NCBI GenBank assembly: GCA_945829225.1
Contig: CALZTY010000005.1
Location: 1 to 64,000, forward strand
DNA from: an uncultured Bacteroidales bacterium
Lineage (GTDB): Bacteria; Bacteroidota; Bacteroidia; Bacteroidales; Muribaculaceae
Direction of reading: 5' to 3'
Length of the DNA stretch: 64,000 nt
Within the stretch, counting starts at the first letter, position 1. Each line of letters starts with the position of its first letter. The notes below the pieces were generated by a model. That model had not been told where the DNA came from. It saw nothing but the letters and a program-made list of their open reading frames with translations, and made no database searches. Of the stretch, positions 1 through 64,000 are shown one piece after another. The position numbers were made by a program, and so were the translations under genes.

Positions 1-62
<62 letters not shown>

Positions 63-81
63 ATGTCTTGCAAAAGCACCG

Positions 82-112
82 CAAAGGTACAACCTTTTTT
101 TGACTTCACAAA
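82..112 (-). promoter_or_regulatory. Promoter of tRNA-His
   Basis: On the minus strand there is a -33 TTTG (112-109), 19 nt, and a -7 TACCTTTG (89-82), a full match to the Bacteroides consensus TTTG-N19-21-TAnnTTTG. Transcription would start near base 78, about 16 nt before the tRNA. Confidence 0.8.
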
Positions 113-148
113 ATTTTTTCGTCAAAAAACAACTTTTTTACTTTTTTC

Positions 149-180
149 TTTGTTATTTTGATGCGCGTGTGTTAATTTTG
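149..180 (+). promoter_or_regulatory. Promoter of the rubrerythrin gene
   Basis: A -33 TTTG (149-152), 20 nt, and a -7 TAATTTTG (173-180) match the Bacteroides consensus fully. The predicted start near base 186 leaves a leader of about 44 nt before the ATG at 230. The stretch 113-148 is A/T-run DNA with no gene. Confidence 0.75.
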
Positions 181-229
181 CATTGCGAAACTCGCGCATA
201 CTATAACACTTTATATTAACACCTAAATT

Positions 230-781
230 ATGAGCAAGAAATTCATTTGCACCGTATGTGGCTACGTTCACGAAGGTGATGAAGCCCCCGAAAAGTGCCC
301 CTTGTGTAAAGCACCCGCTTCGAAATTCAAAGAAGTAGAAGAAACCGAAGAACTCCAATTCGTAACCGAGCACGTCATCGGCGTTGCCAAGGGTTGTGAC
401 GAAGAAATGATCAAGGACCTCAACGCTCACTTCAACGGCGAATGCTGCGAGGTAGGTCAATACCTCGCTATGTCGCGCCAAGCCGACCGCGAGGGTTATC
501 CCGAAATCGCTGAGGCTTTCCGTCGCTACGCCCTCGAAGAGGCTGAGCACGCTGCCAAGTTTGCCGAACTCCTCGGCGACGTTGTTTGGGACACCAAGAC
601 CAACCTCTGCAAGCGTATGATGGCTGAAGCCGGCGCAAATGCCGACAAGATGCGCATCGCCGCTCGTGCCAAGCAACTCAACCTCGACGCTATCCACGAC
701 ACCGTTCACGAGATGGCTAAGGACGAGGCTCGCCACGGCAAGGGCTTCGAAGGCCTCTACAAGCGCTACTTCGGCAAGTAA
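230..781 (+). CDS. Reverse-type rubrerythrin (peroxide-detoxifying diiron protein)
   Basis: This 183-residue cytoplasmic protein has a rubredoxin-like domain first (residues 1-40, iron ligands C7, C10, C23 and C26) and a ferritin-like four-helix diiron domain after it (about 45-180). The helices carry ExxH-type motifs (EEAEHA and DEARHG). Classical rubrerythrins have the opposite domain order, so this is the reverse type. The family reduces hydrogen peroxide, and often oxygen, with electrons from NADH through a reductase, protecting anaerobes from oxidative stress. The gene stands alone between its own promoter and a strong terminator. No reductase partner is adjacent. The precise electron donor cannot be told from sequence. 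Confidence 0.93.
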
Positions 782-804
782 TTCTCGAAATAACGTATTT
801 GAAG

Positions 805-845
805 GTGCCTCAAAATCGCAAAAAGATTTTGAGGCACTTTTCTTA
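805..845 (+). terminator. Rho-independent terminator after rubrerythrin
   Basis: A perfect 13-bp stem (805-817 with 825-837) closes a 7-nt A-rich loop and is followed by TTTTCTT. It lies 24 nt after the rubrerythrin stop and before the prfA promoter. Confidence 0.9.
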
Positions 846-858
846 TCTCTTTGAAATG

Positions 859-890
859 TTTGGTGCATTGGCGCAAAAGGCGTAACTTTG
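859..890 (+). promoter_or_regulatory. Promoter of the prfA-pyrF-uvrA operon
   Basis: TTTG (859-862), 20 nt, then TAACTTTG (883-890): a full Bacteroides-type match. The expected start near base 896 gives a leader of only about 12 nt before the ATG at 908. The position of this promoter rules out the longer reading frame that opens at 851. Confidence 0.85.
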
Positions 891-907
891 TAGGAAAATT
901 ACCGAAG

Positions 908-2008
908 ATGATAGAAACGACGCTGATACCCCTGATAGAGACGCATCGCAATCGCTTCCGCGAGATAGAAACACTGCTCGGCGACCCCGCTGTGGCGGCT
1001 GACAACCGCCGTTTTGTCAAGTTGACCAAGGAATACAAGCACTTAGGGCGCTTGGAAGCCCTATTGGACCGCCACAAGACCGAGTCGGAGAATATCGACT
1101 TTTACAACGAAGTGCTGGCGATGGAGGAGGACTCGGCGGCTCGTGCCGCACTCGCCGATGCCACTGCCGCCGTGGAGGCTATCGAGCAGGATATCAAGTT
1201 GTTCCTTATCCCTGCCGACCCTGAGGACGACAAGAATGTTATCCTCGAAATCCGTGCCGGCACCGGTGGCGACGAGGCGGCTCTCTTTGCCGGCGATTTG
1301 GCAAAAATGTACCTCAAATTCTGCGAGACCAAGGGCTGGCACACTGCCATCACCTCGTGCACCGAGGGCACCGTCGGCGGTTATAAAGAGGTGGTAATCA
1401 GTATCGAAGGCGATGGCGTGTATGGCATCCTCAAGTATGAGAGCGGTGTCCACCGCGTGCAGCGTGTGCCCGCCACCGAGACTCAGGGTCGCATCCACAC
1501 CTCCGCCGCCACTGTCGCCGTCCTCCCCGAGGCTGAGCCATTCGACGTCGAAATCAACGAGGGCGAAATCAAGTGGGATACTTTCCGCTCGGGTGGCGCC
1601 GGCGGGCAGAATGTCAACAAGGTCGAGTCGGGTGTCCGACTCCGTTACAAGTGGAAAAACCCCAATACCGGCGAGGTCGACGAGATACTCATCGAGTGTA
1701 CCGAGACCCGCGACCAACCCAAGAACAAAGAGCGCGCTCTAAGTCGCCTCCGCACATTCATTTATGATAAGGAGCACCAAAAATATATCGATGACATCGC
1801 CTCCAAGCGCCGCACATTGGTGTCGACCGGCGACCGCTCCGCCAAGATACGCACCTACAACTTCCCCCAGGGGCGTGTCACCGACCACCGCATCAATTAC
1901 ACCGTTCACAACCTCGACGGCATCCTCGGCGGTGACCTCGACGATCTCATTTACAACCTCAGTTCAATCGAAAATGCCGAGCGACTACGTGCCGCCGACT
2001 TCAATTAA
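908..2008 (+). CDS. prfA: Peptide chain release factor 1
   Basis: This 366-residue protein ends translation at UAA and UAG codons by triggering peptidyl-tRNA hydrolysis on the ribosome. The hydrolysis motif GGQ lies near residue 232 in a [10 protein letters not shown] context. The codon-reading tripeptide PAT near residue 187 marks RF1 rather than RF2, which has SPF. Length is normal for the family. The frame is open from 851, but a strong promoter ends at 890, so the ATG at 908 is chosen. It is the first gene of an operon with pyrF 12 nt downstream. The usual neighbour prmC, for the methyltransferase that modifies the GGQ glutamine, is not adjacent. Confidence 0.96.
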
Positions 2009-2020
2009 ATTCCGCAAAAT

Positions 2021-2854
2021 ATGAAACGTACCGAACTTGTAGCCAACATCCTCTCCAAGAAATCATTCCTGTGTGTGGGTCTCGATCCCGACCCGGCAAA
2101 GATGCCCGCGGCATTAGCCGAGCGAGGCGCTGCCGGCGTGTTGGACTTCAACAAAGCAATTATCGATGCCACAGCCCCTTATGCCGTGGCTTATAAACCC
2201 AATATCGCGTTCTACGAGGTTATGGGTCCCGAGGGCGTTGCTGCCTTTGAGGATACCTGCCGCTATATCCGCGAGAAGTATCCCGAGATGTTCGTCATCG
2301 CTGATGCCAAGCGCGGCGATATCGGCAATACGGCGCGTATGTATGCTCGCACGTTCTTCGACCGCATGGGCGTTGATGCTGTCACCGTGGCGCCTTATAT
2401 GGGTGAGGACTCGGTGAAGCCCTTCCTTGAGACCCCCGACAAGTGGGCTGTTGTGCTCGCATTGACCTCCAACAAGGGTAGCGAGGACTTCCAGATGATT
2501 ACCGATGCCAATGGTCATCGCGTGTTTGAGCGCGTAGTCAAGCGCTCGCTCCACTGGGGCTCGCCCGTCAACATGATGTATGTGGTGGGTGCCACTCGCG
2601 GCGAGTTGATTGCCGATGTGCGACGTGTCGCGCCTCGCAGTTTCTTCCTCGTGCCCGGTGTCGGTGCCCAAGGTGGCAGCCTCGAGGAGGTGTGCCAATA
2701 TGGGCTTATCGACGAGGTGGGATTGCTGGTCAATTCCTCGCGTGGCATCATTCATGCATCGTCGGGCGACGACTTTGCCGAGGTTGCCGCCGCCAAGGCT
2801 GCTGCACTCGCCGCGCAGATGGCTAAAATCCTTGATAATAACAATATATCATGA
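2021..2854 (+). CDS. pyrF: Orotidine-5'-phosphate decarboxylase, long (type 2) form
   Basis: This enzyme makes UMP from orotidine 5'-monophosphate, the last step of de novo pyrimidine synthesis in the cytoplasm. It has 277 residues, the length of the longer bacterial subgroup (the short E. coli type has about 245). The catalytic DAKRGD motif is at residues 95-100, with the early LCVGLDPD motif at 17-24 and a conserved VAPYMGED segment after it. It starts 12 nt after prfA, and its stop overlaps the start of the next gene by 4 nt (ATGA), which suggests coupled translation. No other pyrimidine gene lies nearby. Confidence 0.96.
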   Translation: MKRTELVANILSKKSFLCVGLDPDPAKMPAALAERGAAGVLDFNKAIIDATAPYAVAYKPNIAFYEVMGPEGVAAFEDTCRYIREKYPEMFVIADAKRGDIGNTARMYARTFFDRMGVDAVTVAPYMGEDSVKPFLETPDKWAVVLALTSNKGSEDFQMITDANGHRVFERVVKRSLHWGSPVNMMYVVGATRGELIADVRRVAPRSFFLVPGVGAQGGSLEEVCQYGLIDEVGLLVNSSRGIIHASSGDDFAEVAAAKAAALAAQMAKILDNNNIS

Positions 2855-3822
2855 GACAATCAACTATCCGTCACGTTGTCACCGCGTCGATAATTCTCGG
2901 CGGCGCCATCGTTCTTGGCAGTAGCGACGTTGCTACATCGGCTCCAGTATCTACCCCTACAGGCTTCTCTATGGTGCTGAACCCTCGTGTGCCGTCATCT
3001 GTAATTCTCTGTGGCTCAACGATTGACCTTGACAATGTTGACTACTACGAGCGATTTGACCGCGAACTCACCTCGCTCACATATACCCACGGCAACACCT
3101 TGTTGACCATCAAGCGAGCCAATCGCTACTTCCCGCAGATGGCTCCAATCCTCCGCGCCAACGGCGTGCCCGAGGACTTGCTTTACCTGGCTTGTGTCGA
3201 GAGCACACTCAATCCCTGTGCCGTCTCGCCCGCCAAGGCTGCCGGCATATGGCAGTTTATCCCTTCCACAGCCAAGGAATACGGCTTGGAAATAAACGAC
3301 GAGGTCGACGAGCGCTTCAATATCGACAAGGAGACTGCCGCTGCTTGTCGTTATTTCAAGAAAGCCCTCAGCAAGTATGGCGGCTCCTGGACCGCTGTGA
3401 TGGCTTCGTATAATGCCGGCATGGCTCGCATTTCCGGGCAACTTACCGATCAGCAAGCCGATGAGGCGCTCGACTTGCATCTCGTCGATGAGACTATGCG
3501 CTACCCCTTCCGCATCATGGCGATGAAAGCCATCATGGAGCGCCCTGCCGACTATGGCTTCATCATCTCTGCCGACCAACTATACTATCCTCGCGAAGTC
3601 GCTATCGTTGAGGTGAATACTCCTGTGGACAATTGGGCTGAGTGGGCTTCACAACATGGCATCACCTATCGCACCCTCCGCGACGAAAATCCCTGGATAC
3701 GTGCTACAAAACTTACCAACCGCACCGGCAAAACCTACAAGGTGCGTGTCCCCACTGCTGCATCGTTGCGTCGCTCAACTGCATCGACTGCAGTGTTTAA
3801 TCCCGACTGGGTCATCAATTAA
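2851..3822 (+). CDS. Secreted lytic transglycosylase (SLT/MltD-like)
   Basis: This 323-residue protein probably cuts the glycan strands of peptidoglycan in the periplasm. An N-terminal signal peptide (about residues 1-31) is followed by an SLT domain at about 95-215. The likely catalytic glutamate is E117 in CVEST, followed by the AGIWQFIPST motif and ASYNAG at 185-190. The last 75 residues (DNWAEWASQHGITYRTLRDEN and on) look like a LysM-type glycan-binding repeat, though weakly. The gene overlaps pyrF by 4 nt, and its stop codon shares one base with the uvrA start. No lipobox is seen, so it may be soluble rather than membrane-anchored. Confidence 0.9.
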   Translation: MRQSTIRHVVTASIILGGAIVLGSSDVATSAPVSTPTGFSMVLNPRVPSSVILCGSTIDLDNVDYYERFDRELTSLTYTHGNTLLTIKRANRYFPQMAPILRANGVPEDLLYLACVESTLNPCAVSPAKAAGIWQFIPSTAKEYGLEINDEVDERFNIDKETAAACRYFKKALSKYGGSWTAVMASYNAGMARISGQLTDQQADEALDLHLVDETMRYPFRIMAMKAIMERPADYGFIISADQLYYPREVAIVEVNTPVDNWAEWASQHGITYRTLRDENPWIRATKLTNRTGKTYKVRVPTAASLRRSTASTAVFNPDWVIN

Positions 3823-6674
3823 TGGCAAAGAAAGCAGAAGTCAGTCAATCTTCCGATAAGGTGCTCAGCGTCATCGGCGCGCGAGTCAATAACCTCAAGA
3901 ATATCAGCGTCGACATACCCCACGGCACGCTCACCGTCGTCACCGGACTGAGCGGCTCGGGTAAGTCGTCGTTGGCGTTTGACACCATATATGCCGAGGG
4001 GCAGCGTCGCTACATCGAGACCTTCTCGGCATATGCTCGCAATATGCTCGGCAACCTCGAGCGACCCGACGTAGACCATATCAGCGGGCTGTGCCCCGTG
4101 ATTGCCATCGAGCAAAAGACAGTCAATCGCAACCCTCGCTCGACTATCGGCACCACTACCGAGGTGTATGACTTCCTGCGACTACTCTACGCCCGCATCG
4201 GGCATGCTCGCTCGTATCTCACCGGTAATGAGATGGTTAAGTATACCGACGACCAAATCGTCGACACCATCTTGCAGCACTTCAACGGGCGGCGCATTTA
4301 TATCCTCGCCCCCTTGGTCAAGAACCGCAAGGGGCATTACAGCGAACTATTTGAGACCCTTATCCGCAAGGGCTTCCTGAGGGTGCGCATTGACGGAATG
4401 CTCCAAGAGTTGCAAGCCGGCATGAAACTCGACCGCTATCGCAATCACTCGGTCGAACTCGTTGTCGACCGTCTCGTGGTCAGCGATGCCGATGAGAAAC
4501 GCCTGCGCGACTCCATCGCCTCGGCTCTGGTGCAGGGCGACAAGGAGGTGATGATTTATGATGTCGACCTTGACTCTATCACGCACTATTCCAAGCACTT
4601 GATGGACCCGACTGCCGGCATATCTTATCATGAGCCGGCACCGCACAATTTCTCGTTCAACTCGCCGCGTGGATACTGCCCGCGTTGCAAGGGCTTGGGC
4701 TATGTCAATATCATTGACCACCTCAAGGTCATCCCCGACGACTCGCTCTCTATCGCCAAGGGCGCCTTCGCTCCTGTGGGTAAGCGCAAAAACACCACGC
4801 TATTTATGCAACTCGAAGCCATCTGCAATGCCTATGGCTTTGACCTCGATACCCCGGTGCGTGACATCTCGGAGGAGTGTCTCGACGAAATCCTCAACGG
4901 CAGCGACCGCAGCCTTACCCTCGAAAACTCAACAACCGGCACACATACCACTCTCGGCTCATATGCCGGACTCATCAAATATATAGAGGCGTTGCAAGAC
5001 GACGATGCCGCGCCGGGTGCCAAGCGCTGGGTGGGGCAGTTCTACACCTCGCAGGAGTGCCCCGAGTGCCATGGCGACCGCCTCAATCGCGAGGCGCTCC
5101 ACTTCTTTGTCGATGGCTTGAATATCGCTCAACTCTGCCGACTGGATATCGGGCAACTCTACGAGTGGTCGACTACCGTGATGGACCGCCTCGACAAGCG
5201 CGACCGCACCATCGCCACCGAGGTCATCAAGGAAATTTCAACCCGCCTACGCTTCCTCGTTGATGTGGGGCTCGACTATTTGCAACTCAATCGCGCCTCA
5301 GCCACCCTCAGCGGTGGCGAGAGCCAGCGTATACGCCTTGCAACACAGTTGGGCTCTGACTTGGTCAACGTGCTCTATATCCTCGACGAGCCGTCGATTG
5401 GTCTGCATCAGCGCGACAACCGCCGGCTCATCGACTCGCTCAAGCGTCTGCGCGATGCCGACAACTCAATCATCGTGGTCGAGCACGACCGCGATATCAT
5501 GCTTGAGGCTGATTATGTGATAGATATCGGTCCCGGAGCCGGACGCCGTGGCGGCGAGGTGGTCTTCGCCGGCACGCCCACCGAGATGCTCAATGCCGAC
5601 ACCCTCACCGCTCAATATCTCAACGGCAAGCGCTCAATCCCCACACCGAACAAGCGACGTGGTGGCAATGACTTGTCACTCAGTCTTTTAGGCTGCACAG
5701 GACACAATCTCAAGGATGTCGACCTCGTGATACCCCTCGGCACCCTCACATGCATCGCCGGTGTCAGCGGTTCGGGCAAGTCATCGCTTATCAACGGCAC
5801 ACTCGAGCCTATCCTCAGCGCGCACTTCTACAACGCCCTGCGCAAGCCCCTGCCGTATCGCGAAATCGTTGGTATTGAGAATATTGACAAAGTGGTCACT
5901 GTCGACCAGTCGCCTCTCGGTCGCTCGCCGCGCTCAAATCCTGCCACATATACCGGCGTATTCACCGATATCCGCAACCTCTTTGTTGACCTCCCCGAGG
6001 CAAAAATCCGAGGCTATCGCCCTGGTCGCTTCTCATTTAATTTAGCCGGCGGACGCTGCGAAGCTTGCAATGGCAACGGTTATAAGACTATCGAGATGAA
6101 CTTCCTGCCCGACGTGCTCGTCCCCTGTGAGGTGTGCCGCTCCAAGCGCTACAATCGCGAGACGCTCGAGGTGCGCTTCAAGGGCAAGTCTATCGCCGAT
6201 GTCCTCGATATGACTATCAATCAGGCTGTTGACTTCTTTGCCGGAATACCCGGAATTCTCCGCAAAATCAAGGTGCTACAGGATATCGGCTTGGGTTACA
6301 TCAAACTTGGACAGCCCTCATCGACCCTCTCGGGTGGCGAAAATCAGCGCGTGAAGTTGGCTACCGAACTCGCCAAGAAGGATACCGGCAAGACCCTCTT
6401 TATCCTCGACGAGCCCACAACGGGCTTGCACTTCGAGGATATCAAGACGCTGATGAATATCCTCAACCGCTTGGTCGACCGCGGCAACACGGTGGTGGTC
6501 ATCGAGCACAACACCGATGTCATACGCTGTGCTGACTATGTCATCGATATGGGACCTGCCGGAGGCGCTGCCGGCGGACGTATCCTCGCCACGGGTACGC
6601 CCGAAAAAATAGCCGTAGGCTCATCGCCCACGGCTCCTTATATCTTTGACGGCTGCAACGTCAGCAAGCCTTGA
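3822..6674 (+). CDS. uvrA: Excinuclease ABC subunit A
   Basis: UvrA recognises bulky DNA damage and loads UvrB in nucleotide excision repair. The 950 residues hold two ABC ATPase modules. The first P-loop is at 41-50 ([10 protein letters not shown]), with a signature LSGGESQR near 496 and Walker B YILDEPS. The second P-loop (GVSGSGKSS) is near 648, with LSGGENQR near 836 and FILDEPT. Zinc-module cysteine pairs occur at CPRC, CPEC, CEAC and CEVC. Length matches the family (E. coli 940). The start codon overlaps the transglycosylase stop. The 3' end runs 14 nt past the stop of nadC on the opposite strand. uvrB and uvrC are not in the window. Confidence 0.98.
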
Positions 6675-7515
6675 AACTCATATCCAAGCCCTTCACCGAG
6701 TGGGTCAACGCGCCCACCGAGATGAAGTCGACGCCTGCCTCGCCATAGGGACGCAGGGTGTCGAGGGTGATGCCGCCCGACGACTCTATCTCGACTGCCG
6801 GATTGACCGCACGGATGTGCTTAACTGCCTCGGCGGTGCGCTCGGGGGTGTAGTTGTCGAGCATGATGCGGTCGCAGCCCACGGCGAGTGCCTCGTCGAC
6901 CTCGGCGGTATTGCGCACCTCTACCTCGATGCGCAGGTCCTTGCCATTGGCTTTGCACCATTCCTTGGCGCGAGTGACTGCCTTGGTGATGCCGCCGGCA
7001 AAGTCCACGTGGTTGTCCTTGATAAGTATCATGTCAAAAAGACCGATGCGGTGGTTGGCGCCGCCGCCGATTTTCACTGCCTCTTTCTCGAGAATGCGCA
7101 TGCCCGGTGTGGTCTTGCGGGTGTCAAGCACCTTGGTGTGCAAGCCCTCGAGACGCGCCTGATACTTGGCGGTAGTAGTGGCTATACCGCTCATTCTCTG
7201 CATGATATTGAGCATGGTGCGCTCGGTCTGCAGCAGCGAACGCACAGGACCCTCGACTACAAAGGCTACATCGCCGGGCTTCACGTGGGCGCCGTCGCCG
7301 ATGCTCACGGTCATCTTAAGTGACGGGTCGAAGCGCTCGAACACGCGCCGCGCTACCTCGACACCGGCTAAGATACCTTCTTCCTTAATCAACAACTGCT
7401 GACGTCCCATGGCGTCGGCGGGTATGGTGCTCAGCGTAGTGGCGTCGCCATCGCCTACGTCCTCGGCAAATGCCAGGTCTATGAGGCGATCTACTAATTC
7501 TTGGGGTGTTTCCAT
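6661..7515 (-). CDS. nadC: Nicotinate-nucleotide pyrophosphorylase (carboxylating)
   Basis: This 284-residue enzyme condenses quinolinate with PRPP, releasing carbon dioxide, to give nicotinate mononucleotide in de novo NAD synthesis. The N-terminal domain (EDVGDGDATT near residue 18, EGILAGVE) and the barrel segments RKTTPGMR, KIGGGANHRIGLFDMILIKD and the late GGI are family hallmarks. The gene is a single unit facing uvrA, with which it overlaps tail to tail. It diverges from rlmH over a 90-nt spacer that holds a -7 box for each direction. nadA and nadB are not nearby. Confidence 0.96.
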   Translation of the reverse strand: METPQELVDRLIDLAFAEDVGDGDATTLSTIPADAMGRQQLLIKEEGILAGVEVARRVFERFDPSLKMTVSIGDGAHVKPGDVAFVVEGPVRSLLQTERTMLNIMQRMSGIATTTAKYQARLEGLHTKVLDTRKTTPGMRILEKEAVKIGGGANHRIGLFDMILIKDNHVDFAGGITKAVTRAKEWCKANGKDLRIEVEVRNTAEVDEALAVGCDRIMLDNYTPERTAEAVKHIRAVNPAVEIESSGGITLDTLRPYGEAGVDFISVGALTHSVKGLDMSFKAC

Positions 7516-7549
7516 CTTTTTATTGCCTTGTTGGTGTTAATTTCTGTCG

Positions 7550-7557
7550 CAAAATTA
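7550..7557 (-). promoter_or_regulatory. Possible -7 box of nadC
   Basis: TAATTTTG on the minus strand matches the TAnnTTTG box and lies 34 nt before the nadC ATG. No TTTG stands at the expected -33 distance, so this is weaker than the other promoters here. Confidence 0.5.
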
Positions 7558-7580
7558 GCAAAAAATTCCCAAATTTGTGC

Positions 7581-7588
7581 TAATTTTG
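7581..7588 (+). promoter_or_regulatory. Possible -7 box of the rlmH operon
   Basis: TAATTTTG lies 17 nt before the rlmH ATG. That distance would give a leader of about 12 nt, like that of prfA. No -33 TTTG is seen at 19-21 nt. Confidence 0.5.
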
Positions 7589-7605
7589 CGCATTATTACG
7601 CGCTA

Positions 7606-8079
7606 ATGAAAATTTTGCTCATCAGCATAGGCTCAATTAAAGACCAATCACTGCGGCAGTTGCAACAGCGATATGCCGCGCGATTGCCCTTTTACATGCC
7701 TTTTGAGCATATTTCGTTGCCCGATGTCAAGGTGCCGCGCAATGCCGGTGCCGACATCATCAAGCAACGCGAGGGCGAGGCTATCCTCGCTCGGGTGCAG
7801 CCCGGCGACTTCCTCGTACTCATGGACGAGCGTGGCAAGGAACTATCCTCGCGCGACCTCGCTGACTTTATCGCGCGCAAATCGGCTGCCTTGGCGCGTA
7901 ACCTCGTCTTCGTTATCGGCGGTCCATACGGCTTCTCACAGGCTGTTTATGACCGCGCCGATATGTTGCTCGCCATCTCCAAGATGACCTTCACCCACGA
8001 GATGGCTTGTGTTATCACCACAGAACAACTTTATCGTGCACAAACAATTATTAGGGGCGAACCATATCACCATGATTAG
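7606..8079 (+). CDS. rlmH: 23S rRNA pseudouridine-1915 N3-methyltransferase
   Basis: This 157-residue SPOUT-family enzyme methylates pseudouridine 1915 of helix 69 in 23S rRNA, using S-adenosylmethionine. The SAM-binding knot motif VIGGPYGF is near residue 103, and the C-terminal segment QLYRAQTIIRGEPYHH is diagnostic. The ATG at 7606 is chosen because it gives the family length and the classic MKI start, and because a -7 box ends 17 nt upstream. An in-frame ATG at 7501 would put this box inside the gene. The last 8 nt overlap the start of the next gene. Confidence 0.96.
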   Translation: MKILLISIGSIKDQSLRQLQQRYAARLPFYMPFEHISLPDVKVPRNAGADIIKQREGEAILARVQPGDFLVLMDERGKELSSRDLADFIARKSAALARNLVFVIGGPYGFSQAVYDRADMLLAISKMTFTHEMACVITTEQLYRAQTIIRGEPYHHD

Positions 8080-9583
8080 AAATTTTACCTATTGCATCAC
8101 TTTTCTTGCAACTCTCAATGCCTGTGGAGGCAACAAAGCCGCCGAGATTGTAACCAATGACACCATCGTCGAGGCTCCCGAGCCGATAGTCGCTCTGCCC
8201 GATACTGCATATCCGTCGGTGTCGACTCTTCGTGTCACCACTCGAGTCGTCGATACCGTCACCGACGGCACCATCGACTGCTATGACGACCCGTATGCCA
8301 CGGCTCCGGGTATTATGACCTTCCGCGGTAATCAATTGCGCAATGCCGATATGCATGGCTCTATCAAGGGCACTCCCTCGGCTATCGAGGTCGATTGGAC
8401 CTTCATCACCGAGACCGACAACCGCTCCACCGGCTTCGGACAATGGGGCGGCGGCTCCGGCTGGACCGGGCAACCGGTCTATGTTGAGTGGCACGACGGC
8501 AAGAAGGAAATCATCGTGGGCTCGCTCTCGTCTAATGTCTATTTTATTGACTACAATACCGGCAAGGCATCGCGCGAGCCTATCGCGGTGGGCAATCCCA
8601 TCAAGGGCTCCGTGTCGCTCGACCCCTCGCTTAACGGCAACTTGTATGTGGGACAGGGTGTCCCGGCTCAGGAGCCTTTCGGCGCTATGGTCGTTGACCT
8701 TAATAACAACATAGTGAGCGACTTCTTCGGCTTTGACCCGCGGGCTCCGCGTCGCTGGGGCGCCTACGATTCATCGCCTGTCAGGGTGGGGCGCTTCCTC
8801 ATTCGCCCGGGCGAGAATGGCTGCATCTACAAGTTCATCGTTGAGCGTGGTAAGTTGCGCCTCCACTCCACCATGAGTTATGTGGCTCCCTCGGGACCTC
8901 CCGGCATCGAGACCTCGATGAGCGTATATCGCAACTATGGCTACACTGCTGATAATCACGGATATGTGGTGTGCGCTAATCTCGACAATATGCAGCCGGT
9001 GTGGGTGTATCACAATGCCGACGACAACGATGCCACTCCGGTGCTCGCCATCGAGGATGGCAAGCCATATCTGTATTGCTCGTCCGAGATCGACCGCCAA
9101 GGTGTCGGTGATGCCCATTTTGCCAAGTTAGATGCCCTCACCGGCACTCCGGTGTGGGTGACACGCTTTGCCGGACAACGCTACGACACCGATGGCAAGC
9201 ACTTCGACGGCGGCTTCTATGCCTCGCCCCTTCCCGGGCAGGGCGATTGCAGTCACCTCATATTCTCCAACGTTGTCTATAACAACTCCGGGCAGAACGG
9301 CAAGTTCGTGGCTATCAACCGCGCTGATGGCTCGGTAGTGTATGAGACGCGCCTCAACGTCTATGCCTGGTCGTCGCCTGTGGGCTTTGTCAATGACGAA
9401 GGGCACATGTATGTGCTCACCGGCGACTGTGGTGGCAACTTGTACCTCATCCGTGGCACCGATGGCACAATCGTCGCCAAGCGCAGTGTCGGCTCCAACT
9501 TTGAATCCTCGCCCGTCGTGGTCGGCAACACTGCCGTTGTGGGCTCGCGTGGCAATTCAATATACAAAATCTCGATACGATGA
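8072..9583 (+). CDS. PQQ-like beta-propeller lipoprotein
   Basis: This 503-residue protein has a lipoprotein signal ending at C18 (TLNAC), so it should be membrane-anchored outside the cytoplasm. The rest is made of repeated blades with the pattern of PQQ-binding-like propellers (for example VDWTFI, GYVVCANLDNMQPVWVY, KFVAINRADGSVVYET, GGNLYLIRGTDGTIV), about one every 45-60 residues. BamB shows the same fold, but I see nothing that proves an assembly role. PQQ binding is not implied by the fold. It overlaps rlmH by 8 nt and the following hydrolase by 4 nt, so all three are probably co-translated. Confidence 0.82.
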   Translation: MIRNFTYCITFLATLNACGGNKAAEIVTNDTIVEAPEPIVALPDTAYPSVSTLRVTTRVVDTVTDGTIDCYDDPYATAPGIMTFRGNQLRNADMHGSIKGTPSAIEVDWTFITETDNRSTGFGQWGGGSGWTGQPVYVEWHDGKKEIIVGSLSSNVYFIDYNTGKASREPIAVGNPIKGSVSLDPSLNGNLYVGQGVPAQEPFGAMVVDLNNNIVSDFFGFDPRAPRRWGAYDSSPVRVGRFLIRPGENGCIYKFIVERGKLRLHSTMSYVAPSGPPGIETSMSVYRNYGYTADNHGYVVCANLDNMQPVWVYHNADDNDATPVLAIEDGKPYLYCSSEIDRQGVGDAHFAKLDALTGTPVWVTRFAGQRYDTDGKHFDGGFYASPLPGQGDCSHLIFSNVVYNNSGQNGKFVAINRADGSVVYETRLNVYAWSSPVGFVNDEGHMYVLTGDCGGNLYLIRGTDGTIVAKRSVGSNFESSPVVVGNTAVVGSRGNSIYKISIR

Positions 9584-10404
9584 AACGCTTGATATCGCTC
9601 ATTACAGCAGCCATGCTGCTCCTGCCCGCCCTCGCCGAGGTGAATATCACCGCGCACCGAGGCGAGGTGTCCGATGGTTATAACTTTTGGCTATACAAGC
9701 CTGCCGGAGTGAGCGATACCGACACTGTGGCGCGTCCGTTGGTGATTTTTCTCCACGGCGCCAGCCTCTGTGGCTCCAATCTCGACCGCGTCAAGCGCTA
9801 TGGCACCATCGATGCCCTGGTGATGGGGCGCACTATCGATGCCTATGTCATCGCACCGCAAAATCCCGGCGGCGCATGGAGCCCGCGTCGCATCATGAAT
9901 ATCGTCGATCACCTCAGCGGCAAAATGCGCATCGACTCCACTCGCGTGTATGCCCTGGGAATGAGCCTCGGTGGCTACGGCACTATCGACCTCGCCGCCA
10001 CTTACCCCGACCGCATCGCCGCCGCTATTGGTGTCTGTGGTGGAGCATCTGTCAAGGACCTCTCGGGCTTGACGCGCTTGCCGCTGTGGATTATCCACGG
10101 CACCGCCGACCGTGCCGTGCCCGTCAAGCAGAGCGACAATGTGGTGCAGACGGTCAATGCCCTGCGTGCCGACAGCGACTCGGTGCGCTTGGTCTACGAC
10201 CGCGTGCCCGGTATGAACCACTCACGCCCGGCGCGTCTGTTCTATATCGATGAAATATATGATTGGTTGCTAAGCCATTCGCTCAACGACCCCGACCGTC
10301 TCATCAAGCCTACTATTCCCATCACCGACCAATTATTAAACGGTGCTTACCAAGGGCTCAACGTCCCGGCACGCCGCTCGCATCGTCGCTCTCGTCGCCG
10401 CTGA
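9580..10404 (+). CDS. Secreted alpha/beta hydrolase (esterase/peptidase-like)
   Basis: This 274-residue protein has a signal peptide (about 1-19) and an alpha/beta hydrolase fold of the polyhydroxybutyrate-depolymerase / prolyl-oligopeptidase-like group. The oxyanion region is VIFLHG (55-60). The triad can be read as S129 in GMSLGG, D177 in HGTADRAVP and H214 in GMNHSRP. The substrate is unknown; an esterase acting on acylated glycans or short peptides is possible. The tail after residue 262 is very basic (RRSHRRSRRR). It is the last gene of the rlmH operon, ending 4 nt before the stop of the helicase on the other strand. Confidence 0.85.
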   Translation: MKRLISLITAAMLLLPALAEVNITAHRGEVSDGYNFWLYKPAGVSDTDTVARPLVIFLHGASLCGSNLDRVKRYGTIDALVMGRTIDAYVIAPQNPGGAWSPRRIMNIVDHLSGKMRIDSTRVYALGMSLGGYGTIDLAATYPDRIAAAIGVCGGASVKDLSGLTRLPLWIIHGTADRAVPVKQSDNVVQTVNALRADSDSVRLVYDRVPGMNHSRPARLFYIDEIYDWLLSHSLNDPDRLIKPTIPITDQLLNGAYQGLNVPARRSHRRSRRR

Positions 10405-10408
10405 GTCG

Positions 10409-11728
10409 TTATAGTGAGAGCGGGGTGATGCGGACGCGCTGAGATTTGATTTTGGGCTGTGAGATGGCTGCGAGTATGGGGATTGCCCGGCGATTGACTG
10501 CAACATAAGCACAGTGGTCGCGTAGGTCGATTTTGCCGATGTCTGTGCCCGGAATAAGTGCAGTCTTTGTGAGGAAGCCCACGATGTCGCCACGAGAGAT
10601 TTTTTCGCGGCGCCCGGCATTGATGTAGAATGTGACCATGGCGGGTCGCACGGGTGATTGAGACTCATTGCTCGGCTCGAAGACTCTGTCGGGCGAAATG
10701 TACTCGGGGAGGGTATCCTGTGGACCGGTGATGATGAAGACCTTGCCGGAGGCGTCAAATCGGGCGGTGCGCCCATTGCGGTGCGTCCATGCCTCGGGCG
10801 AGACGGGGATGTGATAATGAATAATGGCTGCGATGCTGTCGATGTCGAGCCCGCGGGCGGCGATGTCGGTGGCAATCATGATGGGCACCGAGCCATTGTC
10901 GAGGCAGATGACTGCACGCTCGCGCAGGTCTTGCTCGAGGCTTCCGTTGTATACCGACGAGGTAAATCCGGCTTCCTTGAGGAAGGTGTTGACGCGCTCG
11001 GCGGCATCGCGATAGTTGACAAAGACGATGACTCGCTTGTCGGGAAGGTCGCTGAGGAGCCGTTGCAAGGTGCCAAGTTTGTCGGGCGAGTCGCTGAATA
11101 CTTGAGCAATTTCCATGCGACACGCCGGGTGGTCGGCGGCTTGCTTGTTACGGATGACCTTTGCCGACGACATATCAATGAAGTCGGGCATCGCGTCGAT
11201 GTCGGTGGCAGAGGTGAGGATGGCATAGCGAGCGCGACGAGTGTAGCGACAGATGCGACTCATCTCGTCGCTGAAGCCCATCTCGAGGCATTTGTCAAAC
11301 TCGTCAATGACGATTAGCGAGATAGAGAAGGCATTGAGGTGCCCGCGGTTGAAGTGGTCGAGTATGCGCCCCGGGGTGCCGACGATGATGTTGGGGCAGC
11401 CGGCAATAGAGTTTTTCTCGTCGCGCATCGAGTGCTTGCCATAGGTGGCAGTGACATTGTAGCCGTCGCAGAGTCGCCGCAAGACATCGGCGATCTGGAT
11501 GACCAGTTCGCGAGTAGGGGCGATGACGATGGCATTGAGTTCGCGCGATGGTGCGGGTAGACGCTGCAACATAGCGCCACCGTAGGCAAGGGTCTTGCCG
11601 GTACCGGTGGGCGAGATAATGACGAGGCGCTCGGCACGGCACTGCCACACAGTGCGTTGCAGAGAATTAGGCTCGGCGATACCGAGCCTAAGCGCGGCTT
11701 GGGCTATGTCGGGGGCAGTAGCGGGCAT
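10409..11728 (-). CDS. DbpA-like DEAD-box RNA helicase with DEFD box
   Basis: The 439 residues form two RecA-like domains and a C-terminal RNA-binding domain. Motif I is SPTGTGKT (39-46), motif Ia PTREL, motif II DEFD (142-145) in place of DEAD, motif III SAT (173-175) and motif VI HRNGRTAR. The final 70 residues (VTFYINAGRREKISRGDIVG and on) resemble the DbpA RNA-binding domain, which in E. coli binds 23S rRNA hairpin 92 during 50S assembly. That role here is inference. The Q motif is reduced to LQRTVWQ. The start codon directly follows the thioredoxin stop codon, so the two are likely one transcript. Confidence 0.88.
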   Translation of the reverse strand: MPATAPDIAQAALRLGIAEPNSLQRTVWQCRAERLVIISPTGTGKTLAYGGAMLQRLPAPSRELNAIVIAPTRELVIQIADVLRRLCDGYNVTATYGKHSMRDEKNSIAGCPNIIVGTPGRILDHFNRGHLNAFSISLIVIDEFDKCLEMGFSDEMSRICRYTRRARYAILTSATDIDAMPDFIDMSSAKVIRNKQAADHPACRMEIAQVFSDSPDKLGTLQRLLSDLPDKRVIVFVNYRDAAERVNTFLKEAGFTSSVYNGSLEQDLRERAVICLDNGSVPIMIATDIAARGLDIDSIAAIIHYHIPVSPEAWTHRNGRTARFDASGKVFIITGPQDTLPEYISPDRVFEPSNESQSPVRPAMVTFYINAGRREKISRGDIVGFLTKTALIPGTDIGKIDLRDHCAYVAVNRRAIPILAAISQPKIKSQRVRITPLSL

Positions 11729-12199
11729 TTACTTCTTGAAGCGCTCGACCAGTTCAAAGAAAGAACTCTCGGGGAGCAGATATCCTGTGCCTTGGTAGCG
11801 CTCGGTGGTGCCGTCGGGCTTGATGAAGATGACAGTGGGGATAGCGCTAATCTCCCAAGCATCGGAGGTGTTGGGCATCTGGTCGACGTCGATAGAGATG
11901 AAGTTGACGTCGGTGTACTTCTGTGCGGCAGCCTTGAATACGGGCTTAAATTCCTGGCAAGGACCACACCAAGTGGCGTTAAAGTCGAGCACGGTGAGGC
12001 GCTTCACGCGGTTGCCGGGGCGGATAGAGTTGTCATTGCGCAAGGTGATGACGGTACCGCGAGCCTTGTTACCGGGACCTTGTTGAGCGCATTGCTGTCC
12101 GTAGGAGTGACCGCAGGTCTGAGCATCGGCATTTGATGTGAATGCCCAGGTTAGAGCGCCGGCGATAGCGAGAGTTGCAATCAGGAGAACGTTTTTCAT
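11729..12199 (-). CDS. Exported thioredoxin-fold protein
   Basis: This 156-residue protein has a signal peptide (about residues 1-26, ending near ADA), so it works outside the cytoplasm. The thioredoxin fold carries W77-C78-G-P-C81 in the context FNATWCGPC, and the cis-proline loop AIPT occurs downstream. It should reduce or exchange disulfides in periplasmic proteins; the partner is unknown. Two further cysteines lie between signal and fold (TCGHSYGQQC) and are unusual for plain thioredoxins. The gene lies between the mdh terminator and the DbpA-like helicase, touching the latter. The ATG is only 18 nt beyond the T-run of the terminator, so its own promoter is hard to place. Confidence 0.9.
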   Translation of the reverse strand: MKNVLLIATLAIAGALTWAFTSNADAQTCGHSYGQQCAQQGPGNKARGTVITLRNDNSIRPGNRVKRLTVLDFNATWCGPCQEFKPVFKAAAQKYTDVNFISIDVDQMPNTSDAWEISAIPTVIFIKPDGTTERYQGTGYLLPESSFFELVERFKK

Positions 12200-12216
12200 A
12201 ATAGTGTTGAGGAGTT

Positions 12217-12259
12217 AAAAAAACGAGGGGTGGCACCGGTGAAGCGAGGCACCACCCCT
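12217..12259 (-). terminator. Rho-independent terminator of mdh
   Basis: Read on the minus strand, 12259-12248 pairs with 12237-12226 over 12 bp, including two U-G pairs, around a 10-nt loop. It is followed by CG and a run of seven T. On the plus strand the two wobble pairs become mismatches and there is no T-run, so the element acts downstream of mdh. Confidence 0.85.
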
Positions 12260-12287
12260 TGTTTATGATTGGTAATAAAAGGATTGA

Positions 12288-13214
12288 TTAGTTGAGAGCG
12301 GCATTGGTCTTGTGGACAGCCTCGGCGCTCTTGTGGAAGAGTTCCTTCTCGGTAGCGTTGAGGTCAAATTCGACGATCTTCTCGATACCGTTCTTGCCGA
12401 GGATACAGGGAACACCGATGCAGAGGTCCTTCTCGCCGTACTCGCCGTCGAGGAGAGCCGAGCAAGAGATGAGACGCTTCTGGTCGTGGAGGACAGCGGC
12501 AACCACTTGAGCTGCAGCAGCACCGGGAGCATACCATGCCGAGGTGCCGAGGAGCTTGGTGAGGGTAGCGCCACCCACCATGGTGTCGGCAGCGACCTTC
12601 TCGAGAGTCTCGGCGGGCAGGAGTGTCGAAACGGGGAGACCGCGATAAGCGGCGAAGCGGGTGAGAGGAATCATAGTGGTGTCACCGTGACCACCGATTA
12701 CGATACCTTCAACTTCGGTAGCGTTAGCGCCGAGGGCTTGGCTGAGGAAGTATTTGAAGCGAGCGCTGTCGAGAGCACCGCCCATGCCGATGATGCGGTT
12801 CTTGGGGAGACCTGAGATCTTGTGGATGAGGTAGGTCATGGTATCCATGGGGTTGGATACGCACAGGATGATAGCATTGGGCGAGTGAGCGAGCACGTTG
12901 TCGGTGACCGACTTAACGATGCCGGCGTTTACGCCGATGAGTTCCTCGCGGGTCATACCGGGCTTGCGGGGAATGCCTGAAGTGATGACAACGACGTCGC
13001 TACCTTCGGTCTTGGCGTAGTCGTTGGTGACGCCGCACAAGCGTGTGTTGATACCGAGGATGTTGGCGGTCTGCATGATATCCATGGCTTTTCCTTCGGA
13101 AACGCCCTCCTTGATGTCGAGCAGAACGACCTCATCTGCCACTTGATTAGTTACTAATACATTGGCACATGTTGCGCCTACATTGCCGGCGCCAATCACT
13201 GTTACTTTTGACAT
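12288..13214 (-). CDS. mdh: Malate dehydrogenase (NAD, LDH-like type)
   Basis: This 308-residue enzyme interconverts malate and oxaloacetate with NAD(H). In Bacteroidales it serves the reductive branch from oxaloacetate to succinate. The Rossmann motif GAGNVG is at 8-13, the NAD-selecting aspartate is D33 (LLDI), substrate arginines are R83 and R89 (IPRKPGMTR), and the catalytic histidine is H176 in GGHGD. The shape is that of the lactate-dehydrogenase-like bacterial MDH. It has its own -7 box upstream and a strong terminator downstream, so it is probably a single-gene unit. Fumarase and fumarate reductase genes are not in the window. Confidence 0.95.
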   Translation of the reverse strand: MSKVTVIGAGNVGATCANVLVTNQVADEVVLLDIKEGVSEGKAMDIMQTANILGINTRLCGVTNDYAKTEGSDVVVITSGIPRKPGMTREELIGVNAGIVKSVTDNVLAHSPNAIILCVSNPMDTMTYLIHKISGLPKNRIIGMGGALDSARFKYFLSQALGANATEVEGIVIGGHGDTTMIPLTRFAAYRGLPVSTLLPAETLEKVAADTMVGGATLTKLLGTSAWYAPGAAAAQVVAAVLHDQKRLISCSALLDGEYGEKDLCIGVPCILGKNGIEKIVEFDLNATEKELFHKSAEAVHKTNAALN

Positions 13215-13264
13215 ATTGATATAATTTTTAGGTTGTTGTTGAAATGCTCTTAATAATAACGATG

Positions 13265-13272
13265 CAAATATA
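13265..13272 (-). promoter_or_regulatory. -7 box of mdh
   Basis: TATATTTG on the minus strand matches TAnnTTTG and would start transcription near 13260, about 45 nt before the mdh ATG. I find no TTTG at the -33 distance. Confidence 0.55.
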
Positions 13273-13305
13273 CTGAAATATTTCTATAATTGCCTTATTT
13301 TTGCT

Positions 13306-16122
13306 TTATTTAACGACTACTTTGCGAGCGGCACCGTTGACGTTGACCACATATATGCCGTTGGCGACATTGAGGGTAGCCGAGCCGTTGGCAGTGGCGA
13401 TGACGCGACCGAGGCAGTCGGCAACGATGGTGGTAGTGCCCGCGGGAGCGTCAATGCGGATAGCGCCGTTGGCGGTGGTGACAGCCACGTTGTCAGCGAC
13501 TATGTCGGAGATAAATGACGGAGTCTTGACGGTGATGGGGTCGCTCTCCAGGGTAGAGATACCTGCAGCGTTGACGGCAGCGATGGTGTAGAAGTAGTCG
13601 GCACCGTCGCCGAGGGTGTTGACGTTGTAGGAGGTGACGTTGCCCACGTTGATGTGGTCGTAGCCGTCGAGGACGCCTGTCGAGGTGCCGCCGGTGGCGA
13701 TAGCAACATCGTCGAGAGCCATGTTGCCGGCAGAATTCTTATGGAATACAACCTTGATTTGGTGAGTACCGGCGGGGATGTCAGCCTCGGTGAGGTCGAT
13801 GGTCTCGCCGCCTACTTTGTTGTTTAATTCGGCTTTGTATAAGAGTTCAACCCACTCAGAGCCAACGAGCCCGAGGACTTGGATAGCGTTGTCGGTTGAC
13901 GAGCCGGCATTGCGCAGCCAGCAAGAGAAGCCGATAACGTCGTTGCTGTAAACCGGCGAGAGGAGGTAGTGACCGTCTGACGAGAACTTGAGAGCGGGAG
14001 CGGAGTCGCCATAGTAGTTGGTGGAACTGCTACCGTAAACCGAAGTGGATGATGATTCCCAACCCTCGGGGAGCGAGAGGGTAGAGCCGGAGCCGAAGTC
14101 GACAGTCTCGACCACGGATGGGAGAATCAACGAGCGAGTCACATAGAGGATATAGGATGTGGCATTGTTGACGGGTTGCCAGTTGGCGGTAAAACTACCG
14201 GATGTAACGTTGTCGGCAGCGGTAGCGATGGGCACAATTTCCTCGAACCCGGCAACAGCAGTGGTGACGGAGAGTTCGTCGGAGACGTCGGAGAGGGTGT
14301 TGTTGCGCTTGGCAACTACAGTGGCGAAGTATTGAGTCTCGGACTGCAAACGGGTGATGGTGACAGAGGTCTCGGTGGTCTCGAAGTCGGAGTAACCGGC
14401 TACGGGAACGGCGTTGCCACTACCATCACGCGAGTACACATTAACTATATAAGAGAAAGCCTTGTCGACGGCAGCCCACGAGATGGTGAAACTGTTGCCG
14501 GTGACAGCCGAGGAGGCGAGCACGGGAGCAGTGAGCGCTACATAGCCGCCGGCTACGTCAAATGTGATAATACCATTTTCCTCAGTGATGCCGGTGATGG
14601 GGAGGTTGAGGCGCTCGCCACTCCAGGTGACCATCGAGGGTTTGGTGTCGTCGGTGAACGAAGTAACTCCTTTATTACCCGGGAAAGAATAGCCAGCCAA
14701 AGTGCTTTCGTAGCGCGAATCAGCTTTACCGCAGGCTTCCTCAATGTCGACATATTGGTGAGAACCGGAATTGTTGACTGTGTTTTTTCTGAAAACAGAA
14801 GCGTCGTAATCGACGTGCCAGATGAGCATGCCGTGACCTGGGATATAAGTGTCCCAGCCGGTCTGTTGGCGGTTCTCGAGGAGGAAGAACTCGTTGGGGT
14901 CGGAGGTGAGGATAACGGCACCTTCGTTGTACTCTTGCAACTCGCGCAGGTCAATAGTAGCCTCGCCGGAAATGACTACGGGGTCAATCCATTCAAACGC
15001 GTTGCGGGCATAAATGCTGTAAGTGGGAGGAGTGCGACCCTCATTGTTGTAAGGACCGGAATCAAGGACGTCCCAATAACCCGGAGTGATGTAAACAGCC
15101 GAAGAGTTGTAGTTGGTGCAGTAGAGGTCGGGGAGACCGAGGACGTGGCTGAACTCATGTACAAATGTGCCGATGCCGTCGGGAGCATTGAGACCCCATT
15201 CGTTACCACAGCCGTAGTCGTCGACTTTCACTCCGTCGTAGGTGGGAGCAGAGCCGAGACCGTAACTCAGTTTCCAACTGTGAGGCCAAATAGTGTTTGC
15301 AGCGCCGTAGTCGGCTTCGCCTTGACCGGCGTAGATAACATAGACATTGTCGACATAGCCGTCTCCATCAGTGTCGTAGTCGGCAAAGTTGATTTCGGCA
15401 TTGGCGAGGGTACAAGCTTCGCGGACCATCTCGCAGGGACGGAGGTCATTGTCGGAGGAGTCGTTGCCACCGTAGTAAGAAGTCTTGTTAGAGAGGGTAA
15501 GGGGACCTACTACATCAAAATGGGGAGTGAACTGACCATTTGACGAGGTGGTGAAGTAGTTTATCACCGAGCCGGTGGCTCCATAATCGGTGAAGGTGTC
15601 ACCGTTGAGGAATCGGTCATAGTATTCATGGGCATTTTCCACGGTAAAAGCCTTGTCGGCAAAAGCTACCAAAAGGACCAGAGCGCGAGGCGAGCCCATA
15701 TGGGGGAAGCGAGCTTCCATTACACCAATGCCCGAAGCCGAAGATTTGCGCATGGGCGAGTTGAACGACTCGCGACGAGTGAGGATTTTCTCAGCCACCT
15801 GTTCGTAGTTGATGGTGGCGATGAAAGCGGCAGCCTCGGGAGTGCGTTCGGCGGGGTTGGCGGCTTGAATATCAGAGGCAACGGCATTGCCGTTGGCGTC
15901 GAGGATAGCGTAGCAGTAGCGTCCCTGTGTGTCAGCCAGGACGGGGATGTTGTCGGTAGTAAGAGTGACGTGGTTGAACTCGTCGCCAAGACGAGTTAAC
16001 TCGATGACTGAGCCGTCGGGCTGCTCAACACGGTGCACGTAGTTACGCAGAGCGGGCTTGGCAAAAGCCGAGGGGATGGCGATGCTCAGAGCCAGAGCGA
16101 GTGTTAGGATACTTTTTTTCAT
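13306..16122 (-). CDS. Secreted M6-family metalloprotease with Fn3 domains and T9SS-like tail
   Basis: The 938-residue protein begins with a signal peptide (MKKSILTLALALS... ending near AFA). A propeptide-like region is followed by an M6 (immune-inhibitor-A-like) zinc protease domain at about 115-480. Its HEFSHVLGLPD motif near residue 321 provides the HExxHxxGxxD metal site. Two fibronectin-III-like segments follow (starting PVLASSAVTGNSFTISW and NVTSGSFTANW). The second is interrupted by a cleaved-adhesin / choice-of-anchor-like module (VDFGSG...LDDVAI). The last 60 residues end NGIYVVNVNGAARKVVVK, like a type IX secretion sorting domain. The ATG at 16122 is used because an upstream in-frame ATG at 16167 lies inside the promoter -7 box. 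Its target is unknown. Confidence 0.88.
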   Translation of the reverse strand: MKKSILTLALALSIAIPSAFAKPALRNYVHRVEQPDGSVIELTRLGDEFNHVTLTTDNIPVLADTQGRYCYAILDANGNAVASDIQAANPAERTPEAAAFIATINYEQVAEKILTRRESFNSPMRKSSASGIGVMEARFPHMGSPRALVLLVAFADKAFTVENAHEYYDRFLNGDTFTDYGATGSVINYFTTSSNGQFTPHFDVVGPLTLSNKTSYYGGNDSSDNDLRPCEMVREACTLANAEINFADYDTDGDGYVDNVYVIYAGQGEADYGAANTIWPHSWKLSYGLGSAPTYDGVKVDDYGCGNEWGLNAPDGIGTFVHEFSHVLGLPDLYCTNYNSSAVYITPGYWDVLDSGPYNNEGRTPPTYSIYARNAFEWIDPVVISGEATIDLRELQEYNEGAVILTSDPNEFFLLENRQQTGWDTYIPGHGMLIWHVDYDASVFRKNTVNNSGSHQYVDIEEACGKADSRYESTLAGYSFPGNKGVTSFTDDTKPSMVTWSGERLNLPITGITEENGIITFDVAGGYVALTAPVLASSAVTGNSFTISWAAVDKAFSYIVNVYSRDGSGNAVPVAGYSDFETTETSVTITRLQSETQYFATVVAKRNNTLSDVSDELSVTTAVAGFEEIVPIATAADNVTSGSFTANWQPVNNATSYILYVTRSLILPSVVETVDFGSGSTLSLPEGWESSSTSVYGSSSTNYYGDSAPALKFSSDGHYLLSPVYSNDVIGFSCWLRNAGSSTDNAIQVLGLVGSEWVELLYKAELNNKVGGETIDLTEADIPAGTHQIKVVFHKNSAGNMALDDVAIATGGTSTGVLDGYDHINVGNVTSYNVNTLGDGADYFYTIAAVNAAGISTLESDPITVKTPSFISDIVADNVAVTTANGAIRIDAPAGTTTIVADCLGRVIATANGSATLNVANGIYVVNVNGAARKVVVK

Positions 16123-16164
16123 GCTTATTTTAGGTTTAGTTTTGATTATCTGAGTAAGTGGTGG

Positions 16165-16196
16165 CAAAATTACAAATTTTTGCTCGCTTTATCAAA
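16165..16196 (-). promoter_or_regulatory. Promoter of the M6 metalloprotease gene
   Basis: On the minus strand TTTG (16196-16193), 20 nt, TAATTTTG (16172-16165) match the consensus fully. The start near 16159 gives a leader of about 37 nt. The -33 box is part of the third copy of an 11-bp tandem repeat. Confidence 0.85.
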
Positions 16197-16224
16197 TAAT
16201 CAGCCAATAATCAGCCAATAATCA
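16192..16224 (-). repeat. Three tandem 11-bp repeats at a stop codon
   Basis: On the minus strand TGATTATTGGC occurs twice exactly (16224-16214, 16213-16203) and a third time as TGATTATTTGA (16202-16192). The first TGA is the stop of the upstream glycosidase-like gene. With an 11-nt period the three TGAs fall in all three frames. The third copy contains the -33 box of the protease promoter. Confidence 0.9.
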
Positions 16225-18513
16225 GCGGAGTTTCTTGACAATGAGACGGTCGAGTAGAGCGTGGCTTGTGTGGAGGTTCATATTCTCATCTTCGGGATTG
16301 AAGGAGATGACCACGCGGTGGGTGCCTGCGGTGAGGTTGACCACTACGGGGTTGGATGAGCCCCAGTCGTCCCAGTTGGCTACACCGCGGTGGGGCATTA
16401 CCAGTTTGCCCACAGAGTTGCCGTCGATGTTGAGGGTGCGGATGACGCACTTGTTCTCGGTGTTGACGGGACCGTTACCATTGGCGTAGATTGTTGATAA
16501 CGAGTAAGTTCCATCGGTGTCGACTGTGATATCCAAGGTGATGTCGCCGATGGAGTGGTCGGTCTCGACGAAGCCCTTGCCGTGGTATCCGGCAACCGGA
16601 GTTGCGGGTTGGTAACTGATCTCGGCAGATGTGGGAGTAGTCACCTCGCCGGCAAACTCAAATGCAACGGTGGGGAAGTTGTCGAGGGGCTCGGAGGCGA
16701 ATGAGGGGACACCGGCGTCGCTGAGCCCGACAACTTGGTATGAGCCGGGCACGGTGGCTGCATAGGATGTGCAGCGAGTGGTATCGATGGGCTCACCGTC
16801 GCGCAGGACGACGTAACGGGCGATATACTCGATGGGTTGCCACTTGAGGAGGTTGTTGACCGGGACGCCATCACCGGCGAGTTCGGGCGAGTGAGTCAGG
16901 GTGGCTATCGGGGTGAGCGGAGCCTTGACGTTGGGACTGTGGTGCACAGCCATGGGGGCGATAGGCTCGTTGCTCATGGTGATTACGATGGTGTTGTGAC
17001 CCTTGATTGAGGCGGGGATTTCGGGCTTGGCTTCCTTGCCGTTGAGGGTGAAAGAGGCGATGCGGTCGCCATATCCCTTGACAGTGATGTCGAGGGTGGC
17101 ATTGCGATACTTAAATCCGGTGAGAGTGCGCTCGGCAGCCAAGGTCTGCGGGACGAAAGGATTGAAAGAGAGAGAATTAGTGTTAAAAGTGATACCGAAG
17201 AGTATACGGTGGGTGATAGCGAGATTGCCGGCGAGACACCACAGCATGTTGGAGGAGTTGAGTTCGGTGGCGATGTCACCGTTGTCGAGGACAAAGTTCT
17301 CCTTGTTGGTGGTGAAGAGCGCGGCGGGGCGGAATACGGCGCCGATAGCCTCGAGGGTGCCTTGCTCGTTGCCCACGGCAGCATTAGCAATAGCCCAGTA
17401 AGCGCCTACCCATGGCCACAGCGCGTTGTTGTGGTAGGGCGGCATATCGGCAATCTGCGGAAAGAAGATGCCGACGCCAAAGGGAGTGACGGGCACATTC
17501 TCGGTGATGGAGCGAGCGCGGTCGGCACTTGCGATGCCATAGAGGATGGCGAGCGACTCGCCGAGAGCCTCGGAGCGCGGATTGAGGATTGAAAATTCGC
17601 GACCATATTTGTACATAGCGTAGTAGCCCTTGTCAGCCATCCACAATTGGTCGTTGATGGCTTGCGAGAGGGCATCGGCGAGGGCGGTGTATTTGGCGAC
17701 AACGTCCTTGTGACCGAGGATAGATGCTATCTCGACGAGGGTGCGCATTGCTTGCACGTGTACGATAGAAGTGCCGAGGGCTTCGGATTTGTAGATGTCG
17801 ACAGTCTGCATCCATCGGGGATGACTCTGCTCGCGCCAATCGATGAACGAGGTCTCGCCGCGCACCAGTCCGGTGGAGGTGATGTGAGTGACCTTGAGGT
17901 CGTCCTCGATGGAGTTGAGGATAATGGGATAGATATATTTGAGCCAGTCGTTGTCGCCGGTGACCTTGTAGACCTCGAATGCGGCAACAGCCCAGATGAG
18001 GCGGTCGCTGCTGACAGGCCAAGCGCCGCCGCTACCGGTGTCTTGGATGATGCGTCCGGTGGAAGTGACCTTGTGGCGGAGCGAAATCTCGGATGCGAGG
18101 GGTTGCATGTATGACATCGACAGCAGGATGGAGTAGCTGACGTCGCGGGTCCACACACCCGCCCATTCCTTGCCGGTGCGCAGGGTGGTGTCGGGTTCAA
18201 CAGCGTTAATCATTTCCTCGAGACCGAGGTTGTATATGGCGGTATGGAGTCGGTTGGGCGTCGATAACTGCGGATACATAGAGATGTCGCGGCTGAGGTG
18301 CCATTCTTTGTCGATAGGCATGAAGAACCCCGGCTGTGCCGAGTAGGTGGAGATTAACGAAGTGCCGTCGGGCGAGAAGGCGGTGTAAGACGCCTGGGTG
18401 ATAGTGTCGCCATGCCAGCGGTAGGCATCGGTGGCGATGATGTCGGTAGAGGCGACAGCCGTTGAGGCTACCATCACTGCTGAGGCAAGTAAGGCGGTTT
18501 TTAAGGTTTGCAT
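16222..18513 (-). CDS. Exported (alpha/alpha)6-barrel glycosidase-like protein with CBM-like end
   Basis: This 763-residue protein has a signal peptide (about 1-22). A six-hairpin glycosidase-type domain spans about 60-480, with helix-rich segments typical of that fold (EWAGVWTRDVSYSILLS, GAWPVSSDRLIWAVAAFEVYK, TSFIDWREQSHPRW, LWPWVGAYWAIANAA). Acidic residues in WTRD and SFIDWRE are candidates for the active site, but I cannot name the GH family. A small beta domain follows near 480-560. The last 160 residues (GTYSLSTIYANG, VVNLTAGTHRVVISF) look like a CBM6/35-type beta sandwich. It probably degrades host or dietary glycans, but no SusC/SusD pair is adjacent. It ends in the tandem repeat. 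Confidence 0.72.
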   Translation of the reverse strand: MQTLKTALLASAVMVASTAVASTDIIATDAYRWHGDTITQASYTAFSPDGTSLISTYSAQPGFFMPIDKEWHLSRDISMYPQLSTPNRLHTAIYNLGLEEMINAVEPDTTLRTGKEWAGVWTRDVSYSILLSMSYMQPLASEISLRHKVTSTGRIIQDTGSGGAWPVSSDRLIWAVAAFEVYKVTGDNDWLKYIYPIILNSIEDDLKVTHITSTGLVRGETSFIDWREQSHPRWMQTVDIYKSEALGTSIVHVQAMRTLVEIASILGHKDVVAKYTALADALSQAINDQLWMADKGYYAMYKYGREFSILNPRSEALGESLAILYGIASADRARSITENVPVTPFGVGIFFPQIADMPPYHNNALWPWVGAYWAIANAAVGNEQGTLEAIGAVFRPAALFTTNKENFVLDNGDIATELNSSNMLWCLAGNLAITHRILFGITFNTNSLSFNPFVPQTLAAERTLTGFKYRNATLDITVKGYGDRIASFTLNGKEAKPEIPASIKGHNTIVITMSNEPIAPMAVHHSPNVKAPLTPIATLTHSPELAGDGVPVNNLLKWQPIEYIARYVVLRDGEPIDTTRCTSYAATVPGSYQVVGLSDAGVPSFASEPLDNFPTVAFEFAGEVTTPTSAEISYQPATPVAGYHGKGFVETDHSIGDITLDITVDTDGTYSLSTIYANGNGPVNTENKCVIRTLNIDGNSVGKLVMPHRGVANWDDWGSSNPVVVNLTAGTHRVVISFNPEDENMNLHTSHALLDRLIVKKLR

Positions 18514-18534
18514 GGTTGGTTGTTTTTGTGGTTA

Positions 18535-19875
18535 TTACTTTAATTTTGGTTGGTATTCAAGTCTCAAATATCGGCGAGTGTCGTGGGTGACGACCCAGTG
18601 ACGAGATGCGCGTAAACCGATGACCCACAGGAGAGTATCGCCACGCCACAGGAGGCGTGTGGCGCGTTTCTGTGCGGCGCTGAAGCGGTGTGCAGCCAGT
18701 ATGTCGCTCACCAACTTGGAGCCGTCGAGCCCGTAGGGGGCGAGGCGGTCGCCACGGCGCGGGGCGCGGATGTGCCATTCGGGCGTGCCCTCGAGGGCTC
18801 GCTCATCTATATATATGACGTTAGGCGAGCCTTCGGGTTTAAACTCGCTGATGTCGTGGGAAGTAATGCGGATATTTACCGGGAAGTCGATGTCGGCATC
18901 AAGCGACACGGGGCAGTCGGCACCGGCAGCATCATCGGGGGCGTTGACGGCGGCACGGAGTATGCCATGGTCGAGGTTGCGGACTATGCCGCGAGAGTGG
19001 AACGAGCCACCCGAGCGCGAGGCTGCGACGAGCATATCGTCGCACTGGCGGCGGCTGAAGCCCTCGTGACGCAATAATTCGAAGAGGAGCAGGGGCGCAT
19101 CGGGGTCGAGTGCCAAGGCACGGATGTTGATGTCGCCACTGTCGGGGTCGACGTATTGTGCACGGCGCTGCTCGATGGCGCGGTTGTATAGCGCGAGGTT
19201 TTCGCGGAGGAAGGCACAGGTGCGCAAGACGGCGTCGCCGGCGCCGGGTTTTGCCTCCTCGAGGAGGGGTAATATACTGTTGCGCAGTCGATTGCGCAGA
19301 AAATCGTTCTCGGCATTGGTGCTATCGTTGACCCATGCGATGCCGCGGCGTCGGAGGTAAGCCTCGATGTCGGCGCGGCTACAAGCAAGCAAGGGACGCA
19401 TGACGATGCCGTTGCGGGGGCTGATGCCGCATAAGCCGCCGATGCCCGAGCCGCGCAGGAGATTGATGAAAAATGTCTCCACCGAATCCTCGCGATGATG
19501 CCCGATGGCGACGGCGACGGCGCCGATGGTGTCGATGAGTTCGGCAAACCATGCGTAGCGCAGTTCGCGGCACGCCATCTCGAGCGACTCGCCGGTGGCG
19601 GCGCAGCGGGCGTTGACGTCAAAATCCTTGACGCAGACGTCGATGTTGAGAGCCTTGGTGACCTCCATGACATGACGACGGTCGCGGTCGGACTCCTCGC
19701 CACGGAGATGGAAATTGCAGTGGGCGGCGACGCAGTCGTAGCCCAGCGCGGAGAGCACAGCCAGGGTGGCAAGCGAGTCGGCACCGCCGCTCACGCCCAC
19801 GATGAGTCGGGCGGGAGGGGCAGGCATTTGCTGCTCGGCGATGAAATCCTTGACTTGTTGCTCCAGCGTGTCCAT
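18535..19875 (-). CDS. tilS: tRNA(Ile)-lysidine synthase
   Basis: TilS attaches lysine to C34 of the CAU-anticodon isoleucine tRNA, so that it reads AUA as isoleucine. The 446-residue protein has the ATP-pyrophosphatase P-loop SGGADS at 29-34, then HCNFHLRGEESDRD, a GHHREDSVETFFINLLRGSG segment, and the C-terminal substrate-binding domain. The ATG at 19875 is chosen: it gives the family N-terminus and sits 4 nt after the thioesterase stop, whereas an earlier in-frame ATG (19962) lies inside that gene. It is the last of a chain of co-directional genes from alaS. Confidence 0.95.
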   Translation of the reverse strand: MDTLEQQVKDFIAEQQMPAPPARLIVGVSGGADSLATLAVLSALGYDCVAAHCNFHLRGEESDRDRRHVMEVTKALNIDVCVKDFDVNARCAATGESLEMACRELRYAWFAELIDTIGAVAVAIGHHREDSVETFFINLLRGSGIGGLCGISPRNGIVMRPLLACSRADIEAYLRRRGIAWVNDSTNAENDFLRNRLRNSILPLLEEAKPGAGDAVLRTCAFLRENLALYNRAIEQRRAQYVDPDSGDINIRALALDPDAPLLLFELLRHEGFSRRQCDDMLVAASRSGGSFHSRGIVRNLDHGILRAAVNAPDDAAGADCPVSLDADIDFPVNIRITSHDISEFKPEGSPNVIYIDERALEGTPEWHIRAPRRGDRLAPYGLDGSKLVSDILAAHRFSAAQKRATRLLWRGDTLLWVIGLRASRHWVVTHDTRRYLRLEYQPKLK

Positions 19876-19879
19876 AGGC

Positions 19880-20326
19880 TCAGAATTGGCATTGCTCGTA
19901 ATCGCAGATGGCACGGCGGATGTGCTCTTGCAAGGGAGCCGAGGTGCCGTTGACGGGGTCAAAAGAAGCCATCACCGAGGTGCATTGGCACTTGACCTCG
20001 CCGGTGGCGCTATTGAAAACTTGCTGGCACAGGGTGATGGATTTGTCGCCGATGGCGACCACGGCGGTGCGAGCGGCAACCGGCTCGTCGAGGGTGGTGA
20101 CAGCGAGGAAGTCGCAGTTGATATTCACCACGACGATGGATAGGGCAGCCGGGTCGAAGGTGCCGCCATATAGGGTTGCGAAGTAGTTGCACTTGGCGAC
20201 GTCGCACAGTTGCAGGTACACGTTGTTGTTGACGTGCCCCATAGCGTCGATGTCGCCGAAGCGCAATTGCAAGGTGCAACTGTGCTTGAATTGCTCGCGA
20301 GGTAATTTGTCAATATGGTGAGCCAT
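19880..20326 (-). CDS. Hotdog-fold acyl-CoA thioesterase (YbgC/FadM-like)
   Basis: This 148-residue cytoplasmic protein has the hotdog motif of 4-hydroxybenzoyl-CoA-type thioesterases, RFGDIDAMGHVNN at residues 22-34, with D25 or D27 as the catalytic acid and H31 conserved. It should hydrolyse an acyl-CoA or acyl-ACP; the chain length cannot be read from sequence. It lies between the DUF721 gene (6 nt upstream) and tilS (4 nt downstream). In other Bacteroidales similar thioesterases sit close to recF, alaS or tilS, so the grouping may simply reflect a housekeeping operon. Confidence 0.88.
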   Translation of the reverse strand: MAHHIDKLPREQFKHSCTLQLRFGDIDAMGHVNNNVYLQLCDVAKCNYFATLYGGTFDPAALSIVVVNINCDFLAVTTLDEPVAARTAVVAIGDKSITLCQQVFNSATGEVKCQCTSVMASFDPVNGTSAPLQEHIRRAICDYEQCQF

Positions 20327-20332
20327 AGTCGT

Positions 20333-20623
20333 TTAGTGAAATACAATTTTATTTATTACATCACTGCCGACAGCCTCGTTGAGCGCCTTGACCAGCGGGT
20401 CGGTCATGAACGACAACTCGCTTTTCAATGGCGCCGAGTTGAGGTAAACGTGGAGGGTAGAGCCGTCGACATATCGGCGAGTAGTGGCTCGGTTGATGGT
20501 TTGCCCCACCACGTCAGCCCACGCAAATTCGACCTTGCGGCGGTCCATCTCGTCGCGGTTGCCTCCCATATTCATGTAGAGGTCGAGGATTTCGGTAATT
20601 GACAGTGGCTCAGTTCGTTTCAT
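20333..20623 (-). CDS. DUF721 / DciA-like small protein
   Basis: This 96-residue protein (MKRTEPLSITEILDLYMN...) matches the DUF721 pattern: an N-terminal helix with a LYMNMGG segment, then a KH-like fold with VEFAWADVVGQTINRATTRRYVDG and LKSELSFM. DciA relatives help load the replicative helicase DnaB in bacteria that lack DnaC, but many DUF721 proteins remain untested. The start is set at the ATG at 20623, which overlaps the end of recF by 14 nt. The reading frame stays open further upstream only as a shadow of recF. Being next to recF fits a replication or repair role. Confidence 0.85.
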   Translation of the reverse strand: MKRTEPLSITEILDLYMNMGGNRDEMDRRKVEFAWADVVGQTINRATTRRYVDGSTLHVYLNSAPLKSELSFMTDPLVKALNEAVGSDVINKIVFH

Positions 20624-21725
20624 TTGAGGAGAGTATAGGTGAGTATTCGCCGTTGTTGACGTGCCACAGGCGGTGGTCGCCACCGGCGTCGAGCATGAGT
20701 TCGTCGAGGTGCTTGCGGTTGGTGTCGGTGATAAAAATTTGCCCGAAGTCGGCAGACGAGACAATGTCGATGATGCGAGCGACGCGTCGGGCATCCAATT
20801 TATCGAAAATGTCGTCGAGTAGCAGTAGCGGCTTGAGCCCGGTGGCTTGCGCCAGGAAGTCGTATTGGGCAAAGCGCAGGGCGATGGTGAAGGTCTTGGT
20901 CTGCCCCTGGGACGCAGTGGCTCGCAGAGGCATATCGTCAAGGGTGAATACGATGTCGTCGCGATGCGGACCCACCGATGTGTGAGTGAGGATGTGGTCG
21001 CGCCGGCGATTGTGCTCCAAGGCATCGAGAAGGCTGCCATAGGCGGCTGTTGATGCCGCGTAGGTGAGGGCGGGCACCTCGTTGGTGTCGGCGATGCGAT
21101 TGTAGTAGGGGACAAAAATCTCGGTGAGTCGGTCGACAAATGCCTGCCGGCGGTCGGTGATAATCGCTACGGCGGCATCCATCATCACTTCGATGGTCTC
21201 ATAGAGGGCACGGTCCTCGGCACCGTCGCGGAGCAGGCGATTGCGCTGCTCGAGGAGGTGGTTGTAGCGGATGAGGGCATCGAGGTAGGCGGTGTCGCTT
21301 TGCGAGATAATCATGTCGGCAAATCGGCGACGCTCCTCGCCGCTCTCGGTGACGAGCGACAGGTCGGCAGGGGCTACCATCACTGCCGGCAGCAAGCCGA
21401 TGTGAGTGGATAGGCGCTTGTACTCCTTGCCACCGCGACGCAGGGATTTGCGCCCGCCGCGACGGAGCCCGGCGGTGATTTCCTCGGGGGTGTCGCCACG
21501 CAGGTATTGCCCCTTGAGGATGGCAAAATCCTCGCCACGACGTATCAGTAGCGAGTCGCTGAGGCGTCCGTAACTGCGGACAAAACTGAGATAGTGAATG
21601 GCATCCAACAGATTGCTCTTGCCCATACCGTTGTCGCCCAGCAAGCAATTAATCTTCGGCGAGAAGTCCAATTGTGCCGCGGCGATATTCTTGAAATTGG
21701 TCAGAGCAATCGATTGTAATATCAT
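20610..21725 (-). CDS. recF: DNA replication and repair protein RecF
   Basis: RecF is an SMC-like ATPase that binds gaps and double-strand/single-strand junctions and helps load RecA. The 371-residue protein has the P-loop GDNGMGKS at 30-37, the signature ASQGQTKTFTIALRFAQ, and the Walker B PLLLLDDIFDKLD. The N-terminus LQSIALTNFKNIAAAQLDFSP is typical. The ATG at 21725 overlaps the stop of the upstream esterase (ATGA), while the longer in-frame opening from 21779 would run into that gene. recF is not beside dnaA/dnaN as in many bacteria; recO and recR are not in the window. Confidence 0.95.
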   Translation of the reverse strand: MILQSIALTNFKNIAAAQLDFSPKINCLLGDNGMGKSNLLDAIHYLSFVRSYGRLSDSLLIRRGEDFAILKGQYLRGDTPEEITAGLRRGGRKSLRRGGKEYKRLSTHIGLLPAVMVAPADLSLVTESGEERRRFADMIISQSDTAYLDALIRYNHLLEQRNRLLRDGAEDRALYETIEVMMDAAVAIITDRRQAFVDRLTEIFVPYYNRIADTNEVPALTYAASTAAYGSLLDALEHNRRRDHILTHTSVGPHRDDIVFTLDDMPLRATASQGQTKTFTIALRFAQYDFLAQATGLKPLLLLDDIFDKLDARRVARIIDIVSSADFGQIFITDTNRKHLDELMLDAGGDHRLWHVNNGEYSPILSSNETN

Positions 21726-22522
21726 TTGTTGAATACTTCGTGGAAGAACAGCAGGTGGTAGAGCACCGAGTTGCGCCAATATGTCTGGGTGTGAGCCCCC
21801 GGGCGCTCGATGTAGTCGTGGTCGATGCCTGCCTCGAGGAGCGCGCGGTGGAAGTCGCGATTGACCTCGATGAAGAAATCGTCAACGCCACAGTCGACCA
21901 AGATGTTGAGGTCGCCCTTGGCGAGGGTGGGGATGAGGTTGATGGCAGTGTGAGTCTCCCACGCTTGTTGGTTGGTACCGTCGGGGTCGATGAGCGATGC
22001 CATCTTCCAGCGAGTCTTGAAAGGACGGATATCCACGCCGCCCGACATCGAGGCTGCCGAGCCCCAGATGTCGTGGTGGCGGATACCAAGCCACATGGCG
22101 CCGTGACCGCCCATGCTCAAGCCCGAGATGGCACGCTTGTCGGCTTGGGGAATGGTGGGGAAGTGGCTGTCGATGTAGGGCACGAGGTCCTCGACAAAGA
22201 AACTCTCCATCTCCATACCCTTGCGGCTGTCCCAGTACCATGAGTCGCGTCCATCAGGGTTGACAATCACCATGCCGTATTGGTCGGCGAGACGGTCGAG
22301 GTCGCGGCGCAACTTGGTCCACGAGGCATAGTCGCCGGTGTATCCGTTGAGCAGATACACGGTGGGGAACTTCTCGCCACGGGCATCCGGGGTGATGACC
22401 ACTACCTTCATGGGTGTGTCGAGGTGGTCGGTAGCCACCAATACTGTGTCGACAACGGCTGCGCGGGTCGCCTGGAAGAGGGCGACCAGCATAGCCACGA
22501 TGAGCGATAAACGGCGCAACAT
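21722..22522 (-). CDS. Exported esterase (esterase-D / acyltransferase-like fold)
   Basis: This 266-residue protein has a signal peptide (about residues 1-22) and the alpha/beta-hydrolase fold of the putative-esterase family that includes S-formylglutathione hydrolases, mycolyltransferases and feruloyl esterases. The nucleophile is S136 in GLSMGG. VYLLNG (55-60) forms the oxyanion region, and an acid D (VDCGVDD) and H (PGAHT) occur late. Export and fold suggest removal of acyl groups from polysaccharides, but this is inference. The start at 22522 is 10 nt after alaS; the earlier in-frame ATG lies inside alaS. It overlaps recF by 4 nt. Confidence 0.85.
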   Translation of the reverse strand: MLRRLSLIVAMLVALFQATRAAVVDTVLVATDHLDTPMKVVVITPDARGEKFPTVYLLNGYTGDYASWTKLRRDLDRLADQYGMVIVNPDGRDSWYWDSRKGMEMESFFVEDLVPYIDSHFPTIPQADKRAISGLSMGGHGAMWLGIRHHDIWGSAASMSGGVDIRPFKTRWKMASLIDPDGTNQQAWETHTAINLIPTLAKGDLNILVDCGVDDFFIEVNRDFHRALLEAGIDHDYIERPGAHTQTYWRNSVLYHLLFFHEVFNK

Positions 22523-22532
22523 ATATTTAACT

Positions 22533-25160
22533 TTATTTAATAGAGTCTTCGAGAATGTGGAGAGCGATTTCGATGCCGTCGGCGTCCTTGCCACCGGCTT
22601 GAGCGAAGCCGGGTTGACCGCCGCCACCACCCTTGATAGCCTTGGCAGCCTCGCGCACGATGACTGCGGCGCTGAGTCCGCCGGCGGTGACATCGTCGGT
22701 GAGCATTACGGTGAGGGTAGGCTTGTTGGTGAAGCCGACAGTGGCAGCCACGAAGGCGGTGTTGGAGGGTGAGAGGTTGCGCACGGTGAAGGCTACGCCC
22801 TTGACAATGTCGGCGGGGAAGGTGCCGCGCATGCTCACCAGGGTGATGCCGCTCTCGGTGGTCTTTGCCTTGGCGAGGAGTTTCTCGGCGAGGGTGCGGA
22901 TACGCTCGTTGAGGGCTTCCTCGGCTTGCTTGTGCAACTCGGTGTTCTCGTCAAATACCTTGCGCATAGCCTCGACGACGTCGGGGGCATTGTTGAGCAT
23001 GACCGAAATCTCGTGCATGCGGTCGGTGATGGCGTCCATAGCGTTCTCGACATTGGCGGCGGTGATAGCCTCGATGCGGCGGATGCCGGCGGCGATGGAA
23101 CTCTCGCTGATGATGCGTATCATGCCGATATTGCCGGTGTTGGCAACGTGTGTGCCACCGCACAACTCGATGGAGTCGCCGTAGCGGATGACGCGCACTT
23201 CGTCGCCGTATTTTTCGCCGAAGAGAGCCATGGCACCCATCTTGCGAGCATCAGCGATGGGCATATTGCGATGCTCATCGAGGGCGATGGCTTGGCGCAC
23301 GCGGCTGTTGGCGAGGTGCTCGACCTTGCGGAGTTCCTCGGGGGTTACTTTCTGGAAGTGTGAGAAGTCAAAGCGCAGCGACTCGGGGGTCACGAGCGAG
23401 CCTTTTTGCTCAACGTGTGTGCCAAGCACATCGCGCAGTGCTTGGTGGAGCAGGTGAGTGGCTGAGTGATTGCAAGCGATGGCTTGGCGCAACTCGGCAT
23501 TTACCTCGGCGCGGAAAGTGGCTGAAGGATTGGAGGGGAGGGTCTTCACCAAGTGAACGCCCATGCCGTTCTCGCGCTTGGTATCGTATATCTGCACGCT
23601 CTCGCCGGTGGCTGTGTCGACGAGCACGCCGCGGTCGCCGCATTGACCGCCCATCTCGGCATAGAAGGGGGTCTGTGCCAATACTATCTGGTAGAAGTCG
23701 GCATTTTTCTGCTTCACGTGGCGGTAGCGCAGGATTTGGGTCTCGGTGGTGAGGCTGTCATAGCCTACGAAGGATTGCTCGCCGGCATTTACGTTGACCC
23801 AGTCGGAGGCTTCGACGGCGGCGGCATTGCGGGCGCGTTGCTTCTGAGCCTGCATTTCGCTGTCAAATTCGGCTTGGTCGAGAGTCATGCCTTTCTCCTT
23901 GAGAATCAGTTCGGTGAGGTCCAGAGGGAAGCCATAGGTGTCGTAGAGCACGAATGCTTGCTTGCCCGAGATGATGCTCTTGCCGGCAACGGTGGCGGCG
24001 TTGATGGCATCGTCGAGCATCTTAATGCCGTTCTCCAAGGTGCGCAGGAAGGCATCTTCCTCCTCCTTGATGACCTTCATGATGAGGTCGCGCTGGGCGG
24101 GCAATTCGGGATAAGCCTCGCCCATCGACTCGATAAGGGTGTCGACAAGGCGGTAGATGAAGGCTTGCTTCTGCTGCAGGAAGGTGTAGGCGTAGCGCAC
24201 GGCGCGGCGCAAGATGCGGCGGATGACATAGCCTGCCTTGGCATTGGAGGGCAGTTGCGAGTCGGCGATGGAGAAGGCGATGGTGCGCACATGGTCGGCG
24301 ATGACGCGCATGGCGACGTCGACATTGGCATCCTTGCCGTATTGATAGCCCGAGAGGTCGGCAATCTTGGAAATCAGCGGAGTGAAGACATCGGTATCGT
24401 AGTTGGATTTCTTGCCCTGGAGAGCCATGCACAGACGCTCAAAGCCCATGCCGGTGTCGATGACGCGGGCTGGCAGGGGGTGCAACGAGCCGTCGGCGAG
24501 GCGGTTGTATTGCATGAATACGAGGTTCCAAATCTCAATTACTTGCGGGTGGTCGTGGTTGACGAGTTCGGCGCCGGGGATGGCTTGGCGCTCCTCGTCG
24601 CTACGCAGGTCGATATGTATCTCGGAGCAGGGACCGCAGGGACCGGTGTCGCCCATTTCCCAGAAATTGTCGTGCTTGTTGCCGTTGATGATGTGTGAGG
24701 CGGGGAGGTGCTTGCCCCAGATGGCGGCAGCCTCGTCGTCGCGGCTCAATCCCTCGTCGGGTGCGCCCTCGAAGACGGTGGCATAGAGGTGCTCGGGGTT
24801 GAGGTGGAGCACGTCGACAAGGTATTCCCATGCCCAGTCGATGGCTTCTTGCTTGAAGTAGTCGCCAAACGACCAGTTGCCCAGCATCTCAAACATGGTG
24901 TGGTGGTAGGTATCGTGCCCTACCTCCTCGAGGTCGTTGTGCTTGCCACTCACGCGCAGACACTTCTGCGAGTCGGCAACGCGCTGATACTTCGCCGCTT
25001 TGTTACCCAATATAATGTCCTTGAATTGGTTCATTCCTGCGTTGGTAAACATCAGGGTGGGGTCGTCCTTGATGACCATCGGTGCCGACGGCACGATGTG
25101 GTGACCTTTTGACTCGAAGAAATCCTTGAAGGATTTGCGTATTTCTTTGGCTGTTAACAT
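22533..25160 (-). CDS. alaS: Alanyl-tRNA synthetase
   Basis: This 875-residue enzyme charges tRNA-Ala in the cytoplasm. The N-terminal class II core is at about 1-240 ([26 protein letters not shown]), followed by the helical tRNA-binding region. The editing domain has [11 protein letters not shown] and [10 protein letters not shown], giving the HxxxH and CxxxH zinc site that clears mischarged serine and glycine. A DHHA1-type tail with [14 protein letters not shown] ends the protein. Length is normal. It heads the operon alaS, esterase, recF, DUF721, thioesterase, tilS and diverges from the M23 peptidase gene over a 120-nt spacer that holds promoters for both. Confidence 0.98.
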
Positions 25161-25233
25161 TGTATATAGTGTTTATTTGTTCGTTTTGAGGCTTCTCATT
25201 GCCTTGGGTGAGAAAAAGTTGTCTAAATTCGTG

Positions 25234-25265
25234 CAAAATTAGTGTTTTTTGCCTAAATTTGCAAC
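25234..25265 (-). promoter_or_regulatory. Promoter of alaS
   Basis: Minus strand GTTG (25265-25262), 20 nt, TAATTTTG (25241-25234): the -7 is perfect and the -33 has one mismatch. The start near 25229 leaves a leader of about 68 nt with a short hairpin (25193-25214). Confidence 0.65.
25254..25261 (+). promoter_or_regulatory. -7 box of the M23 peptidase / merR operon
   Basis: TAAATTTG fits TAnnTTTG and lies 19 nt before the ATG at 25281. It sits inside the alaS promoter on the other strand, so the two divergent promoters overlap. No good -33 box is seen. Confidence 0.55.
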
Positions 25266-25280
25266 ATTAAAAGCAATAGA

Positions 25281-26252
25281 ATGAGCCAAAAGACCTATTA
25301 CCGATACAATCCGCTCACCGAGCAGTACGAGCGAGTCTTCCCTACGCGGCGCAAGCGCCTGTGGTGGAATGCTCGTCGCTATCTCGCCGGTGTGGGCATC
25401 GGTGCTGTCATCGTTTTGGGCTTCTATTACATTGTCGACTTCCCACGCGAGCGCGAGTTGCGCCAAGCCAACGACCGCCTCGAGCAGCGCCTCGAGATGC
25501 TCAGCCGTCGCAGCGACGAGGCAATTGCCGTAATGGAGGACATTGCCTCGCGCGACAATAATTTTTATCGTGTGCTCATGAGCGCCGAGCCCCTCAGCCC
25601 GGCGGCTCGCTTTGCCGGCTTGGAGCGCCAGCGTTACTACGGCGAGCTCGACTCGATGGGCGATGTCGAGTTGGTCAAGGTAGTGACCGACAAGCTCGAC
25701 CGCCTCGATAATATGGTCTATAACCAGATTAAATCGTTTGACTACCTGCGCGAATTGTATGGCAGCCAAGCCGACCGCATCTCGCACATTCCGGCTATTC
25801 AGCCTATATCGTCGAAGTTCCTCAAGACCATGGCTTCGGGCTACGGCTACCGTCGCGACCCCATCTACGGCACCACGCGTATGCACGAGGGTATGGACTT
25901 TGCCAGCGACATCGGCACCCCGGTGTATGCCACCGGCGATGCCGTGGTGGTGTACAGCGACTGGCGCAGCGGGTATGGCAACCTCATCGAGCTCGATCAT
26001 GGCTACAACTATACCACTCGATATGCCCACCTGTCGCAGATATTGGTGCACAATGGGCAGGCTGTCAAGCGTGGTGACCTCATCGGCAAGGTGGGCAACA
26101 CGGGCAAGTCGACCGGTCCTCACCTCCACTACGAGGTGCGTTTCCGCGGCCAACCGCAGAACCCCGTCAATTACTACTTCATGGACCTCACCCCCGAGCA
26201 ATACGACGAAATGATACGTCAAGCCGAAAATGCCGGACACGTAATGGATTAA
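25281..26252 (+). CDS. M23 family (LytM) peptidoglycan peptidase, membrane-anchored
   Basis: The 323-residue protein starts with a cytoplasmic stretch and one membrane segment (about 35-52), then a coiled-coil region (55-90) and a helical linker. The C-terminal LytM domain (about 185-305) has zinc ligands H202 and D206 (MHEGMD) and H283 of HLHY, with H250 conserved. All key residues are present, so it is likely an active endopeptidase that cuts peptide cross-links in the periplasm during growth or division. It diverges from alaS and is followed 11 nt later by merR, an order common in Bacteroidales. Confidence 0.93.
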   Translation: MSQKTYYRYNPLTEQYERVFPTRRKRLWWNARRYLAGVGIGAVIVLGFYYIVDFPRERELRQANDRLEQRLEMLSRRSDEAIAVMEDIASRDNNFYRVLMSAEPLSPAARFAGLERQRYYGELDSMGDVELVKVVTDKLDRLDNMVYNQIKSFDYLRELYGSQADRISHIPAIQPISSKFLKTMASGYGYRRDPIYGTTRMHEGMDFASDIGTPVYATGDAVVVYSDWRSGYGNLIELDHGYNYTTRYAHLSQILVHNGQAVKRGDLIGKVGNTGKSTGPHLHYEVRFRGQPQNPVNYYFMDLTPEQYDEMIRQAENAGHVMD

Positions 26253-26263
26253 TACTCAATGAT

Positions 26264-26617
26264 ATGAAAGACCTTGACAAGAAATATTACAAGATAGGCG
26301 AGGTGGCTCTAATCCTCGAAATCCCTGCCTCGACACTGCGATTTTGGGAGAAGAAATTCACCCTCATCAAGCCGCGGCGCAATAGTGGCGGCACTCGCTT
26401 CTATACCCCTGCCGATATTGAGAAAATCCGCATGATAAATTTCTTGGTCAAGGACAAGGGCTTGCACCTCGAGGCAGCCGAGGACCAGTTGCGCAACAAT
26501 GCCAGTGGCATCGCTCGCCGTTACGAAGCGGTCACTCGCCTGCGCCACGTCCGCGACCGCCTGCAAGCGGTCCTCGATGCTATCGAAGCCAAGCGCCGCC
26601 GCACCCCCCGCCCATGA
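26264..26617 (+). CDS. MerR family transcriptional regulator
   Basis: This 117-residue protein has a MerR-type winged helix at residues 4-75: YYKIGEVALIL, the recognition segment STLRFWEKKF, and the wing GTRFYTPADIEKIRMINFLV. A short helix follows, but there is no effector domain with conserved cysteines, so it is not a metal sensor of the classical type. It is the usual companion of the M23 peptidase in Bacteroidales; its targets are unknown. Its stop codon overlaps the ATG of the DUF3427 helicase (ATGA), which ties that large gene to this operon. Confidence 0.9.
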   Translation: MKDLDKKYYKIGEVALILEIPASTLRFWEKKFTLIKPRRNSGGTRFYTPADIEKIRMINFLVKDKGLHLEAAEDQLRNNASGIARRYEAVTRLRHVRDRLQAVLDAIEAKRRRTPRP

Positions 26618-29600
26618 AGATCGTCCCTGGCGTATATGAAACACTTATAAGTCAGGCGATTGAGCAGCGACTCAAAGATTTTCCGTCTGACCTGTTCTAT
26701 ATCAAGAAAGAAGATATAGATAGCGCCGACTCGCACAATATGTTGGCTGATTATCTCGCTGATGTTGTGTCGAGTATCTTGAAGGATTATTTTAGCAATG
26801 CCGATGCTTGTGCCACCATTTCGAGTCAGGTGGATGTAGTCAATCGAGTCCTAAAATATATAGAGTCGGAGTGGGAGATTGATACATCTTTGGAGCAACT
26901 GAGCGAGGAATCTCATCTTTCGTTCCTTCGGGGAATATATAGCAAAGTCGGCTACAGTGACGAGCAAATTGAACATAAGGCACTTAATCATCCAATCTCC
27001 GGATATAGGGTGAGCAATCTCTTTACCGGGGGGAATGATATTTCGATGGATGATGAGGTGCGTCGTGACATCGAGACCGCCGACCACATCGATTTGGTCG
27101 TTTCATTTATAAAATTCGAGGGCTTGCGCTTGTTGATAGGACCGTTACGAAAGTTTGTAGAGCGCCCCGGCACCTCATTGCGTGTTCTTACCACCACATA
27201 TATCGGGGCAACTGACCCCAAGGCTGTCAAGGTGTTATATGACCTTCGCCAGTATGGAAATGTAAGCATCAAGGCTTCTTTCAATACCAAGCAGGAGCGT
27301 CTACATGCCAAGGCTTATATTTTTAGACGTGACAACGGCTTCGATACCGCCTATATAGGCTCCAGCAATATCAGTCGCTCGGCTCTCACCAAGGGCTTGG
27401 AGTGGAATATGCGTGTCACTTCGATTGAGAACAGGCATATCATCAATAAAACCGCGGCTACTTTTGACAACTATTGGAATAGCGAAGACTTTGAATTAAT
27501 TGAAACCGAGGAGGATATCGCCCGTTTCGGGCAGGCTATTTCGGCTGAGCGAAACACAAAGAAAGTTGGCAACGAGATAAACTATGTGGTACGATTTGAG
27601 CGTAAAACCCATCAAATTAAGGTCCTCGAGAAGTTGCACTTCGAGCGTGACACACTGCATAGTTACAAAAATTTGATTATTGCAGCCACCGGTACCGGCA
27701 AAACTGCTATCTCGGCATTTGATTTCAAGGACTATAATAAGCAGTGTATCAAGACTAAGGGCAGAAAGGCTCGATTGCTTTTTGTGGTCCATCGCGAGAA
27801 AATTCTCAAGCAGGCACGAGCTACTTTTTGTAGTGTCATGGTTGATGCTAATTTTGGCGTCATTTGGACCGGTAATTACAAGCCGGACTACGGTAGCGAC
27901 TTGAGCCGGTTATTTATCAGTGTGCAGACTCTCAGTCGCAATTGGGATACTATTACTCGTATGGGTGCTGATTATTATGACTATGTGGTCATTGATGAGG
28001 TCCATCATAGCAAAGCCGGCACTTACCGCGAAATTTTTCAGCGTCTTACGCCCGAGATACTTGTAGGCTTGACTGCCACTCCCGAGCGAATGGACGGGCA
28101 AGATATCAAGCCTGACTTTAACAATCGTTTTGCTGCTGAAATTCGTCTGCAAGAGGCTCTAAATCAACAACTTCTCGCGCCGTTTGACTATTTTTGCGTG
28201 ACCGACGACAGTGTGGATCTCAGCAAGGCACTTTGGCATGGCCGCTCATATGATACAGAGGAACTCAATAGGCTGTATAGCAATAATAAGGAACGCTTTG
28301 CCGTGGTTCAGCGGGCTCTTGACAATTATGTTACTGACCCGCAAGAATGTAAGGCTGTTTGCTTCTGTTGCTCTGTCTCGCATGCCGAGTTTATGGCTCA
28401 AATGTTTAACTCACATGGTTATAAGGCTAAGTCGGTCACTTCGCGCAATTCATCCGATATTGATTTGGCTTCGGTTCAATTGGCACAGGGCGAGATTAAT
28501 TATTTGTGTGTTGCTGATATACTCAACGAGGGTATTGATATACCCGAGATAGACACAGTGCTATTCTTGCGCCCTACCGACTCGCTAACGGTTTTCTTGC
28601 AGCAACTCGGGCGCGGTTTGCGCCTTGCCGATGGAAAGACCTGCCTCACGGTACTCGACTTTGTGGCTCGTGCTCACAAGAATTTTAACTATGAGAGCCG
28701 CTTCCGTGCTCTCTTGGGTCGCAGCGTGCGCAGTGTGCGCCATGAAATTTCGTCCGGTTTCACTTTCTTACCTCGCGGGTGCTCTATCACTATGGAGCAA
28801 AAAGCCCAAGAGTATATCCTCACAAATATCACCGAGGCTATCTTCAACCTTAGGCGCTTGTGTCGTGAAGTTAAAAATTTTGAACATGACACGGGACAGC
28901 AATTAACACTGGTGAACTTTCTCAACAATTTTGGTATAGATTGGCGATTGATTTATAAGACTCCCGGTTCGTGGACTCGATTGAAGGATAAAGCCGGTTT
29001 AATGGTGCATGGATTCGATGCCGAGTCAAGACTTACCAAATTGCTTGAAGGTGGACTCGCTCGACTTTTCCACACGAATAGTTATGACTATCTATCGTTC
29101 TTGAAGACGCTGATTGACAATGGAATGTCTATGCCGGATAACCCGGGTAGTCGTGAGCGCAAATTCTTGAAATGCTTCTACTACACAATCTTCCTTGATG
29201 GGTTGGACAAGGTTAACAAGGTTTTCGACTTGAACTTTGCCACTATTGAAGCGGCAGTCAACTCACTTGCTTCTTATCATTGGTTTATTGATGAATTAGT
29301 CACTTTGATTGAGTTGAGGCTGTCTCAACTATGTAGCACCACTCAGTGGTTGCAAATTGATGATGATGCCGAGATTGAATTGTATGGTTGCTATTCGGCT
29401 GACGAAATTCATATTATGCTTGAGGATGAGCCAGGTCGATGGGTAGTCTTAGGTGCTCAGTACAACAAGGAACGCAAGTTTGCCATGATTTTTGTGACCC
29501 TCAATAAGTCCGATAAAGAATATTCGCCTGTGACTATGTATGAGGATTATGCTATTTCGCCTCGTCAATTCCACTGGCAGTCTATGAACAAGGTTCGCAT

Positions 29601-29826
29601 AAATAGCGAGCAAGGTCAACGAATTATCAATCAGCCGACTAATGGCTGGAAATTCCTATTATTTGTCCGCGATAGCAAGAGTGATGAATACAATAATACC
29701 AATGCATACTATTGCTTGGGCTTGATGGACTATGATTCTTCCTATGGCGAGTGTCCGATAAATGTTGTCTACAACATGCGCAGCGACATCCCTGCCTTTA
29801 TCCTCGAGACAGCACGCGCCATATGA
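26614..29826 (+). CDS. PLD-nuclease / DEAD-like helicase / DUF3427 protein
   Basis: This 1070-residue protein has an N-terminal helical part (1-130), a phospholipase-D-like domain (about 145-275) with the HKD-type motif LHAKAYIF (near 230) and GSSNIS, and an SF2 helicase core. Motif I is ATGTGKT near 357, motif II DEVHH near 461, motif III TATPER, and motif VI QQLGRGLR. The last 190 residues match DUF3427 (YGCYSADEIHIML). Such proteins are predicted DNA helicase-nucleases, possibly for restriction or repair; the function is unproven. Base composition and codons are visibly more A/T-rich than in its neighbours, suggesting acquisition. The ATG overlaps the merR stop. A long palindrome follows the gene. 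Confidence 0.85.
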   Translation: MKIVPGVYETLISQAIEQRLKDFPSDLFYIKKEDIDSADSHNMLADYLADVVSSILKDYFSNADACATISSQVDVVNRVLKYIESEWEIDTSLEQLSEESHLSFLRGIYSKVGYSDEQIEHKALNHPISGYRVSNLFTGGNDISMDDEVRRDIETADHIDLVVSFIKFEGLRLLIGPLRKFVERPGTSLRVLTTTYIGATDPKAVKVLYDLRQYGNVSIKASFNTKQERLHAKAYIFRRDNGFDTAYIGSSNISRSALTKGLEWNMRVTSIENRHIINKTAATFDNYWNSEDFELIETEEDIARFGQAISAERNTKKVGNEINYVVRFERKTHQIKVLEKLHFERDTLHSYKNLIIAATGTGKTAISAFDFKDYNKQCIKTKGRKARLLFVVHREKILKQARATFCSVMVDANFGVIWTGNYKPDYGSDLSRLFISVQTLSRNWDTITRMGADYYDYVVIDEVHHSKAGTYREIFQRLTPEILVGLTATPERMDGQDIKPDFNNRFAAEIRLQEALNQQLLAPFDYFCVTDDSVDLSKALWHGRSYDTEELNRLYSNNKERFAVVQRALDNYVTDPQECKAVCFCCSVSHAEFMAQMFNSHGYKAKSVTSRNSSDIDLASVQLAQGEINYLCVADILNEGIDIPEIDTVLFLRPTDSLTVFLQQLGRGLRLADGKTCLTVLDFVARAHKNFNYESRFRALLGRSVRSVRHEISSGFTFLPRGCSITMEQKAQEYILTNITEAIFNLRRLCREVKNFEHDTGQQLTLVNFLNNFGIDWRLIYKTPGSWTRLKDKAGLMVHGFDAESRLTKLLEGGLARLFHTNSYDYLSFLKTLIDNGMSMPDNPGSRERKFLKCFYYTIFLDGLDKVNKVFDLNFATIEAAVNSLASYHWFIDELVTLIELRLSQLCSTTQWLQIDDDAEIELYGCYSADEIHIMLEDEPGRWVVLGAQYNKERKFAMIFVTLNKSDKEYSPVTMYEDYAISPRQFHWQSMNKVRINSEQGQRIINQPTNGWKFLLFVRDSKSDEYNNTNAYYCLGLMDYDSSYGECPINVVYNMRSDIPAFILETARAI

Positions 29827-29842
29827 TTTTCTATGGTATATG

Positions 29843-29879
29843 ACAGCGAGGGCATCACCGCCGGTGATGCCCTCGCTGT
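29843..29879. terminator. Long perfect hairpin between convergent helicase and nuoN
   Basis: 29843-29859 and 29863-29879 are perfect inverted copies (17 bp) around a 3-nt loop. It lies in the 70-nt gap between the helicase stop and the nuoN stop, so it may end transcription from both sides. Neither side has a T-run, which is odd for a Rho-independent terminator. A run of eight G (29885-29892) follows. Confidence 0.65.
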
Positions 29880-29896
29880 ATTGTGGGGGGGGATGG

Positions 29897-31375
29897 TTAC
29901 TTGAGGAAGAAGGAGCTGAGCTCGCTGGATTGGGCGATGGCGATGAGGCTATCGTAGATTGGGCTTACGAGTCCCAAGAAGATGATGCCTGCCACGGCAA
30001 TCCACATGCCGATGCGCTCGCTGCATGCCGAGCGGAAGGGTGCGATGACACACTCGTCGTCCTTGATGAACATTGCCTTGACTACCAGCAAGTAGTAGTA
30101 GAGCGACACGATGGTGTTAATCAAGGCGATGAGCACCAGCACATACATCGCGGGCGATGCTGCCTGCAGAGCACCGGTGAAGATGAAGAACTTGGAGAAG
30201 AAGCCTGCGAAGGGCGGGATACCTGCCAAGGAGAACATGGCGAGCATCATGGTGAATGCCAAGCGAGGATTGGTCTTGTACAAGCCGTTGTAGTCGTCCA
30301 TCGACACGCGACCGGTAGCGTTCTCGATTGCTCCGATTACGCCAAAGGCGGCGAGGTTGGAGAAGATATATACCAAGATGTAGAACATCATAGCGGCAAC
30401 GCCGAGGGCGTTGTAGGCGATGATGCCGAGCATGATATAACCTGCTTGGGAGATTGACGAGAATGCGAGGAAGCGCTTCATGTTGCGCTGGCGGATGGCG
30501 AAGAGGTTACCCACGGTGATGGTGAGGATAATCAGCGCATAGAGCATCCACTCCCACACTTGGCTGTAGAACAAGCCGAATGCCTGTGCGAGCACGGTGA
30601 GGAAGGCAAATGCGGTAGCGCCCTTAGAGATTACCGACAAGTAGGCGGTCACCGAGGTGGGGGCACCCTGGTAGGTGTCGGCGGTCCACAAGTGGAAGGG
30701 GACCAACGACAACTTGAAGCCGATACCGGCGATGACAAATGCCAGGGCTACGACCAGCATCTTGGTATTGTGACCCATCAGAGCCATGTAGATGTTGTCG
30801 AAGTAGAGCGAGCCAGCCAAGCCATAGACGAATGACAAGCCCATCAAGAAGATAGCCGAGGAGAATACGGCGGTGAGGATGTACTTGATGGCTGCTTCGT
30901 GGCTCTCGTAGCGGCTCTTGTCGAATGCCACCATGGCAGCCAAGGGCAGCGAAGCACATTCCAAGCCGATGACGAATACCAGGAAGTGGCGTGCCGAAAT
31001 CATCAGGTACATACCGAAGAGTGTCACCAAGATGAGTTCGTAGAATTCGCCACGGCGCATTACCATACCCTCGCTGTTAGCCCATTTGGCTGACTGTATC
31101 AGCACGATGACCATGCCGATGTTGAGAATATTCTTGATAGTGGCGATGACGGGCGATGTGGCATACATACCTGCAAATGCCTCAGTGGGAGCCGATACGC
31201 CGAAGTAGTCGCAGAAGAAGCCGGCGGCTGTGACGATCAGCATCAGCACGGCGCTCACTGCGGGCAGGGCGCGACGGCTACGCTCGGGCATAAACAAGTC
31301 GTAGAGGAAGACAATCAAGAAGACTACCAATAGGGCAATCTCTTGCTTCATTGCTAAAAATTGTGCGTAATCCAT
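29897..31375 (-). CDS. nuoN: Complex I subunit N
   Basis: NuoN is one of three antiporter-like membrane subunits that move protons when complex I transfers electrons to quinone. The 492-residue protein has about 14 hydrophobic helices. The antiporter core appears as GLECASLPLAAMVAF, FKLSLVPFHLWTADTYQGAPT and GIPPFAGFFSKFF, including the conserved lysines and glutamate in membrane segments. It ends the cluster that starts with nuoA and lies 12 nt after nuoM. A hairpin 18 nt beyond its stop may close the transcript. Confidence 0.96.
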   Translation of the reverse strand: MDYAQFLAMKQEIALLVVFLIVFLYDLFMPERSRRALPAVSAVLMLIVTAAGFFCDYFGVSAPTEAFAGMYATSPVIATIKNILNIGMVIVLIQSAKWANSEGMVMRRGEFYELILVTLFGMYLMISARHFLVFVIGLECASLPLAAMVAFDKSRYESHEAAIKYILTAVFSSAIFLMGLSFVYGLAGSLYFDNIYMALMGHNTKMLVVALAFVIAGIGFKLSLVPFHLWTADTYQGAPTSVTAYLSVISKGATAFAFLTVLAQAFGLFYSQVWEWMLYALIILTITVGNLFAIRQRNMKRFLAFSSISQAGYIMLGIIAYNALGVAAMMFYILVYIFSNLAAFGVIGAIENATGRVSMDDYNGLYKTNPRLAFTMMLAMFSLAGIPPFAGFFSKFFIFTGALQAASPAMYVLVLIALINTIVSLYYYLLVVKAMFIKDDECVIAPFRSACSERIGMWIAVAGIIFLGLVSPIYDSLIAIAQSSELSSFFLK

Positions 31376-31387
31376 TGTTAAACGGTC

Positions 31388-32947
31388 TTATTTAAGTCCC
31401 AGCACACTGAAGATGGCAGGATCAAAGGTGAATTTAATCAAGTTGCTGAAGAAATTGGGGAAGCAGCCGATGGCGGCAACACACACGATGAGGCTCACGG
31501 TCGATACGCGTTCCCACCATGTAGCATCGGTGAGGGAGCGATGGTGGTCGTCGTGTACGGGACCGAAGAGCAGTTTGCCTACAACACGCAGGATGTAGAC
31601 TGCGGTGATGACGATGGAGCAGCAAGCCACCAAGGTGAATACCAAGCGGAGCGAGCCGTGACCGGCGAGGAAGTCTGCCATACCGGCTTGGAATGAGCCG
31701 ACGAAGATGGTCATCTCAGCGACGAAGCCACTCAAGCCGGGCAAGCCGAGGGAAGCCAAACCGGCAATCACGTAGCAAACCGACAGGTAAGGCATAATCT
31801 GCATCATGCCACCCATCTCGGTGATTTCGCGGGTGTGGGTGCGGCCATAAATCATACCGATGAGGGCAAAGAAGAGGGCGGTCATCAAGCCGTGCGAGAG
31901 CATCTGCATGATGGCACCGGTCATTGCGGTCTCGTTGAGCATGAGGATGGCAAAGAGCACCAAGCCACAGTGGCTAACCGAAGAGTAAGCGTTGATGTAT
32001 TTGAGGTCGGTCTTGACACATGCGCAGAAGGCACCGTAGACCACCGAGATGCCGGTGAGGATGAGGAATATCCACGACAACTCGTGAGCGGCTTGGGGCA
32101 TGGTGTAGATAGCCACGCGGAAGCAGCCGTAGCCACCGAGCTTCATCAACACGCCGGCGTGGAGCATTGACACTGCGGTAGGCGCCGAAGCGTGACCGTC
32201 GGGCGACCATGTGTGGAAGGGGAACATTGCACCGAGGACACCGAAGCCGACGAAGGTCATCGGGAAGAGGAACTGCTGCCAGCCGTGGGGAATAGCGTCG
32301 TTGTCAACGATTTCGAGGAGGTTCCAGGTGAGTTGTCCACCCTCGGGAGCCGAGTGGTAGTAGATGCCGATGAGACCGAGCATCAGGAATGCCGAGCCAC
32401 CCATAAGCATCAAGGTGAGTTTCATTGCCGAGTAGTTCTTCTTGCCCGAGCCCCATACACCGATGAGCAGGTACATAGGAATAAGGGCGACCTCGTAGAA
32501 CATGAACATGGTGAACAAGTCTACCGAGATGAAGAAGCCGAATACACCGGTGCTCAGCAAGATGAGCCACAAGAAGAATTCCTTGGGTTGCTTGATGGTC
32601 CAAGAGGCGAACGAGCCGGCGAAGACGATGATTGACGAGAGCATCAACATGGCGATGGAGATGCCATCGACACCTACGGCGAGGTGAATGTTAAGCGGAG
32701 CAAACCAAGTCCAGGTGTTGGTGAACAGCATAGCGGGCTGCTCAGTGGCTGTACCGGCTGCGATAGCCGCATCTATTGCCGAGCGCATGTCCAAGTATTG
32801 CAAGAGCACTACTGTCGACAGCGCAATCAACCCCAGCGAGCCTACGACGGCGACCGCTCTGATTTGCTTGATGTTGCGGCACAAGCCCAACGCTGCAAGC
32901 ATTACCAGCGGGATGATTACAAAGTAGATTAATATATTTTCAAACAT
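31388..32947 (-). CDS. nuoM: Complex I subunit M
   Basis: NuoM is the second antiporter-like proton-pumping subunit (519 residues, about 14 membrane helices). Family segments include FYEVALIPMYLLIGVWG, FGVLGAMFPFHTWSPDGHASAPT, GVLMKLGGYG, SSVSHCGLVL and GLPGLSGFVAEM. The glutamate in YEVALIP and the lysine in MKLGGYG are the usual channel residues. Spacing is 37 nt from nuoL and 12 nt to nuoN, all on one strand. The region between nuoL and nuoM shows no terminator. Confidence 0.96.
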   Translation of the reverse strand: MFENILIYFVIIPLVMLAALGLCRNIKQIRAVAVVGSLGLIALSTVVLLQYLDMRSAIDAAIAAGTATEQPAMLFTNTWTWFAPLNIHLAVGVDGISIAMLMLSSIIVFAGSFASWTIKQPKEFFLWLILLSTGVFGFFISVDLFTMFMFYEVALIPMYLLIGVWGSGKKNYSAMKLTLMLMGGSAFLMLGLIGIYYHSAPEGGQLTWNLLEIVDNDAIPHGWQQFLFPMTFVGFGVLGAMFPFHTWSPDGHASAPTAVSMLHAGVLMKLGGYGCFRVAIYTMPQAAHELSWIFLILTGISVVYGAFCACVKTDLKYINAYSSVSHCGLVLFAILMLNETAMTGAIMQMLSHGLMTALFFALIGMIYGRTHTREITEMGGMMQIMPYLSVCYVIAGLASLGLPGLSGFVAEMTIFVGSFQAGMADFLAGHGSLRLVFTLVACCSIVITAVYILRVVGKLLFGPVHDDHHRSLTDATWWERVSTVSLIVCVAAIGCFPNFFSNLIKFTFDPAIFSVLGLK

Positions 32948-32984
32948 AGTTTATTACTTTTTCTGATGGGATTGGCTCTAATGA

Positions 32985-34994
32985 TTACATAAGGCACAGG
33001 ATGGTGATACCGCCCAGGAGCAGGGCACCGATGACATACAACCAAGTGTACATCTGTACTTGACCCGACTGCATAGGCTTGATGACATCCGATGCTTTGT
33101 GAGTGATAGCGGCGAATGCATCCATAGTGCCGTCGATGATGTGGCGGTCAAACCATGCCAAGGCACGGCACACGCCATTGAAGATGATCTTGTGGGTGAT
33201 GAACATATAGAGTTCGTCCCAATAGAAGCGGAGGTGAGCCCATTTCCACAAGTTGGGCAGGGCGTTCTTGAACTTGGCGGGGAGGGCATTCTCCTTGCGG
33301 TACATCACTGTGGCGAGAGCGATAGCTGCGACAGCGACAGCGAGACTCACTGAGGCTACACCCCAATCGAAGTGTGCCATGAAGTCGTAGGGCTCGCCGT
33401 TCCAACTTACCAACTTACCGAAGGGGATGAAGCCGGCGACACAGGAGATGGCTGCGAGGATAATCAATGGCAGCGACATAGTCCAAGGCTGGTCGTGGGG
33501 AGCGTGGTGACCGGCAGGTATCTCATGCTCTTTCCACCAGAAGATGAGGTAGTAGAGGCGGAACATATAGAAAGCGGTGAGACCGGCAACGAGCGACATC
33601 CAGATGTAAACCAGAGTGCTGTATGAGCCGCAGGCGCTGAGGATTTCGTCCTTGGAGAAGAAGCCCGAGAAGGGAATGATACCGGCGATAGCGAGACAGC
33701 CGATGAGGAATGTCCAGTGAGTGATGGGCATGTGCTTGCGCAAGCCATGCATGGCGGTGTAGTCGTTGGAGCCGATGGCGTGGATGAGTGCGCCGGCGCC
33801 AAGGAAGAGCAACGCCTTGAACATAGCGTGGGTGAACAAGTGGAACATCGATGCCATGTAGCCCAGCGACTCGTGGTGCTCGGGACGAGCAACACCCAGG
33901 GCTACCATCATGAAGGCAATCTGCGAGATGGTCGAGAATGCCAGCACACGCTTGATATCAATCTGAGTACAAGCCACAACAGCTGCATAGAATGCGGTGA
34001 GTGCGCCGACTACAGTAACAATCACAAGAGCCGACTCCTCCATGAGGAACAACGGGAACAAACGAGCTACCAGGTAGACACCGGCGACAACCATGGTGGC
34101 GGCGTGGATGAGTGCCGATACGGGGGTAGGACCTTCCATAGCATCGGGCAGCCAGATGTGCAGAGGCATCATTGCCGACTTACCCATACCGCCCATGAAG
34201 ATGAGTACCAGCGCCCATGTGAGCACCGATGCGCCCATAAATACCGGCGCGGGATGCGAGGTGAAGGTGCTGAGGATACCCTCGGCGGTGTTAATGTCGA
34301 CGTGGTATACACCGCTCATGCCCTCAACAGGTGCCGAGGTGAGCAAGGTGAAGTCGAAGGTACCGGTATAGAAGCTGAGGATGAGGATACCGATGAGGAA
34401 GCCAAGGTCGGCAAAGCGGGTGACGATGAAGGCTTTCTTGGATGCCGATACTGCCGACGGCTTGCGATAGTAGAAGCCGATGAGCAAGTAGGACGATACA
34501 CCCACCAACTCCCAGAAGATGTACATCTGGAAGATGTTGGTAGCGACAACCAAGCCGAGCATTGAGAATGTAAACAATGACAAGAAGGCATAGAAGCGCT
34601 GGAAGCCGATCTCGTACACACCATGGTGGTCGCGCATATAGCCGAGGCTATAGAGGTGCACCATGAAGGATACTGTGGTGATGACCACGAGCATCATCGC
34701 CGAGATGGGGTCGAGGAAGAAGCCAAGGCTTATATATAATGTGTCGGTGAATTGCAACCATGTTTGGTCAAACATCACGCACTGGAGGCGTTCGCCGGCG
34801 GCGGATATGAACTCGGGAGCACCGCTGAAGAAGTAAGTGAAGGCTGTGTAATAGGACAGCACCATCACCACACCCAATCCGAGGGTGCCCAGGAAGCCGG
34901 CTACCGGGTGTTTCATCTTTGAGCCGCACAGACCCAGGAAGATGAACATAAATAGCGGCAACGCTAAGATGATTACAGGTATTACAGGGCTCAT
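32985..34994 (-). CDS. nuoL: Complex I subunit L
   Basis: NuoL is the distal proton-pumping subunit with the long lateral helix. The 669-residue protein has about 16 membrane helices. Landmarks are FWELVGVSSYLLIGFYYRK, GGMGKSAMMPLHIWLPDAMEGPTPVSA, FSTISQIAFMMVALG, HAMFKALLFLGAGALIH and GIIPFSGFFSKDEIL. The C-terminal helical arm (from about 530) includes the stretch YRKENALPAKFKN, and a final membrane helix is present. It lies 5 nt after nuoK. Length is a little above the E. coli protein (613), as in other Bacteroidales. Confidence 0.97.
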   Translation of the reverse strand: MSPVIPVIILALPLFMFIFLGLCGSKMKHPVAGFLGTLGLGVVMVLSYYTAFTYFFSGAPEFISAAGERLQCVMFDQTWLQFTDTLYISLGFFLDPISAMMLVVITTVSFMVHLYSLGYMRDHHGVYEIGFQRFYAFLSLFTFSMLGLVVATNIFQMYIFWELVGVSSYLLIGFYYRKPSAVSASKKAFIVTRFADLGFLIGILILSFYTGTFDFTLLTSAPVEGMSGVYHVDINTAEGILSTFTSHPAPVFMGASVLTWALVLIFMGGMGKSAMMPLHIWLPDAMEGPTPVSALIHAATMVVAGVYLVARLFPLFLMEESALVIVTVVGALTAFYAAVVACTQIDIKRVLAFSTISQIAFMMVALGVARPEHHESLGYMASMFHLFTHAMFKALLFLGAGALIHAIGSNDYTAMHGLRKHMPITHWTFLIGCLAIAGIIPFSGFFSKDEILSACGSYSTLVYIWMSLVAGLTAFYMFRLYYLIFWWKEHEIPAGHHAPHDQPWTMSLPLIILAAISCVAGFIPFGKLVSWNGEPYDFMAHFDWGVASVSLAVAVAAIALATVMYRKENALPAKFKNALPNLWKWAHLRFYWDELYMFITHKIIFNGVCRALAWFDRHIIDGTMDAFAAITHKASDVIKPMQSGQVQMYTWLYVIGALLLGGITILCLM

Positions 34995-34999
34995 AACTA

Positions 35000-35311
35000 T
35001 CAGAATTTCATTTGGTTAAGCTCCCTGATGTCAATATTGTTGACCCAACGGAAGATGTTGATAATGATGGCGATAGCCAGGGCTGTCTCAGCGGCGGCGA
35101 GGGCGATGCCGAAGAGGGTGAAAATCATACCCTCCATCTGTCCGGGGAAAAGGAAGCGGTTAAAGATTACAAAGTTGAGGTCTACGCCGTTGAGCATCAA
35201 CTCCAAGGAGATGAGCATGGCAATCATATTGCGACGTGTCAAGAAGCCGTAGAGTCCGCAGCAGAACATAATCAGCGACGGAACGAGGTAGTAAAGTGCA
35301 GTAATTTCCAT
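35000..35311 (-). CDS. nuoK: Complex I subunit K
   Basis: NuoK is a three-helix membrane subunit next to the antiporter modules, related to MnhC/MrpC. The 103-residue protein has membrane spans at about 5-25, 30-50 and 60-85. The conserved glutamates appear in ISLELMLNGVDLNF and AAAETALAIAI, residues known to be needed for coupling in the family. The gene lies 5 nt before nuoL and 6 nt after nuoJ. Confidence 0.95.
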   Translation of the reverse strand: MEITALYYLVPSLIMFCCGLYGFLTRRNMIAMLISLELMLNGVDLNFVIFNRFLFPGQMEGMIFTLFGIALAAAETALAIAIIINIFRWVNNIDIRELNQMKF

Positions 35312-35317
35312 AGCTGA

Positions 35318-35833
35318 TTAACGTTTGCGGGCGACAACGATGCCACCGATTATACATGCGAGTAAAAGAACACTGATAGCCTCGAAGGGGAGGAGATACT
35401 GACCCTCGCCGACACCCATCATGGCGGTGCCGATTTGGTTCATATCAGGAGTGGCAACATCGGGCTTGGTGACCGATAGGGCGCCACAACGAGCCAGCAG
35501 CGAGCCGCCGGCGATGAATAACATTGCAAGAGAGGCAATCAAGCCCAAGACACGACGCTTGGAAGCGAGTTTCTCGGAGTTGTGTCCCGGGTGGGAGGTG
35601 AGTAAAATCGCGAAGACGAAGAGTACGACGATACCGCCTGCATACACGGCAATTTGTACAGCGCCCAGGAACTGGTAGTCGAGCATGAAGTAGACGACGG
35701 CTGTAGCAAACAGGGTGAAGAGCAGGTAGGTGGCGGCGCGCAAGATCTTGCGGGTCGTCACGGCGAGTATCGAGAATACGACTATCGACAGCGCGACAAT
35801 CACAAACAGAATGATACTTCCTACTGAATCCAT
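35318..35833 (-). CDS. nuoJ: Complex I subunit J
   Basis: NuoJ is a five-helix membrane subunit whose third helix changes between states during turnover. The 171-residue protein shows the typical LRAATYLLFTLFATAVVYFML and AVQIAVYAGGIVVLFVFAILLT segments, the latter being the family hallmark. It sits 15 nt after nuoI and 6 nt before nuoK. Confidence 0.95.
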   Translation of the reverse strand: MDSVGSIILFVIVALSIVVFSILAVTTRKILRAATYLLFTLFATAVVYFMLDYQFLGAVQIAVYAGGIVVLFVFAILLTSHPGHNSEKLASKRRVLGLIASLAMLFIAGGSLLARCGALSVTKPDVATPDMNQIGTAMMGVGEGQYLLPFEAISVLLLACIIGGIVVARKR

Positions 35834-35848
35834 ATTTAGTTGTTTTTA

Positions 35849-36592
35849 TTATTCGGTTTTATCAGCTTTGGCAGCTTCGCGTTGAGCCTTGAGAGCGGCA
35901 GCTTTTTCAAGTGCTGCACGTATTTTGGCTTCTTTCTCGGGGTCGCCCTTAGCGGCGGCGAGAGCCTTGGCGGCAGCAGAGTCGGCGGGAGCCTCGGCAG
36001 CGGGGGCTGCAGGAGCGGCATTGCCGGTGGCAGCGGCTTCTGCTTCGCGCTTAGCCTTGGCAGCCTTGGCGGCGGCTATCTTAGCCTCGCGCTCGGCGAC
36101 GATGCGAGCTTTCTCCTCCTCGGTGAGCTCCGGCTCGGGCTTCTCGGGCAGGTAATTGAGTTGTTTCACTAAGTTGCCACGAGTGAACACGGCTTGCTCG
36201 AAGTCATTGCTGAAGCGCAACGCGTTGGTGGGGCACGAAGTGACACACAGCTGGCAGAAGGTGCACGAGCCTAAGTCGTAGATATACTTGGCAAGTTTTT
36301 TCTTCTTGGTGCCTGCCGGGGTGTCGACCATCTTGCTCTCGATGGTGATGGTGCCGTTGGGGCAATTGCGCTCGCAGGTGCCACAGGCGATACACTTGTG
36401 GTCGCCGTTGGCATCGTAGATGAGTTCAAGGACTGCGCGGAATCGCTCGGGCCATTGACGGGTCTCTCTATCCTCGGGATAACGCTCGGTTATCTTGGGG
36501 GTTACAAACTCTTTGCCGGTCACCGACATACCCTGCAACAGGGATACGATGCCCGAGCCCAAAGATGTAAAGTATTCTTTTACACTACCCAT
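35849..36592 (-). CDS. nuoI: Complex I subunit I with a long charged C-terminal tail
   Basis: NuoI carries the two 4Fe-4S clusters (N6a, N6b) in the peripheral arm of complex I. Cluster ligands are C67, C70, C73, C77 and C110, C113, C116, C120, the standard CxxCxxCxxxCP pattern twice. The core ends near residue 150. Residues 153-247 form an Ala/Glu/Lys-rich tail, probably helical or coiled coil, not found in the E. coli protein (180 residues). Complex I here lacks NuoE, F and G, so the tail could take part in docking another electron donor; this is inference. The gene resumes the nuo series 59 nt after atpG. Confidence 0.95.
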   Translation of the reverse strand: MGSVKEYFTSLGSGIVSLLQGMSVTGKEFVTPKITERYPEDRETRQWPERFRAVLELIYDANGDHKCIACGTCERNCPNGTITIESKMVDTPAGTKKKKLAKYIYDLGSCTFCQLCVTSCPTNALRFSNDFEQAVFTRGNLVKQLNYLPEKPEPELTEEEKARIVAEREAKIAAAKAAKAKREAEAAATGNAAPAAPAAEAPADSAAAKALAAAKGDPEKEAKIRAALEKAAALKAQREAAKADKTE

Positions 36593-36651
36593 TGATTAAT
36601 GATTGATATATTCTATTTCGATGTTAAATTCTGTTAATTATTCGCGTTGGT

Positions 36652-37533
36652 TTAATCTCTGATCTGACCACCTACGATATCGAGGAGCTCGGTGGTAATA
36701 GATTGTTGACGCAGTTTATTGTATTCCAATCGCAACTGGTCGAGGAGCTTCTTGGCATTGTCGTTGGCGGCTTGCATAGCCATGACGCGAGCGGCTTGCT
36801 CGGAGGCTTGGTTTTCGACAAAGATTTCCTGTGTTACCGACAACAAGTACATGGGGAGCACGCTCTCGAAGATGTGCTGCGCGTCGGGTTCAAACAGGTA
36901 AGGCTTCGCCGAAGTATGCTTGCCGGTGGCTGTGAAAGCCTCGGGCGACATCGGGAGCCAACGGTCGCAGGTGGCGACTTGGCGTCCGGCGCTACGGAAG
37001 TTCATATAAGCAATGTACACGGCATCGGTGTCGCCGTTGAGGAATGAGTTGCGTAGTGCACCTTCAAACGACTTGATGGCAGCGCCGTCGCTCTTGGAGG
37101 TAACCACGTCGGTGGGAGCGATGGTGGCAATACCGCTGAGTCGTGCGACAGCCTTCGCCATCTTGGTGCCCACGGGCACGATAGTTACAGCCACCGACGA
37201 GCCGTGCTCGATGCGGAGGCGCTCGATTTGTTCCTCAACGAATTTGGCGATGTTGACATTGTAAGCGCCGCAAAGTCCGTCATCGCTACCGAGAGCCACG
37301 ATGGTGAGGTGTTGCACCGGGCGGGTGGCGGCGAGGGGCGATGCGAAGGGCGCGTCGGCTTGCAGCAAGTTGCCGATGATGCCTTCGATGGTGTTGCGGT
37401 AGGGTTGGAGGCGACGCAACGCACCCTCAGCCTTGTGCATCTTAGCCGAAGAAATCATCTTCATGGCGCCGGTAATCTTCTCTGACGAGGCTACCGAGCC
37501 AATGCGACCTTTCAATTCTCTTAATGTTGCCAT
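36652..37533 (-). CDS. atpG: ATP synthase F1 subunit gamma
   Basis: Gamma is the rotating central shaft of the F1 motor. The 293-residue protein has the family N-terminus (LRELKGRIGSVASSEKITGAMKMISSAKM) and the C-terminal helix QASEQAARVMAMQAANDNAKKLLDQLRLEYNKLRQ..., which enter the alpha/beta ring. The middle Rossmann-like domain includes GLCGAYN. It follows atpA by 26 nt and is the last atp gene before nuoI, 59 nt downstream, with no terminator seen between them. Confidence 0.96.
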   Translation of the reverse strand: MATLRELKGRIGSVASSEKITGAMKMISSAKMHKAEGALRRLQPYRNTIEGIIGNLLQADAPFASPLAATRPVQHLTIVALGSDDGLCGAYNVNIAKFVEEQIERLRIEHGSSVAVTIVPVGTKMAKAVARLSGIATIAPTDVVTSKSDGAAIKSFEGALRNSFLNGDTDAVYIAYMNFRSAGRQVATCDRWLPMSPEAFTATGKHTSAKPYLFEPDAQHIFESVLPMYLLSVTQEIFVENQASEQAARVMAMQAANDNAKKLLDQLRLEYNKLRQQSITTELLDIVGGQIRD

Positions 37534-37559
37534 TTGCGGGTGTGAGTCAATTCAGAGTG

Positions 37560-39128
37560 TTAAAATTGCCCGGTGATTTGGGCGGCAGCCTCGGTGAGCT
37601 TGGCGGTTACCTCGTCGGTGAGCTTGCCTTGGCGCAGTTGCTCGAGCACGTCCTTGTAGGAAGCGCGCAGCAGTTGTATGAATTGTTTCTCAAATTCAGC
37701 GACCTTGTCGATGGGCACATTGCCGAGCAGACCATTTACGCCGCAGTAGATTTCGGCGATTTGCTCCTCGACAGCCACGGGGTGATACTGGGGCTGGATG
37801 AGCAGGCGCTCGTTCTTGCGGCCCTTGTCGATGGTGCGGGCGGTCACGGCGTCGATGTCGCCACCGAACTTGGTGAATGACTCGAGCTCGCGGAACTGTG
37901 CTTGGTCGATTTTGAGTGTACCTGCCACCTTCTTCATCGCCTTGATTTGGGCGTTACCACCGACACGCGATACCGAGATACCTACGTTGATTGCCGGGCG
38001 GATACCGCGGTTGAAGAGGGCGGTTTCCAGGTAAATCTGACCATCGGTGATGGAGATAACGTTGGTGGGGATGTATGCCGATACGTCGCCGGCTTGAGTC
38101 TCGATGATGGGGAGGGCTGTGAGGGAGCCACCACCCTTAACGAGGGGCTTGAGCTGGGCGGGCATATCGTTCATGCGCGAGGCAATCTCTTGATTATCAA
38201 TAATCTTGGCAGCGCGTTCCAACAGTCGTGAGTGGAGGTAGAAGATATCGCCGGGGTATGCCTCACGGCCCGAGGGACGCTTGAGGATAAGCGAAATTTC
38301 GCGGTAGGCGACAGCCTGCTTCGAGAGGTCATCATAGATGATGAGGGCATCGCGACCGGTGTCGCGGAAGTACTCGCCGATGGCTACGCCGGCAAAAGGC
38401 GAATAGTAGCGCATGGAAGCCGAGTCGGAAGCCGAAGCGGCAACCACCACGGTGTAGTCCATAGCGCCGTGGCGACGCAGGGTGTCGACAGTAGCGGCGA
38501 TTGACGAGGCTTTCTGTCCGATAGCCACATAGATGCAGTATACGGGCTTGCCCTCGGCAAAGTTTTGGCGTTGGTTGATGATGGTGTCGATGGCGATGGC
38601 GGTCTTGCCGATCTGGCGGTCGCCGATGATGAGCTCACGCTGACCTCGACCGATGGGCACCATGGAGTCGACGGCTTTGATACCGGTCTGCAGCGGCTGA
38701 TTTACGGGCTGGCGGAAGATTACGCCGGGTGCCTTACGCTCCAGGGGGAGGGGCATCAGCTCGCCCTCGATAGGTCCGCGACCGTCAATAGGCTCGCCCA
38801 GGACGTTGATAACGCGACCCAAGAGACCTTCGCCCACAGGGATAGAAGCGATTTGACCTGTGCGCTTGACACTCATGCCCTCGGTCACCTTGCTGACGTT
38901 GTTGAGCAAGATGACGCCGACATTGCTCTCCTCGAGGTTGAGTACGACGCCCTTGACACCGTTTTCAAATTCTACAAGTTCGTTGGAGCACACGTTGTCT
39001 AAGCCGTAGATGTGGGCGACGCCGTCGCCGACTTCCAACACGCGGCCTACTTCCTCGAAGTTAACTTTGGAGTTGACGCTTTCGAGTTGTTGTTTTAAGA
39101 CTTCGGATATCTCGCTTGGATTAATCAT
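37560..39128 (-). CDS. atpA: ATP synthase F1 subunit alpha, variant P-loop
   Basis: Alpha forms the hexamer with beta and carries the non-catalytic nucleotide sites. The 522-residue protein matches the family throughout ([18 protein letters not shown]-type region, [23 protein letters not shown]). The P-loop at 169-176 reads GDRQIGKT, with isoleucine I173 where GDRQTGKT is usual; the codon is ATC in the sequence. The ATG at 39128 is chosen over a TTG three codons earlier. The gene lies 33 nt after atpH. Confidence 0.97.
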
Positions 39129-39161
39129 TGTGGGCAAAATACGTAAAAAGTTATTTAGATG

Positions 39162-39707
39162 TTATTTGAGCAGAGAGAGCCGTAACTCTTTGAGTTGTGA
39201 CGACACTGAGGCGTCGAGTCGCTCGTTGTCGATGTTGACGACAAAACCGCCGATAATCTCGGGGTCGATGCGCGAGGATAATTCCATGGTGGCATCGGCG
39301 GGGAGGTGGGCAGCGATGAGGCGACTGATGCGGGCAGTGGCATCACTGTCAATGGGAGAAGCGGAGACGACTTCGACGCGGCTGATGTTGTTTGCCTTGC
39401 GGTATATGTCAGTATAGGCGCGGGCAATGTCGTCGACGATGTCGATGCGGCGGTTCTGTACCAACAGCTTGAAGAAGTCGGCAAAGAGTGCATCGGTAGA
39501 ATTGACGCCGGCGGCGGCAGCAATCAGAGCGGTCTTGTCGTCGATGGAGACAAAGGGGTTTGCGACAGTGTCCTTTAGGCGGGTGCTGTGGTCAAAGGCT
39601 GCAGCCAGAGAGTTCATCATGGCATAGCAGGGCTTGACACAGCCACGCTCGAGCCCTACTTTGTATAGGGCTTTGGCATATCTACGCGGAATAAGGCCTT
39701 GATTCAT
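39162..39707 (-). CDS. atpH: ATP synthase F1 subunit delta
   Basis: Delta joins the top of F1 to the peripheral stalk (OSCP-like). The 181-residue protein starts NQGLIPRRYAKALYKVG, matching the family RYAxAL motif, and ends with the beta-type segment ELSSRIDPEIIGGFVVNIDNERLDASVSSQLKELR, the diagnostic C-terminal pattern. The gene is 15 nt after atpF and 33 nt before atpA. Confidence 0.94.
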   Translation of the reverse strand: MNQGLIPRRYAKALYKVGLERGCVKPCYAMMNSLAAAFDHSTRLKDTVANPFVSIDDKTALIAAAAGVNSTDALFADFFKLLVQNRRIDIVDDIARAYTDIYRKANNISRVEVVSASPIDSDATARISRLIAAHLPADATMELSSRIDPEIIGGFVVNIDNERLDASVSSQLKELRLSLLK

Positions 39708-39722
39708 CTTGTTGATGGCGGT

Positions 39723-40217
39723 TTATTTGGTGTCTATGTCGTCGAGAATGGCGTTGACCAGCTTTGCCTGGGCTTTTTGGTCACCGAGTTGGTTCTTGAC
39801 CACCTTGGTGGCGATTTGCAGGGCAAAGTCGCTGACTTGGTTGCGGAATTGTAACTGGGCTTCTTTTTGTTGTTGTTGGATCTGCAACTTGGCGTTATCC
39901 ATCACTTTCTGAGCCTCGGCTTGGGCGCTTTGGCGAGCGTCCTCGATCATTTGTGTCTTGATGCGGTCGGCTTCGCGCATCATTTCTGCTTGTTGCCGAC
40001 GAGCTTCGTTGATCACTTCTTGAGCACTGAGGCGCGCATTGTCGAGTTGTTCCTTGGCGCTCTGGGCATATTCCACACCCTTGTCGATGAGGTCGGCGCG
40101 TGAATTGACTGTCTTGAGGATTGCCGGCCATGCAAATTTCCACAAGATGAGGAACAGCACAGCGAAGGACACGAACATCCAGAAGACCAAGCCGAAATCA
40201 GGGGTGAATAGTTCCAT
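39723..40217 (-). CDS. atpF: ATP synthase Fo subunit b
   Basis: Subunit b is the peripheral stalk. The 164-residue protein has one membrane helix at about 8-27 (LVFWMFVSFAVLFLILWKFAW) and then a long charged, coiled-coil helix rich in Ala, Glu, Gln and Lys. A single b gene is present, so the stalk is a b homodimer. It lies 34 nt after atpE and 15 nt before atpH. Confidence 0.95.
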   Translation of the reverse strand: MELFTPDFGLVFWMFVSFAVLFLILWKFAWPAILKTVNSRADLIDKGVEYAQSAKEQLDNARLSAQEVINEARRQQAEMMREADRIKTQMIEDARQSAQAEAQKVMDNAKLQIQQQQKEAQLQFRNQVSDFALQIATKVVKNQLGDQKAQAKLVNAILDDIDTK

Positions 40218-40251
40218 TAGAGATTACTCTTGAGGGTTGAGCCGTGGAATA

Positions 40252-40503
<252 letters not shown>

Positions 40504-40528
40504 TTAAGTGGTTAGTTATTTTTTTTGT

Positions 40529-41632
40529 TTATTTTGTTTCTAATGCAATTGTTTCGTTAACTTCTTCGTGGTGCCCGTGTTCCTGTGCCAGCGAGATGAA
40601 GATGGTCGACAGCATGGTGAACACATATGCCTGGATGAAACTTACCAAGCAGTCGATGAGCAACATGAAGATTGAGAAGGGGATAGATACCGCGATGGAA
40701 GCCACGCCGAAGACGGGGCTCATGGCGGCAAAGATGAATATCAACAATGTGAGCACGATGACTATCATGTGGCCGCCCATCATGTTGGCAAACAGACGCA
40801 CTGTGAGTGCCGCCGGCTTGGTGAAGATGCCGAATACCTCAATCACTTGCATGATGGGCAGCGGACACTTGAGCCAGATGGGTACATCGGGCCAGAAGAT
40901 GTCTTTCCAGTAGTGTTTGGTGCCGAAGATGTTGGTTACCAGGAATGTGCATAGTGCGAGCACCATGGTCACGGCGATGTTGCCGGTGAGGTTGGCACCG
41001 CCTGGGAAGATGACGATGAGCCCCAGCAAGTTCATGCCGAAGATGAAGAAGAACACCGTCAACAGGTAGGGCGCAAAGCGTGGCGCATCCTTGCCGAGGG
41101 TCGACTTGATGACGCCGTCATATATAAATGTGAGGACAGCCTCGACGGCTCCCAAGCCCTTGCGAGGTGTCTTGCCCACACCGTGGCGGCGATAGAAGCC
41201 TGCCAGCCACAGCATTAAGCCTACGACCAAGCCCACCGAGATGAACAATGCCAGCACGTTCTTGGTGATGGAGATATCCAGGGGCTTCACTTCCTTGCCG
41301 TCAACGATAGCGACCACTTTGCCTTTGTATTCGCTGTTTTCGCCGGCAATCTTGAATGTGACGCCACCATCGACCCACTCGGCACCATGCTCAACGCGTG
41401 CCGACGAGAAGCAGTGGAAGCCGTCGTCGGTCTTGACGATGATGGGCAGCGGAATGCGCTTGTGGTGGTTGAAAGGCACTTCCCAGCCGTAGGCATCACC
41501 CAGGTGGTCGAATACGATAGCCTTGGTATCGATGCCTTCGCTCTCGCCTTCGGTAGCCGGCTCGTTGGCGCGAGCCACGGTGAGCAGCGTGCTCAGCAGG
41601 GTCGTTAATAATATGCTGATTATGCGGGTCAT
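40529..41632 (-). CDS. atpB: ATP synthase Fo subunit a with extra N-terminal periplasmic domain
   Basis: Subunit a forms the proton half-channels against the c ring. The 367-residue protein begins with a signal peptide (about 1-22, ending ARA) and a periplasmic domain of about 95 residues (IVFDHLGDAYGWEVPFNHH and on) before the first membrane helix near 125. The channel helices include the essential arginine in AALTVRLFANMMGGHM and the late QAYVFTMLSTIF. The added domain is usual in Bacteroidota and absent in E. coli. The ATG at 41632 gives the signal peptide and lies 7 nt after atpC. No atpI-like gene is found between them. Confidence 0.95.
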   Translation of the reverse strand: MTRIISILLTTLLSTLLTVARANEPATEGESEGIDTKAIVFDHLGDAYGWEVPFNHHKRIPLPIIVKTDDGFHCFSSARVEHGAEWVDGGVTFKIAGENSEYKGKVVAIVDGKEVKPLDISITKNVLALFISVGLVVGLMLWLAGFYRRHGVGKTPRKGLGAVEAVLTFIYDGVIKSTLGKDAPRFAPYLLTVFFFIFGMNLLGLIVIFPGGANLTGNIAVTMVLALCTFLVTNIFGTKHYWKDIFWPDVPIWLKCPLPIMQVIEVFGIFTKPAALTVRLFANMMGGHMIVIVLTLLIFIFAAMSPVFGVASIAVSIPFSIFMLLIDCLVSFIQAYVFTMLSTIFISLAQEHGHHEEVNETIALETK

Positions 41633-41639
41633 AGCCTTA

Positions 41640-41876
41640 TCAATATATGCACACTGACACTGTGTTGTTGTCGATATCGGCGATACCGCCATCGATGTGA
41701 TGGCTCTCGCGCTTGTCGGCAGCGTCGGTGTAGACGATGTCGCCGGCTGCGAGCGTCGACACCAACGAGGCATGGTTGTTGAGCACGGTGAATGAGCCGA
41801 GCACCCCGGGGAGGGTCACCGACTCTACATCGCCCGTGAAGATGATTTCTTCTGCCGATATTATTTTCAGTGTCAT
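41640..41876 (-). CDS. atpC: ATP synthase F1 subunit epsilon (short)
   Basis: The 78-residue protein is the beta-sandwich part of epsilon (LKIISAEEIIFTGDVESVTLPGVLGSFTVLNNHASLVSTLAAG). It lacks the C-terminal helical hairpin of about 50 residues with which longer epsilons inhibit ATP hydrolysis, so this kind of control is probably absent. Short epsilons are usual in Bacteroidota. The gene lies 18 nt after atpD. Confidence 0.93.
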   Translation of the reverse strand: MTLKIISAEEIIFTGDVESVTLPGVLGSFTVLNNHASLVSTLAAGDIVYTDAADKRESHHIDGGIADIDNNTVSVCIY

Positions 41877-41894
41877 TTGCTGGATTGTTTAATG

Positions 41895-43403
<1,509 letters not shown>

Positions 43404-43424
43404 TTAGCAATATTATGTTTGTGT

Positions 43425-44528
43425 TTATAAGGTGAGGCCGAGGGTGATGAGTGCCACCATCAGCACCAGGTTGAACAAGTTGATGGGTAACAGGTATTTC
43501 CACTCCAGCGACAGCAGTTGGTCGATACGCAGGCGGGGGAATGTCCACTTGAACCAGATGATAATGAACGATAGCGCCACAGCCTTGCCGATAAACCATA
43601 TCGGGGTGGGGATGTAGTCCATCACCATATTGAAGCCGTCCCAGCCGCTGATGTGCAAGGGCATCCAGCCACCGAAGAACAGCAGTGTGGCTACGCCCGA
43701 CACGATGAACAGGTTGAGATACTCGGCGAGGTAGAAGAAGCCGAAGTGGATACCCGAGTACTCGGTGTGGTAACCGGCGGTCAACTCGCTCTCTGCCTCG
43801 GGAAGGTCAAACGGGCCACGGTTGGTCTCGGCGGTGCCGGCAATCATATAAATAATGAATGCGATGAGCGCGGCGATGTGTCCTTTGAAGATAAACCATG
43901 TGTCGGTCTGTGCCTCAACGATACCGGTGATGCTCATTGTGCCTGCCAAGCACACCATGGTGACGATGCACAAGCCGATAGAGAGCTCGTAGCTCACCAT
44001 CTGTGCACCCGAGCGCAACGCACCGATCAAGGTGAACTTGTTGTTCGACGACCAGCCGGCGAGCAAGATGCCCAGCACACCTATCGACGAGCATGCAATC
44101 AAGAAGAATATACCGATATTGAAGTCGATGATTTGCAAGCCGTTGCCCCAGGGCAGACAGGCAAAGCACAGCATCGAGGCGATGATTACCAAGTAGGGCG
44201 CCAACGCAAAGAGGAACTTGTCGATATGGCGCAACTCAATCAACTCCTTGATCAAGATCTTGAACATATCGGCAAAGCTCTGCAGCAATCCCCAGGGGCC
44301 CACGCGGTTGGGTCCTAAGCGGCACTGGAAGAAGGCGCACACCTTGCGCTCAAAGTAAATGTAGAACAATGCCAACAAGGCATATACCAATAGCAAGCCT
44401 ACGCCCACGGCTACACACTCCACGGTGGTGGTGAGCCACTGGGGCATAAAACTGTTGAGCCAATCATTGACGGGCGTGGTGATTGTTCCGAAGTCAAATG
44501 TGTTGTTGACTATAGTGGTATCTTGCAT
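43425..44528 (-). CDS. nuoH: Complex I subunit H
   Basis: NuoH forms the quinone chamber together with NuoB and NuoCD. The 367-residue protein has eight or nine membrane helices and the family segments [36 protein letters not shown] and [26 protein letters not shown], the latter containing the acidic loop that lines the quinone path. The ATG at 44528 is chosen over a TTG three codons before it. nuoCD lies 30 nt upstream. Downstream, instead of nuoI, comes atpD. Confidence 0.97.
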
Positions 44529-44558
44529 ATTTTCCAATTGAATATGGGTTGATAATGA

Positions 44559-46190
44559 TTAGCGGTCCATGTCGGGAACGATATAGTCGAGTGAGCCACC
44601 GATGGTGATGAGGTCGGCAATCTTATTGCCGGTGGTAATGTGGTCAACCACAGCGGCTAAGGCGATACACGGTGTGGCAAGCTTGAGGCGGTAGGGCTTG
44701 TTGCCTCCATCGCTGTTGAGGTATACGCCGAATACGCCGCGGCAGCCCTCGACCATCTGGAACCATTCGCCCTGTGGTAACTTCAGCACCTTGGGAACCT
44801 TGGCGCAATAATCGCCGTCGGGGATATTGTCCACCAATTGCTCCAGGATGCGAGCGCTCTGCTCGATTTCGTCGAGGCGCACCTTGAAGCGTGCCATCGA
44901 GTCGCCCTCGGTGCGAGTGATTTCCTCGAAGTCCAGTTCTGAATAGATGCTGTAAGGCAGCAACTTGCGGATATCACATGCCCAGCCGCTGGCACGTCCC
45001 GACGGTCCGGTCACGCCATAGCTGATGGCATCTTCTTTGCTCAGCACGCCCACGCCTTCCATACGGTTCTTGGCGATGACGTTGCCGGTGAATATCTTGT
45101 TGTATTCCTTGATGTTAGCAGGGATTACAGCGAGCAATTCTTTCACGTCTTTCACGAAGTCGGGGTGCAAGTCTTGCATCACACCGCCGATGCACGGATA
45201 GTTGAACGTCATGCGCGCGCCACAGGTCTTCTCGAAGATATCGAGAATCTGCTCACGAACACGCAATGTGTAGAACAACATCGTGGTAGCGCCGAGGTCC
45301 ATGCAGTAGGTGCCCATAAACAGGCAGTGCGAGGCGATACGCGACAACTCGTCCATCATCACGCGGATTACCTGGGCGCGACGTGGCACCTCGATGCCGG
45401 CTGCCTTCTCATACAGCAGCGCCAAGCCGTGGTGGTAGTTCTGTGCCGAGAAGTAGTCGAGACGATCCATGAAGTGGAGGGTCTGGGGATACTGCAACGA
45501 CTCGCACAATTTCTCCACACCACGGTGGATGTAACCCATATATACGTCGATTTTCTTGATGGTCTCGCCGTCAACTGCAGTGCGGAAACGCAACACACCG
45601 TGAGTGGCAGGGTGTTGCGGACCGATATTTACCACGAAGTCGTCGGGCTGGAATATCGCACGCTCTTTCTTTACAACCTTGCCGTTCTCGTCGAGGCTAT
45701 ACACGTCGGTATTGTCGCTCTGACGCTCGTTCTCGGTCGATACGGGGTTGAGTGCGGGGTCGTCGTTATAGTCTTTGCGCAGCGGGTAGCCTTTCCAATC
45801 AATATTCAGGAACAGGCGGCGCATATCTTGGTTGCCGATGAAGATAATGCCGTAGAAATCATATACTTCGCGCTCGTAGATTTCGGCGATGCGCCATACA
45901 TCTGCCACCGAGGGGATATGCGGTGTCTCGCGGTCGGGCACTGCGTCAACTCGCACCGAGCAGGTCTCGCCCGTGGTCGACGACATCATATAGTATATAC
46001 AGCCGAGGGTCTCGCCGCGGTCTATACCCACGATGGTTACCAAGTAATCCATCCCTATGGTGTCGCGCAGCACGAGGGCGGTGTCGTGCCATGCCCCGTT
46101 CTCTACCGTGAGCTGGGGCATGCCGGAGTTATCCACCGCTATCGGGGTGCCGGCAAATTGTTTGGCAATCTTTTCTTGTAAGTTAGCCAT
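44559..46190 (-). CDS. nuoCD: Complex I fused subunit C/D
   Basis: This 543-residue protein joins NuoC (30-kDa-like, about 1-150, with the EREVYDFYGIIFIGNQDMRR...DWKGYPLRKDY signature) and NuoD (49-kDa-like, from about 170, with INIGPQHPATHGVLRFRTAVDGE). NuoD supplies part of the quinone site, including the His and Tyr of that family. The fusion is common in Bacteroidota and enterobacteria. It lies 45 nt after nuoB. Confidence 0.97.
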   Translation of the reverse strand: MANLQEKIAKQFAGTPIAVDNSGMPQLTVENGAWHDTALVLRDTIGMDYLVTIVGIDRGETLGCIYYMMSSTTGETCSVRVDAVPDRETPHIPSVADVWRIAEIYEREVYDFYGIIFIGNQDMRRLFLNIDWKGYPLRKDYNDDPALNPVSTENERQSDNTDVYSLDENGKVVKKERAIFQPDDFVVNIGPQHPATHGVLRFRTAVDGETIKKIDVYMGYIHRGVEKLCESLQYPQTLHFMDRLDYFSAQNYHHGLALLYEKAAGIEVPRRAQVIRVMMDELSRIASHCLFMGTYCMDLGATTMLFYTLRVREQILDIFEKTCGARMTFNYPCIGGVMQDLHPDFVKDVKELLAVIPANIKEYNKIFTGNVIAKNRMEGVGVLSKEDAISYGVTGPSGRASGWACDIRKLLPYSIYSELDFEEITRTEGDSMARFKVRLDEIEQSARILEQLVDNIPDGDYCAKVPKVLKLPQGEWFQMVEGCRGVFGVYLNSDGGNKPYRLKLATPCIALAAVVDHITTGNKIADLITIGGSLDYIVPDMDR

Positions 46191-46235
46191 AATATATATT
46201 AATGTGTTGAGGCTTTTTCTTTGTTGTTGCTTTCT

Positions 46236-46832
46236 TTAGTCGATGGGATGTGTTTGCAAGAATTCTTTGCGGCTCTCCTGGCGGTTTACTCCACCAAAGA
46301 ATTTCTCCACCTTGATCTTGCGAGACAGTTGCATGATACCATATATCATTGCCTCGGGACGCGGAGGACAACCCGGTACAAATACATCTACCGGCACGAT
46401 ATCCTCGATGCCCTTGGCTACGTGGTAACTATTGCGGAACGGTCCGCCCGAGATGGCACATGAACCACACGCTATCACATACTTGGGCTCGGCAAGCTGG
46501 TCATACAGTCGACGGAACACCGGCACCATTCTGTTTACAATAGTGCCCGCTACCATCATGAAGTCGGCTTGTCGTGGCGACGATCGCGCTACTTCCCAGC
46601 CAAAGCGTGCCATATCAAAGCGCGCTGCTCCCAGTGACACAAATTCTATACCACAGCAGCTGGTCGCAAAGGTCAGCGGCCATATCGAGTTGGAACGCCC
46701 CCAATTGATCAGCTTGTCAAATGTGCCGACTATTACATTGGTGCCGCTCTCCTGCAACTCCTTGACTAAATTCTCGATATACTCGTTATCTTTCCATGCC
46801 TCATACGGCATCGACTTGGTCGTTACTTCCAT
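46236..46832 (-). CDS. nuoB: Complex I subunit B
   Basis: NuoB carries the terminal 4Fe-4S cluster N2 that reduces quinone. The 198-residue protein has the adjacent cysteines C59-C60 (ATSCCGIEF), C125 in ACGSCAISGG and C155 in PGCPPRPE. The ATG at 46832 is chosen for family length and for the GGAG-like site 8-12 nt before it; it overlaps nuoA by 10 nt. Longer in-frame openings would lie wholly inside nuoA. Confidence 0.96.
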   Translation of the reverse strand: MEVTTKSMPYEAWKDNEYIENLVKELQESGTNVIVGTFDKLINWGRSNSIWPLTFATSCCGIEFVSLGAARFDMARFGWEVARSSPRQADFMMVAGTIVNRMVPVFRRLYDQLAEPKYVIACGSCAISGGPFRNSYHVAKGIEDIVPVDVFVPGCPPRPEAMIYGIMQLSRKIKVEKFFGGVNRQESRKEFLQTHPID

Positions 46833-47203
46833 TCTAACGCTCCTTTCTTCCATGCGTAGGCAAGGCCTAATACAAGTATAACAAAAAAGACAGCTACTCC
46901 TAATACGCCGGACGAATCGGGTGTGATGAAGTTCACTGCCCACGGCAACAAGAATACTGTCTCTATGTCAAACATTAAAAATAAAATGGCAAACAGGTAA
47001 TATCCTACGTGAAACTGCGACATGCTCTCGCCGCGTGTAGGTATACCACATTCGTATGCCTCTCCCTTCTGGGGGTTGAATGAGCGAGGCGAAATCATCC
47101 CCGCTATCCACATTGCAAGTGCCACTAAAGCAACGCCTGTCACTAACGCCGTGATGGCGAGCACTCCGATGTTCTCAATTCCAAAGATGGCTAATGATAT
47201 CAT
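46823..47203 (-). CDS. nuoA: Complex I subunit A
   Basis: NuoA is a three-helix membrane subunit at the junction with the peripheral arm. The 126-residue protein has the diagnostic loop NPQKGEAYECGIPTRGES and the second helix YYLFAILFLMFDIETVFLLPWA, with conserved D and E. It is the first gene of the nuo-atp-nuo cluster. A -7 box ends 27 nt before its ATG. Confidence 0.96.
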   Translation of the reverse strand: MISLAIFGIENIGVLAITALVTGVALVALAMWIAGMISPRSFNPQKGEAYECGIPTRGESMSQFHVGYYLFAILFLMFDIETVFLLPWAVNFITPDSSGVLGVAVFFVILVLGLAYAWKKGALEWK

Positions 47204-47229
47204 ATTGATTAGTTTTGCAAATTCAACTG

Positions 47230-47237
47230 CAAAGATA
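47230..47237 (-). promoter_or_regulatory. -7 box of the nuo-atp cluster
   Basis: Minus-strand TATCTTTG fits TAnnTTTG and would start transcription near 47225, about 22 nt before nuoA. No -33 TTTG at the usual distance. It is the only promoter candidate I find for the 17-kb cluster. Confidence 0.6.
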
Positions 47238-47281
47238 ACAATTTTTCTTCAATTATACCCTATCATTAGCCGATTAAGTTG

Positions 47282-47310
47282 AAAAAAAGGAAAAATTTGC
47301 CAACTTTTCC
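47282..47310 (-). terminator. Terminator at the end of the candidate RNA
   Basis: On the minus strand GGAAAAG (47310-47304) pairs with TTTTTCC (47295-47289) around an 8-nt loop and is followed by seven T (47288-47282). It lies upstream of the nuoA -7 box, so it would shield nuoA from transcription coming from above. Confidence 0.6.
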
Positions 47311-47507
47311 CCTCCCTTAAAAAATTAACACCACGACCCATCTCGAGTCATGGCGCTCACAGTGTGTTGAAAGAGTCAAAATCTTATTCTAATAGTCAAG
47401 CCCTTATTTCAGCCCCCCTTCGGGGGAGCTAAAACTATCAGGGCGGACAAAAAACAACTTTTTACATATCGAAACTACAGCTATTGGAATAGAAAAAACT
47501 ACCTAAC
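47282..47507 (-). ncRNA. Candidate small structured RNA upstream of nuoA
   Basis: The 481-nt gap between nuoA and the next gene is explained on the minus strand as an RNA gene. A -7 box TAACTTTG (47519-47512) would start it near 47507. A hairpin of 13 bp (47435-47423 with 47418-47406, loop CGAA) and a hairpin of about 10 bp (47353-47344 with 47340-47331) follow. Each contains several G-U pairs that would be A-C mismatches on the plus strand, pointing to a minus-strand RNA. It ends with a 7-bp hairpin (47310-47304 with 47295-47289) and T7. I see no protein frame. The family is not recognised; 6S RNA could not be shown. A -33 box is lacking. Confidence 0.5.
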
Positions 47508-47511
47508 GCCG

Positions 47512-47519
47512 CAAAGTTA
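47512..47519 (-). promoter_or_regulatory. -7 box of the candidate RNA
   Basis: TAACTTTG on the minus strand fits TAnnTTTG and is identical to the -7 boxes of prfA and the acyltransferase gene. No -33 TTTG lies at the expected distance, so the call rests on this box and the structure downstream. Confidence 0.45.
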
Positions 47520-47646
47520 AGCACTTTTAAACGCTTTTGTATACTTTTTAGCGTTAATTTATGTTAATTGCTTGCATTTTGTCATATTGTAAGCGAAATT
47601 TATCACCCATTGCCGTCAAACTAACTTTTAGCTTGCTTTTTGCTAC

Positions 47647-47677
47647 TTTGCTATTTCAACTTTTTTACGTACCTTTG
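47647..47677 (+). promoter_or_regulatory. Promoter of the sugar-nucleotide gene; nearly leaderless
   Basis: TTTG (47647-47650), 19 nt, TACCTTTG (47670-47677): full consensus. The ATG at 47685 begins 7 nt after the -7 box, so the transcript would start at or within a few bases of the start codon. The stretch 47520-47646 between this promoter and the candidate RNA shows nothing else I recognise. Confidence 0.8.
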
Positions 47678-47684
47678 CACCATT

Positions 47685-48845
47685 ATGAGATACGTTGTTT
47701 TTGATACTCAAGAGAGCCGTCTGCAATTACTCCCTATCACCTACACTCGCCCCGTTGGTGATATCCGCATCGGCATCCTCACTATGAAGGAGCGCTGGCA
47801 GCATTTCCTCCAAGGTACTTATTACTATAGCACCGCCGAACACCTACGCGAACTGTTCCCGCAACCGACTTCTATTGGCGCTAACACCATCTTCCTTGCC
47901 GGTAACGTTATCGCTACCGCCCAACTCGCTGCGGCTGTATCAGCGCTCCGTCCCGGCGAGCGCCTCTTCTCCGGATCTCTCGAGATTGCACGTCGTGGCG
48001 CTACCACCGATGGCCCCATCGTCGAGTTTCCCGACGAAGTCCTCGCTCTCAACCACATTTACGATATCTTCCTCCTCAACGACCGCGCCATTGCCATCGA
48101 CTTCGATATCCTCACCGCCGGGCGCTCAAGCCAACCCATCGACCCCTCAAATACCGTCCTCGGCGACCCCTCGCAAGTGTTCATCGAGCCGGGCGCCACT
48201 GTCGAGTGCGCTTCTCTCAACACTCGCCAAGGACCTATTTACATCGGTCCCGAGGCTGTAGTCATGGAGGGTTGCAACCTCCGCGGTCCCATCGCTCTGT
48301 GCGAGCATGCACAGACCAACATGGGTTGCCGCATCTATGGCGCTACTACTCTCGGACCTTACTGCAAGGTCGGCGGCGAACTCAATAATGTCGTTATGAT
48401 TGGCTTCTCCAACAAGGGGCACGACGGCTTCCTCGGAAACGCTGTCATCGGTGAGTGGTGCAACCTCGGCGGTGGCACCACTGCCTCTAACCTCAAGAAT
48501 GATTACTCCGAAATCAAACTCTGGAACTACCAGGCAGGACGTTTCCTACGCACAGGTCTCCAATTCTGCGGACTCATCATGGGCGACCACTCCAAGTCGG
48601 CTATCAACACAACCTTCAACACCGCAACCACTGTCGGCGTCGGGTGCAACATCATCAGCGAAGGTATGCCGCGTGTATTCATCCCCTCTTTCAGCAAGGG
48701 TGGTACCTCCGGCTTCGAGAATGTTAACCTCTCTGAGTTCTTCGCAATCGCCCGTCGTGTCATGGCGCGTCGCCATCGCGAACTCACCGACGCTCACTGT
48801 CGTTTGTTCCAAGCTATCGCCGATTTCTCCGACAATTTCAAATAA
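47685..48845 (+). CDS. GlmU-like putative sugar nucleotidyltransferase/acetyltransferase
   Basis: The 386-residue protein combines an N-terminal part that resembles a reduced nucleotidyltransferase domain (about 1-170) with a C-terminal left-handed beta-helix (about 180-345) of hexapeptide-like turns (IYIGPEAVVMEGCNLRGPIALCEHAQTN...). The GxG-rich NTP-binding signature of true pyrophosphorylases is not clear, so catalytic activity of the first half is doubtful. Bacteroidota carry this family widely, and it is often annotated as a GlmU-family sugar nucleotidyltransferase. The substrate is unknown. The ATG at 47685 follows a consensus promoter by 7 nt. Confidence 0.8.
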   Translation: MRYVVFDTQESRLQLLPITYTRPVGDIRIGILTMKERWQHFLQGTYYYSTAEHLRELFPQPTSIGANTIFLAGNVIATAQLAAAVSALRPGERLFSGSLEIARRGATTDGPIVEFPDEVLALNHIYDIFLLNDRAIAIDFDILTAGRSSQPIDPSNTVLGDPSQVFIEPGATVECASLNTRQGPIYIGPEAVVMEGCNLRGPIALCEHAQTNMGCRIYGATTLGPYCKVGGELNNVVMIGFSNKGHDGFLGNAVIGEWCNLGGGTTASNLKNDYSEIKLWNYQAGRFLRTGLQFCGLIMGDHSKSAINTTFNTATTVGVGCNIISEGMPRVFIPSFSKGGTSGFENVNLSEFFAIARRVMARRHRELTDAHCRLFQAIADFSDNFK

Positions 48846-48847
48846 CT

Positions 48848-48879
48848 TTTGGCTACTTGAGGTTTTTGTTGTAACTTTG
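48848..48879 (+). promoter_or_regulatory. Promoter of the acyltransferase operon
   Basis: TTTG (48848-48851), 20 nt, TAACTTTG (48872-48879): full consensus. The -33 box begins 3 nt after the stop of the preceding gene. The expected start near 48885 leaves a leader of about 23 nt before the ATG at 48908. Confidence 0.85.
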
Positions 48880-48907
48880 ACCCGTAATTTCATCATTTTT
48901 GAACGAT

Positions 48908-50077
48908 ATGGCTAAAATGACTGAACCAATACCCGAAATATTCAAAGATATTGCACCATACGACGACGACCAATTCAGCGAGAAAATCGCTTCTCTGGTT
49001 CGTGAACCCGGCTTCGAGCACGCTGTTCGTTACGTGCTCCCTGCCGTCGACTATGACCAATTTTGCAAAAACCTCCTCTCTGTCAAGACTCGCGACGACT
49101 TCCAATACAATGTGATGGGTCCTTTCCTCGAGATGTTGGTATCTAACACCACCTCGGGGCTCAGCTGCGATGGATTGGAAAATATCCAACCCGGCAGGGC
49201 TTATACATTCATCACCAACCACCGCGACATCGTCCTCGATGCCTCTTTCCTCAATCTCTGCTTCATCCGCAGCAAAAAACCGCTTACTCAGGTCGCTATC
49301 GGCAATAACCTCCTCATCTTCGACTGGATTACCGACCTCGTCAAGCTAAACCGCAGCTTCATCGTCAAGCGCGATGTTCGCCTCGTCGATGCCCTCAATG
49401 CCGCCCGTCACCTCTCCGACTACATCCACTATGCCATCGGCTCTCGTGGCGAGTCGGTCTGGATTGCCCAGCGCGAGGGCCGTGCCAAGGACTCTAACGA
49501 TGTCACACAAGAGAGCCTCATCAAGATGATTGGGCTCGCCCCTGGCGACTCCACCAAGCAAAATCTCCTAGACGCCGCCCTCACTCCCGTCGCTATTTCT
49601 TACGAGTACGACCCCAACGATTATCTCAAGGCGCGCGAGTTCCTCCTCAAGCATCGCGACCCCGACTTCAAGAAGAGCCAGCGCGACGACCTCTTCAGCA
49701 TGGAGACAGGCATCCTCAAATACAAAGGTCGCGTCCACTTCCACATCGGCTCATGCATCAATCCCGCCCTCCAAGCCTTCCCCGGCGAGGCGCGCAATGA
49801 GGTCGTCAAGGAGTCTTGCCGTCTCATAGACTCTGCTATCCACCATGGTTACAAGATTTTCCCCTGCAACTATATCGCATATGACGAGGTCGAGGGCTCT
49901 CGCCGCTTCATCGGTAAATACTCCGACCGCGACGTATTTGAGTTTGACCACTACATAGACAACCAACTCGATAAGGTCGATGTCCCCGACATCACCCCCG
50001 ACGAGCGTCAATACATGCGCCGTATGATGCTCGTCATGTACTCCAATCCTCTCCGCAACCAACTCTCCGCCCAATAA
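48908..50077 (+). CDS. PlsC-like glycerolipid acyltransferase family protein
   Basis: The 389-residue protein resembles 1-acylglycerol-3-phosphate acyltransferases: motif I NHRDIVLD (104-111), a middle segment SFIVKRDV, and motif III-like EGRAKDSND. The histidine-aspartate spacing is HX5D (H105, D111), one more than the HX4D of standard PlsC/PlsB, although H-R-D may use D107. It probably transfers an acyl chain to a lipid precursor at the inner membrane face; donor and acceptor are unknown. No strong membrane helix is visible. Its stop shares one base with the next start. A TTG three codons earlier is possible but less likely. Confidence 0.8.
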   Translation: MAKMTEPIPEIFKDIAPYDDDQFSEKIASLVREPGFEHAVRYVLPAVDYDQFCKNLLSVKTRDDFQYNVMGPFLEMLVSNTTSGLSCDGLENIQPGRAYTFITNHRDIVLDASFLNLCFIRSKKPLTQVAIGNNLLIFDWITDLVKLNRSFIVKRDVRLVDALNAARHLSDYIHYAIGSRGESVWIAQREGRAKDSNDVTQESLIKMIGLAPGDSTKQNLLDAALTPVAISYEYDPNDYLKAREFLLKHRDPDFKKSQRDDLFSMETGILKYKGRVHFHIGSCINPALQAFPGEARNEVVKESCRLIDSAIHHGYKIFPCNYIAYDEVEGSRRFIGKYSDRDVFEFDHYIDNQLDKVDVPDITPDERQYMRRMMLVMYSNPLRNQLSAQ

Positions 50078-51255
50078 TGCGCCTCCCCCTCCTGCCAATC
50101 ATTATCTGCATCTCTATAAGCCTGTTGATCGATGTTTTCGTCTTCAGGCGTATGCGCAATTCGTCGGTGCCTCGTTCTTGGTGCATCGTTCACTCCATCG
50201 TCGCGGCATTTGCCTATATCGCCATCCTTTGGGTCGCTGTCGCTCCCAAAAAGAGCATCTCCGACACCGACCTCATCAGCATAATGTGGGTCCTCTTCGC
50301 TTATCTCTCACTCTATGCCTCCAAGGTCGTCTATTGTCTCATCGAGTTAATCCGCATCGCATTCGCCCGGCTGTCGCATCGTCCCCTCCGTGGCTTCGGC
50401 ATCGCTGCGCTTGCCTTCGCGCTACTTATCTTCGCCACCATGTGGTGGGGCGCTCTCTTCAACCGATTTAATATCTCTGTCACCGACATTGATATCCACT
50501 CCGAGGCTGTCCCCGAGGCTTTCCATGGTTACCGCATCGCTCAGATTTCCGACCTCCACTGCGGCACTTTTGGCAGTGACACTTCTTTCGTCGCAGATGT
50601 CGTCGACCGAGTAAATGCGCAACACCCCGACCTCATAGTCTTCACCGGCGATATCGTCAACCGCCATGCCTCCGAGTTGCAGCCTTTTGTCCCGGTCCTC
50701 AGCCGCCTATCCGCTCCCGATGGCGTTTTCTCTATCATGGGCAACCACGACTACGGCGACTACTCTTCTTGGTCATCCGATTCTGCAAAGACTGCCGACA
50801 TTGCGCTCCTCAGGCGGTTGCAAGCCGATATGGGCTGGCATATGCTCAACAACGGTCACGTTTGGCTCACTCGCGGCAACGACTCTATCGCACTCATCGG
50901 TGTCGAAAATATCGGCGACCCGCCTTTCCGCACATACGGCTCCCTCGCCTCCGCTTACCCCGATGTGGCTGACTCTCACGCCAAGATTCTCCTCACTCAC
51001 AATCCCTCTCATTGGGTCGACTCCATCGCCGGTAATCCCCGCGCTAATATATTCCTCTCTCTCGCCGGACACACTCACGGCATGCAGATGTCTCTCGCCG
51101 GCATCTCTCCTGCTTCGCTTCGATACAAAGCCTGGGGCGGTCTTCACTGCGACGACTCGGGGCATTTCTTATATGTTAACCTCGGGCTCGGCACCGTCGC
51201 TATGCTTGCACGTATCGGCGCTAATCCTGAAATTACCATTTTTAAGTTTAATTAA
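50077..51255 (+). CDS. Membrane-anchored metallophosphoesterase
   Basis: The 392-residue protein has four hydrophobic helices in its first 130 residues (about 3-22, 38-57, 66-92, 107-125) and then a calcineurin-like phosphoesterase domain. Metal ligands are D159-x-H161 (SDLHCG), G191-D192 with N195 (TGDIVN), GNHD at 222-225, then LLTHNP and GHTHGMQ. The same architecture as YkuE/YaeI-like enzymes suggests action on a phosphoester of a lipid or envelope component, but the substrate is unknown. It is coupled to the acyltransferase by a one-base overlap and is followed 10 nt later by tex, which is consistent with one operon. Confidence 0.88.
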   Translation: MRLPLLPIIICISISLLIDVFVFRRMRNSSVPRSWCIVHSIVAAFAYIAILWVAVAPKKSISDTDLISIMWVLFAYLSLYASKVVYCLIELIRIAFARLSHRPLRGFGIAALAFALLIFATMWWGALFNRFNISVTDIDIHSEAVPEAFHGYRIAQISDLHCGTFGSDTSFVADVVDRVNAQHPDLIVFTGDIVNRHASELQPFVPVLSRLSAPDGVFSIMGNHDYGDYSSWSSDSAKTADIALLRRLQADMGWHMLNNGHVWLTRGNDSIALIGVENIGDPPFRTYGSLASAYPDVADSHAKILLTHNPSHWVDSIAGNPRANIFLSLAGHTHGMQMSLAGISPASLRYKAWGGLHCDDSGHFLYVNLGLGTVAMLARIGANPEITIFKFN

Positions 51256-51265
51256 CACTTCTGTT

Positions 51266-53383
51266 ATGGCTGACCGTCTCGCCCAAGTCGCCTCGAGGCT
51301 CAATTTACCCCTTTCGGCTGTCCGCGCTACAGCCGACCTCCTCGCTTCGGGTGCTACGGTCCCTTTCATCAGCCGTTATCGCAAGGAAGTCACAGGCAAC
51401 CTCGACGAGGTCGCCATCCGCGATATTCAAGTCGAAATTGACCGCCTCGACCGCCTCGATGCTCGCCGTCAAGCAATCATCGAATCGATTGAATATCAGG
51501 GATGTATGACCCCTCAATTGCTTCAGCAACTTGAGGCGGCTGACACTCCCTCTGCCCTCGAGGATATTTACCTCCCTTACCGTCCCAAGCGTCGCACTCG
51601 AGCCACCATCGCTCGCGAGGCGGGGCTCGAGCCTCTCGCCAAGATGATTATGAGCGGTGCTACTCCCGCCGATGTCGCTCCGCGCTTCTTCTCCGACTCT
51701 GTTCCGGATCTCGATAGTGCCCTCGCCGGCGCTGCCGACATCATTGCCGAGTGGGTCGCCGAGTCGGCTCGCATCCGCTCCCTCCTCCGCTCTGCCTTCC
51801 GTCGCCGTGGCTCCATTTCCGCTTCCCTCGTCAAGGGGCGTGAAGCCGATGCCGACAAGTATCGCGTTTACCATAATTTCTCCTCGATCCTCCGCTCTAT
51901 CGCCTCTCATCAATACCTCGCCATTCGTCGTGGCGAGTCCGAGGGGCTCCTCCGTGTCTCCATCGACATCGACGACGCCCGAGCCCTCGCTGATATTGAG
52001 GCTAATTTCATCCCGCGTGTCGCTCGCGGCGACTGCCGTGCTCTCATCGCCAACGCTGTCGCTGACTCCTACAAGCGCCTCCTTAAGCCTTCAATTATCA
52101 ACGAGGTCGCTGCCGACACCAAGCAACTCGCCGATGCAGCCGCTATAGCCCTATTCTCGGGCAACCTCCGACAACTCCTCATGGCGCCGCCACTCCGCGG
52201 CAAGCGTGTTCTCGCCATCGACCCGGGCTTCCGCACCGGATGCAAGGTCGTCGCTCTTGACGCCTCCGGCACACTCCTCGACGATGCCGTCATCTACCCC
52301 AATGAACCTCGTCACGACACTATCGGTGCTATGCACACCCTCATGGACCTCATCGACTCTCACGACCTCGAGGCTATCGCCCTCGGCGACCGCACCGCTT
52401 CCCGCGAGACTGCCGACTTCCTCCGTAGCTCCCATATCACCGACTTTGCCACCATGTATGTCGTCAGCGAGAACGGTGCCTCGGTGTATTCCGCCTCCGA
52501 CCTTGCGCGCGCCGAGTTCCCCGACAAGGATGTCACCGTCCGCGGTGCCGTTTCTATCGGACGTCGCCTCATCGACCCCCTCGCCGAGTTGGTCAAGATT
52601 GATCCCAAATCTATAGGCGTAGGGCAGTATCAGCACGATGTCGACCAATCTGCCTTGCACGATGCCCTCGACTTCACAGTCCTCTCTTGTGTCAACTCCG
52701 TTGGCGTCGATGTCAATACCGCCTCGCCTCAACTACTTTCTTATATATCGGGCATCGGCTCCACCATGGCTGCCCGCATCGTCGACTTCCGCACCGCCAA
52801 TGGCGCTTTCGCATCGCGTGCCGACATCCTCAAGGTCCCGCGCCTCGGCAACAAAATTTTTGAGCAGGCCGCCGGCTTCCTTCGCATCCCCGATGCTGCC
52901 AATCCCCTCGACAACACAGGTATCCACCCCGAGAGTTACCACATCGTCGAGCGCATGGCTGCCGACCTCGGCGTCTCAACCGACCGACTGGTCAGCAACA
53001 ACGCGCTCATCGACCGCATCGACCCCGCCCGCTATGCCGATGCCGGCGCTTCCACTGTCGCCGACATTATCGCCGAGTTGCGCAAGCCCGGTCGCGACCC
53101 GCGCCTCGATACTGCCAACGTTGACTTCGACCCCACAATCCATTCTATCGACGACATTTCGGTCGGCATGATTCTTCCCGGCAAGGTCAATAATATCACC
53201 GCATTCGGCGCTTTCATCGACATAGGCATCAAGGAAAACGGGCTCCTCCACGTCTCACAGATGAGCGCCAAGCGCGTCGCCGACCCCTCCAAGGTGGTGC
53301 ATATCAATCAGTTGCTCCGCGTTAAGGTCATTGATGTTGACCTCGACCGTCATCGTATTTCACTGTCAATCAAGGACCTATGA
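51266..53383 (+). CDS. tex: Tex-family RNA-binding protein
   Basis: This 705-residue protein belongs to the Tex/YhgF family, relatives of eukaryotic Spt6, that act on transcription and RNA. N-terminal helical domains are followed by a YqgF/RNase-H-like domain (LAIDPGFRTGCKVVALD, about residues 312-330), a double helix-hairpin-helix region (ISGIGSTMAARIVDFR, VPRLGNKIFEQAAGF), and a C-terminal S1 domain (GMILPGKVNNITAFGAFIDIG ... ISLSIKDL). Length is somewhat below the 770 of E. coli YhgF. The ATG at 51266 is the family start. The preceding open frame is a shadow of the phosphoesterase gene. It overlaps folK by 4 nt. Confidence 0.95.
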   Translation: MADRLAQVASRLNLPLSAVRATADLLASGATVPFISRYRKEVTGNLDEVAIRDIQVEIDRLDRLDARRQAIIESIEYQGCMTPQLLQQLEAADTPSALEDIYLPYRPKRRTRATIAREAGLEPLAKMIMSGATPADVAPRFFSDSVPDLDSALAGAADIIAEWVAESARIRSLLRSAFRRRGSISASLVKGREADADKYRVYHNFSSILRSIASHQYLAIRRGESEGLLRVSIDIDDARALADIEANFIPRVARGDCRALIANAVADSYKRLLKPSIINEVAADTKQLADAAAIALFSGNLRQLLMAPPLRGKRVLAIDPGFRTGCKVVALDASGTLLDDAVIYPNEPRHDTIGAMHTLMDLIDSHDLEAIALGDRTASRETADFLRSSHITDFATMYVVSENGASVYSASDLARAEFPDKDVTVRGAVSIGRRLIDPLAELVKIDPKSIGVGQYQHDVDQSALHDALDFTVLSCVNSVGVDVNTASPQLLSYISGIGSTMAARIVDFRTANGAFASRADILKVPRLGNKIFEQAAGFLRIPDAANPLDNTGIHPESYHIVERMAADLGVSTDRLVSNNALIDRIDPARYADAGASTVADIIAELRKPGRDPRLDTANVDFDPTIHSIDDISVGMILPGKVNNITAFGAFIDIGIKENGLLHVSQMSAKRVADPSKVVHINQLLRVKVIDVDLDRHRISLSIKDL

Positions 53384-53757
53384 GACACTCCTGTTTCCTC
53401 TGCATCGGTAGCAACCTGCCCTCGCGCATGCGCCGCCTCGACGATGCTATCAAGGCGCTGGCTTCTTGTGTCTCGATTATTGACGTCTCCGACTCTATCG
53501 AGAGCCCTGACTTCAGCGGCATCGGTGCCAACTACCTCAATATCACGGTCCAATGCTCCACTGACCTCTCTCTCGACGACCTCCGCGATGCAATCCGCGA
53601 TATCGAGGTCGCACAGGGTCGCCGCGACAATTCCAAGGCGTCCGGGCACATGCCCATCGACATCGATATCGTCACCTTCGACGACATCATCGTCAGCCCT
53701 TGCGACTTCAATCGCCCGTATTTCTCTGTTTGTTATCGTCAACTCTTAAACTCTTAA
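53380..53757 (+). CDS. folK: Short HPPK-like protein (FolK family)
   Basis: HPPK moves pyrophosphate from ATP to 6-hydroxymethyl-dihydropterin in folate synthesis. This 125-residue protein retains the IGSN motif (9-12), the ANYLN segment, QGRR, and the metal-binding aspartates D94 and D96 in IDIDI. It is shorter than typical enzymes (about 160): the PRTLDLD context is reduced to HMPIDID, and the C-terminal PHxxMxxRxF part is represented only by DFNRPYF. It may be an active minimal form or a degenerate one. It is joined to tex by an ATGA overlap and followed 2 nt later by the L12-like gene. folP and folB are not adjacent. Confidence 0.75.
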   Translation: MRHSCFLCIGSNLPSRMRRLDDAIKALASCVSIIDVSDSIESPDFSGIGANYLNITVQCSTDLSLDDLRDAIRDIEVAQGRRDNSKASGHMPIDIDIVTFDDIIVSPCDFNRPYFSVCYRQLLNS

Positions 53758-53759
53758 CC

Positions 53760-54428
53760 ATGGACCTGTATATCAATTCTTGTGACGACGATTTCGCTGC
53801 CGTTGCCGTGATTCGTCAGTTTTATGACATCTCGTTTGCCGAGGCTCGCGATTTGGTCATCGACCTCCCCAAGAAGTTGCCCGACCTCCCCGTGGAGCGT
53901 TTCGGCGAACTGTTCGCTCAACTCTCTGCCGTCGGAGTTACATTATCCACAGGTCAGCCGCTCCCGCAGCAAAAAACCGAACCTGAGCCGGAACCCGAAC
54001 CTATTTATCAGCCGCAATCCGACCCCGCTCCAGAGCCTTCAATGAGTATGGAGGAAATGTTTGGCTTATTTAAGGATGCTTTCGCCGATTTTCCAAAGCC
54101 TCAGCCCGCTCAAAAACCGGCTCCTTCCGCTAAGGTAATCACCGATGTCGGCAATAACTGTAATACCGGTACCGGCGAGTTCTCTGAGAGCGACCCCGCA
54201 AAAACTCCCGGGCAATGGTACATCCAAATCGACGATGCCGGTCCCAGCAAGTTGGTTATTGTCAAGGTGATTAAGGAAACCCTCGATATCGGGCTCCGTG
54301 AGGCTATGGATTTAGTATCCGTTATTCCCGCTTGTCAGCCCCTCCCCAATCTCAACGAATTTCAAGTGAAAAAACTTGTCGACGAACTCGTTGAGAACGG
54401 AGCCAAGGCGTCGGCTCACTTCCTTTAA
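53760..54428 (+). CDS. Protein with two ribosomal-L7/L12-C-terminal-like domains
   Basis: I do not know a named family for this 222-residue protein. Residues 152-218 align well by eye with the C-terminal domain of ribosomal protein L7/L12: KLVIVKVIKETLDIGLREAMDLV against the L12 pattern KVAVIKAVRxxTGLGLKEAKDLV, then VKKLVDELVENGAKA. Residues 4-63 repeat the same pattern less closely (AVIRQFYDISFAEARDLV, FAQLSAVGVTL). They are joined by a proline/glutamate/glutamine-rich linker with one short helix (MEEMFGLFKDAF). In L12 this domain recruits GTP-bound translation factors, so binding of a translation factor or ribosome is possible but inferred. It is the last gene of the tex operon, and its stop overlaps the PAP2 gene tail by 4 nt. 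Confidence 0.75.
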   Translation: MDLYINSCDDDFAAVAVIRQFYDISFAEARDLVIDLPKKLPDLPVERFGELFAQLSAVGVTLSTGQPLPQQKTEPEPEPEPIYQPQSDPAPEPSMSMEEMFGLFKDAFADFPKPQPAQKPAPSAKVITDVGNNCNTGTGEFSESDPAKTPGQWYIQIDDAGPSKLVIVKVIKETLDIGLREAMDLVSVIPACQPLPNLNEFQVKKLVDELVENGAKASAHFL

Positions 54429-55375
54429 ATCGTTGCGCGAGTAAAAATACCTACACTGATCGACGACAATCCGCGGCGCAGTGCCCAATAGTTGTATCCC
54501 GCATCGACACCTATGCTCAATTGCGAGGTCACTGTCCAGGTCATCGCGCCACCTATGTCCATAGTGAATGATAGTCGCGGGTGGGGTATCCCCTCGCCGT
54601 GGAAGTGCTTCACAAAGCCTGCCATGGCATGTGCCTCGGCGCTCCATCGCTGCCACGGCAACTCAAAGTAGCGCACCGCACCTCCCGACAAACCCCAGCC
54701 ATCCAAAGTCCCCGCATACACATCGCTGCGATACATGGGCAGCGACCGCATCTCGAAGCCTATGCGTCCGCCCCACTCATCGCTCAGCGGCAGGGTGCCT
54801 TGCACTGCCGTGCTCATCCCTATACCCGCGCTATACCCCTTGGCGCCACCACACAGGGGGAGCAACGCCGTTGTGGTCACTTCTATCGACGGCATGAACT
54901 CTGCCGCTCCATACTGCAAGCCGTGTCGGGTCGACGGATACACCAATCCGCCTATCAGGTAGCCCACTTCACTCGACACCACGCCCAACGCCATGCCACT
55001 CAGCACGTCCTTGGGATAGTGTGCCTTACTCAGTGTACGCTGTAGCATCATCCCATCGGTCATTGCGTGCGCTCCGAGCACCCACCATGCCGACTCTCGA
55101 TACAACTCCCGGCTCACGATACTCGCAATGGTCGCTGTCCACGACACATGGCGCGACGGCATCGACTGATTATCCGCTCTGTTGGGCCGCATCTGGTGTA
55201 TCGACGTCTTCATCACCTCGGTGAGAGCCGCATTCACAACCAATGACACCCCGATGCGTGTTACTCGGGGTGCCATGCGGCTGCTAAAATCGTTCGAATC
55301 GACCTCCTGCGGCGCTATGGCGCTCGCTTGGGTCGCTATCAGTAGGAAAACCAATACACTAAGTACACTTTTCAT
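54425..55375 (-). CDS. PAP2 phosphatase with beta-rich outer-membrane-like C-terminus
   Basis: The 316-residue protein has a signal peptide (about 1-20) and a PAP2 domain (about 45-155) with the three motifs KTSIHQMRP, SMPSRHVS (usual PSGH) and SKAHYPKD. The remaining 150 residues alternate short beta strands with glycines (GYSAGIGMSTAVQG, GRIGFEMRSL, LSIGVDAGYNYW), like a small outer-membrane barrel. It may remove phosphate from a lipid such as undecaprenyl pyrophosphate or lipid A. The ATG at 55375 is chosen over a TTG two codons earlier. It starts 2 nt after the GH3 fusion gene and is the last gene of its operon. Confidence 0.83.
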   Translation of the reverse strand: MKSVLSVLVFLLIATQASAIAPQEVDSNDFSSRMAPRVTRIGVSLVVNAALTEVMKTSIHQMRPNRADNQSMPSRHVSWTATIASIVSRELYRESAWWVLGAHAMTDGMMLQRTLSKAHYPKDVLSGMALGVVSSEVGYLIGGLVYPSTRHGLQYGAAEFMPSIEVTTTALLPLCGGAKGYSAGIGMSTAVQGTLPLSDEWGGRIGFEMRSLPMYRSDVYAGTLDGWGLSGGAVRYFELPWQRWSAEAHAMAGFVKHFHGEGIPHPRLSFTMDIGGAMTWTVTSQLSIGVDAGYNYWALRRGLSSISVGIFTRATI

Positions 55376-55377
55376 CT

Positions 55378-58341
55378 TCAATTTTGCAGTGATTTATATA
55401 CCTGGCGGAACAACTCAGGACGTATACCCGAATTGTTGAACGCCTCATTGTCGCGTGTTGGGTTTACGCGATTGCACAAAAATATGAATATCAAGTCGTT
55501 ATCCGGGTCTACCCAGAATACAGTGCCGGTGAAGCCGGTGTGTCCGTACACCCCTGCCCCGGCTTCTTCGCATGTCGGCGATTTCTCCGGGTCGGTCATG
55601 TCGGGCTTGTCAAAACCCAAGCCGCGGCGACAGGTCGGACTCTTGCTCTTGGTGAACAGGTCCACGGTCTGCTGCGACAGCACGCGCACATCGCCATACA
55701 CCCCGCCGTTGAGCCACATCTGGCACAACTTCGCAAGGTCGTTTGCCGTCCCGAAAACGCCGGCATTGCCCGACACTCCGCCCAGCATGGCTGCCGTCTC
55801 GTCGTGTACATACCCGCGCACTGTCTGTCGCCTCAGGTAGGTATCCTTCTCGGTGGGCGCGATTTGCTCTATCGAGAGGCTCTCTAAGGGTCTGTAGCAC
55901 AGGTCATGTGCTCCCAGCGGACGCCATATGCTGTCTGATACCCATATCTGGTGGGCTTGTCCGGTCAGTTGTTGCTCCATCTCCATCAGCATGCAGAAGT
56001 TCAAGCACGAGTAGTTATACCGCTTGCTCGACCGCAACGGTATGCTGTAGATACGTCCCATGATGGTGTCGTAGGCGGCTTTCCCCACCCACAGCCCTGA
56101 CGCTGCCTCTATCGGAAATGCCTCGCTGCTTCGTGGAGCAATGATATCATTCCTCAGTCGAGCGCCCGAGAAGCCCCACGCGCCATTGCTTATCTTCACG
56201 GTGTGCTGCGCATCGCGCCGAGGCTTTATCAACTTGCCGCTATACGTCGACGGGTCCATCATCACATCAAATACATTCAGCGATGCCGGCATGCCCGACT
56301 CGTGATACAGCAATTCTCTCACCGTGATGCTTGCCTTGTCGGTGCCTCGCAGCCCGGGCAGGTATCGCGATGCCGGTGCGTCGATGTCGTATAGTCCAAG
56401 GTCAAATGCCTTCATGATGCCGGGAAGTGTCCCGGTGACCTTCGATACCGAGGCAAAGTCATATAAGGTATTGGCGGTCACGGGTGCTCCGCCCTTGGTG
56501 AGGTGCCCGTAGCACTTGTCTATCACCACGTTGCCGTGGCGCGCCAACAGCACTTGGCATCCCGGAAAGGCGCCTGCGGCAAGTGCCGCCTCGACGATGG
56601 AGTCCACCGAGTCGCACAGGCTCGCGCGCATCCCCTCTGCCACCGGGGAGGTCCTTCCCAGGCGGCTCTTGGGTATGTAAACACCGGTCCCTATGGTCGC
56701 TGTCGGCGGTATATTCACCGGCAAGGTGCCCTCAACGGTGATGCCTCCGAATACTGCCATGGCGGCTGCCTTGCGCAGCGACGGCAGATTGTCGTATGCC
56801 ACCAACACCGCCTCGCTATGCTGCAAGGCGTCGCGGAATTTATTCATCTGGTAGGGGGTCATCATGAACGCACCCACCAGGGCATTTGCCTCGGTCAGTC
56901 TGCCATATATATTCCTTGCGTTGGCATCGTCGCTAAACACTGCCGCTACCACAACATCGTGGCTCAATATCTGCTTGAGCATTGACGCATCTGCCGCACC
57001 GGGCATCTCATAGCAGTCCACGGCGCTATATCGGCTGCAGGTCTCCGCAAAGAGGTTGTCACCGGGCTTGCCGATGGTCACCACGGCTATGCTCTGATGT
57101 GCCAAGTCGCCTATCGGCAGCACATCGTTGCGATTCCACAGCGCGGTGATGCACTTGTTGCTCAGCGCGTCTATCAATGCCATGCACTCGGGCGAATTTA
57201 TCCTCTCCATCAGCCCTTCGATCTCGATGGGCTGATATTTATGCACGCCAAGTATATATTTGTAGCGCAACACGCGTTTGCAATGCTCTTCTATCACCTC
57301 GCGCGATATTTTTCCACTCTGCACCAAGGCGTAGATGGCATCTATGTCGCCGATGGGGTCGTCGGAGGTCTCTAATACGTCGCAGCCGGCTTTAAGTGCC
57401 TCTACTGCACTGTTATAGCCCTCAAGACGAGCACCTTTCATGCTCAGCGCATCGGTGTATATCAAGCCGTTGAAGCCCATTTCCTCGCGCAACAGCCCGG
57501 TCACCATCTTGTGGGATAGCGATGCCGGTCGCATCGACGGATCAAGTGCCTCGACTACGATATGCCCGACCATCACTCCCGACAGCCCGGCATCGATATA
57601 CTCTTGGAAGGGTAGCAAGTCAATGCTATCCAATGTGGCACGGTCGTGGTGCACCAAGGTGCGCTCTTTGTGCGAGTCGGTCGAGGTGTCACCGTGACCC
57701 GGGAAGTGCTTGGACACTGACTGCACTCCCACCGACTCCATGCCTTGTGAGAAGGCTATCGCGGCTGCCGACACGCGGTGCGGGTCCTCCCCGAACGATC
57801 GCCGCCCGATTACCGGGTTGCGCGGATTGGAATTTACATCGACCACGGGCGCATAGTCCACGTCGATGCCGGTCATCCGGCAGTGACGTCCCATTTCTTT
57901 GCCGTATTCATATATCAGCGACAGGTCGTTCACCGCGCCCAATGCCATATTGCAAGGGAATTTGGCAGTACCGCTTATGCGCATTGCCAAGCCCCATTCG
58001 CCATCAAAGGTCATCATCAACGGCACCTTGGCGATGCTCTTGGCATAGTTGGTCATCTCTATATAATCTTCAAGCGACCCGGCGGTGAACAGCAAGCCAC
58101 CTACGCCGTTCTTCTCGACATAGCGTTTGATTACCGCGCGGCTGTCCGCTCCCTTGGTGGGAACTACCTTTGGAAATACCAATTGTGCCACGCGCTCGCG
58201 CTCACTCAGGCTGTTGTACACCGAGTCAACCCACCGGCTGCAGGCGTCTTGCTCGGTTGCCGTGTCCAACCGGGGTACTATTGCCCATGTTGCCGCAAGT
58301 GCCGCCAGGGCAATGCTTGTGATTATTTGACGTTTTTGCAT
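55378..58341 (-). CDS. GH3 beta-N-acetylhexosaminidase fused to a beta-lactamase-like domain
   Basis: This 987-residue exported protein (signal peptide about 1-25) has an N-terminal GH3 domain (about 35-400) with the NagZ-type motif KHFPGHGDTSTDSH at 211-224, which holds the Asp/His pair, and the nucleophile D297 in YTDALSM. A short second GH3-like region follows (about 410-600). From about 600 there is a class-C beta-lactamase / esterase-like serine hydrolase with SVSK (SxxK), YSCLN (YxN) and HTGFTG. NagZ enzymes remove GlcNAc from peptidoglycan fragments; the second domain could cleave the attached peptide or an ester. The fusion occurs in other Bacteroidota. It lies in one operon with TamB, the nucleotidase and PAP2. 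Confidence 0.9.
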   Translation of the reverse strand: MQKRQIITSIALAALAATWAIVPRLDTATEQDACSRWVDSVYNSLSERERVAQLVFPKVVPTKGADSRAVIKRYVEKNGVGGLLFTAGSLEDYIEMTNYAKSIAKVPLMMTFDGEWGLAMRISGTAKFPCNMALGAVNDLSLIYEYGKEMGRHCRMTGIDVDYAPVVDVNSNPRNPVIGRRSFGEDPHRVSAAAIAFSQGMESVGVQSVSKHFPGHGDTSTDSHKERTLVHHDRATLDSIDLLPFQEYIDAGLSGVMVGHIVVEALDPSMRPASLSHKMVTGLLREEMGFNGLIYTDALSMKGARLEGYNSAVEALKAGCDVLETSDDPIGDIDAIYALVQSGKISREVIEEHCKRVLRYKYILGVHKYQPIEIEGLMERINSPECMALIDALSNKCITALWNRNDVLPIGDLAHQSIAVVTIGKPGDNLFAETCSRYSAVDCYEMPGAADASMLKQILSHDVVVAAVFSDDANARNIYGRLTEANALVGAFMMTPYQMNKFRDALQHSEAVLVAYDNLPSLRKAAAMAVFGGITVEGTLPVNIPPTATIGTGVYIPKSRLGRTSPVAEGMRASLCDSVDSIVEAALAAGAFPGCQVLLARHGNVVIDKCYGHLTKGGAPVTANTLYDFASVSKVTGTLPGIMKAFDLGLYDIDAPASRYLPGLRGTDKASITVRELLYHESGMPASLNVFDVMMDPSTYSGKLIKPRRDAQHTVKISNGAWGFSGARLRNDIIAPRSSEAFPIEAASGLWVGKAAYDTIMGRIYSIPLRSSKRYNYSCLNFCMLMEMEQQLTGQAHQIWVSDSIWRPLGAHDLCYRPLESLSIEQIAPTEKDTYLRRQTVRGYVHDETAAMLGGVSGNAGVFGTANDLAKLCQMWLNGGVYGDVRVLSQQTVDLFTKSKSPTCRRGLGFDKPDMTDPEKSPTCEEAGAGVYGHTGFTGTVFWVDPDNDLIFIFLCNRVNPTRDNEAFNNSGIRPELFRQVYKSLQN

Positions 58342-58382
58342 TATGATTAGTGTGATTTGATAGTTGTTTTATTATCAAGTAT

Positions 58383-59906
58383 TTAGTTGGTATGCATTCT
58401 TACTATACCGTCTGGTTTGATGGTCTTGTTGCGCCCCTTGCCGTTGCGCAGATACTCGAGGATATCCTTGTATACCACGTGCTCGCTCGATGCTACCAAG
58501 GTGCTGTGTGTCAATGGCTCCATATAGTCGCCGCCGTCAACGAGGTAGTTGATGGTTGCAACTCTGTAGGTGCGCTCGGGGTCTATGGGCTTGCCGTTGA
58601 TGCTCGCGCTCACAACCTGTGCGTCTTTGTATTCTTTCTCCTTGGTGCCGGGTATATAACTGATTTCCACGCCTTTGCTCACACCATTGCCATTGGCGCA
58701 TGCCATTACATAGAAGGCGTCAAGCAGGTCGCTGCCCTTGATATCTATCACTTGGATATAGTTCTCGAAGGGTAGGGTGCATATCACTTGACCCTCGTGG
58801 ATGGTCCCTGCCGGCAAGCCGCGACGCAGTCCGCCTTTGTTGAGGATTGCCATATCGACATTGGCTGCCATCTCGCTACCCAATTGCAGCACCACATCGG
58901 TCGCCCAGTTGAGCAACTCGGGCGAGTCTTGTGCCATGGCTCGCTTGCTCTTGCCCACCGGGGTGCGGGTCATCAGAGAGTCAACTCCGGCTCGGTAGGG
59001 CTCGACCAGGCGCACCATCGCGCTGTCAATACGCGCATCGAGGCGGCTGTCTACCACTATGGCATGGTTGCTTATCGACATATCGTCGAGGTCTATGTAT
59101 ATCTCGCCTACATATCTGCCTTTGCTCTTCATCTGCGTGATTATCACGTCTTTACCCTCGGCGTTCGGCACCTTCCATTGGAATTTGCTACTGCCGGGCA
59201 CCACCAAGTCGTGGCTGTGTCCGCCGATTATGATGTCAATGCCCTTGCTCCGGCTTGCCAGGTTGAGGTCGCTCAAATAGCCTATATGGGTCACTGCCAC
59301 TACCACATCGCAGCCCTCGATATTGCGTAGCCACCATGCCATCACATTGGCGGTCTCCACGTCATCGATATATTCCACATGCTCATATCTGCCCTTGGCG
59401 ATGATGCCCTCCGGGTCGATATTGATAGCCATGATGCCTATGCGCTTGCCGCAATATTCGCGTACACTGTAGCGCTTGAACAGCGGCTGCAGCGCCGAGC
59501 CTTCAAGGTTGTAGTTGCTGCTGAGCAACTCGGCACGCACCGGTGCCATTATCGTGGCGATGGAGTCGGCGCCGTTGTCAAATTCGTGATTGCCCAATAT
59601 GCGTATGTCGTAGCCCATATAGTCCATCAACATTTGCTCTACCTTCCCTCCGTAGAGGTTGAAGTACAGCGAACCTTGCACGGCATCGCCGGCATCAATG
59701 AGCAGTACATTCTTTTCGGCATTGCGCACACTGTCCACTATCACCCCTCGGCGGTAGATACCCCCGAGATTGCTGTCTTCGTCGGGTTCTATCTGCGAGT
59801 GGGTGTCGTTGGTGTGCAATATCACCAAGCGCTCGGCTGTGGCGGCGTTCCACGTCGTCAACGCTATAGTTGTGGCTATTACGGTAATGAGGGATGTGTA
59901 TTTCAT
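58383..59906 (-). CDS. UshA-like exported 5'-nucleotidase
   Basis: This 507-residue protein has a signal peptide (about 1-24), a calcineurin-like metallophosphatase domain, and a 5'-nucleotidase C-terminal domain. Metal ligands appear in HTNDTHS (31-37), DAGDAVQG, GNHEFD (105-110), VTHIG and GGHSH. The substrate-binding part holds NKGGLRRGLPAG, LPFENY and VATINYLVDGGDY. It likely dephosphorylates nucleotides outside the inner membrane for uptake of nucleosides. In many Bacteroidales these two domains are encoded by two adjacent genes; here they form one. It lies 12 nt after the TamB gene and 41 nt before the GH3 fusion. Confidence 0.9.
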   Translation of the reverse strand: MKYTSLITVIATTIALTTWNAATAERLVILHTNDTHSQIEPDEDSNLGGIYRRGVIVDSVRNAEKNVLLIDAGDAVQGSLYFNLYGGKVEQMLMDYMGYDIRILGNHEFDNGADSIATIMAPVRAELLSSNYNLEGSALQPLFKRYSVREYCGKRIGIMAINIDPEGIIAKGRYEHVEYIDDVETANVMAWWLRNIEGCDVVVAVTHIGYLSDLNLASRSKGIDIIIGGHSHDLVVPGSSKFQWKVPNAEGKDVIITQMKSKGRYVGEIYIDLDDMSISNHAIVVDSRLDARIDSAMVRLVEPYRAGVDSLMTRTPVGKSKRAMAQDSPELLNWATDVVLQLGSEMAANVDMAILNKGGLRRGLPAGTIHEGQVICTLPFENYIQVIDIKGSDLLDAFYVMACANGNGVSKGVEISYIPGTKEKEYKDAQVVSASINGKPIDPERTYRVATINYLVDGGDYMEPLTHSTLVASSEHVVYKDILEYLRNGKGRNKTIKPDGIVRMHTN

Positions 59907-59918
59907 GGTATGTTAATT

Positions 59919-62900
59919 TTATTGAATTGTATCCGTAGGGGTCGCTACGCTGTCGCCAGGTGCCGTATCTACCACGGTCTTCTTGTGACGGCGTCCGAAT
60001 ATCGAGTCAAAATCGCGCTTGAACATAATGCCGACGCCCTGGGTGGTAGTGGCTTGGCGCAAGTAGTAATTTTGGTCGTTGTAGCGGTTGTAGCCTCTCA
60101 GTCGCCAGGTGCCGCGCGGTGTCAGCAGGTATTCGATGTCAAAGTCGCCGATGAATTGGTTGGTATTCAGCGACTTGTCGCGATAGCCGAAGTTGCCGTT
60201 GAGCAACAGTCGATTGTTGAGTAGGCGCGATGACAGTGCCACATCGAGTTCGATATCGCTGAAATCGCCGCGGTCGCTGCGCAGATTTGGCGCGATGCTC
60301 CAATTGTCGCTCAATTTGCCCAATATGTTGGAAATTTGGCTCGAAATGGTCGATGCCGCTACCGAGAATATTTCGTTGCCCTTGGTGGTCGATGCCATGT
60401 AGTCGGGCGTGTAGAAGCGGTTGAGTGCCAGCAAGTAGATAATTTGGCGGCTCATCATGTCCTCGGTGGAGATGATTGACCTCACCTTGCGATATGTGTC
60501 TGACGTCAGGGTGGGGAAGCGCAGGTCAAATGTGATGTCCGGCTGGCGCATATCGCCGTTGACCTTCAGCAAGGCTTGCACCGGCACATTGGTGCGGTTG
60601 AGGTCGCGGTCCTGGGTAAATGACTCGTCGAGGTCGCTCAGATTGGCGTTCAGCGAGTACACGGCGAGCAGGTCCAACTCGGCTGAGTAGGGGTCGCCCT
60701 TGAAGGTGATCGAACTGCCTTGCTCTATCGTAAAGTCCTTGATGATAATGTCTTGTAGGGTAAAGTTGTAGTCGCCGCGGTCGAGGGTATAGGTGCCGCG
60801 CATGCCCAGGAAGTTGTCGGTGGAGTTGTACTCCATTGCCAAGTCGCCCGAGCCGTAGGCGCGGATGCGGTCGCCGCCCACCGGGTCCATCACTATTATC
60901 AGTTCGGCTTCGGGTGTGATATCCACCTTGATGTCCATCAAGTATGCCGAGGGCTCTTCTTCGGCGGCTTGTGCCAGGCGCCGTGCCTGGTACTCGCGCA
61001 CTATGGCGGGTATGTCGTCGTAATTATTGTCCACATCATCCTCGGCTTTGGTGATGTCGTTGAAGGTGATAAACGAGTACTGCTCGGCATCGAGGCGGTC
61101 GGTGAGCACAAAGGTGAATTGCGAGTGCTGTGCCGTGGTCATATCCACTCCGATGAATACCTTGCCCGGCTCGCCCTCGATGGTCGCGCTGCCGTTGCCG
61201 TAGATTGTGCCCCACCAGTCGGGATTGAGGCGCGAGGTAACGTTGTAGCACAGCAAGTCGCGAGCCTCGGTGACCTTGAAGTTGAACACCGGCAGGTGGA
61301 AGTAGTCGTGCTTCAGCCAGCCGTTGAGTTTGGCTGTCTTGCCGTTCACATCGCGTATTGTGATGTCTTTCAGTGTGATAAGTCCCGGGGTGATGTGCAG
61401 CGAGTCGTTGGCGGTGTAGTATGTGTTGGTGAAGTCGATTTTCAGTCGCAAATTCTCGGCGAAGACATCGCCGGTGAGGTCTATGTCCTTGAAGGTGCCG
61501 AAGAGGCGCGCCTTGCCCGACACATAGCCGCTGATATCGCTGGTGAACGCCTCCATAAAGGGCTTCATAAAGCCTACACGCACATGATTGGCATCGAAAT
61601 TCAGGTCCAACGACTCCTTGGTGGCGAAGATATCGCCCCAGATGCGTGAGTGTTGTCCCTCGGGATTGACGATGTCGGCATCAAGGAAGAACGACTGCTT
61701 GTCGTTGTCCCAGTGGGCGGTGATGTCGGCTGTACCCAGGGTGCAGTAGTTGTAGCCTATGCTGTCGACGTGCAGGTTGTCAGTACACAGTATGGGTTGG
61801 CGCGACAGCACCTCGGTGGCGATAAAGCGCCCGGTGGCTCGTCCGCCGATGAGAGCCTTGTCGATCTCCAGGGTCTCGAAGATTGATGCCAAGGCTATAT
61901 GGTCCAGGTCGATAGTCAGCGAGTCGGCGGCGGTTGCCGAGGCGCTGCCATCGATATTTATTGACTGGGTCGATGATTTCAGCGAAAAATTGTACACATC
62001 GAGGCTGTTTTCACACCACGACAGTGAGGAGCGTCCGATTTCCCACAGGTCCTCGCCGAAGTTGATTTGCCCGGGGTTGAAGTCGTTGTCGATGCACAAC
62101 TGTCCGTTCTCGCTGCGCGACAGCAGGGTCGAGAAGTTGAATTGTCCGTTCAGGGGTATCTTGCGGTCCAATTGCCAATCGACACGAGTGTCCAAGCGGT
62201 TGAGGCTGCCGCTGATATCTACCACCACGGTCATCGGTCCCTTCTTGGTGGGGGTGCGCAGGGTAGCAAATGCCGAGGCGCGTTGGTCCTCTCCATCGAT
62301 CATCACTGTCGACACGGTTTGGTCTATGATTTTGTCGCCCTGTTGCAGATAGGGCGCATCGAGGGTGAAGGTCGCCAGTTTTTGCTCGCCGTTGAGTGAT
62401 GCTGAGAACTCTACCGGGTAGATTACCTGTATCGGCAACTTGAAGAACTCGCACAAGCCCTCGGCGTTGGATAAGGTGAAGTCGGCTGCAAAGCGGTTGT
62501 GGTCGTTTGCCGCAATGGTGTCAGCTTTGATAACATCGGGGAGGACGGTCGCTGCGAGGTTCTTGATGGTCGGTGCCAGGGTCGAGGGAACTATGTCGCC
62601 GCGCACGTTACCATTGAGGAAGTCTGAGGTCACCGTGAGTATGTCCTGCGAGGCGGCGCGGTCCATGTCTATGGTAAATTCCTTTAAATCAAGAGTATGA
62701 CTCTTGTGGTCGCTATATCGAATATCGGTGAGCGACACGGTGCCGCTGATGTCATCGAGATAAGAGCCGCCACCGTTGACTCTCAGGTGACCCGAGAGGG
62801 TGTGCCCTTCCATGCCTCCGAGTTTGAGGGCTCGTGGCTTGATGGCGTGAAGGTCGGCAACTATATCCACCACCTTGTAGGGGTTGGCTACATAGGCGCT

Positions 62901-64000
62901 TGCCTCGATATCGAAGGAGGCATTGAGGTCACAGGAGTTGATGCTCGCCGTCACCTCGCCTTCGCTGCTGTCATAGGCGCCCGACACGGCGATGCCGGTA
63001 TATGTGTAGCCCAGGGCTTGCAGTTGATTGATATCCATATTGCCGGTAATGGCGGTCTTGTAGGGCGCCACCGAGCCTTTGGCGGTGAGGGTTGCGGTCA
63101 TGGTGCCCAAGTTGCTCGAGCCGGTGAGTGCCGCGAGGTTGAGTCTGCGTATCGAGCCGCGGCTGTCAAAGGCGATGCTACGATAGCGGTCGGGGGTGGT
63201 GACCTTGCCGTTGACCACGATGCGTGCGCCGCGGTTGATGGCGGTCATATCGAAGGTGGCTCCCTTCATATCACCCTTGGCGGTGCCTACCACCGCGATG
63301 TCGCCCATATAGCGTAATGCCTTGGTCTGCTTGATGTTGAAGGCGCGTGTCAGTGCCATCGCCTCGGCGGCTGATGCATCGAGGCGTAGGCGCAGAACGT
63401 TGAACTCGGGTCCGCTGATGCTGTCGCCACGGTTGATGGAGCCCATCATCTCGAAGCGCGAGCCCTTGTCGTCACTGATGTTCAATCGGTTGATATTCAT
63501 GCCGTTGTGACTCACTGTGACAGCGAAGTCGGCGGTGATGACGCGCTCGATATTCTTGAAAGCCGGCACTGCCCACAGCAGGTCGGTGGTCGAGATGGTC
63601 ATCGGCTCGAGAGGCTCTATGGCTATGTTGCGGCTGCTGATGATATCGCTTGAGGTGCCGAAGTCATTGATATCCACCTCGATAGGCTTTAATGCGATGC
63701 GCGATGCCGGCATTTCCAGCACAAAGTTGCGTAGCGATATGTGTTGTGGCGTGACTATTACTTTGGCTTGTAAATCCTTGAGTATCAAGCCTGAATGTTC
63801 GCACAGCGATAAGGTCTCCAAATCGACGTCCCAGCGTTCGCGGCTCCCTTGGCGTATGTAGGCGTGGAGTCCGAGTCCGCTGACGTGGATATGGGCGGGA
63901 TTAAATTTGCCTGTGGAGTCGGGCTCGGAGAGCACGTCGTAGTGGAAGCATCCTTTGCGCACCACCACGGTGCCTATCTTGAGGTTGAAATTGCTCGGCT
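59919..64000 (-). CDS. tamB: TamB-family translocation/assembly protein (5' end outside window)
   Basis: The frame is open from the window edge to the stop at 59919, at least 1360 residues; the N-terminus is missing. The C-terminal part is the DUF490/TamB domain: IPAIVREYQARRLAQ, GEPGKVFIGVDM, GDLAMEYNSTDNFLGMRGTYTLDRGDYNFTLQDI, FTIEQGSSITFKGDP, and a late IEYLLTPRGTWRLRGYNRYNDQNYY. The rest is repeated short beta strands, like the long lipid-carrying groove of this family. TamB spans the periplasm and helps move lipids or assemble outer-membrane proteins. The final 20 residues are polar. No TamA partner is in the window. Confidence 0.9.
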   Translation of the reverse strand, partial: PSNFNLKIGTVVVRKGCFHYDVLSEPDSTGKFNPAHIHVSGLGLHAYIRQGSRERWDVDLETLSLCEHSGLILKDLQAKVIVTPQHISLRNFVLEMPASRIALKPIEVDINDFGTSSDIISSRNIAIEPLEPMTISTTDLLWAVPAFKNIERVITADFAVTVSHNGMNINRLNISDDKGSRFEMMGSINRGDSISGPEFNVLRLRLDASAAEAMALTRAFNIKQTKALRYMGDIAVVGTAKGDMKGATFDMTAINRGARIVVNGKVTTPDRYRSIAFDSRGSIRRLNLAALTGSSNLGTMTATLTAKGSVAPYKTAITGNMDINQLQALGYTYTGIAVSGAYDSSEGEVTASINSCDLNASFDIEASAYVANPYKVVDIVADLHAIKPRALKLGGMEGHTLSGHLRVNGGGSYLDDISGTVSLTDIRYSDHKSHTLDLKEFTIDMDRAASQDILTVTSDFLNGNVRGDIVPSTLAPTIKNLAATVLPDVIKADTIAANDHNRFAADFTLSNAEGLCEFFKLPIQVIYPVEFSASLNGEQKLATFTLDAPYLQQGDKIIDQTVSTVMIDGEDQRASAFATLRTPTKKGPMTVVVDISGSLNRLDTRVDWQLDRKIPLNGQFNFSTLLSRSENGQLCIDNDFNPGQINFGEDLWEIGRSSLSWCENSLDVYNFSLKSSTQSINIDGSASATAADSLTIDLDHIALASIFETLEIDKALIGGRATGRFIATEVLSRQPILCTDNLHVDSIGYNYCTLGTADITAHWDNDKQSFFLDADIVNPEGQHSRIWGDIFATKESLDLNFDANHVRVGFMKPFMEAFTSDISGYVSGKARLFGTFKDIDLTGDVFAENLRLKIDFTNTYYTANDSLHITPGLITLKDITIRDVNGKTAKLNGWLKHDYFHLPVFNFKVTEARDLLCYNVTSRLNPDWWGTIYGNGSATIEGEPGKVFIGVDMTTAQHSQFTFVLTDRLDAEQYSFITFNDITKAEDDVDNNYDDIPAIVREYQARRLAQAAEEEPSAYLMDIKVDITPEAELIIVMDPVGGDRIRAYGSGDLAMEYNSTDNFLGMRGTYTLDRGDYNFTLQDIIIKDFTIEQGSSITFKGDPYSAELDLLAVYSLNANLSDLDESFTQDRDLNRTNVPVQALLKVNGDMRQPDITFDLRFPTLTSDTYRKVRSIISTEDMMSRQIIYLLALNRFYTPDYMASTTKGNEIFSVAASTISSQISNILGKLSDNWSIAPNLRSDRGDFSDIELDVALSSRLLNNRLLLNGNFGYRDKSLNTNQFIGDFDIEYLLTPRGTWRLRGYNRYNDQNYYLRQATTTQGVGIMFKRDFDSIFGRRHKKTVVDTAPGDSVATPTDTIQ

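Follow-up and report, generated by a model that had tools for sequence, protein, structure and literature searches.

The gap upstream of nuoA in the window (the whole 64,000-nucleotide stretch of DNA analysed here) is best explained as the site of a stand-alone small RNA (sRNA) gene, most likely encoding a trans-acting antisense RNA, and we put the probability of this explanation as a whole at about 0.65. That the locus is a real and independent RNA gene is very probable; that the RNA acts by base pairing is favoured more cautiously. The gene, with a predicted transcript of ~189 nt on the minus strand (47319..47507), is also present in seven congeneric genomes, which together with the window gives eight copies in total, and sequence comparison supports the gene itself, its conservation, its independence from the neighbouring genes and the anatomy of its promoter. 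To our knowledge, nearly all trans-acting sRNAs known in Bacteroidetes come from Bacteroides; the gene described here would represent a separate and well-delimited sRNA family from a lineage of related gut bacteria, most of them uncultured. Structured RNAs of human microbiomes have reportedly been surveyed broadly (PMC8040213).

The gap is bounded by the start of nuoA (47203, minus strand; Pfam Oxidored_q4) and by a divergent sugar nucleotidyltransferase gene (47685, plus strand; NTP_transf_4 with hexapeptide repeats). The 5' end of the RNA is predicted at 47507 from the conserved spacing to TAnCTTTGC and from an invariant GTTAGG start, and the minus-strand sequence from this position opens with GTTAGGTAGTTTTTTCTATT. 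The first 20 nt are followed, on the same strand, by a less conserved 5' stretch recognised in the alignment (CCAAUAG-UGU-GUUUC; 47468..47487), by a central bulged hairpin in the predicted fold (47383..47457), within which lies an apical 13-bp stem with a CGAA loop (47406..47435), and by an intrinsic terminator consisting of a GC-rich hairpin and then AAUUUUUU (47319..47358). This GC-rich hairpin runs into AATTTTTT (~47358-47319, minus strand). Further downstream, a weaker hairpin with T7 (47282..47316, minus strand) also folds and may be a second, back-up terminator; it is absent from the orthologues. Because the hairpin at 47357-47327 is the sole terminator-like site within the gap, and because counterpart terminators are found at the matching place in two relatives (G034 and G064), the RNA most likely ends at 47319 rather than at 47282.

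A preliminary description of this DNA had reported a -7 box, the 13-bp CGAA hairpin, a second hairpin and the T7 hairpin on the minus strand, all of which are present, while the 3' boundary that it drew at 47282, on the unconserved T7 hairpin, is probably 37 nt too far. Its suggestion that selection has acted on a minus-strand RNA is borne out by the predicted folds of 47282-47507: the minus strand folds with -75.4 kcal/mol (z -4.57), and none of 200 shuffles was as stable, against -43.3 kcal/mol (z -1.88) for the plus strand. Since the minus strand folds far better than the plus strand relative to shuffled sequences, the argument for a minus-strand RNA holds.

Conservation is strongest in the 5' sequence and less in the stems. 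The first 20 nt, GUUAGGUAGUUUUUUCUAUU (47488..47507, minus strand), do not differ among seven of the eight copies and form a weak 5-bp hairpin, GGUAG/CUAUU, with an exposed U6 loop. They are near-identical in the eighth copy, G070, where the U-tract is one base shorter (U5) and CUGUU stands instead of CUAUU, a change from U-A to U-G that keeps the hairpin. According to the fold predictions for the eight members, the U-tract is mostly unpaired, and positions 1-20 are on average 50-65% unpaired, with the weak hairpin and the open loop. The predicted RNAs range in length from 98 nt (G017) to 189 nt (the window copy), and their fold z-scores from -1.4 to -5.3. The shape of the apical stem is retained in five members (the window, G034, G064, G032 and G017), with the variants UUUUAGC..GCUGAAA, UUUCAGC..GCUGAAA and UUAGC..GCUAA, and is altered in G014; the outer stems differ in sequence between members and can still pair, and G026 has an unrelated 3' half that likewise closes with a terminator hairpin. 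Covariation in the stems is thin, with 3' parts comparable in seven of the eight members and lengths unequal. Conservation in close relatives, one of the two points on which the preliminary description had let its proposal stand or fall, was found, although more in the 5' sequence than in the stems that it had emphasised. The fixed 5' block against a variable remainder in eight natural variants marks the probable functional part and provides a direct experimental handle.

The distribution of the gene was examined with several searches. A BLAST comparison of the gap with 60 relatives recovered five genomes of the same genus, in which chiefly the first ~60 bases match, and a scan of 84,980 species genomes for the exact 20-mer gave matches in six contigs only, all of them Bacteroidales MAGs: the five relatives found by BLAST and one new genome, G064 (L091). 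The 20-mer was absent from every Bacteroides genome among those scanned. The eighth member, G070, was detected with a sequence profile of the promoter and 5' end (E 5.5e-17) in 49 same-genus genomes and a sample of 178 genomes of the family; all other profile matches were at least ten orders of magnitude weaker and fell mainly on the generic promoter part. There is one match in the window's own genome and one strong profile match per genome. An order-wide pattern search allowing 2 mismatches returned chance matches only, no more than its reversed control. Judged from these searches, the sRNA family is narrowly distributed. The carriers cluster in a NuoA tree (2 changes, against 7.3 with shuffled labels), many branches of which are weak, and the deposited record of one member places it in Muribaculaceae. 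Among seven of these genomes, the region preceding nuoA cannot be aligned, so that the background conservation is nil, and the conservation of the RNA is thus not a by-product of close kinship.

The genes around the RNA, named from their protein sequences where there was no Pfam call, differ between genomes. Downstream of it lie nuoA in the window alone, ung in G034, a DUF349-like gene in G017, recX in G032, purF in G064, an acetyl-CoA hydrolase gene in G026 and G014, and an lptF-like gene in G070; in four genomes (G032, G064, G026 and G014) the RNA is convergent on this next gene. As the neighbours change in this way, the RNA is best regarded as a stand-alone sRNA and not as a nuo leader, and the comparison indicates that its gene is independent of the neighbouring energy-metabolism operon. 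A 5' leader or attenuator of the nuo operon, one of the two roles considered in the preliminary description, might have been suspected in the window, where the RNA ends ~80 nt above the -7 box of nuoA on the same strand. However, nuoA adjoins the RNA in none of the other seven genomes, and in the window it has its own -7 box and is separated from the RNA by a terminator; we consider this role extremely unlikely. The other role, that of a stand-alone regulator, and the proposal of an undescribed small structured RNA both agree with the eight orthologues, the dedicated promoter, the shuffled neighbours and the lack of an Rfam match. The RNA had also been characterised as divergent from the sugar-nucleotide gene, which is true of four of the eight members (the window, G034, G017 and G032) and not of the remaining four. 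These divergent pairs would suit a DNA regulatory island that serves the sugar nucleotidyltransferase gene and contains no functional RNA, but the blocks of G064, G026 and G070 adjoin other genes with their internal spacing unchanged, and the conserved block extends from the predicted transcription start to terminators at its other end, which makes such an island very unlikely. In G026, a HigB-type toxin gene (Pfam HigB_toxin) and then a helix-turn-helix gene adjoin the sRNA (L005:515-1242).

Two further explanations accept the RNA and assign it another role. The covariance search against Rfam (release 15) recommended in the preliminary description gave no match in the gap at the gathering level and none that was meaningful up to E 10; a CRISPR-DR34 match (E 1.1) was discarded as a chance similarity to the GC-rich hairpin. 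A drifted Bacteroidales 6S RNA (RF00013), or another known housekeeping RNA, would be consistent with the length of 98-189 nt, which is in the 6S size range, with the presumably strong promoter and with the long bulged hairpin of the window copy. However, a search with the 6S covariance model, up to E 10 in the gap and over the whole of the window's own genome, gave nothing. In the predicted folds of the short members G032 and G017 (98-101 nt), no 6S-type closing stem joins the 5' and 3' ends; the 5' end is largely unpaired or folds into a small hairpin by itself, and the 3' end lies in the terminator. A 6S or housekeeping identity is thus highly improbable. It is equally conceivable that a protein binds the conserved 5' block, in which case the RNA would be a decoy or scaffold whose U-loop hairpin binds an RNA-binding protein, e.g., one of the RRM-type Rbp, and titrates or recruits it, pairing with mRNA being unneeded. 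Exposure of the U6 loop in nearly all predictions, persistence of the small stem in G070, target searches without signal (see below) and the binding of RbpB to the 5' part of FopS sRNAs in Bacteroides (PMC11697453) are all compatible with this, whereas 20 invariant bases including the stem exceed the needs of a U-loop binder; on balance we find a purely protein-binding RNA rather unlikely.

We class the stand-alone sRNA as a family that is new but of a type already known; it differs in part from the published descriptions of GibS and FopS and has no Rfam match. GibS (BTnc035) of Bacteroides thetaiotaomicron is an intergenic RNA of ~145 nt with a highly conserved 5' region (1-38), hairpins and an intrinsic terminator, and it is transcribed from a promoter of motif PM2 (PMC7366714). 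By this description, the new RNA resembles GibS in its intergenic location, conserved 5' region, hairpins and intrinsic terminator, but differs in its canonical TAnCTTTG box and in its neighbours. The FopS sRNAs of Bacteroidaceae consist of a 5' stretch and then a terminator hairpin, have a canonical sigma-ABfr promoter and a seed in the 5' part, and occur in 12-15 copies per genome (PMC11697453); as far as their description goes, the new RNA shares the 5' stretch followed by a terminator hairpin and the canonical promoter, but is single copy. The layout common to GibS and FopS, a conserved 5' segment followed by one or more hairpins and an intrinsic terminator, was seen in the alignment and folds of all eight members, and by this layout the RNA may work in a similar way, its membership in either family remaining a candidate one.

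From these features we infer that the RNA is transcribed, that it pairs in trans and that it has a regulator. Transcription would start at ~47507 on the minus strand from a dedicated promoter (a candidate operator palindrome, the TTAAC repeats and TAnCTTTGC) and stop at the intrinsic terminator at ~47319. The working part would be the 5' 20-40 nt, including the small hairpin that exposes the U6 loop, and the hairpins 3' of it would stabilise the RNA and terminate the transcript. Like GibS and FopS in Bacteroides, the RNA would most likely act in trans, its 5' end pairing with mRNAs at A-rich translation start regions, and a factor bound to the palindrome would set the amount of the RNA.

The regulon of the sRNA is a lead and not a result. 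With at most one mismatch from AAACTACCTAAC allowed, the eight carriers have 43 sites, 17 of which are 16-41 nt upstream of an ATG; these 17 include sites at glyA and gdhA (two each), at a glnA-like gene, at buk and at pta, the genes being named from the protein starts. Eight non-carriers, with -7 boxes set aside, have 3 of 25 such sites within 70 nt above an ATG, one of them within 45 nt. An ambitious reading would have the RNA act as a master sRNA, specific to this lineage, over fermentation and amino-acid metabolism. A dedicated regulator would drive it from the palindrome, and its GUUAGGUAGUUUUUU end would pair with sites resembling AAACTACCTAAC that lie 15-45 nt ahead of the start codon in glyA, gdhA, glnA-like, buk/ptb, pta and tkt genes; such sites were seen in several sRNA-bearing genomes, and we consider this reading quite unlikely. 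In 582 start regions of the window's own genome, the motif was not enriched over permuted 12-mers, with a count of 34 at three mismatches against 30.9 +/- 7.5 for the permutations. In the same genome, 18 of 60 shuffled seeds gave duplex energies with start regions as good as those of the 5' block. The carrier G064 showed a pairing excess (0 of 60 shuffles as good), and the sRNA-less G031 was nearly equal (2 of 40). A metabolic regulon defined by seed complementarity was therefore rejected, as composition-matched controls removed most of the signal; the apparent regulon of the own genome is explained by start regions that are A/C-rich and G-poor.

Several individual sites were observed in the course of this search. 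The butyrate kinase leader of G032 contains a 15-nt perfect complement of the sRNA 5' end, 31 nt above the ATG; the site is near-perfect in G070, weaker in G017 and absent in G064 (L183:1163-1195 and L231), and because its quality varies or it is missing among carriers, butyrate kinase was rejected as a conserved target. Orthologue pairs of gdhA (L259, L265) and glyA (L254, L272) carry near-complements of the sRNA 5' end ~30 nt above the start codon, which have no significance once composition is controlled. Degenerate CTAAC/CCTAAT runs, G-poor and C/T/A-rich, immediately precede start codons in several genomes within the genus (L244, L258, L316, L323), and these runs confound the prediction of sRNA targets.

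The upstream region is arranged with the same precision in all eight copies, the spacing of the TTAAC repeats and TAnCTTTGC being fixed within one base. In the window, the -7 box TAACTTTG occupies 47512..47519 (minus strand), with TAnCTTTGC at -12/-13 in eight of eight copies, and two invariant TTAAC repeats on the same strand lie upstream of it, repeat 1 (-60; 47563..47567) at -59/-60 and repeat 2 (-50; 47553..47557) at -49/-50, again in all eight. Above these is a 23-bp imperfect palindrome, CTTACAATATGACAAAATGCAAG on the minus strand (47571..47593; -86 to -64), a candidate operator; a palindrome close to CTTACAnATTGnCAAAATGTAAG is found at -86/-87 in seven of the eight orthologues, and the window copy is itself the sole match with at most 2 mismatches across 855 kb of its own genome. 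The palindrome thus looks specific to the sRNA promoter and would be bound by a regulator, and the promoter is strong and probably regulated. The palindrome offers a second experimental handle, on the regulator of the sRNA. The TTAAC repeats were rejected as a specific operator since similar repeats precede other strong promoters of the family, some of them of tRNA genes; from these occurrences, the repeats may be an upstream element common to strong promoters of Bacteroidales. Throughout the family, TTAAC repeats, often in the form TTAAC-N5-TTAAC, recur at many promoters 45-60 nt upstream of a TAnnTTTG box, and several of these promoters stand immediately ahead of tRNA genes (loci L100-L151).
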